Of a stretch of 22,794 nucleotides of DNA, positions 1-22,794 are shown piece by piece. The position numbers and the translations under genes are program-made. Position 1 is the stretch's first letter, and each line of letters opens with the position of its first letter. This stretch comes from a virus. The stretch spans positions 1 to 22,794 of the IMG/VR virus record IMGVR_UViG_3300022934_000206; one strand, 5' to 3'. The notes beneath the pieces were generated by a model. That model was not told where the DNA came from. It saw nothing but the letters and a program-made list of their open reading frames with translations, and made no database searches.

Positions 1-135
1 ACAAGCATAAAGAAACGTATCCTCAAGGACCATGCTTCCCGTTTGTATCCGCAACTCGGCAAACAGATCACACTCGCCACGGCAGATGCAGTCCTAATCG
101 GACATTATCACTTGGGCAAAGATGGCGGAACCTGA
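1..135 (+). CDS. C-terminal end of a possible RuvC-like Holliday-junction resolvase (partial)
   Basis: An open frame enters from the left edge and stops with TGA at 133-135, giving the last 44 residues of a protein. The end reads LATADAVLIGHYHLGK, an Ala-Asp-Ala-x-Leu-Ile-x pattern seen at the C-terminus of RuvC-like resolvases, where the last acidic catalytic residue sits in a helix. The position just upstream of replication genes would fit a recombination or branch-resolving nuclease. Only a short tail is visible, so the family call is tentative. The next gene starts 14 bases before this stop, as expected in a tightly packed phage operon. Confidence 0.4.
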   Translation, partial: TSIKKRILKDHASRLYPQLGKQITLATADAVLIGHYHLGKDGGT

Positions 136-472
136 CTTCGACGAATTCAAGTTACTTCCGGGTGAAACGGTAGCGCAGGCTTCACTCCGCATTTCCGAGA
201 AGTACGGAGTGGAGCGTCCTACCGCTCGGAACTGGGTGCTTGGGCATAGAGATCCGCAAAAGACCTTGCCGAGGCTCAAGAAGAGTCGCTCAATGGACGA
301 GAACCTGCGTGCTATGGTGGCCTTTGCCAAGCCTGGATGGACCTACACCCTTGACGATATTGCGGAGGTGGTAGGATGCTCGAAGGAACGCATCCGGCAG
401 ATACAAGAATCCGCTTTGCGGAAGCTCAGAAGGAGGACCGATTACATTCAAAAAGAATTAAAAAAACGATGA
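122..472 (+). CDS. Small sigma-70 region-4-like DNA-binding protein
   Basis: This 116-residue protein ends with a helix-turn-helix very like sigma-70 region 4.2: YTLDDIAEVVGCSKERIRQI followed by ESALRKLRR, about residues 75-107. Region 4.2 normally contacts the -35 promoter box. There is no region 2, so it cannot be a complete sigma factor. The N-terminal half has a second possible helix-turn-helix (about residues 20-45, ISEKYGVERPTARNWVLG). A role as phage transcription regulator, or as a protein acting with host RNA polymerase, is inferred. It overlaps the upstream gene by 14 bases and has no strong ribosome-binding site. Its stop overlaps the start of a 35-aa membrane peptide (ATGA). Confidence 0.75.
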   Translation: MAEPDFDEFKLLPGETVAQASLRISEKYGVERPTARNWVLGHRDPQKTLPRLKKSRSMDENLRAMVAFAKPGWTYTLDDIAEVVGCSKERIRQIQESALRKLRRRTDYIQKELKKR

Positions 473-576
473 AAAACATACTACAAAAAGCTATTCTACA
501 CTCCCTTTTCCTACTGTCCGTATTTGTATTTTTATGGATGATCATGGGGTTCGTACTTACCCTTTTGGGGATCTGA
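469..576 (+). CDS. 35-aa single-span membrane peptide
   Basis: The start ATG at 469-471 overlaps the previous TGA in an ATGA arrangement, which favours coupled translation. The product is 35 residues: a short basic N-terminus (MKNILQK) then an almost uninterrupted hydrophobic stretch (about residues 10-34, including FLLSVFVFLWMIMGFVLTLL), so it should span the inner membrane once. No family is recognised. The same frame is open further upstream (from 376), but that part lies inside the sigma-like gene and is not needed. Phage membrane peptides of this size can act in host takeover or lysis, but nothing here decides that. Confidence 0.6.
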   Translation: MKNILQKAILHSLFLLSVFVFLWMIMGFVLTLLGI

Positions 577-579
577 ATC

Positions 580-1041
580 ATGTCAAAAAACAAAGAAAAA
601 AGAATCATGTTGGGCGAGACTCCGAACCGTATTTTGGAAGAGTATTGCGAGCTGACGGGACTCCAGCAAAGTGCCGTGATTTCCGTCCTTTTACTGGAGG
701 ATCTATGGAAACGCCTCGCGCGTGCGCGTCATTTCTCCGAAATGAATATAATTACACATAGCCCCACTTCCGACGAAAAGCCGGAAAACACGGCAAAGAA
801 AAAACCGACTTCTCGGAAGAAAAACAAGACCCCGATGCCCGATGACTTCGATCCACCCAAAGAGATTTGCGAGAAGGCCGGAGTCAACCATGAGCAAGCG
901 GTTAGATTTTTCAAAGCTCAAGTGCAAGCTCACGATTATCGATACGTCGATTGGAACCAAGCATTCTCCAATGCGGTGAACGGTTACCTTCCGCAAAACT
1001 TTCCTCAGATTTTGCAGACCTCGCAAGTCAGGGAACTGTAG
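580..1041 (+). CDS. Helicase-loader / replisome-organiser-like protein
   Basis: This 153-residue protein has a helical N-terminus (about 8-50), a Lys/Pro/Thr-rich linker (about 60-88) and a C-terminal module beginning DDFDPPKEICEKAGVN and continuing with YRYVDWNQAFSNAVNGYL. That pattern (proline-containing lead, helix, then D-W-x-x-A-F-x-N) is common in the C-terminal DNA-binding domain of phage DnaT-like or replication-organiser proteins that bring DnaB to an origin. The dnaB-like gene starts two bases after its stop, which supports the role. Identity as a loader is inference from domain pattern and neighbour. Confidence 0.6.
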   Translation: MSKNKEKRIMLGETPNRILEEYCELTGLQQSAVISVLLLEDLWKRLARARHFSEMNIITHSPTSDEKPENTAKKKPTSRKKNKTPMPDDFDPPKEICEKAGVNHEQAVRFFKAQVQAHDYRYVDWNQAFSNAVNGYLPQNFPQILQTSQVREL

Positions 1042-1042
1042 C

Positions 1043-2326
1043 ATGGATTACGAATTGGCGGAAATCGCGGTACTCGCCGCGTCCATGCGTGATGACACGG
1101 GCCGATCCTCGGCCACCGCATTGGAGCATCTCACACCCGAAGATTTCTCATCCCCGGAAAGGCAACGCATTTTCAAAGCAATCACGAAGCTCGCGCCAAA
1201 CTGCAACGAGGTAGACGTACTCATTGCGGAACCGTCCCTAGCGGACAGCGTGACTTTCGTAAGCGAACAATACGGAGGCGGACAAATCGAAAGGTACGTC
1301 GATTACCTTATCGAACACCGCAATCACCGGGCAATCGAATTGGCGATACTCAAGGCACAAGACACCATCAAGGACGGAGGAACCGCAGAGGAGGTCGCAT
1401 CCGCATTCACGCATTCCGTAGCCAAGGCGCTATCCAAACGCAAAGGCCAGGTTTCTCTCAAGGACGCGGCCACCCAAGCACAAGCGGACTTTCTCAACAT
1501 CGATGCAGGTGGAGTCTCCGCAATCCCCACGGGGTTTCGCAAATTGGACGCACACCTTCAAGGAGGACTGAAGAAGGGGAGCTTGTACGTAATTGCCGCA
1601 AGACCGGGTATCGGGAAATCAGCATTGGCGATCCACCTCGCGACCCAAGCCGCCCAAAAGGGAATCCGTTCATCCTACGCATCACTCGAAATGCTCGCAT
1701 CGGAGTGCGCGGGACGATTGCTCACTTCCGTGAGCGGAGTTCCGCGCCCTACCGCACAAGGCGAGCTTTCTCATTCAGCCAGGCAGAAGATCGAGCAAAC
1801 CGTCAAGGCGTTACGCGGATGGCCCATTACCTTCAAGGACGACAACCAAGCAACACTCGAAGCATTTTGCGCATTTCTCCATCAGCAACGCCTCGAAGGA
1901 GAACTGGGCTTGGCGGTCATCGACTATCTCCAACTCCTCACATCTCCCGGTTTCTCCTCCCGTCATGAGGAAGTCAGCGCGATTTCTCGTAGCATGAAGG
2001 CACAAGCACTTGAACTTGACCTGCCCGTGGTCGCGTTATCGCAATTGAACCGCAACCTGGAAGCGCAAAACCGCAAACCCGCATTGTCGGATCTGCGCGA
2101 ATCCGGTTCAATCGAACAAGACGCGGACGTGGTCATGCTCTTGTCCAAGGAAAAGGAAGTTTCTCCTTCCAAGGACGTCATCCGCATTCACCTCGCGAAA
2201 AACCGAAACGGACAAACCGGATACGTCCTGGCCGACTTCGACAAAAGCATTGGTCGATTCTCGACCCACGTTCCAAGCCGATTGAATGACGAAACACCCG
2301 TTTCTCCTTCGGAACCGTCATGGTAG
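1043..2326 (+). CDS. dnaB: Replicative DNA helicase, DnaB family
   Basis: This 427-residue protein has the full DnaB layout: an N-terminal helical domain (about 1-130) and a RecA-like ATPase core. Walker A is ARPGIGKS (186-193), Walker B is LAVIDYLQLL (290-299), and the conserved SQLNR (333-337) and LRESGSIEQDADVVMLL (351-367) motifs are intact. It is expected to form the hexameric 5'-3' helicase at the phage fork and to recruit a primase. The length is slightly shorter than bacterial DnaB (about 450-470), which is normal for phage versions. It sits directly behind the loader-like gene and ends the left + strand block at the inverted repeat near 2367-2444. Confidence 0.95.
   Translation: MDYELAEIAVLAASMRDDTGRSSATALEHLTPEDFSSPERQRIFKAITKLAPNCNEVDVLIAEPSLADSVTFVSEQYGGGQIERYVDYLIEHRNHRAIELAILKAQDTIKDGGTAEEVASAFTHSVAKALSKRKGQVSLKDAATQAQADFLNIDAGGVSAIPTGFRKLDAHLQGGLKKGSLYVIAARPGIGKSALAIHLATQAAQKGIRSSYASLEMLASECAGRLLTSVSGVPRPTAQGELSHSARQKIEQTVKALRGWPITFKDDNQATLEAFCAFLHQQRLEGELGLAVIDYLQLLTSPGFSSRHEEVSAISRSMKAQALELDLPVVALSQLNRNLEAQNRKPALSDLRESGSIEQDADVVMLLSKEKEVSPSKDVIRIHLAKNRNGQTGYVLADFDKSIGRFSTHVPSRLNDETPVSPSEPSW
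2250..2267. repeat. 18-bp repeat with internal hairpin, copy 1
   Basis: The sequence TTGGTCGATTCTCGACCC occurs here inside the end of the helicase gene and again, identically, at 4291-4308 inside a gene on the other strand. Within it GGTCGA and TCGACC form a perfect 6-bp stem around TTC. In the helicase it encodes IGRFST. Confidence 0.7.
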
Positions 2327-2366
2327 GACTACGGAAGAATACGGAAAGGTACTTTAAGGACGCGAG

Positions 2367-2444
2367 AAGGCACCTAAAAGGCGTTTTCTTTTTCCGAACA
2401 GGTAAGAACGGGCAAAAATGCCCTAACGCCTTTTTAGGTGCCTT
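2367..2444. terminator. Nested inverted repeat between convergent genes, likely bidirectional terminator
   Basis: The left arm (2367-2385, AAGGCACCTAAAAGGCGTT) pairs with the right arm (2425-2444) over 19 bp with one bulged base. Inside the loop a second hairpin forms from GGGCA (2410-2414) and TGCCC (2419-2423) around AAAA. The structure fills the gap between the stop of the + strand helicase and the stop of the first - strand gene, the expected place for a terminator serving both directions. There is no clean T-run directly after either arm, although TTTTT lies within the right arm, so termination is inferred from position and stem strength. Confidence 0.6.
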
Positions 2445-2460
2445 AAGGGATTAAGCGAAG

Positions 2461-2793
2461 TCAGGCGGGTGCCGTTTCTCCTTTCACCCAACCCAAAACT
2501 GTCGCGCATTCTTCGATCTGCTTAATCGCTTCGAACTTTTGGTGATGCCCAAGATCCGCGAATTCATTCGCAACCATTGCCAGGTATTTCTCTTTGTCGA
2601 TCAACTCAGTCGCATGGTAACTCATGGACGCTGCGTCCATCAACTTGTCAAAGTCTTCAAGCTCTTCGGAATACTTCAAGTCATCCTCAACCTCATGCTC
2701 ATGCAATCCTTCGACGAGTTTCTCCTTGTCCTCATACCAAACCGCAACCGGAGGAAGTTGGTGCGGGACCGTTAACCATATTAATTCGCTCAT
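2461..2793 (-). CDS. Hypothetical acidic protein, 110 aa
   Basis: No family is recognised. The protein is acidic, with repeated Glu/Asp-rich helices (for example HEHEVEDDLKYSEELEDFDK), and ends in KGETAPA. Its start overlaps the stop of the upstream gene (ATGA, 2790-2793) and is preceded at three bases by AAGGAGAAAC, an excellent ribosome-binding site. It is the last gene of the - strand block, and a further copy of AAGGAGAAAC lies in its own 3' end with no gene after it. Start and frame are well supported by this arrangement. Confidence 0.7.
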   Translation of the reverse strand: MSELIWLTVPHQLPPVAVWYEDKEKLVEGLHEHEVEDDLKYSEELEDFDKLMDAASMSYHATELIDKEKYLAMVANEFADLGHHQKFEAIKQIEECATVLGWVKGETAPA

Positions 2794-3167
2794 GCCGTTT
2801 CTCCTTTGTAAATGTTGGACTCAATCGATTCCGATAGTTCTTCCACGAAATCCTTTTGGTCCCGGTTGCAATTCGAGAGCCAATCGCGAACATGCTTAAA
2901 GCCCTTTTCGCGTTTCTCGTCCCAAGTCAAGTCTTCCCAGCCCTTGCTTTTTTCGAGTTTCTCGTTCTTCGCAATCTGCTTTCGATCCTCTTCGCTATAT
3001 TCGTCCGGTGTCTTCTCGACGTGAATAGGGCGTTCGCAAAAAACGGAACCAAGCCCCGCCGCAATCGTCATGTAAACGAGGTCTTGTAATTTCCGTTTGT
3101 CTTCTTTCGCAATTCTCGAAAGCAAGCAATGTTGTTTGTCAGTTAAATCAATGGTTATCTTTTTCAT
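2790..3167 (-). CDS. Hypothetical protein with ribbon-helix-helix-like N-terminus, 125 aa
   Basis: The N-terminus MKKITIDLTDKQHCLLSRIA followed by a helix ending in TIAAGL resembles a ribbon-helix-helix fold (short beta strand, then two helices), so DNA binding is possible. The rest is highly charged and ends DFVEELSESIESNIYKGETA. The last codons (KGETA) are written by the ribosome-binding site of the next gene. Its own start has no Shine-Dalgarno sequence: the 24 bases before the ATG on the coding strand contain only A and C. A GC-rich hairpin lies further upstream, so it may begin a separate transcript. Confidence 0.7.
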   Translation of the reverse strand: MKKITIDLTDKQHCLLSRIAKEDKRKLQDLVYMTIAAGLGSVFCERPIHVEKTPDEYSEEDRKQIAKNEKLEKSKGWEDLTWDEKREKGFKHVRDWLSNCNRDQKDFVEELSESIESNIYKGETA

Positions 3168-3191
3168 GGTGTGGTGTGTTGTGTTGTTGTT
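3168..3191 (-). other. A/C-only, SD-less leader before the 125-aa gene
   Basis: Read on the - strand, the 24 bases just before the ATG at 3167 contain only A and C, with CAA/CAC repeats. Such a leader cannot fold on itself and carries no Shine-Dalgarno sequence, in contrast to the AAGGAGAAAC sites used by neighbouring genes. Confidence 0.6.
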
Positions 3192-3210
3192 CGTTGTCCG
3201 TCCAAGCCCT

Positions 3211-3248
3211 ATAAAACGCCCCCGCGAGGTATCCCGCCCCGCGAGGGC
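3211..3248 (-). terminator. GC-rich hairpin followed by GTTTTAT, probable - strand terminator
   Basis: GCCCCCGCG (3218-3226) pairs with CGCGAGGGC (3240-3248) with one mismatch. In the - direction the stem is followed by GTTTTAT (3217-3211). It lies after the stop of the 58-aa gene. The element also contains a direct repeat CCCCGCGAGG (3220-3229 and 3237-3246). Confidence 0.55.
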
Positions 3249-3270
3249 ATAGGACTAGAACAAAAGTTTG

Positions 3271-3447
3271 TTAGGCGCGTTTCTCCTTGTATTTGCGTAC
3301 CCTTCTATTGTGGACCTTGCGGCCAAGCTCGATAATTCGGTTTCCTTGTTCCTCGGTTATGTCATACCAGGAGGCAAACCGTTCACGGGTTAAAAAGTTA
3401 TTCAACCAATCAAGGTAGAGGTTTTGCAGTTTCTCGTACACGCTCAT
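3271..3447 (-). CDS. Hypothetical small protein, 58 aa
   Basis: The start ATG (3445-3447) overlaps the stop of the upstream gene in an ATGA arrangement and is preceded by GGGGGGAAGG, a strong ribosome-binding site. The product begins MSVYEKLQNLYLDWLNNFL, continues ASWYDITEEQGNRIIELGRK and ends in a basic tail KYKEKRA. It looks like a small helical domain. It resembles short uncharacterised proteins common in phages, but I cannot assign a function. Coupling, ribosome-binding site and protein-like composition make it a convincing gene despite its size. Confidence 0.7.
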   Translation of the reverse strand: MSVYEKLQNLYLDWLNNFLTRERFASWYDITEEQGNRIIELGRKVHNRRVRKYKEKRA

Positions 3448-3785
3448 CCTTCCCCCCCGTCTACCTTGGCGAGAACAGCGCGGACCTCGTCAAGCGCTTC
3501 GTCCGTTCCCGTTTCTCCTTGCATTGAAAGCTCTGTAAGCAACCGATCAAGGATCTTCGCTTGCTCGTATAGCTCCGGAGCCGCCGCGATTAGGCGAGCG
3601 TTTGCCTCGTCTTCTGCGCTATGCACAAAGTCATCGCTTTTCCTCTTGTCTTTGTGAATGACTCGTTTTTCCTTCGCCATTCTGCAAATCATCCTTTGAC
3701 TTTCGGTGTTAGTATCTTGAAATATCCCGCCCCCCGTTTCATTCTCTTTGCAGTACCATGCATACCACGGTCCTTGCGTGAACAT
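3444..3785 (-). CDS. Phage protein with ANARLIAAAPELYE motif, 113 aa
   Basis: The protein begins MFTQGPWYAWYCKENETGGG and carries DEANARLIAAAPELYEQA near residue 70, a segment found in a widespread uncharacterised phage family. Function is unknown. I chose the start at 3785 because AAAGAGAAAC precedes it, matching the ribosome-binding sequence of this block; an ATG nine codons earlier (3812) has none. After LSMQGETG, where an internal AAGGAGAAAC sits, the last 30 or so residues could be an appended segment. The C-terminal GGEG is encoded by the ribosome-binding site of the next gene. Confidence 0.7.
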   Translation of the reverse strand: MFTQGPWYAWYCKENETGGGIFQDTNTESQRMICRMAKEKRVIHKDKRKSDDFVHSAEDEANARLIAAAPELYEQAKILDRLLTELSMQGETGTDEALDEVRAVLAKVDGGEG

Positions 3786-3816
3786 TGCGCGTTTCTCTTT
3801 TTCGTTTTTCATAGTT

Positions 3817-4014
3817 CTAGTTCAATTCAAATCTCCATTCAATGTGATGTTGCAGATCCTTGATTAAGGCTTTTTTCGCGACAATCTTTTCCATTAATTC
3901 AAAAAGTTTTTCCTGCATTTCAGTCACTGATTTTTTCTCTTTATTCAATCTTTCCTCGATGCGCGAGAGTGTCTCAATCGTTCCTTGGGTAGTGTTTTCG
4001 TATGGATAACTCAT
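3817..4014 (-). CDS. Hypothetical coiled-coil protein, 65 aa
   Basis: Residues about 12-58 form a charged heptad-like helix (for example ETLSRIEERLNKEKKSVTEM), so the protein is probably a coiled coil. No family is recognised. The start shares one base with the upstream stop (TAATG) and is preceded by GGGGGGAGGG, which encodes the RGEG end of the upstream protein. Coupled translation is likely. Confidence 0.65.
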   Translation of the reverse strand: MSYPYENTTQGTIETLSRIEERLNKEKKSVTEMQEKLFELMEKIVAKKALIKDLQHHIEWRFELN

Positions 4015-4205
4015 TATCCCTCCCCCCTTTCCAGTCTCTTCAATTCCTCAACGCCTTTTGGGGTCAAGGTTATGATACGGCCCTTGGTCAACGTCGTTAG
4101 GCCCAAGTCGTGCAGGTCGCAAGCATCGAGTAGCTCCTCTTGTTTTAGTCTGCCAAGCTGAATTTTTTTAGATGCGTACCGTTTTAATTGTTCTTTAATT
4201 TCCAT
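4014..4205 (-). CDS. Small winged-helix-like protein, 63 aa
   Basis: The sequence LLDACDLHDLGLTTLTKGRI followed by ITLTPKGVEELKRLERG resembles the second half of a winged helix-turn-helix (recognition helix, wing, and the Leu-Thr-x-x-Gly-x-x-x-Leu turn typical of MarR/PadR-like folds). Only 63 residues are present, so it would be a minimal DNA-binding or protein-binding module. ATTTCTCCTT on the + strand (4212-4221), a one-base variant of the block's ribosome-binding sequence, precedes the start. Confidence 0.6.
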   Translation of the reverse strand: MEIKEQLKRYASKKIQLGRLKQEELLDACDLHDLGLTTLTKGRIITLTPKGVEELKRLERGEG

Positions 4206-4208
4206 AGT

Positions 4209-4412
4209 TCAATTTCTCCTTATTTCTCTTTGTAGTTGAAGTTCCATTTGCTTGCCTCGCGCGCGCTTCGCGCGTTTTACGCTATTACCGTTGGTCGATT
4301 CTCGACCCGCGCCTTGCGCCGCCAGTTTCTCCTTCAGTCCCGCAAGACGAATGATCTCGTTGATTTCGGCCATGGCCAAGGGCGCGAGTTCGGACATTTT
4401 GTATAGGGGCAT
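4209..4412 (-). CDS. Hypothetical basic protein, 67 aa
   Basis: The protein starts MPLYKMSELAPLAMAEINEI and has a basic, helix-rich second half (VKRAKRARGKQ, then LQREIRRN). No family is recognised. Start at 4412 shares one base with the upstream stop and is preceded three bases away by AAGGAGAAAC. The gene contains the second copy of the 18-bp hairpin repeat (4291-4308), which encodes GRESTN here, next to a run of CGCG-rich sequence. Confidence 0.6.
   Translation of the reverse strand: MPLYKMSELAPLAMAEINEIIRLAGLKEKLAAQGAGRESTNGNSVKRAKRARGKQMELQLQREIRRN
4291..4308. repeat. 18-bp repeat with internal hairpin, copy 2
   Basis: Identical to 2250-2267. Here it lies inside a - strand gene, whereas copy 1 lies inside a + strand gene, so the repeated DNA is read in different frames and directions. 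Confidence 0.7.
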
Positions 4413-4678
4413 CAGGTTTCTCCTTTGAGTTTATTAAGCTTAGGATTGAGGAATCCCCCGTACCAATCCCAAAGTTCATCCGCACTGCAAACCGCCCACA
4501 TAATGTCCGTGTTTCTCCTTAATCGCTTGATCTTCTTCTTGGTCATTGAATGAAGATCCCACAGCACGTCTTCCGGATTGTCATCAATATGATAAGAATA
4601 TTTAGAACCTGCCAACCATTTGAGGTATCCTTTGATCTCCTTCTTGGTTGAGTTTTTCTTTAGCTTGGGGATCTTCAT
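4412..4678 (-). CDS. Hypothetical protein, 88 aa
   Basis: I chose the start at 4678 because the upstream TAA and this ATG share a base (TAATG) and AAGGAGAAAG lies just upstream. A longer frame to 4750 would run into the upstream gene. The product begins MKIPKLKKNSTKKEIKGYLK, is rich in Trp (five) and Lys, and ends KLNKLKGET. No family is recognised. An internal AAGGAGAAAC (4511-4520) stands nine bases before an in-frame ATG (MWAVCSADELW), so a shorter C-terminal product is conceivable. Confidence 0.65.
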   Translation of the reverse strand: MKIPKLKKNSTKKEIKGYLKWLAGSKYSYHIDDNPEDVLWDLHSMTKKKIKRLRRNTDIMWAVCSADELWDWYGGFLNPKLNKLKGET

Positions 4679-4902
4679 TATTCGCTTTCTCCTTTGAGAA
4701 TGGCCGAGGCAAGCAACGTGCTTTTGTGCAACGTTAGGAAACCGAAACAAGCGCGCAGGTTGACAGCGAGACGGTGCTTGTTTTCATCCATCATGCACAG
4801 GTGTGGCGTTTGCGACAAGACGCTGTCGCCGTTCCATATATCCAAGTAATCAAGGACCCCGTTTTTATGGCGTTGCCATGTAAAGCTTTTATAAGTCTCC
4901 AT
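4678..4902 (-). CDS. Hypothetical protein, 74 aa
   Basis: The protein begins METYKSFTWQRHKNGVLDYL and ends TLLASAILKGESE. No family is recognised. The start shares a base with the upstream stop (TAATG) and is preceded by AAAGGAAAGG, which encodes the KGKAK end of the upstream gene. It belongs to the tandem of small coupled - strand genes. Confidence 0.6.
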   Translation of the reverse strand: METYKSFTWQRHKNGVLDYLDIWNGDSVLSQTPHLCMMDENKHRLAVNLRACFGFLTLHKSTLLASAILKGESE

Positions 4903-5141
4903 TATTTCGCCTTTCCTTTGAGAAACTGCACGGCCTCGCGTTCATTCGTTTCAACCGTTTCAAGCATTAGGGCGATGTCCTTTTTATTCGCTTTGTACCA
5001 TTCGCTTTTAATCAATTCGCGTTGCCAATATTGAGACGTTCGCTCAATTACTTGCGAGATGTCCCAACGTCCAAGCTCAAGACCGTTGCGAATCAAGGGC
5101 AAGTCGGCGTCGTGTTTTATGTATTCTGTGAGTGTTTTCAT
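4902..5141 (-). CDS. Hypothetical protein, 79 aa
   Basis: The product (MKTLTEYIKHDADLPLIRNG at the start) is mainly helical and charged with a central WDISQVIERTSQYWQRELIK. No family is recognised. An earlier ATG at 5168 would add ten residues. I prefer 5141 because the earlier start would overlap a possible 26-aa upstream peptide. Neither start has a clear ribosome-binding site. The gene ends with FLKGKAK, encoded over the next gene's ribosome-binding site. Confidence 0.6.
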   Translation of the reverse strand: MKTLTEYIKHDADLPLIRNGLELGRWDISQVIERTSQYWQRELIKSEWYKANKKDIALMLETVETNEREAVQFLKGKAK

Positions 5142-5145
5142 GGTA

Positions 5146-5226
5146 TTAGTTATTGAAGATTGAATCATGCATGGCCCAAAGGACTGGTATCCAAGGGGCG
5201 ATTAGAATAAGAATATCGTATGTCAT
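5146..5226 (-). CDS. Possible 26-aa hydrophobic micropeptide
   Basis: A short frame from ATG at 5226 gives MTYDILILIAPWIPVLWAM plus seven more residues, a plausible membrane-associated peptide. It ends four bases before the preferred start of the next gene. There is no Shine-Dalgarno sequence and no known relative, so this is only a candidate. Confidence 0.3.
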   Translation of the reverse strand: MTYDILILIAPWIPVLWAMHDSIFNN

Positions 5227-5251
5227 AGTAACATTTAGACGTGTCTTGTAG

Positions 5252-5530
5252 TTACTTGAGGCCAACGAAATCAACAAGCTTTGCATCCCATGCGTAGACC
5301 AAGGAAGGCGTTTCTTTGTTCTGCACGTGCCACAATGGAACGGCGCCGAATTCTTTTTCGATGTGATGCGCGACCATTTCGCAAATGCTGTTCAGTTCGT
5401 AATTGTACGAAATGAAATGTGCTTTGCTTTCAGGGATGCCAAGGCGGAAACTCACGCGAGAACCGCGATTATTCGTTGCGCCGTGGTATTTGCAAATGAT
5501 GAGGATGGATTGGTGGATATGTTTGTTCAT
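5252..5530 (-). CDS. Hypothetical protein, 92 aa
   Basis: The N-terminal half (ICKYHGATNNRGSRVSFRLG) resembles small uncharacterised phage proteins that start with a short beta-rich segment containing Gly-Ala-Thr-Asn-x-Arg-Gly-Ser-Arg. The rest includes EMVAHHIEKEFG and a Trp-containing C-terminus. Function is unknown. AAGGA lies about ten bases before the ATG. It is the first gene of the - strand block downstream of the dyad-rich non-coding region, so it is probably the first gene transcribed from there. Confidence 0.65.
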   Translation of the reverse strand: MNKHIHQSILIICKYHGATNNRGSRVSFRLGIPESKAHFISYNYELNSICEMVAHHIEKEFGAVPLWHVQNKETPSLVYAWDAKLVDFVGLK

Positions 5531-6199
5531 TGTCTTAGTCCTTGGTTAATAGTTCTGAATTTTGCGGGGATCCCCGCGTTGGATAATCAACACACTACAA
5601 GTTGCGACAGAAAGCGCAAGCACAAAGTTTCACTTTCGTGCATTTTGTCTAAATGCAAGTAAGTTGCATTAAGAAAGCATTTCGCCCTCGGATGGCAAAA
5701 ATGGAATTCATGCATGAACTAAGCAACTGCGCAAAGCGAGCAAATCCACCAGATACGCAAATGCATGAATTGATCCACACAAGGCTACAGATTTTCGCAA
5801 CTCAATCGCATAGCTCTGCCACAGATTCCCGTAACCCCTGCAACTGTCGCGATTAGCAAAAGACTAGGAAACGCTTGCTACCCCAAAGAGGACCGGAATC
5901 CGGCCCTTTATCGAGACGCGGCCAGGCGCGATCTACTGACGCGGGTCAGAGGGGGGGCGGGGGCGCGTGCGTGTCCGCGCTAATTTCTGTATTATCATCA
6001 CCCCCCGCACAACTTTTTTCGCAATAAGCGCCTTACCGCGACCCCTCTTGTCAGAGTCAATGCACGAATAAGCTACCCCACCCTTAGTCGTACCTGCTTT
6101 TCTTGATACCTATGCGGGTTGTAGCGTTATTTGAGGACGTGTTAATTCCATGCTCATGCCTAATGGTAGGCCACCCTTGGTCGTACAGTTGTGCGAGGG
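5531..6199. other. Non-coding, dyad-rich region; candidate origin or control/packaging region
   Basis: No convincing gene was found in this stretch. It contains successive dyads: GCGGGGATCCCCGC (5564-5577), TTGCG/CGCAA (5602-5619), a hairpin with one bulge (5620-5641), AATGCAA/TTGCATT (5652-5670), TTCATGCATGAA (about 5707-5718) and CCGGAATCCGG (5893-5903). Further on are a G7-C-G5 run (5951-5963), a C6 run (6001-6006), and the near-repeat CCACCCTTRGTCGTAC at about 6078 and 6171. It separates two - strand gene groups, so it should hold a terminator for the HNH gene and a promoter for the small genes, but I could not place either with certainty. Confidence 0.5.
5564..5577. promoter_or_regulatory. 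Perfect 14-bp palindrome upstream of the - strand small-gene block
   Basis: GCGGGGATCCCCGC is a perfect palindrome about 34 bases upstream of the start of the 92-aa gene. Its position would suit an operator for the - strand block. It could also simply form a short hairpin in the leader. Confidence 0.45.
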
Positions 6200-6808
6200 T
6201 TATGAGCCACTCGTAGTCGGCGGGAGCGGTTTGTATATTTTGTATCCTTTGTGGATGACTACCTCTTTGCATAGCTCGATGAATTCCTCGTCCGTGAGTT
6301 GCCCTTTTGCCTGGTTTGCTTCGGTGCATAGGATTTGTAAGTTGTTGAGCGTATTGTCCCCGCCTCTTGAGATGGGTATGATATGATCGTATTGATAATC
6401 TTCGGGGTTCTCGAACTTGAGTGGTCTGCCTGTCAGGGCGCAAGGGAAGTGATCCCCGAATTTTGCATGAACGTCCTTGTAGTTAAAAGTCATTGATTTT
6501 TGGAACTGGTGAGATTTTTGAGTGATCGCCTTTTTTATTTGTTTAGGCGACTTGTGCTGATACCAGGGTTGCTTCGGAGGGGATGGGGTGCGTGGGTTCT
6601 TGAAGTGCCAAATGCGTTTTATATGGAGTGGTACTGAGGTAGTCTCGCGTTGTTTTCGTTCTCTGTCCCGGACCTTTTGTTTTTGTCCGGGTGCGAGGTG
6701 GTAGGAGATGGTGGACTTTGAGCAATTTAGGTGTTGTTGTATTTTGCCGTATGACCAACCGAGTAGTCGGAGCCGGATGATTTTCGGCCCCAACCCTTTG
6801 TCACCCAT
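6200..6808 (-). CDS. HNH endonuclease with N-terminal helix-turn-helix
   Basis: The 202-residue protein starts with a helix-turn-helix ([20 protein letters not shown], about residues 13-32) followed by a basic linker. It ends with an HNH nuclease: [20 protein letters not shown] then [10 protein letters not shown] (about residues 140-170), with the D-H, the central N and the N-x-x-K elements visible. Free-standing HNH proteins of this kind may be homing nucleases or, beside a small terminase, packaging helpers as in HK97-like phages. The neighbour 6801-7328 is small-terminase-like and the two genes overlap by eight bases, which favours a packaging link, but this is inference. Confidence 0.85.
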
Positions 6809-7328
6809 CTTCTTGTTCTTCGAGGTGAACTACTTTTTGATCGGATGCCTCGGTTGGTTGTTCCTTGACTGTTCTTGACGCACCCTTGAGGATTTCGCGT
6901 ACTTGATCGGGGGACATATCTGATTGTCCGAGTGTAACGTTTGCGGATGCGGTTATGTTGGACGGTCTGCCTGAGACGGTGAGGAACTTGTCCATGATGA
7001 TGGACACGGCATAGGCAAGGTTTTGCGGAGGTATTTCGTCGAGTTTTGAGTGTAGTATGTTGAGCGAATCCCCGACCATGTTGGAGAGCTTGCTGTTTAC
7101 CTGGTTTAGGAATTCTTGTTCCGTCATGTCCAAGCGGTAACGGAGGAAGTTTGCGACTGACTGTCTGAGTTCCGGGTCCAGCTTCTTGAGTTCTCTCGCT
7201 TCCGCTTCACCACTTGACTGTTTGGCTGCGATTTTCGCGGCTGAATTGATTATTTTGTTCTTTGTCATGTCATCCACGAATCCTCTTACGGAGTTTGGTT
7301 TTTTGCGTCTGCGGTAGATTCTCGGCAT
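6801..7328 (-). CDS. Terminase small-subunit-like protein
   Basis: The 175-residue protein has a very basic start ([11 protein letters not shown]), a helical central part, and [20 protein letters not shown] followed by LTVSGRPS (about residues 96-123). The I-P-P-x-x-L-A-x-A-x-x-I-x-x-D-K pattern is familiar from phage small terminase-like or DNA-binding packaging proteins. The acidic C-terminus (about 155-175) could contact a partner. It is not next to the large terminase (11239) but is coupled to an HNH gene, an arrangement known around cos ends. There is no Shine-Dalgarno sequence; the promoter-like site upstream puts transcription start within a few bases of the ATG. Confidence 0.5.
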
Positions 7329-7338
7329 ATTTTTTCGG

Positions 7339-7367
7339 GTTTTAGTTCAAATTGCTTGACATAGCAA
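7339..7367 (-). promoter_or_regulatory. Promoter-like site driving the - strand 7328 gene
   Basis: Read on the - strand: TTGCTA (7367-7362), 17-base spacer, TAAAAC (7344-7339). Each box matches four of six consensus bases. The -10 box ends ten bases before the ATG at 7328, so the message would have almost no leader. Confidence 0.4.
7352..7367. promoter_or_regulatory. Operator-like dyad across two abutting -35 boxes
   Basis: TTGCT (7352-7356) and AGCAA (7363-7367) form a dyad around TGACAT. It overlaps the + strand TTGACA (7356-7361) and the - strand TTGCTA (7367-7362), so one bound protein could block both promoters. The HTH protein encoded from 7393 is the obvious candidate binder, by inference. 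Confidence 0.5.
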
Positions 7368-7383
7368 GATTAAATACTACTAG
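7356..7383 (+). promoter_or_regulatory. Promoter-like site driving the + strand 7393 gene
   Basis: A consensus TTGACA (7356-7361) is followed after 16 bases by TACTAG (7378-7383), a partial -10 match. The ATG at 7393 begins nine bases after the -10 box and lacks a ribosome-binding site, consistent with a leaderless message. Confidence 0.5.
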
Positions 7384-7392
7384 AGACTACAC

Positions 7393-7833
7393 ATGGATAC
7401 GGAACGGGCGAAAAAGATCTTGGCGGATGCGGGTATTGAACATTCTGAATTTGCGGAAAAGTTGGGTATCAAGGCGGGTAGTTTTCGGATGAACTTGAGC
7501 ATGGGTCGCTTGAGCAAGAAAGCGGTTGCCATGTTGTTGGAGTTGGAAGCGGACTTGAAGGAGGACAAGAAGGAGGAACCTTCGGAGGCTGCGATGGTGA
7601 AGGAAGGCATGATTCGTCAGACTTTGGGGGAACCTTTGGAGAAACTTGCGAAGGTATATATGTTACCGAAGAATCCCTATTTGCGACTTGTTGAATTCAA
7701 GGACGGGACTCATGGCAAGTTCAAGGCCCAACCTGGTAAGTTTGGCTTGGGTGCGATTGTCAAGTTGGCTCATGAGCAGGGCGATATGTATCGCTTAGTG
7801 GGCAGGTACGACAGGAAGGATCGGTTGGTATGA
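7393..7833 (+). CDS. HTH (XRE-like) regulator, 146 aa
   Basis: Residues about 12-50 (HSEFAEKLGIKAGSFRMNLS then GRLSKKAVAMLLELE) fit a helix-turn-helix of the XRE/Cro type. The C-terminal part (about 80-146) is a different domain, with FKDGTHGKFKAQPGKFGLGA and a probable beta-rich fold that I do not recognise. It is the first gene of the long + strand block and is divergent from the small-terminase-like gene, with a dyad between them, so it may repress its own and the opposite promoter. It overlaps the next gene by four bases (ATGA). Its start has no Shine-Dalgarno sequence. Confidence 0.7.
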   Translation: MDTERAKKILADAGIEHSEFAEKLGIKAGSFRMNLSMGRLSKKAVAMLLELEADLKEDKKEEPSEAAMVKEGMIRQTLGEPLEKLAKVYMLPKNPYLRLVEFKDGTHGKFKAQPGKFGLGAIVKLAHEQGDMYRLVGRYDRKDRLV

Positions 7834-8288
7834 GCGAAGATGCGATTGAGATTCGTGACCTCGTTGCCGTTCTTTTGGGCCTGATGCCCGTTGGTGAGCG
7901 CAGGATTGTAACTATGTACTATTTGGAAGGGTACAAGTGCCGGGAGATAGGCGAGCATTTCGGGGTGAGTTCAACGCGAATCAACGTGCTTGTTCGTGAG
8001 ATTATCAATCAATGCGGATATTTGGTTACCCAGTTGGACAAGAAGAGGGCGGTATTTTTCAAACCGTTGATTTCGATGAAGTCGGTATTGTTTGATCATA
8101 CTTACTACACGAAGAAGAAGTTGTTGGATCGTCGTAAGGCAATTCAAACCAAGCATGACATGGAGGAAGAGTGGGCATACGAGAACTTCCAAGAACATTG
8201 GGCCGACAGGATACGGAAAGGTCGCTACGTCCATCCTGCCATTCGCAGGGCTTACAAACGGTTGGTGGAGGAATCTGAATGTGGATAA
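7830..8288 (+). CDS. Sigma-region-4-like HTH protein, 152 aa
   Basis: The N-terminal part (about 10-52) reads LLGLMPVGERRIVTMYYLEG then YKCREIGEHFGVSSTRINVL, matching the region-4 helix-turn-helix of sigma factors (Leu-Pro-x-x-E-R-R-I-v-x-x-Y-Y-x-E-G, then E-I-G-x-x-x-G-V-S). Region 2 is absent. The rest is basic and aromatic with no recognised domain. This is the second region-4-only protein in the window, so a role in redirecting transcription, perhaps toward the late promoters, is reasonable inference. Its start overlaps the HTH regulator (ATGA) and its end overlaps the start of the methyltransferase. Confidence 0.7.
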   Translation: MSEDAIEIRDLVAVLLGLMPVGERRIVTMYYLEGYKCREIGEHFGVSSTRINVLVREIINQCGYLVTQLDKKRAVFFKPLISMKSVLFDHTYYTKKKLLDRRKAIQTKHDMEEEWAYENFQEHWADRIRKGRYVHPAIRRAYKRLVEESECG

Positions 8289-9526
8289 TCCCCAAAACGT
8301 TATCTCATTTTGTACCGGATACGGAGGGCTTGAGCTTGGAATTAGACGAGCGGGCGTGGATATTAGAACAGTCTGCAATGTTGAGATCGAAGCCTTCGTC
8401 CAAGCAAACCTGGTTGCGAAGATTGAAGAAGGGCGGATGGATAACGCCCCTATCTACTCGGATCTTAAAACCTTCCCTGCATCAATCTTTCGAGGAAAAA
8501 TACACGGAATTTGTGGGGGTTACCCTTGTCAGCCCTTCTCCAGCGCGGGGAAGCGAAAAGGAGAAGAAGACCCAAGACACTTATGGCCGTATATCCGAAA
8601 GCACGTCAGGACAATTAGACCTCTTTGGTGCTTTTTCGAGAACGTCCGAGGTCACGCCACGATGGGGCTATGGCGAGTCTTGTCCGATTTGGAAGAAGAT
8701 GGTTACCGAACGGAGTGGGGATTGTTCAGCGCGGAGGAAACAGGCGCGCCTCACCAACGCATCCGATGCTTCATCCTTGGGAGGCTGGGCAACCCCGCAA
8801 GCCTCCGACCACGTGGAGGGCGCGAGAACCGCGAAGGAGAGCAATCAGAAGTGCTTGGGACGGGATTTGAATCAAATGGAGAATTGGCCAACCCCGCGAG
8901 AGACGATGTCGAGGGACGCGACTTACGACAGGGGGAAGTGCAATCTAGGGGAAGTGGTACACAACCCGAAGAACTGGCCCACCCCGCGAGCCGGGAACCC
9001 CGGCAGTCGCAAGCCCGGAACGGGGGGCAAGATATTGGCGGAGGAAGCGAAGAAGAATTGGGCGACTCCAAACACGATGGACTGTCTACCAAGTCGGAGT
9101 TACGAGGCGATGAAGCGTCAAGCAACCAACGGAGGACGGAAGAATCGGAAGCGTCCAGGGAATCTAAGAGAACAGATAGACCCGCTGATGTGCCAAGCAT
9201 ACGAGGATGCAAGTCGGGAAGCGAACCAACACGCTGGCCCGCCCGCCCCGGAGAAGAGCAGTACGAGTGGGAAGAACCACGGGTCGTGGCCGACTGCAAG
9301 GTCAAGCGATGCGGAGGGCGGGAGGATACAGACGGAGCAAACGGAGAAGGGATTTCGGAGCAAGCGGGAGAAGAGCGATCAATACTTCGGAGCGAAACTG
9401 AGGGATGCTGCAGAAATGAACAAACCACCCACGATGAAGCTCAATCCGAATTGGGTGGAGCAGTTGATGGGTCTCGAAGTGGGGTGGACCCAATTGCCAA
9501 CCGAGTGGATCGGCTCCGACTCTTAG
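8279..9526 (+). CDS. Overlapping WPTP-repeat frame inside the methyltransferase gene (415 aa)
   Basis: A second frame runs 415 codons inside the methyltransferase gene. Its ATG at 8279 overlaps the GTG of the methyltransferase (ATGTG), so both share one GGAGGA site. The translation is protein-like and resembles uncharacterised phage proteins: SGQLDLFGAFSRTSE, CPIWKKMVTERSGDCSARRK, then WATP/WPTP/WPTP/WATP/WPTA elements at 8786, 8885, 8975, 9059 and 9287, and a C-terminus LNPNWVEQLMGLEVGWTQLP. Each WPTP element is the same DNA as an LANP-type element of the methyltransferase. First-position G enrichment favours the methyltransferase frame, so this one may be a conserved shadow or a real overprinted gene. 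Confidence 0.45.
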   Translation: MWIIPKTLSHFVPDTEGLSLELDERAWILEQSAMLRSKPSSKQTWLRRLKKGGWITPLSTRILKPSLHQSFEEKYTEFVGVTLVSPSPARGSEKEKKTQDTYGRISESTSGQLDLFGAFSRTSEVTPRWGYGESCPIWKKMVTERSGDCSARRKQARLTNASDASSLGGWATPQASDHVEGARTAKESNQKCLGRDLNQMENWPTPRETMSRDATYDRGKCNLGEVVHNPKNWPTPRAGNPGSRKPGTGGKILAEEAKKNWATPNTMDCLPSRSYEAMKRQATNGGRKNRKRPGNLREQIDPLMCQAYEDASREANQHAGPPAPEKSSTSGKNHGSWPTARSSDAEGGRIQTEQTEKGFRSKREKSDQYFGAKLRDAAEMNKPPTMKLNPNWVEQLMGLEVGWTQLPTEWIGSDS

Positions 9527-9606
9527 GGAATGGCGTAGTACCCCAATGTGCTGAACTTGCATGGAGAACTTTATGGAAACAATTAAACGACAGGGAGGAT
9601 AAATAA
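8281..9606 (+). CDS. DNA (cytosine-5) methyltransferase
   Basis: The 441-residue protein has the ordered motifs of C5 methyltransferases: motif I ISFCTGYGGLELG (8-20, S-adenosylmethionine binding), motif IV GGYPCQPFSSAG (79-90, catalytic Cys83), motif VI FFENV (118-122), motif VIII QRIRCFILG (159-167) and motif X RVDRLRLLGNGVVPQ (408-422). Between VIII and X lies a long hydrophilic region (about 168-400) holding repeated LGNP/LANP/LAHP/LGDS elements, the place of target recognition. I chose GTG at 8281 because GGAGGA stands nine bases upstream and motif I begins at once; the frame is open further upstream but inside another gene. It probably methylates phage DNA against host restriction. Confidence 0.9.
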   Translation: MDNPQNVISFCTGYGGLELGIRRAGVDIRTVCNVEIEAFVQANLVAKIEEGRMDNAPIYSDLKTFPASIFRGKIHGICGGYPCQPFSSAGKRKGEEDPRHLWPYIRKHVRTIRPLWCFFENVRGHATMGLWRVLSDLEEDGYRTEWGLFSAEETGAPHQRIRCFILGRLGNPASLRPRGGRENREGEQSEVLGTGFESNGELANPARDDVEGRDLRQGEVQSRGSGTQPEELAHPASREPRQSQARNGGQDIGGGSEEELGDSKHDGLSTKSELRGDEASSNQRRTEESEASRESKRTDRPADVPSIRGCKSGSEPTRWPARPGEEQYEWEEPRVVADCKVKRCGGREDTDGANGEGISEQAGEERSILRSETEGCCRNEQTTHDEAQSELGGAVDGSRSGVDPIANRVDRLRLLGNGVVPQCAELAWRTLWKQLNDREDK

Positions 9607-9762
9607 ATGGGACAATTCATGGGATATGCGAGTTACGATCTGATAACCATCTGCGGACATTGCGGAGAAGAAGGACCGCGTGAGGACATGAAAGACCATT
9701 ATTTGTACTGTACCGAACGGGATAAGGATGACGAAACCGAAGAAGAGGAAGAGGACGAGTGA
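9607..9762 (+). CDS. Small zinc-ribbon-like protein with acidic tail, 51 aa
   Basis: ATG follows directly after the methyltransferase TAA. The protein has CGHCGEEGPREDMKDHYLYC, a C-x2-C ... H-x3-C arrangement that could bind one zinc ion, and an acidic tail (TEEEEEDE). It starts MGQFMGYASYDLITI. A small DNA- or protein-binding role is possible. The end overlaps the next gene by 35 bases, the acidic tail being read there as KKRKRTS. Confidence 0.65.
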   Translation: MGQFMGYASYDLITICGHCGEEGPREDMKDHYLYCTERDKDDETEEEEEDE

Positions 9763-9934
9763 CAAGCAACTCACCTTGCCGGAAGCGCATGAAGCATGGG
9801 AACGCTTTTGGTCGAACACGCGAATCATTGGGTTCGAGGTGGACGAAGAAGGTGAGAAGAAAGCGATCCGCACAAATGTTCAACGCATAATGCCAGCCAA
9901 TTACGGAAGGTTTGATTTCAAGAACAACCCATGA
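9728..9934 (+). CDS. Hypothetical protein, 68 aa
   Basis: The protein starts with a basic segment (MTKPKKRKRTSDKQ) and continues with AHEAWERFWSNTRIIGFEVD. No family is recognised. The start is uncertain: this ATG lies inside the preceding small gene and has only GGGATAAGG nearby. The end overlaps the next ATG (ATGA). Confidence 0.55.
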   Translation: MTKPKKRKRTSDKQLTLPEAHEAWERFWSNTRIIGFEVDEEGEKKAIRTNVQRIMPANYGRFDFKNNP

Positions 9935-10113
9935 GCCAAGCAAGCAGACAATGCATTCACGAAATGAAAGCTCTTTTTCACAGATGGGAAGAGGAGAGCG
10001 ACTTGGAACAGGAGGACATATTGAATTGTTTGTCCGAAGCCTTGGATGAGTATTACAAGGAAGACGTCGTTGAATTCAGAAGCGAGATCGAGGACGAGGA
10101 GGAGGACGAATGA
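9931..10113 (+). CDS. Hypothetical acidic protein, 60 aa
   Basis: The product is helical and strongly acidic (for example WEEESDLEQEDILNCLSEAL), ending in SEIEDEEEDE. No family is recognised. It is linked to both neighbours by ATGA overlaps, so it is translated as part of the operon. Confidence 0.6.
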   Translation: MSQASRQCIHEMKALFHRWEEESDLEQEDILNCLSEALDEYYKEDVVEFRSEIEDEEEDE

Positions 10114-10295
10114 ACGTTTACCAACCGACCAAGAAGATAAGCACCTGGCCGCAAATGGTCGTGCGTTTGACCAAGGAACGGGACGAGTTGAAATTTGAGA
10201 ACAAGCAACTCGTCGAGGAGAACCTGCAACTCAAGCGGAGATGTTCCGACCTTTGGCGCGAGATAACCGAAGAAAGGGCAAAGCGTGATTCGTGA
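10110..10295 (+). CDS. Hypothetical coiled-coil protein, 61 aa
   Basis: After a short N-terminus (MNVYQPTKKISTWPQ), residues about 17-60 form a charged heptad helix (RLTKERDELKFENKQLVEEN), so the protein probably dimerises as a coiled coil. Function is unknown. Start is coupled to the upstream stop by ATGA. Confidence 0.6.
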   Translation: MNVYQPTKKISTWPQMVVRLTKERDELKFENKQLVEENLQLKRRCSDLWREITEERAKRDS

Positions 10296-10296
10296 A

Positions 10297-10530
10297 ATGT
10301 CCACCCGGATTCAACCCGATCTTTTGGAAAAAATACGGGCGAGCGATACCCGTCTCAGTTGTCGAACTACCACGGTGCGACTTGAAAAAGCTGGGTCCAC
10401 CATGCTCGAAATTAAGCCAAGAAACGTTGGAACGGATTCGGAGGGATGGACGGTTGGGGAAGAAGAAATCCCGGTCCAAACGCTCGAAGAAGGGATAGTG
10501 GTGGCAATGGAGATCCAAGCGAGGGAATGA
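10297..10530 (+). CDS. Hypothetical protein, 77 aa
   Basis: Two overlapping frames are open here. I chose this one because its codons show strong G preference at position 1 (29 of 77) over position 2 (16 of 77) by hand count, whereas the alternative from GTG 10292 does not, and because its stop overlaps the next ATG (ATGA). The ATG stands one base after the upstream TGA; a GTG at 10285 would add four residues. The product begins MSTRIQPDLLEKIRASDTRL and has an acidic second half. No family is recognised. Confidence 0.5.
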   Translation: MSTRIQPDLLEKIRASDTRLSCRTTTVRLEKAGSTMLEIKPRNVGTDSEGWTVGEEEIPVQTLEEGIVVAMEIQARE

Positions 10531-10994
10531 TCATCACCCTCCAACCCGACGAAGTCCAAGTGTGCCAAATGATTGGCCGGATGCGTAGTCTGATTGCCCG
10601 TGGAAACGGGGTGCGTGATGCGAAGATGGGTGACCAGGACGGAGCGGAAGCGGATGTTATGGGCATGATGGCGGAGTATGGATTTGCGAAGAAGATGAAC
10701 GTCTTTCCCGACTTGGGCCTTACGCCTAGGAGCGGATCTGCGGATGGGGTAATGGCGAGCGGCAAACGCTATGACGTCAAAGCGTCCAGGCACAAGACCG
10801 CACGATTGCTCAGTACGCTCAAGGTCAATCCCGACGTGGACGTTTACGTCCTGTGCGTGGTCGATGGCTCGACCCTCGATTTCAAGGGATGGGCATACAA
10901 GGAGGAACTTATTCTCGATAGGAACAAGAGAGACTTGGGACATGGGGTAGGGTATGCCCTGACGCAAGACAAGCTTAGACGGTTTGATGCCTAA
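10527..10994 (+). CDS. PD-(D/E)XK nuclease-like protein, 155 aa
   Basis: The ATG overlaps the previous stop (ATGA); the longer frame from 10446 is not needed. The protein shows a PD-(D/E)XK-like layout: a helix with GAEADVMGMMAEYGFAKKMN (about 45-64) supplying the first Glu, an Asp in SADGVMASG, and YDVKAS (about 81-86) giving the D-x-K. A strand DVYVLCVVDG follows. Such small restriction-endonuclease-fold proteins are common beside phage terminases, where they may process DNA. The nuclease assignment rests on motif pattern only. Its last eight bases overlap the next start (ATGCCTAAG). Confidence 0.55.
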   Translation: MIITLQPDEVQVCQMIGRMRSLIARGNGVRDAKMGDQDGAEADVMGMMAEYGFAKKMNVFPDLGLTPRSGSADGVMASGKRYDVKASRHKTARLLSTLKVNPDVDVYVLCVVDGSTLDFKGWAYKEELILDRNKRDLGHGVGYALTQDKLRRFDA

Positions 10995-11238
10995 GATAAT
11001 GCCTCAACAAAATATAACCACAAAAGAGGCAAGGTATTTGTACCTTCAGTTGATTTCATTACTTGAAACAAAAAAGTCAGAGAACAAAAACAAAAAGGGT
11101 GCAGGTAAGATGCACCATGACATTTACTTGTCAGGGTTGAATAAACTAGTGACATTATTGGAAGACTGGCATGACCCCGACTCATCAAGGTATCTTCTTT
11201 TGAAAGTAGAAAAGAGATACCCAAGGGACTACTATTGA
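10987..11238 (+). CDS. AT-rich small gene inserted at the terminase start, 83 aa
   Basis: The product begins MPKIMPQQNITTKEARYLYL and is helical and Lys-rich, ending KRYPRDYY. No family is recognised. The gene is clearly richer in A and T than both neighbours. The 13 bases at its start, ATGCCTAAGATAA (10987-10999), are repeated exactly at the terminase start (11239-11251), 252 bases later. This suggests that the segment was gained by insertion or duplication between the nuclease-like gene and the terminase. A TTG at 10984 would give one extra residue. Confidence 0.6.
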   Translation: MPKIMPQQNITTKEARYLYLQLISLLETKKSENKNKKGAGKMHHDIYLSGLNKLVTLLEDWHDPDSSRYLLLKVEKRYPRDYY

Positions 11239-11251
11239 ATGCCTAAGATAA
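10987..11251. repeat. 13-bp direct repeat bracketing the inserted small gene
   Basis: ATGCCTAAGATAA occurs at 10987-10999 and 11239-11251, exactly 252 bases apart, a multiple of three. Both copies serve as start-codon regions. The bases flanking the two copies differ, so the repeat is limited to 13 bp. Confidence 0.75.
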
Positions 11252-12924
11252 CCTACACGGACGAAGTGGACGCTCGCTTCGGCATCCCTTGGACGGATGA
11301 CTTGAAGTACGAAAAGGGCGAGCTTGTATGCGCGTTGAGTCCCGAAGAGATTGATCGGCTAACCATAGAAGATCCCGAACGCGCCCAAACGCTTACTCGT
11401 CTGTTGATGGATCAACCCACTTCCGAAAAGGAAGACCCGATCCAATGGGGATGGACTTTGCCCGGTTGGAGGCGCGTGATGGAACGATTCGACAAGGACA
11501 AGATTCACGTAATTATGGGCGGCAATAGGAGCAGCAAAACCTATTTTGCGAACCGTATGCTTGTCCATCTTGCTCAATCCATTCCCGAAGCGGAGATCCG
11601 TTCGATGCACGTCACGGAGGAAAGATCGATAAGTGATGCCCAACGCTACGTATGGCAAAATCTTCCGGCTCGATACAAGAGGACAAAGAAAAAGAGCGCG
11701 AACCATAGTTTGCAGTACAATCAAAAGAACGGGTTCAACGCGGCCAAAGCGATCTTGCCTCCTACCGATCCAAACGCAGAACGGGGTTCGACAATATTTT
11801 TTAATAATTACAGGCAGTACATGGCAGACCCGCAAATTTTCGAGGGATGGTCTGCTCATTGCATCCACATGGACGAAGAGGTTCCTGAGAGTATCTTTAA
11901 CACTTTGCTTGGTCGAACGGTTGACTATCATGGACGCTTGATCCTGACCTTCACAACCCTTCAAGGTTGGACACCTTTGATCAATAGCTTGCTCAAGGGT
12001 GCGGAAACGGTGAGGACTCGATATAGCGAACTTTTGCAAAGGGAGTTACCCGTTGAACAAATCTCTGCGAATTGGCCTGACTGTAGGATACATTACTTTT
12101 GGACACAGGACTCACCCTTCATCGACGGACATGAATTGGTACGGACTTATGCCAAGCAACCCCAAGAAGTAAAACTTGCTCGCCTGTACGGAATCCCGTC
12201 CAAGTCGTTCCAAGGCCGCTTTCCAAAATTTAACCGTGAAACCAACGTGGTTGAGCATGAACAAATCCCGTTCATCAAAGACCCGTCCATTGACGTCACC
12301 CGTTACTTCATTTGCGATCCGGGCGGTAGCAAACCTTGGGTTGCCTTGTGGGCGGGAGTCATGCGTGACGGTAGGATATTCATTTATCGCGAATTTCCTG
12401 ACAGCACGATGGGCGCTTGGGCCTTGCCCCATGTGAACGGAGCGGGAAAGAGCGTGGGCAAACCTGGTCCCGGTCAGCGTCCACTCGGTTGGGGTTATAT
12501 TGATTACAAGAATCACTTCGAGGACTTGGAAGACGGGGAGGAGATATTTGAACGAATCGTTGACCCGCGAATGGGTGCGGCCACGGTACGGACAAAAGAG
12601 GGTGAGTCGAATATTATCAACACGATGAGCAACCTTGGTTTCGTATTCCGCGCCGCACCTGGCGTGGATATCGAAGCGGGTATTGCGAAAATTAACGATG
12701 CCTTGAGTTGGGACGATACCGAACCCATGACGGTTGACAATAGGCCTAAACTCTTCGTGAGCGACCATTGCGACAACTTGATTACTTCAATGATGGAGTA
12801 TTCGGGACAGAGTCGGGCGGAACACTTCAAAGACCAAATCGACTGTCTCCGTTACTTAATGGTGAGCGGTGCGGAATATATAAGCGAATCAAGTCTTCAA
12901 GCAACGGGTGGCGGAGGTTACTGA
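11239..12924 (+). CDS. terL: Terminase large subunit
   Basis: The 561-residue protein has both domains of a packaging motor. The ATPase part shows GGNRSSKT (94-101, Walker A), HCIHMDEE (207-214, Walker B with catalytic Glu) and LTFTTLQGW (236-244, coupling motif). The nuclease part has acidic residues in ICDPGG (Asp360), IVDPRMGA (Asp442) and KDQIDCLRYL (Asp532/Asp535), as in RNase H-like terminase nucleases. It pumps DNA into the prohead through the portal and cuts concatemers. Portal follows directly. The small-subunit-like gene is far away on the other strand, which is unusual. Confidence 0.95.
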   Translation: MPKITYTDEVDARFGIPWTDDLKYEKGELVCALSPEEIDRLTIEDPERAQTLTRLLMDQPTSEKEDPIQWGWTLPGWRRVMERFDKDKIHVIMGGNRSSKTYFANRMLVHLAQSIPEAEIRSMHVTEERSISDAQRYVWQNLPARYKRTKKKSANHSLQYNQKNGFNAAKAILPPTDPNAERGSTIFFNNYRQYMADPQIFEGWSAHCIHMDEEVPESIFNTLLGRTVDYHGRLILTFTTLQGWTPLINSLLKGAETVRTRYSELLQRELPVEQISANWPDCRIHYFWTQDSPFIDGHELVRTYAKQPQEVKLARLYGIPSKSFQGRFPKFNRETNVVEHEQIPFIKDPSIDVTRYFICDPGGSKPWVALWAGVMRDGRIFIYREFPDSTMGAWALPHVNGAGKSVGKPGPGQRPLGWGYIDYKNHFEDLEDGEEIFERIVDPRMGAATVRTKEGESNIINTMSNLGFVFRAAPGVDIEAGIAKINDALSWDDTEPMTVDNRPKLFVSDHCDNLITSMMEYSGQSRAEHFKDQIDCLRYLMVSGAEYISESSLQATGGGGY

Positions 12925-12945
12925 CTACGACAAACTACGATTGCG

Positions 12946-12974
12946 TTGACCTGTAAGGCGTATTGCCTTACAAT
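12946..12974 (+). promoter_or_regulatory. Promoter P1 with dyad spacer, before portal
   Basis: TTGACC (12946-12951), exactly 17 bases, then TACAAT (12969-12974). The spacer begins TGTAAGGC and, with the first bases of the -10 box, ends GCCTTACA, forming an 8-bp dyad. The same arrangement recurs at 16093-16121. The portal ATG lies 11 bases after the -10 box. Confidence 0.65.
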
Positions 12975-12985
12975 ATGTAACGCTT

Positions 12986-15058
12986 ATGCTTTCGACCGCA
13001 GATCCAGAACTTTTGTATGTCTCCAAGAAACCGGACATCGCGTACTTGGCGCAGACCTACAGAGAGACTCAATCAGACCTTGGCGAATGGTTGGACCGCA
13101 AACAACGCGACTACGACGTAAGGAATTGTCAATGGGCGGGGAAAAGCGATGACTTTAAGAAACACGCATCGTTGAGTTCGACAGGCGAGGTGTTCCCGTG
13201 GGAAGGTGCATCCGATACCGAGGTAAGACTCGTAGACGAACAAATCAACTGCCGTGTGGCGATGATCATGAACGCGATCAAGCGAGGACATATTGTTGCC
13301 TCGCCAACCGAATCGAACGACGTCGAGCGTGCAAGCGTGATAAGCAACTTCCTTCGCTGGCTCATCAATACGAAGATGACAGAGTTCTACTCTGAGATGG
13401 AATTGTCCTTAAATCATCTCTTGGAAAAGGGAATGACCGTGACTTACTGTTGGTACGACCAACAAGAACTGAAACAACAACAGACGATCAAGCTTGATGA
13501 GCTTGCCCAAGTTTTGCCAGCCATTGCGGAGGTCATCCAAGACGGATCGATGGACGATGAATTGAGCGAAACGCTCAAGGAACAATTCGGAGTCTCCAAG
13601 GGCAAGGGCAGGGCAATGCTCCGCGAGCTACGCAAAGACGGTGAGACTACCGTTCCGGTTACGCGAGAAGTCGTGAGCCGCCCCAGGATAAAAGCGTTGG
13701 CCCCCGACGAGGACGTCTTTTGGCCGAACTACACGATTGATCCACAGGAGTCTCCCTACGTCTTTCACGTGGTCAACATGACACCCGAACAGATTCGGGC
13801 AAAGATCGACTCGGAAGGATGGGACAAGAACTTCGTCGAGCAAGTGATCGACACTGCGGGTAATGCGGAATCGGAGGACACGCTTTACCAAATACGCGAA
13901 CAGGAACAATTCGTCTACGATGACGACCAATACGTCAAAATCGTCTACGCTTACCAAAGGCTTTTGGACGAAGACAACGTTCCGGGTATTTACTGTACGG
14001 TTTTCTATCCGCGTATTACGGATAGTTACGCCAAGCACCAGTTGATGGACTACGCTCATGGCAAGTATCCGTTCGTTGTGACTACTTACGAGCGTACTTC
14101 CAAGCGACTTTATTCGACCCGTTCGATCCCGCAAATACTCGAACCCGACCAACAGGCATTAAAGGTTGAGGAGGATTCCGCAATAGACGCTCAGTCTTTG
14201 ACTACCCTTCCACCAATCGAACATCCTTTGGGTCGCGCTCCAACTCGCTTTGGTCCGGGTGTTCGTCTTCCTTATCGTACTCCTGGTGAAGTTCGTTTTG
14301 CAGATACTCCGAGAGGTTCAACAGTCAACGTCGAACTTCGTAGATACCTCCTTGAGCAAGCAAATCGCTATATGGGCAGGAACGCGCCGGGGGTTGATCC
14401 GGTAGAGGCGCAAGTCAAACAACAGTTCATGATCGACAAGGTATTCAATCACCTTCGTCAAGTCCTTGACCAAGTTTACAGTCTTTACCAACAATACGGA
14501 CCCGACCAAGAATTCTTCCGAGTAACTGGTATGCAGGATTTGCAGAAGTTCAACAAGGGCCGACCTGGTGAACGATTTGACTTCTCGATCCAATTCGATG
14601 CGGCCTCGCAAGATCCCGCTCAAACCTTGGAGCGTACCAAGGCCATTGCCGAACTTGCCCCTGTCCTTGACCGGAACGGTACGCTCGATACGGAACGATT
14701 GCTACAAATTGCGGTCAATCAACTCCTGCCGGGTGCTGCGGAAAGCATCATGATCCCGAAGGAAACCGCATCGCAAAAGGCAGTTGAAGAAGAGCGTCAA
14801 ACCATTGCGGAAATCTATGCGGGAGTTCCGCCCAACGTTCGTCCGAATGACGCGCATGAGATGAAGTTGCAAATCTTTCAACAATGGTTGGCTCAACCTG
14901 ACGTCAATCAAAAGGTACAAGAAGATCCTGCCTTGCAGGAGCGTATTCAGAATTACATTCAACAAAGAACCTTCCAAGTTCAACAACGCAAAAACGCAAC
15001 AATTGGTCGCTTGGGAGCCGCCCCGACACAGTTTGGCGAAACCCCTAACGCAGCTTGA
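12986..15058 (+). CDS. Portal protein
   Basis: This 690-residue protein follows the large terminase and precedes scaffold and capsid, the fixed place of the portal. Its N-terminal third (DRKQRDYDVRNCQW through VFPWEGASDTEVRLVDEQIN) and the segment SRPRIKALAPDEDVFWPN match large portal proteins of podovirus-like phages. The C-terminal part is a long Gln-rich helix (about 630-680). As a dodecamer it would form the DNA channel at one capsid vertex and dock the terminase. There is no Shine-Dalgarno sequence, and promoter P1 places transcription start only about 4-5 bases before the ATG. Confidence 0.85.
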   Translation: MLSTADPELLYVSKKPDIAYLAQTYRETQSDLGEWLDRKQRDYDVRNCQWAGKSDDFKKHASLSSTGEVFPWEGASDTEVRLVDEQINCRVAMIMNAIKRGHIVASPTESNDVERASVISNFLRWLINTKMTEFYSEMELSLNHLLEKGMTVTYCWYDQQELKQQQTIKLDELAQVLPAIAEVIQDGSMDDELSETLKEQFGVSKGKGRAMLRELRKDGETTVPVTREVVSRPRIKALAPDEDVFWPNYTIDPQESPYVFHVVNMTPEQIRAKIDSEGWDKNFVEQVIDTAGNAESEDTLYQIREQEQFVYDDDQYVKIVYAYQRLLDEDNVPGIYCTVFYPRITDSYAKHQLMDYAHGKYPFVVTTYERTSKRLYSTRSIPQILEPDQQALKVEEDSAIDAQSLTTLPPIEHPLGRAPTRFGPGVRLPYRTPGEVRFADTPRGSTVNVELRRYLLEQANRYMGRNAPGVDPVEAQVKQQFMIDKVFNHLRQVLDQVYSLYQQYGPDQEFFRVTGMQDLQKFNKGRPGERFDFSIQFDAASQDPAQTLERTKAIAELAPVLDRNGTLDTERLLQIAVNQLLPGAAESIMIPKETASQKAVEEERQTIAEIYAGVPPNVRPNDAHEMKLQIFQQWLAQPDVNQKVQEDPALQERIQNYIQQRTFQVQQRKNATIGRLGAAPTQFGETPNAA

Positions 15059-15060
15059 TT

Positions 15061-15180
15061 ATGCCAAAGGTAGGAAAGAAACACTATTCGTATACACCCG
15101 CAGGAATGGCCAAAGCCAAAGCCGCCGCCAAGAAATCCGGCAAGAAGATAACTTACGCCAAAAAGAAAAAGAAGCGGTGA
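15061..15180 (+). CDS. 39-aa lysine-rich protein
   Basis: ATG stands two bases after the portal stop. The product begins MPKVGKKHYSYTPAGMAKAK and ends TYAKKKKKR, with more than a third Lys. Similar tiny basic proteins (M-P-x-V-G-K-K-x-Y-T-x-A-G) occur beside virion genes in other phages. DNA binding or packing inside the head is plausible inference. The stop overlaps the next start (GTGA). Confidence 0.65.
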   Translation: MPKVGKKHYSYTPAGMAKAKAAAKKSGKKITYAKKKKKR

Positions 15181-15425
15181 GCGTAGAATACCGTGGCGAA
15201 AGGTTCAGCGGATACAACAAACCGAAGCGAACCCCTGGCAAATCCAAGAAGTTTGCCGTTCTTGCAAAAGAAGGAGAAAAGGTACGCTTGGTAAGATTCG
15301 GAGATCCAAACATGAAGATTCGCAAGTCCGAACCTGCTCGCCGCAAGTCTTTTCGAGCTAGACACAAATGCGACCAAAAAAAGTCCAAGCTTACCGCAGG
15401 ATACTGGTCGTGCAAGAAGTGGTAG
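15177..15425 (+). CDS. Basic Cys-containing DUF-family protein, 82 aa
   Basis: The GTG overlaps the previous TGA. The core FAVLAKEGEKVRLVRFGDP, KSFRARHKCDQKKSK and the end GYWSCKKW match a small family of unknown function seen in aquatic phages and large algal viruses (I believe Pfam DUF6321, not verified). The motif pairs C-D with W-S-C, so metal binding is possible. It lies among very basic neighbours between portal and scaffold, which suggests a virion or DNA-associated role. The frame is open further upstream, inside the portal gene, and that part is not used. Confidence 0.7.
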   Translation: MSVEYRGERFSGYNKPKRTPGKSKKFAVLAKEGEKVRLVRFGDPNMKIRKSEPARRKSFRARHKCDQKKSKLTAGYWSCKKW

Positions 15426-15426
15426 G

Positions 15427-15774
15427 ATGCCCAAGGACGCTTGCTACAAGAAAGTCAAGAGACGGGTAAAGGTATTCCCTTCCGCCCGTGCGTCCCAACA
15501 AATCGCCAAGTGTCGCAAGGCAAAGGGACAAGTAAAGAAGTCGGCCAAGGGTGCATCGTTGAAACGTTGGAAGTCCGAGAAGTGGCAAGACACAAAATCC
15601 GGCAAGCCTTGCGGACAAGGTGGCAAGAACGAGTATTGCCGCCCGACCAAGCGAGTTTCATCCAAGACCCCTAAGACAAAATCCGAAATGAGCAAAAGCC
15701 AATTGGCTAAAAAGAAGCGGGAAAAGTCAAAGGTGGGAATGGGTAGACGAGTCAAACCCGTAAGGAGAAAATAA
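15427..15774 (+). CDS. Very basic DUF-family protein, 115 aa
   Basis: The protein begins MPKDACYKKVKRRVKVFPSA, contains SLKRWKSEKWQDTKSGKPCG and CRPTKRVSSKTPKT, and ends in an Arg/Lys-rich tail. This is a recognisable family of unknown function (I believe Pfam DUF5872, not verified) found in phages and giant algal viruses, with conserved Cys at C-Y, K-C-R, P-C-G and Y-C-R. Charge and Cys pattern suggest a nucleic-acid-binding, possibly zinc-binding protein. It starts one base after the preceding stop. Confidence 0.75.
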   Translation: MPKDACYKKVKRRVKVFPSARASQQIAKCRKAKGQVKKSAKGASLKRWKSEKWQDTKSGKPCGQGGKNEYCRPTKRVSSKTPKTKSEMSKSQLAKKKREKSKVGMGRRVKPVRRK

Positions 15775-15775
15775 T

Positions 15776-16015
15776 ATGCCCCGCAAGAAAAAGACTTTCC
15801 ACGAAATCGATCCCGAAGAAGCGATCCAAGCATTGAGCTTCCTCAAGGGTGAACCCAATTTTTTGAAATACATCGAGATGCGCGAATCGATGCGCGAGGA
15901 AGTAATTCGTCAACTCCAAGTAAAGGAAGTCATCGAGTGTACGAACAGGCACTATATGTTGTGCGGCAAACTCGAAGCGATAGACGAAGAACTTGATACC
16001 TTCTACAGACTCTGA
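15776..16015 (+). CDS. Hypothetical helical protein, 79 aa
   Basis: AAGGAGAAAA stands just before the ATG, a near match to the ribosome-binding sequence used in the - strand block. The protein begins MPRKKKTFHEIDPEEAIQAL and is otherwise helical and charged (for example REEVIRQLQVKEVIE). No family is recognised. It is the last gene before the terminator at 16048-16084. Confidence 0.65.
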   Translation: MPRKKKTFHEIDPEEAIQALSFLKGEPNFLKYIEMRESMREEVIRQLQVKEVIECTNRHYMLCGKLEAIDEELDTFYRL

Positions 16016-16047
16016 CTTTTCATTCATGCATATGGGGATGTGTATGG

Positions 16048-16084
16048 CCCCCTGTTGAGTTCCGCCACTCGCAGGGGGTTTTTT
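16048..16084 (+). terminator. Rho-independent terminator after the portal operon
   Basis: CCCCCTG (16048-16054) pairs with CAGGGGG (16072-16078), with an inner GAGT/ACTC pairing, and is followed directly by TTTTTT (16079-16084). This is a textbook intrinsic terminator. It stands nine bases before promoter P2. Confidence 0.9.
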
Positions 16085-16092
16085 GTTTTGAA

Positions 16093-16121
16093 TTGCCCTG
16101 TAAGGTGTTTTGCCTTACAAT
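16093..16121 (+). promoter_or_regulatory. Promoter P2 with dyad spacer, before scaffold and capsid
   Basis: TTGCCC (16093-16098), 17 bases, then TACAAT (16116-16121). The spacer starts TGTAAGGT and ends, with the -10 box, as GCCTTACA. It differs from P1 at only a few bases, and the dyad is kept. It follows the terminator directly, so it must drive the scaffold and capsid genes. Confidence 0.7.
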
Positions 16122-16149
16122 TTGTAACAGCGAAAAAAGCGCTAGCAAT

Positions 16150-17241
16150 ATGACAGTCGAATCAATCGAAACCGAAGTTGCTACCTCTGAACAAGCTGAA
16201 GGTAGTGAAACGCCCGATCAGGGGAATCTTACGATGGCAGAGCTTGCATCTAATTTGATGAAAGCTAGGTCCGAAGAAGAGCCACCCGGATCACCCGAAG
16301 AGGAAGCGGAATTTTCTGACCTAGCTGAAGAGTCCGAAGAATTGGAGGAAACACAGTCTACTGAGGAACCGGAAGAATCGGAGCAATCCGAGTCCAACGA
16401 TCCGCAGTCCGTTCTTTCAAAGTACAATATTGACCTGGATTCTTTGTCCGAAGAAGAAACCAAGGAACTCGCAAAGTCGCTTTCACTAAGCGCAGTCAAA
16501 CGCTTTGGCGATCTGACCGCACAGAAGAAAGCATTGGCGCAGGAGAATGCCGAGCTATTGGCGCAAGCCCAAGCAAAGCCCGAACCCGCGCAAGTCGAGA
16601 GTCCTGCGTTCCTTAAGGACAATGCACTCCACAACGTGAACGACATCCAAGCACTCCGCAAAGAAGTCGAGAACCTGACCACGCTCATCGAATGGGCTGA
16701 AGAAGGGTTGGAGAACGAAGTTGAGTATGACGATGACGGGAACGAGTACGTGGCCAAGGATGGGGACAAAACCTACACCAAGGCCGACCTTCGCAGAATT
16801 CGTTCAAACGCTCGTAAGGTTCTGCGCAAGGACGCACCCGCGAGACAGAAATGGATCGAGGAACGTACGCAAAGCGACCAACACGCGATCCAAACCTTTG
16901 ACTTCCTTAGTGATGGAGAAAGCGAGGATTACAAATTGTTCATGCAAGTGAAGAGCAATCCACTCTACAAACCATTGGTCGAGCATTTGCCGAACGGCAA
17001 CTTTGCAGTCGGCTTGATGATCGAGGGGATGAAAGCGATCCAAGCGCGCCAGGTCAATACGAGTAAACCGAAACCCAAGCCCAAGGCTCCCGTAGCTTCA
17101 GTCGAAGCGGGAACCGCAAAGCCAAGGACGGAGAACTCACAACGAAAGAAAGCTCTGCAATCGGCCAAGGCAAAATTCGATAAGTCCGGGGACATAGCAG
17201 ACTACCAACACTATCTAAAACTAAAGCGGGCAACCGCATAA
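16150..17241 (+). CDS. Scaffolding protein
   Basis: I chose the ATG at 16150; the frame is open back to 16093 but that stretch is the promoter. The 363-residue product is very acidic in its first third (runs such as EEPPGSPEEEAEFSDLAEES), has coiled helices (about 110-190) and a basic, Pro/Lys-rich C-terminus (KPKPKPKAP then KKALQSAKAKFDKSG). This composition and the position between portal and major capsid are typical of a scaffold that guides prohead assembly and then leaves. No clear Shine-Dalgarno sequence precedes it. Confidence 0.8.
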   Translation: MTVESIETEVATSEQAEGSETPDQGNLTMAELASNLMKARSEEEPPGSPEEEAEFSDLAEESEELEETQSTEEPEESEQSESNDPQSVLSKYNIDLDSLSEEETKELAKSLSLSAVKRFGDLTAQKKALAQENAELLAQAQAKPEPAQVESPAFLKDNALHNVNDIQALRKEVENLTTLIEWAEEGLENEVEYDDDGNEYVAKDGDKTYTKADLRRIRSNARKVLRKDAPARQKWIEERTQSDQHAIQTFDFLSDGESEDYKLFMQVKSNPLYKPLVEHLPNGNFAVGLMIEGMKAIQARQVNTSKPKPKPKAPVASVEAGTAKPRTENSQRKKALQSAKAKFDKSGDIADYQHYLKLKRATA

Positions 17242-17267
17242 TTTAAACATTCAAGGAGGATACCAAA

Positions 17268-18233
17268 GTGGCATCAAGTACCAGTTACAATACCGCAGGG
17301 AATCGCGAACAGATTCTCGATATCATCACGGTTCTCGAACCGGAATCTACCCCTCTCGTCAGCATGATGAAGAAGGGCAACGCAACCAGCACGTTCGTCG
17401 AATGGCAGGCCGATAAATTAAGTACGCCCGATTTTTCCGGAGTCGGGGAAGGCGAAGACGTTGGCTCATTTAAGAACCAAGCCGAAGATCGCGCAAGGCT
17501 CGGAAACTATGTTCAGAAGTTTCGAGACACTTTTCAAGTCTCTGATATACAAGAACTTGTGGATACCGCAGGAGTCGCATCTGAATTCGCAAACGCGGAA
17601 AGCAAAGCCGTACGCAACGTCAAGCGTTCAATCGAAGCTGCATTCTGTTCCGCACAAGACCGTCAGGCCGAAGCCGGAAGTGGCACGCCTTACAAAACTC
17701 GCGGCTTGCTCAAGTGGCTTGGATCGGGTGGTCAACCTTCCGATATTCCGACCGCTTACCAAAGCGTTGCCAACGACACCACCGGAACCCAAACCGAAAC
17801 GACCTTCAACAGCGTTCTTCAAGAACTCTACGAAGCCAACGGAATGCCTGGTGGCCAGTTGACTTTGATTGCAGGACCAAGCCTCAAACAAGAGATTTCA
17901 AATTTCTCTCGTCAGCTTGCCGCAAGCAACGGAACCTACGTTGTCAACCAAGACGCTGAGTCTCGCAAGATCACTTTGACAGTGAATTTATATTCTGGAG
18001 ATTTCGGAGATGTGGCCATAGTTCCAAGCCTTTTCGTAAATCGAACCAGCGGCTCGGACACCATCGACGGTGACGCCGGACTTCTTGTTGACCCGGAATA
18101 CGTCGGAATGCACTCGCTCAAAGCCGAATCCGCCACCGAGTTGGAAGACCAAGGAGGCGGAAGAAGAGGTTTTGTTGATGTAATTGCTGGCCTCGCGTGT
18201 TACTCACCTAAGGCGCATGGGTTTTTTAATTGA
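17268..18233 (+). CDS. Major capsid protein
   Basis: The GTG start is preceded by AAGGAGG. The 321-residue protein opens TAGNREQILDIITVLEPEST PLVSMMKKG (read through without the gap), like the SU10/DUF5309-type major capsid proteins, which share the D-I-I-T-x-x-E-P-x-x-T-P start. It has VEWQADKL and QDTFQ/QELVDTAGV-like segments of the same fold. The place after the scaffold supports the role. It should form the HK97-fold shell and be among the most abundant proteins of infection. Confidence 0.85.
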   Translation: MASSTSYNTAGNREQILDIITVLEPESTPLVSMMKKGNATSTFVEWQADKLSTPDFSGVGEGEDVGSFKNQAEDRARLGNYVQKFRDTFQVSDIQELVDTAGVASEFANAESKAVRNVKRSIEAAFCSAQDRQAEAGSGTPYKTRGLLKWLGSGGQPSDIPTAYQSVANDTTGTQTETTFNSVLQELYEANGMPGGQLTLIAGPSLKQEISNFSRQLAASNGTYVVNQDAESRKITLTVNLYSGDFGDVAIVPSLFVNRTSGSDTIDGDAGLLVDPEYVGMHSLKAESATELEDQGGGRRGFVDVIAGLACYSPKAHGFFN

Positions 18234-18260
18234 TAATCAATAACTTAGGAGATTTAAGAC

Positions 18261-18731
18261 ATGGCAAATACAGACGTAACTCTCGGAAACGCTCGCAAGA
18301 GTGTTCTCTCAAACCAGGAACGCGCCCAAGGCTTTACCCACAAGTGGAAAGTTCTTTACACGGACGTTGACGAAGGAAGTGGTTCCACGGACACCGTCAC
18401 CGTTGCTCTTGGTGACACACCTGCCGACTTCGTTATCTCGAAAGCTATGGTCAACGTGACCACGGCATTCGCAGGAACTGGCGGACTCTCGATCAAGGTT
18501 GGAACCGATGGTGACGATGACAACTTCATCACCGCAACCTCCGTCCTTACCGCAGGTCCGATCATCGTTGGAGCCGGAGCCGCACCCGCAACCCTCGCAG
18601 GTTCGTTTGCCGCCGCTTCCGATGCCTTGCAAGCCAAGTTCACCAACTCCACTTCCGGTTCGCCTTCCGCGCTGACCGCAGGTGAGTGTGACATCTACTT
18701 GGCCATGCACTCGGCCAACGACGTAGGCTAA
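18261..18731 (+). CDS. Capsid decoration / head-stabilising-like protein
   Basis: The 156-residue protein follows the major capsid with a TAGGAGA ribosome-binding site. After a helical start (LGNARKSVLSNQERAQGFTH) it is Ala/Gly/Thr/Asp-rich and beta-like (TDTVTVALGDTPADFVISKA). Such proteins downstream of capsid genes often bind the outer shell. Family identity is not certain. Transcript could pass into the large hairpin just downstream. Confidence 0.55.
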   Translation: MANTDVTLGNARKSVLSNQERAQGFTHKWKVLYTDVDEGSGSTDTVTVALGDTPADFVISKAMVNVTTAFAGTGGLSIKVGTDGDDDNFITATSVLTAGPIIVGAGAAPATLAGSFAAASDALQAKFTNSTSGSPSALTAGECDIYLAMHSANDVG

Positions 18732-18750
18732 TTCGTTTTGTTGTTGTTTC

Positions 18751-18794
18751 GGGGTGACTCGCGGTTTTCCGTTTCTTTTTCCCGCGAGTCCCCC
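18751..18794 (+). terminator. Large stable hairpin between decoration-like gene and next gene
   Basis: GGGG-T-GACTCGCGG (18751-18764) pairs with CCGCGAGTC-CCCC (18782-18794): 13 bp with one bulged T and a 17-base pyrimidine-rich loop. No T-run follows, so complete termination is doubtful. It may reduce read-through or stabilise the upstream capsid message. Confidence 0.55.
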
Positions 18795-18824
18795 GGACGC
18801 AACAGACAATAACCCTTAACAACT

Positions 18825-19163
18825 ATGTCTGACATCTTTTTACCGAAGTGGAAAGAAGGCAATGGTTCGACGTTCATGAAAAACCTTGAACGTCACTTGC
18901 GTTACGAAGTTGACCTCGAAAAGTACGAGGCAAAAAAACGCGAAATAGAATGCGGTAAGGAAAACCAACACGGTGGCGTAATGGACGGAGTTGGTCAGTT
19001 AAAAGCAACCATCCCCGCACGCGAATACTTTCGTTGGCAACAATTCAAGCCTGGATGCTGGGGTGACAAATCCTTCGTCAAAGAATTCTTGCGCGACAAC
19101 CCATCCCTTAAAGCAAAGTCATTTAACAAGAGAACCTTTCAAGGAGGCTTGGGACTGGCATGA
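18825..19163 (+). CDS. Hypothetical head-region protein, 112 aa
   Basis: The protein begins MSDIFLPKWKEGNGSTFMKN and contains LKATIPAREYFRWQQFKPGC then WGDKSFVKEFLRDNP. I have the impression of a recurring uncharacterised phage protein found between capsid and connector genes, but I cannot name it. It has no Shine-Dalgarno sequence. Its stop overlaps the connector start (ATGA). Confidence 0.65.
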   Translation: MSDIFLPKWKEGNGSTFMKNLERHLRYEVDLEKYEAKKREIECGKENQHGGVMDGVGQLKATIPAREYFRWQQFKPGCWGDKSFVKEFLRDNPSLKAKSFNKRTFQGGLGLA

Positions 19164-19993
19164 GAGTAGTTGCGGTAAGCACGCTCACGGACAACCTCAA
19201 GAACATGATCGGGGTTGCCAACCTGCTTACCGTTGAATCGGATGCGGGAGTCAGGAGCTTCAATCGTTTTGGGCGCTTGGCATGGGATCGGACCTCTTGG
19301 CCATTTGCATCTCGGATCTCGCAAATCATACCTGACGTTCGCGTAAGAAGCGTAAACGTTGGGAGCGGTGGATCATCTTATACTTCCGCTCCAACCGTGT
19401 CTTTCAGCGGGGGAGGGGGTAGCTCTGCGGCTGCCACCGCAACCATCAATTCGGATGGTGAAGTAAACGGAGTCGCGATGACCAACAACGGCACGGGATA
19501 CACGGGAATTCCCACGGTATCCTTTTCGGGAGGTGGTGGAAGCGGAGCAACTGCAACTGCAAACCTTTTGGCTTACATCGACTTTGGAACGACCATAAGC
19601 GAAGTCTTTCGCGTAACCGAACAAGATCCTTACGGATCGAACAATTCGAGCGAGATCGCGTTTAGGAACGTTTACGTTACCGGGTCGAGCGATTACGGGG
19701 AAGCGATCCTGCCCAACCGTTCTGCAACCTCACCCGTATGGGTCTACTACCGTAGTCCGTTCCCGACCTATAGTAGCGGGGATGACTTCCCTTGGGAACT
19801 AGCGGAATACGTCGTACTCGGTGCATACGGGGATTGGCTGGCGGCAGACGGACAGGGTGAGAAAGCGAACGCAATTTACCAACAAGCTGAATCCGTCTTG
19901 CAGGTAGAGTTGGACAAACTCGAACGCCAGGAAGGTCAAACCCAACCACTTTTAATTGAAACATACGGCACTACTATCGCCACAACTGCATAA
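19160..19993 (+). CDS. Head-tail connector-like protein with inserted GGSGYTSAPTV-type repeats
   Basis: The 277-residue protein has a split connector-like scaffold: residues 1-61 (with SFNRFGRLAWDRTSWPFASR) and 136-277 (with PVWVYYRSPFPTY, LAEYVVLGAYGDWLAADGQG and a final helix). Between them, at about 63-135, lie two copies of a beta repeat, VGSGGSSYTSAPTVSFSGGG and NNGTGYTGIPTVSFSGGGG. Repeats of that kind are common on phage and bacterial surface proteins. The outer parts resemble adaptors that join portal to tail. The insertion is probably exposed on the virion surface. Frame and start are supported by the ATGA overlap. Confidence 0.65.
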   Translation: MRVVAVSTLTDNLKNMIGVANLLTVESDAGVRSFNRFGRLAWDRTSWPFASRISQIIPDVRVRSVNVGSGGSSYTSAPTVSFSGGGGSSAAATATINSDGEVNGVAMTNNGTGYTGIPTVSFSGGGGSGATATANLLAYIDFGTTISEVFRVTEQDPYGSNNSSEIAFRNVYVTGSSDYGEAILPNRSATSPVWVYYRSPFPTYSSGDDFPWELAEYVVLGAYGDWLAADGQGEKANAIYQQAESVLQVELDKLERQEGQTQPLLIETYGTTIATTA

Positions 19994-19998
19994 TTATC

Positions 19999-20259
19999 AT
20001 GGCATCAACTAGCGAATACAGAGGACTCGGTCTTAACGGAGGAACCTACATTAACGACACTGCTAATCACACAGGAGACTTCTTTTGCTTTCTTGCAACC
20101 GAGGATACCGTTTTGGCAAGCGTCACAGGCAATATCGATAACATTGCTGACCTTTGCACCGGGCAGGATGCAACTGTCTTGTCGGCAAACAGCGCAATAT
20201 ACGGACGCATCACTTCAATCCAGTTAACTAGCGGCGCAGTAATAGCGTACAAGATGTAA
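19999..20259 (+). CDS. Hypothetical beta-rich virion protein, 86 aa
   Basis: The protein begins MASTSEYRGLGLNGGTYIND and ends SIQLTSGAVIAYKM. It is Gly/Thr/Ala-rich and looks beta-stranded, like small structural proteins in this genomic place. No family is recognised. It has no clear ribosome-binding site and follows the connector by five bases. Confidence 0.55.
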   Translation: MASTSEYRGLGLNGGTYINDTANHTGDFFCFLATEDTVLASVTGNIDNIADLCTGQDATVLSANSAIYGRITSIQLTSGAVIAYKM

Positions 20260-20260
20260 G

Positions 20261-20398
20261 ATGATTTCACTTGATCTCAACGTAGGAGTACCAAGGCCTT
20301 TTACAAGTAGTGGCACTCCATCGATTGACGGAGCATTACGGGCCGAACAAGGTCCATTTTTAAACTGCGAGGATGGAAGTATTCTCGCCTTCGATTAA
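20261..20398 (+). CDS. Hypothetical small protein, 45 aa
   Basis: The ATG lies one base after the previous stop. The product begins MISLDLNVGVPRPFTSSGTP and ends in EDGSILAFD. No family is recognised. Tandem position and protein-like composition support it. Confidence 0.5.
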   Translation: MISLDLNVGVPRPFTSSGTPSIDGALRAEQGPFLNCEDGSILAFD

Positions 20399-20411
20399 AG
20401 GAAAATAAAAA

Positions 20412-21446
20412 ATGGCTAATAAGCGTATTTCATCACTCACGTCGCTAGGCGGAACTCCCGCCAATGACGATATAATTCCAATTACTGATATTTCGGACAC
20501 TACGGGATCTGCTCAAGGCACGACTAAAAAAGTCACCGTAGCAAATTTAATGGCGGCGGCGGGTGGTGCCACGGTAAACTCAGGAACTGCCGCAAATTTG
20601 CCAAGCAGTCCATCGGTTGCCGACATTTACCTTGAGACAGACACAGGAATACTGCGTTGGTGGGATGGGACATATTGGAACACGTTCATCGAAGACTCGC
20701 AATACGACCCTGCCTATGCCGCTAGTCAACTTTCTTATACGGGAGGTTTGTTTACGAGCAGTGATTACAATATTTCGACTCAGCCGATCATGCATTTCGA
20801 TGCCGCCATATTGGACGGGGCAGACAAAGCGAACAACCCTTCAAGCGGCACTGCCGTATCGACTTGGGGCGACCGAAGCGGTCAAGCAACCAACTACGAC
20901 GGTACTCAAGCAACGGGTTCCGCTCAACCGACTTTCACGATTAGCGGGAGTGACAAGTACGTAAGCTTCGACGGGGCCGACTTTTTGGACTTCACTGATT
21001 ACACGCTACCGACCTCATTTAACATGGTAGTTGTTTGTAATACAAACGTTGACGCTAATTATCTCTTACCGGTTGGAACAGACACAAATAGCCAATATGT
21101 GTTACTAGAGTATAACGGTACAGTTTACGGCATTAGCGGGACTTCGACGGATAGTTCATACGGCGGTCCTAATTACAATTCTATACAGCAGTTTTGGGCT
21201 ACTAGGGACGGAAGTAATAATCACAATATTTATGTCCAAGGAGGTAATTCAATAATATCCGCTACCGCTAGTGCATCCCGAACAGTCGCTAGAATAGGTA
21301 AAGCCAATGACGCTTTTTACCATACTGGTAATATTTATGAGATTATCATTTGGGGTAGCGATCTTTCAACTGCGGATAAAAACACAGTAAATAACTATCT
21401 TGCTAATAAGTATAGTTCCCTTCCAACCTTAACAGCCTTCTCTTAA
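20412..21446 (+). CDS. Tail fibre / receptor-binding protein with LamG-like domain
   Basis: The 344-residue protein has an N-terminal segment MANKRISSLTSLGGTPANDD through TTKKVTVANLM like the attachment ends of phage fibres. A linker with YLETDTGILRWWDGTYW (about 72-90) follows, then a concanavalin/laminin-G-like lectin domain (about 125-340) containing MHFDAAILDGADK, WGDRSGQ, YVSFDGADFLDFT and EIIIWGSDLSTADKNTVNNY. It probably binds host surface glycans. The gene is richer in A and T than its neighbours, suggesting exchange. AAAGGAAAAT lies before the start. Confidence 0.75.
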   Translation: MANKRISSLTSLGGTPANDDIIPITDISDTTGSAQGTTKKVTVANLMAAAGGATVNSGTAANLPSSPSVADIYLETDTGILRWWDGTYWNTFIEDSQYDPAYAASQLSYTGGLFTSSDYNISTQPIMHFDAAILDGADKANNPSSGTAVSTWGDRSGQATNYDGTQATGSAQPTFTISGSDKYVSFDGADFLDFTDYTLPTSFNMVVVCNTNVDANYLLPVGTDTNSQYVLLEYNGTVYGISGTSTDSSYGGPNYNSIQQFWATRDGSNNHNIYVQGGNSIISATASASRTVARIGKANDAFYHTGNIYEIIIWGSDLSTADKNTVNNYLANKYSSLPTLTAFS

Positions 21447-21448
21447 TT

Positions 21449-21646
21449 ATGAAATACTCAGTACATTCTACACAGGCAGAAGCACAAGCGGAGATCGAGC
21501 GAATCGAAGCCTATTTAGGTATTCCTACGGTGGGAACTATTCGCTACGCCGAACCCGAAGAAGTAGAAGGTCAATGGCGTTTTCGAGTTAAAGAAAGCGG
21601 CCCTTGGAAATGCGACCACGTGGCGAACAACATCGTTGAGGAATAG
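21449..21646 (+). CDS. Hypothetical protein, 65 aa
   Basis: The protein has a helical start (STQAEAQAEIERIEAYLGIP) and ends VKESGPWKCDHVANNIVEE. Its position just after the fibre gene suggests a fibre partner or chaperone, by analogy only. No family is recognised. Confidence 0.55.
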   Translation: MKYSVHSTQAEAQAEIERIEAYLGIPTVGTIRYAEPEEVEGQWRFRVKESGPWKCDHVANNIVEE

Positions 21647-21655
21647 CCTTTAGGC

Positions 21656-21727
21656 ATGAGCCGATGCTACCTAATCCTTGCACTCGATGTCATCTTACTT
21701 CTTGTCATTGCGATCCTAACCAAGTGA
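21656..21727 (+). CDS. 23-aa membrane micropeptide
   Basis: A frame from ATG 21656 gives MSRCYLILALDVILLLVIAI and LTK, an ideal single membrane span with a positive N-terminus. It sits three bases before another membrane gene. There is no strong ribosome-binding site; TTTAGG lies upstream. Confidence 0.4.
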   Translation: MSRCYLILALDVILLLVIAILTK

Positions 21728-21730
21728 TTT

Positions 21731-21955
21731 ATGGAAATCTCCTCCTATATGTTTCTAGGGCTTGGGGTGGCCGTGTCCGTTCTCGGTTTTTTTCTCAAGC
21801 GAATGAAGGAAGAGATCGACGTGCAGAAAGCGAAAAACGCGAAACTCGAAATCGCATCCGCTCGTCACTACGAGAAAATCCGCAACTTGGAAAAACTTGC
21901 GGAAGATCGTCGAGAAGACGTGAAACGCATTTACGAATTGATTGGTAAGAAATGA
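21731..21955 (+). CDS. Membrane-anchored coiled-coil protein, 74 aa
   Basis: Residues about 5-23 (SYMFLGLGVAVSVLGFFL) span the membrane. The rest is a charged coiled coil (RMKEEIDVQKAKNAKLEIAS through RIYELIGKK). Such proteins occur in lysis regions as spanin-like or accessory proteins, but this is inference. The stop overlaps the next ATG (ATGA). Confidence 0.6.
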   Translation: MEISSYMFLGLGVAVSVLGFFLKRMKEEIDVQKAKNAKLEIASARHYEKIRNLEKLAEDRREDVKRIYELIGKK

Positions 21956-22269
21956 GCGAAGATGGAATTTCAGAGAATACCCAAGTCAAGGCAAACCTGG
22001 CATTCATGGCAAAAACCATCGCTTTGGTGGGAACTGCCGTATGGGGCTATTCCGTGGTATGGAATAAAATATCCGCTTTGGAAAACGAGAACATACGGAT
22101 GCGACACGAATTGGAATTGAACAGCGAATTTCGCATCCTTTGGCCACGTGGACAGATGGGAAGTCTACCTGCGGATAGTAGCCAGGATATGTCCATTCAA
22201 CACATCAAGGAACGCTTGCAAGTAATAGAAGCTCATGTTGACAAACTACGATTCAAGGAGACTCCGTAA
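21952..22269 (+). CDS. Membrane protein with periplasmic-type coil, 105 aa
   Basis: One membrane span is predicted at about residues 20-39 (AKTIALVGTAVWGYSVVW), followed by a helical region (KISALENENIRMRHELELNS) and a C-terminal coil (IKERLQVIEAHVDKLRF). With its neighbours it forms a small membrane-protein module. It may serve lysis or entry. No family is recognised. Confidence 0.6.
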   Translation: MSEDGISENTQVKANLAFMAKTIALVGTAVWGYSVVWNKISALENENIRMRHELELNSEFRILWPRGQMGSLPADSSQDMSIQHIKERLQVIEAHVDKLRFKETP

Positions 22270-22733
22270 TGTTCGAGCTTTTGACTTTGTTCCTTACGGG
22301 CGGAGGATCTGCCGCAATGGGTTCGATACTCAAAGGAGTATTCGGAGCGATGACGGATGCACGTCAGCAGAAGTACGAAATGGAAATGGCAAGGGAGGCT
22401 CGAAACAATGAATTCGCGATTCAATTTCAACAAGCGCTCAATAACGGTCCTGGCGGAGCTTTTACTCGTGCTACTCGTCGTATGCTTGCTCTTATCGGCA
22501 TGTCAACACTCTCGTTCATCACCTGCATTACGACAATCTACCCAAGCGTTCCGCTCATCAGTACAACAAACATTACCGGGGAAGGAAAAAGAGAGTTTCT
22601 TTTCGGACTTATCAGTATTCCAGCTGAGCAAACCGCTTTGGTCGTTACAACGGGACACATCGCTCTCTTTGAAGCAACCGTAGTTTTACCGCTTATAATT
22701 GGCTTTTATTTTACACCTGGAGGAAGACGATAA
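22269..22733 (+). CDS. Multi-span membrane protein, possible holin, 154 aa
   Basis: The start shares a base with the upstream stop (TAATG). The protein has a short hydrophobic N-terminus (MFELLTLFLTGGGSAAM), an amphipathic helix, then spans at about 73-92 (LALIGMSTLSFITCITTIYP) and 128-148 (FEATVVLPLIIGFYF), with a possible third in between. The pattern resembles phage holin-like proteins, and the preceding membrane genes fit a lysis cassette. No lysin gene is visible here, so the holin call is tentative. Confidence 0.45.
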   Translation: MFELLTLFLTGGGSAAMGSILKGVFGAMTDARQQKYEMEMAREARNNEFAIQFQQALNNGPGGAFTRATRRMLALIGMSTLSFITCITTIYPSVPLISTTNITGEGKREFLFGLISIPAEQTALVVTTGHIALFEATVVLPLIIGFYFTPGGRR

Positions 22734-22734
22734 C

Positions 22735-22794
22735 ATGATTGACAGAGACTCACTTTTCGGAATCGGAGGAACGCTTGCTACATTCAGCGGTTCC
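22735..22794 (+). CDS. Start of an unknown gene (partial)
   Basis: ATG at 22735 opens a frame that runs off the right edge. Only MIDRDSLFGIGGTLATFSGS is visible. A Gly-rich start could belong to a virion-interior or tail protein, but no assignment is possible. Confidence 0.45.
   Translation, partial: MIDRDSLFGIGGTLATFSGS

Follow-up and report, generated by a model that had tools for sequence, protein, structure and literature searches.

Overlapping reading frames in a phage DNA cytosine methyltransferase gene suggest a two-chain enzyme with an overprinted specificity subunit

Two overlapping genes with a common start region

The window analyzed here, the whole 22,794-nucleotide stretch of IMG/VR virus record IMGVR_UViG_3300022934_000206, carries two long reading frames that run over one another on the plus strand. 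The methyltransferase frame, alpha (positions 8281 to 9606), starts at GTG 8281, stops at 9604 to 9606, and encodes 441 amino acids. The overprinted +1 frame, beta (8279 to 9526), starts at ATG 8279 and extends for 415 amino acids without an internal stop to the stop codon at 9524 to 9526. Both starts are held in the pentanucleotide ATGTG, and a Shine-Dalgarno sequence, GGAGG (8267 to 8271, plus strand), is common to the two frames, 7 nucleotides before the ATG and 9 nucleotides before the GTG. The double-coding region that the original prediction described from these features is real. The gene upstream (7830 to 8288) ends within the same junction, ATGTGGATAA (8279 to 8288, plus strand), where the beta ATG, the alpha GTG, and the TAA of the upstream gene (8286 to 8288) bring three frames into use within 10 bases; translational coupling at this junction is possible. 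The start-junction sequence, ATGTGGAT or GTGTGGAT, is retained across most of the family, and RNA folding at the alpha/beta start site revealed nothing unusual.

Alpha is most readily read as the catalytic subunit of a C5 methyltransferase, with motifs I to VIII and motif X in a frame (8281 to 9606) that lacks motif IX and a recognition domain. Its large domain (8281 to 8811, plus strand; residues 1 to 177) contains motifs I to VIII, including the catalytic PCQ, is modeled with pLDDT values mostly above 90, and matches M.HaeIII and M.HhaI in Foldseek searches. The match to Pfam DNA_methylase (E value = 4.8e-30) covers residues 6 to 170 only. Residues 178 to 402 (8812 to 9486, plus strand) form a hydrophilic linker that is predicted to be disordered and that overlaps the beta modules; this linker is near-neutral in the alpha frame, yet it is open in all homologues. 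Behind it, motif X and the C-terminal helices (9502 to 9600, plus strand; beginning RVDRLRLLGNGVVPQ) were assigned from the family motif, which is present in alpha across the family, and from the structure model, in which they and the large domain are the confident parts. Because alpha lacks exactly motif IX and the recognition domain, beta is the likely supplier of both.

Motif IX and tandem modules in the overprinted frame

Beta (8279 to 9526) is a putative specificity subunit, a WPTP protein related to phrog_1008, which it matches with an E value of 3e-18 for the window and down to 8e-74 for other betas. Its N-terminal part (8279 to 8785, plus strand) lies over alpha motifs I to VIII, is open in all homologues, and has no recognized homologue in Pfam or NCBIfam. 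Five modules follow on the plus strand, namely module 1 (WATPQASDHVEGARTAKESNQKCLGRDLNQMEN; 8786 to 8884), proposed to be a recognition cassette, module 2 (WPTPRETMSRDATYDRGKCNLGEVVHNPKN; 8885 to 8974), module 3 (WPTPRAGNPGSRKPGTGGKILAEEAKKN; 8975 to 9058), module 4 (beginning WATPNTMDCLPSRSYEAMKRQATNGGRKNRKRPGNLREQIDPLMCQAYEDA; 9059 to 9286, linker included), and module 5 (WPTARSSDAEGGRIQTEQTEKGFRSKREKSDQYFGAKLRDAAEMNKPPTM; 9287 to 9436). The five W[PA]T[PA] elements of beta and the LANP-type elements of alpha are identical bases read in two frames, and both readings, as originally proposed, were confirmed on the sequence. The LANP elements had been taken for the recognition region of the methyltransferase; this did not hold, as the alpha stretch is near neutral and predicted to be disordered, and the WPTP reading is the conserved one. 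The recognition domain most likely lies in the WPTP frame rather than in the LANP frame.

The modules are followed by LNPNWVEQLMGLEVGWT (9440 to 9490, plus strand), the counterpart of M.HhaI LHPRECARVMGYPDSY. By alignment to M.HhaI, the end of beta, LNPxWVExLMGxPxGW, is C5 motif IX, with LNPDWVEWLMGYPISW aligning to LHPRECARVMGYPDSY. This alignment was made on L363, a locus where the motif sits in the alpha frame and whose chain matches Pfam DNA_methylase end to end (residues 2 to 322 of 324); a weaker form occurs in L391. Artificially joining alpha and beta did not carry the Pfam match through motif IX, and the match also stops short of motif IX in several in-frame actinophage enzymes. When beta was modeled alone, the structure was poor (mean pLDDT of 54) and confident around motif IX only. 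Opposite beta motif IX, in the window and in homologues, alpha has a conserved W..EP...G...RVDRL ahead of motif X, and both frames look conserved over 9440 to 9490.

A census of 75 window-type genes recovered 268 modules of 61 types (25 of them seen at least three times), with 1 to 7 modules per gene in 64 distinct arrangements. In 56 gene pairs, the N-terminal parts of beta are more than 90% identical and the module sets are different. We infer from the position and shuffling of the modules that each one may be a recognition unit.

Single-chain relatives carry the modules within the enzyme

A second pattern search returned 41 actinophage-type loci with motifs I to VIII, IX, and X in one frame. 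In five of them, two or more PTP modules are in frame between motifs VIII and IX, with no more than one in the +1 frame, and these in-frame modules match those of overprinted betas (E values down to 3e-12) as well as the +1 frames of the single-chain class (E values down to 9e-17). Since the in-frame modules sit between motifs VIII and IX, they are placed where a C5 enzyme has its recognition domain.

In 25 of 38 actinophage-type loci (including L398, L410, L414, L415, and L436), the PTP modules lie in the +1 frame and motifs IX and X in the alpha frame, and in L404 and L436 a TGA that overlaps an alpha-frame GTG may close the +1 ORF. These 25 loci do not fit a simple two-chain model; reinitiation, a frameshift, and a third chain are candidate routes by which their +1 modules could enter the enzyme.

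Openness and selection in the two frames

Homologues were collected by a protein search of viral contigs, with near-duplicates removed, giving 76 genes with both frames complete, among them loci retrieved with alpha alone as the query. The beta frame is open over its full length in 76 of 76, ending 17 to 107 nucleotides before the alpha stop, and no gene has fewer than 10 stops in the third frame. To estimate how many stops would be expected, synonymous codons were shuffled in alpha with protein and codon usage unchanged. For the window gene, 5.7 beta-frame stops were expected, and none of 300 shuffles was free of stops. Across the 76 genes, beta had 0 stops versus a mean of 5.6 expected per gene (3.1 over the catalytic part and 2.5 over the remainder), and in the reverse test alpha had 0 versus 13 expected. 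The probability of a stop-free beta was at most 0.027 per gene, with the caveat that the homologues are related and hence not independent. Among the matches listed from pattern searches, 149 overlaps likewise had 0 beta stops versus 4.3 expected per gene; this set was built with alpha-frame stops excluded, so that its alpha figure is no test.

Site-class ratios of the dN/dS type (OLGenie type) were 0.31 for alpha and 0.61 for beta over motifs I to VIII, and 0.89 for alpha and 0.38 for beta over the modules. The beta-type ratio is biased, as neighboring single-frame genes gave 0.53 to 0.81 in an empty +1 frame; because of these controls, the beta ratio of 0.61 is no evidence, and the claim that beta is strongly selected across the catalytic region was dropped. 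A permutation test that keeps both alpha proteins and codon pairs was used, with the stop tests, instead of the ratio. In the catalytic region it gave a beta identity excess of +0.020 (98% of pairs); the excess in control genes was +0.004 to +0.013. Beta stops numbered 0 versus 4.9 expected per pair. Amino acid selection on the N-terminal part of beta beyond the constraint from alpha is therefore weakly supported. In our reading, alpha is dominant over motifs I to VIII, where beta is kept open and weakly constrained, and beta is dominant over the modules, where alpha is a passenger obliged to stay open up to motif X.

Starts nested within the methyltransferase gene

Two positions of the beta start recur among the matches listed. 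In 103 loci it lies within alpha, about 47 nucleotides ahead of the PCQ codons, and in another 97 it lies near the alpha start, as in the window. Among the matches listed, the first start codon of nested betas is preceded by a Shine-Dalgarno sequence of at least 5 nucleotides in 71% of cases and of at least 6 nucleotides in 47%. For the 5-nucleotide threshold, control starts gave 4 to 5.5%; third-frame starts gave 5.5% and 0.5% for the two thresholds, respectively. In the Paenibacillus larvae phages Leyra and Bloom, both nested CDSs have already been annotated, each as "DNA methyltransferase." Lacticaseibacillus phage R9.1 is a further phage with a nested pair.

Distribution among phages and bacteria

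Alpha motifs in frame f, with W/L-PTP modules and motif IX in frame f+1, occur in phages of unrelated hosts, including Synechococcus, Bacteroides, Lacticaseibacillus, Paenibacillus, Escherichia, Salmonella, Klebsiella, Acinetobacter, Vibrio, and Komagataeibacter. Because the beta alignment is very diverse and has no conserved columns, searches with it were replaced by DNA patterns of motif IX, and to avoid selecting for overlap, genome and viral contigs were scanned with the DNA pattern of the beta motif NPxWVEWLMG alone. This returned at least 239 matches. Among the matches listed, a catalytic domain was detectable nearby in about 223 to 225 (strict count of 223, with 110 in bacterial genomes and 113 in viral contigs), and in 216 of these approximately 223 to 225 the C5 catalytic domain overlaps beta in a fixed alpha/+1 register. 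The overlaps comprise 109 of 110 loci in bacterial genomes and 107 of 113 in viral contigs, again among the matches listed, and span many bacterial phyla as well as phages. Each exception that was inspected resembles a truncation, an indel, a tandem copy, or a decayed locus. Hundreds of phage and bacterial sequences share the arrangement, and their annotations usually show one frame.

No convincing stand-alone WPTP gene, or beta apart from an alpha, was found among the matches listed. The original prediction spoke of WPTP proteins that turn up beside phage methyltransferases; that none stood alone is most likely explained by their being the enzyme's missing half and not neighbors in their own right. 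A restriction-linked relative was also sought among plasmids, and the one record inspected had a prophage-type context.

Several individual loci depart from the common layout. One viral contig (L378) holds two nested alpha/beta pairs, both complete and arranged in tandem. In Mycobacterium phage Ochi17 (L149; approximately 1522 to 2284), a C5 methyltransferase is apparently spread over three frames, with motifs I to VI in gp73, VIII and X in gp74, and IX in a third frame, and it appears to be decayed or further split. The divergent members L125, L132, and L133 have another beta start, MKPLVFLPTSLC, an alpha start upstream of MKPLVFLPTSLC, and an unchanged module repertoire; their N-terminal halves appear to have been replaced and their modules kept.

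Other features of the window

An intergenic repeat, TTGmCCTGTAAGGy-T-TTGCCTTACAATwTGTAAC, which contains the inverted repeat TGTAAGGC/GCCTTACA, is present at 12947 to 12982, ahead of a portal-like gene, and at 16094 to 16129, near the start of an ORF at 16093 to 17241. This element is possibly a phage promoter or operator. On the minus strand, an ORF at 6200 to 6808 has an HNH-like motif, read by eye, and likely encodes an HNH endonuclease.

Proposed enzyme and alternative readings

We consider it probable (roughly 0.83) that alpha and beta are the two chains of a cytosine-C5 methyltransferase of the M.EcoHK31I type, in which overprinted beta would carry motif IX and shuffled target-recognition modules. 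Alpha, translated from GTG 8281, would provide the large domain with AdoMet binding, the PCQ catalytic cysteine, and motifs I to VIII, and, past the disordered linker, motif X as a C-terminal helix. Beta would be translated in the +1 frame from the ATG two bases upstream by way of the ribosome-binding site of alpha, and it would supply motif IX and tandem W[PA]TP modules at the position of the target-recognition domain. The two chains would associate into one enzyme, and modules gained, lost, and exchanged among relatives could allow several or changing targets to be methylated, most likely as protection of phage DNA from host restriction. Four points are our inference: this phage makes both chains, the chains assemble, each module has one target, and the enzyme has an anti-restriction role. 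We also regard it as reasonably likely that the locus belongs to a large, ancient class of phage and bacterial C5 enzymes whose specificity subunit is read from an overprinted +1 frame and whose target is changed by cassette shuffling within double-coded DNA, so that every cassette would have to read in two frames.

The original prediction had weighed a real overlapping pair against a repeat-driven shadow, and the pair is favored by the open +1 frame in all homologues, by nested starts with ribosome-binding sites, by the annotation of both CDSs in some Paenibacillus larvae phages, and by a beta C-terminal motif that, among the matches listed, is almost solely overprinted on C5 catalytic domains. 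If the methyltransferase were the sole gene and the WPTP frame a shadow held open by repeats and codon bias, the lack of stops versus the 4 to 6 expected per gene, the evolution of the module region as WPTP coding (ratio of 0.89 for the methyltransferase and 0.38 for WPTP), the ribosome-binding sites of nested starts, and the encoding of motif IX in the beta frame and not in alpha would all be hard to accommodate. We give this reading very little credence, even though constraint over the catalytic region is stronger on alpha, the modules are repetitive, and the permutation controls indicate that conserved proteins look conserved in their shifted frames as well. Judged from sequence, beta is no random shadow.

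Beta might also be a real protein with another role, such as an inhibitor, an anti-restriction factor, or a regulator, and not an enzyme subunit. The N-terminal part without a recognized homologue would suit such a role, and we know of no structure or biochemistry for the beta family; however, alpha lacks exactly the motif IX and the modules in recognition-domain position that beta has, in-frame relatives carry both inside the enzyme, and betas were not convincingly found apart from an alpha among the matches listed, which makes this reading improbable. Quite unlikely, too, is a single chain made by programmed ribosomal frameshifting, passing from alpha motifs I to VIII into the +1 modules and motif IX and back to motif X. 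Such a product would restore the order of motifs I to VIII, modules, IX, and X found in single-chain actinophage-type relatives, some of which have +1 ORFs that end at a TGA overlapping an alpha-frame GTG, but it would require two opposite shifts per molecule, and the beta start codon and the strong ribosome-binding site upstream of the modules in nested relatives would be superfluous for it.

If the two-chain reading is correct, it bears on the many phage and bacterial "DNA cytosine methyltransferase" genes that are annotated with one frame only. Should beta be required, the annotated protein expressed alone would be inactive, and specificity would be unpredictable from it. The class would also be among the most widespread long same-strand gene overlaps in bacteria and phages, and it would pose an evolutionary puzzle, namely how cassettes are exchanged while two reading frames stay open.

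Comparison with known systems

The beta family is already cataloged as PHROG 1008, "DNA methyltransferase," a label that is silent on overprinting and on a role as partner subunit. No description of the overprinted C5 class was found in the open-licence literature that was searched. The original prediction knew of no description of the pairing; M.EcoHK31I is a precedent in principle, so that the arrangement is not wholly undescribed. An actinophage methylase gene has been reported to conceal, in a second frame, an out-of-frame HNH endonuclease, the ShiLan domain (PMC11855218). The present case is similar in that respect; unlike that homing endonuclease insertion, beta has no HNH match and has methyltransferase motif IX. 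In two-chain M.AquI, motif IX and part of the recognition region are on the second chain (PMC3404938). Beta likewise bears motif IX as a second chain. In M.AquI, however, the second chain has motif X as well and the first chain holds the other part of the recognition region, and here motif X is on alpha.

M.EcoHK31I is a restriction-modification enzyme with the target YGGCCR, and its small chain is encoded inside the large-chain gene in another reading frame; M.EaeI is another naturally two-chain C5 methyltransferase. Beta, too, lies in another frame within alpha, here +1, and no restriction enzyme was recognized among the ORFs listed in the window. In M.EcoHK31I, a naturally split C5 enzyme, motifs I to VIII and X are on the larger chain and IX on the smaller, and the recognition domain is assigned to the large chain (PMC3404938). 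By description, the layout proposed here is alike in placing motifs I to VIII and X on alpha and IX on beta; it differs in having several modules, which shuffle and share the beta chain with motif IX.

In Bacillus phages, the multispecific C5 methyltransferases are known as single chains encoded in one frame. Those of SPR, SPbeta, phi3T, rho11, and H2 have tandem target-recognition domains (PMC8936443). The locus described here resembles them, by description, in being phage encoded and in having multiple tandem modules; in contrast to theirs, its modules are in a second, overprinted frame.
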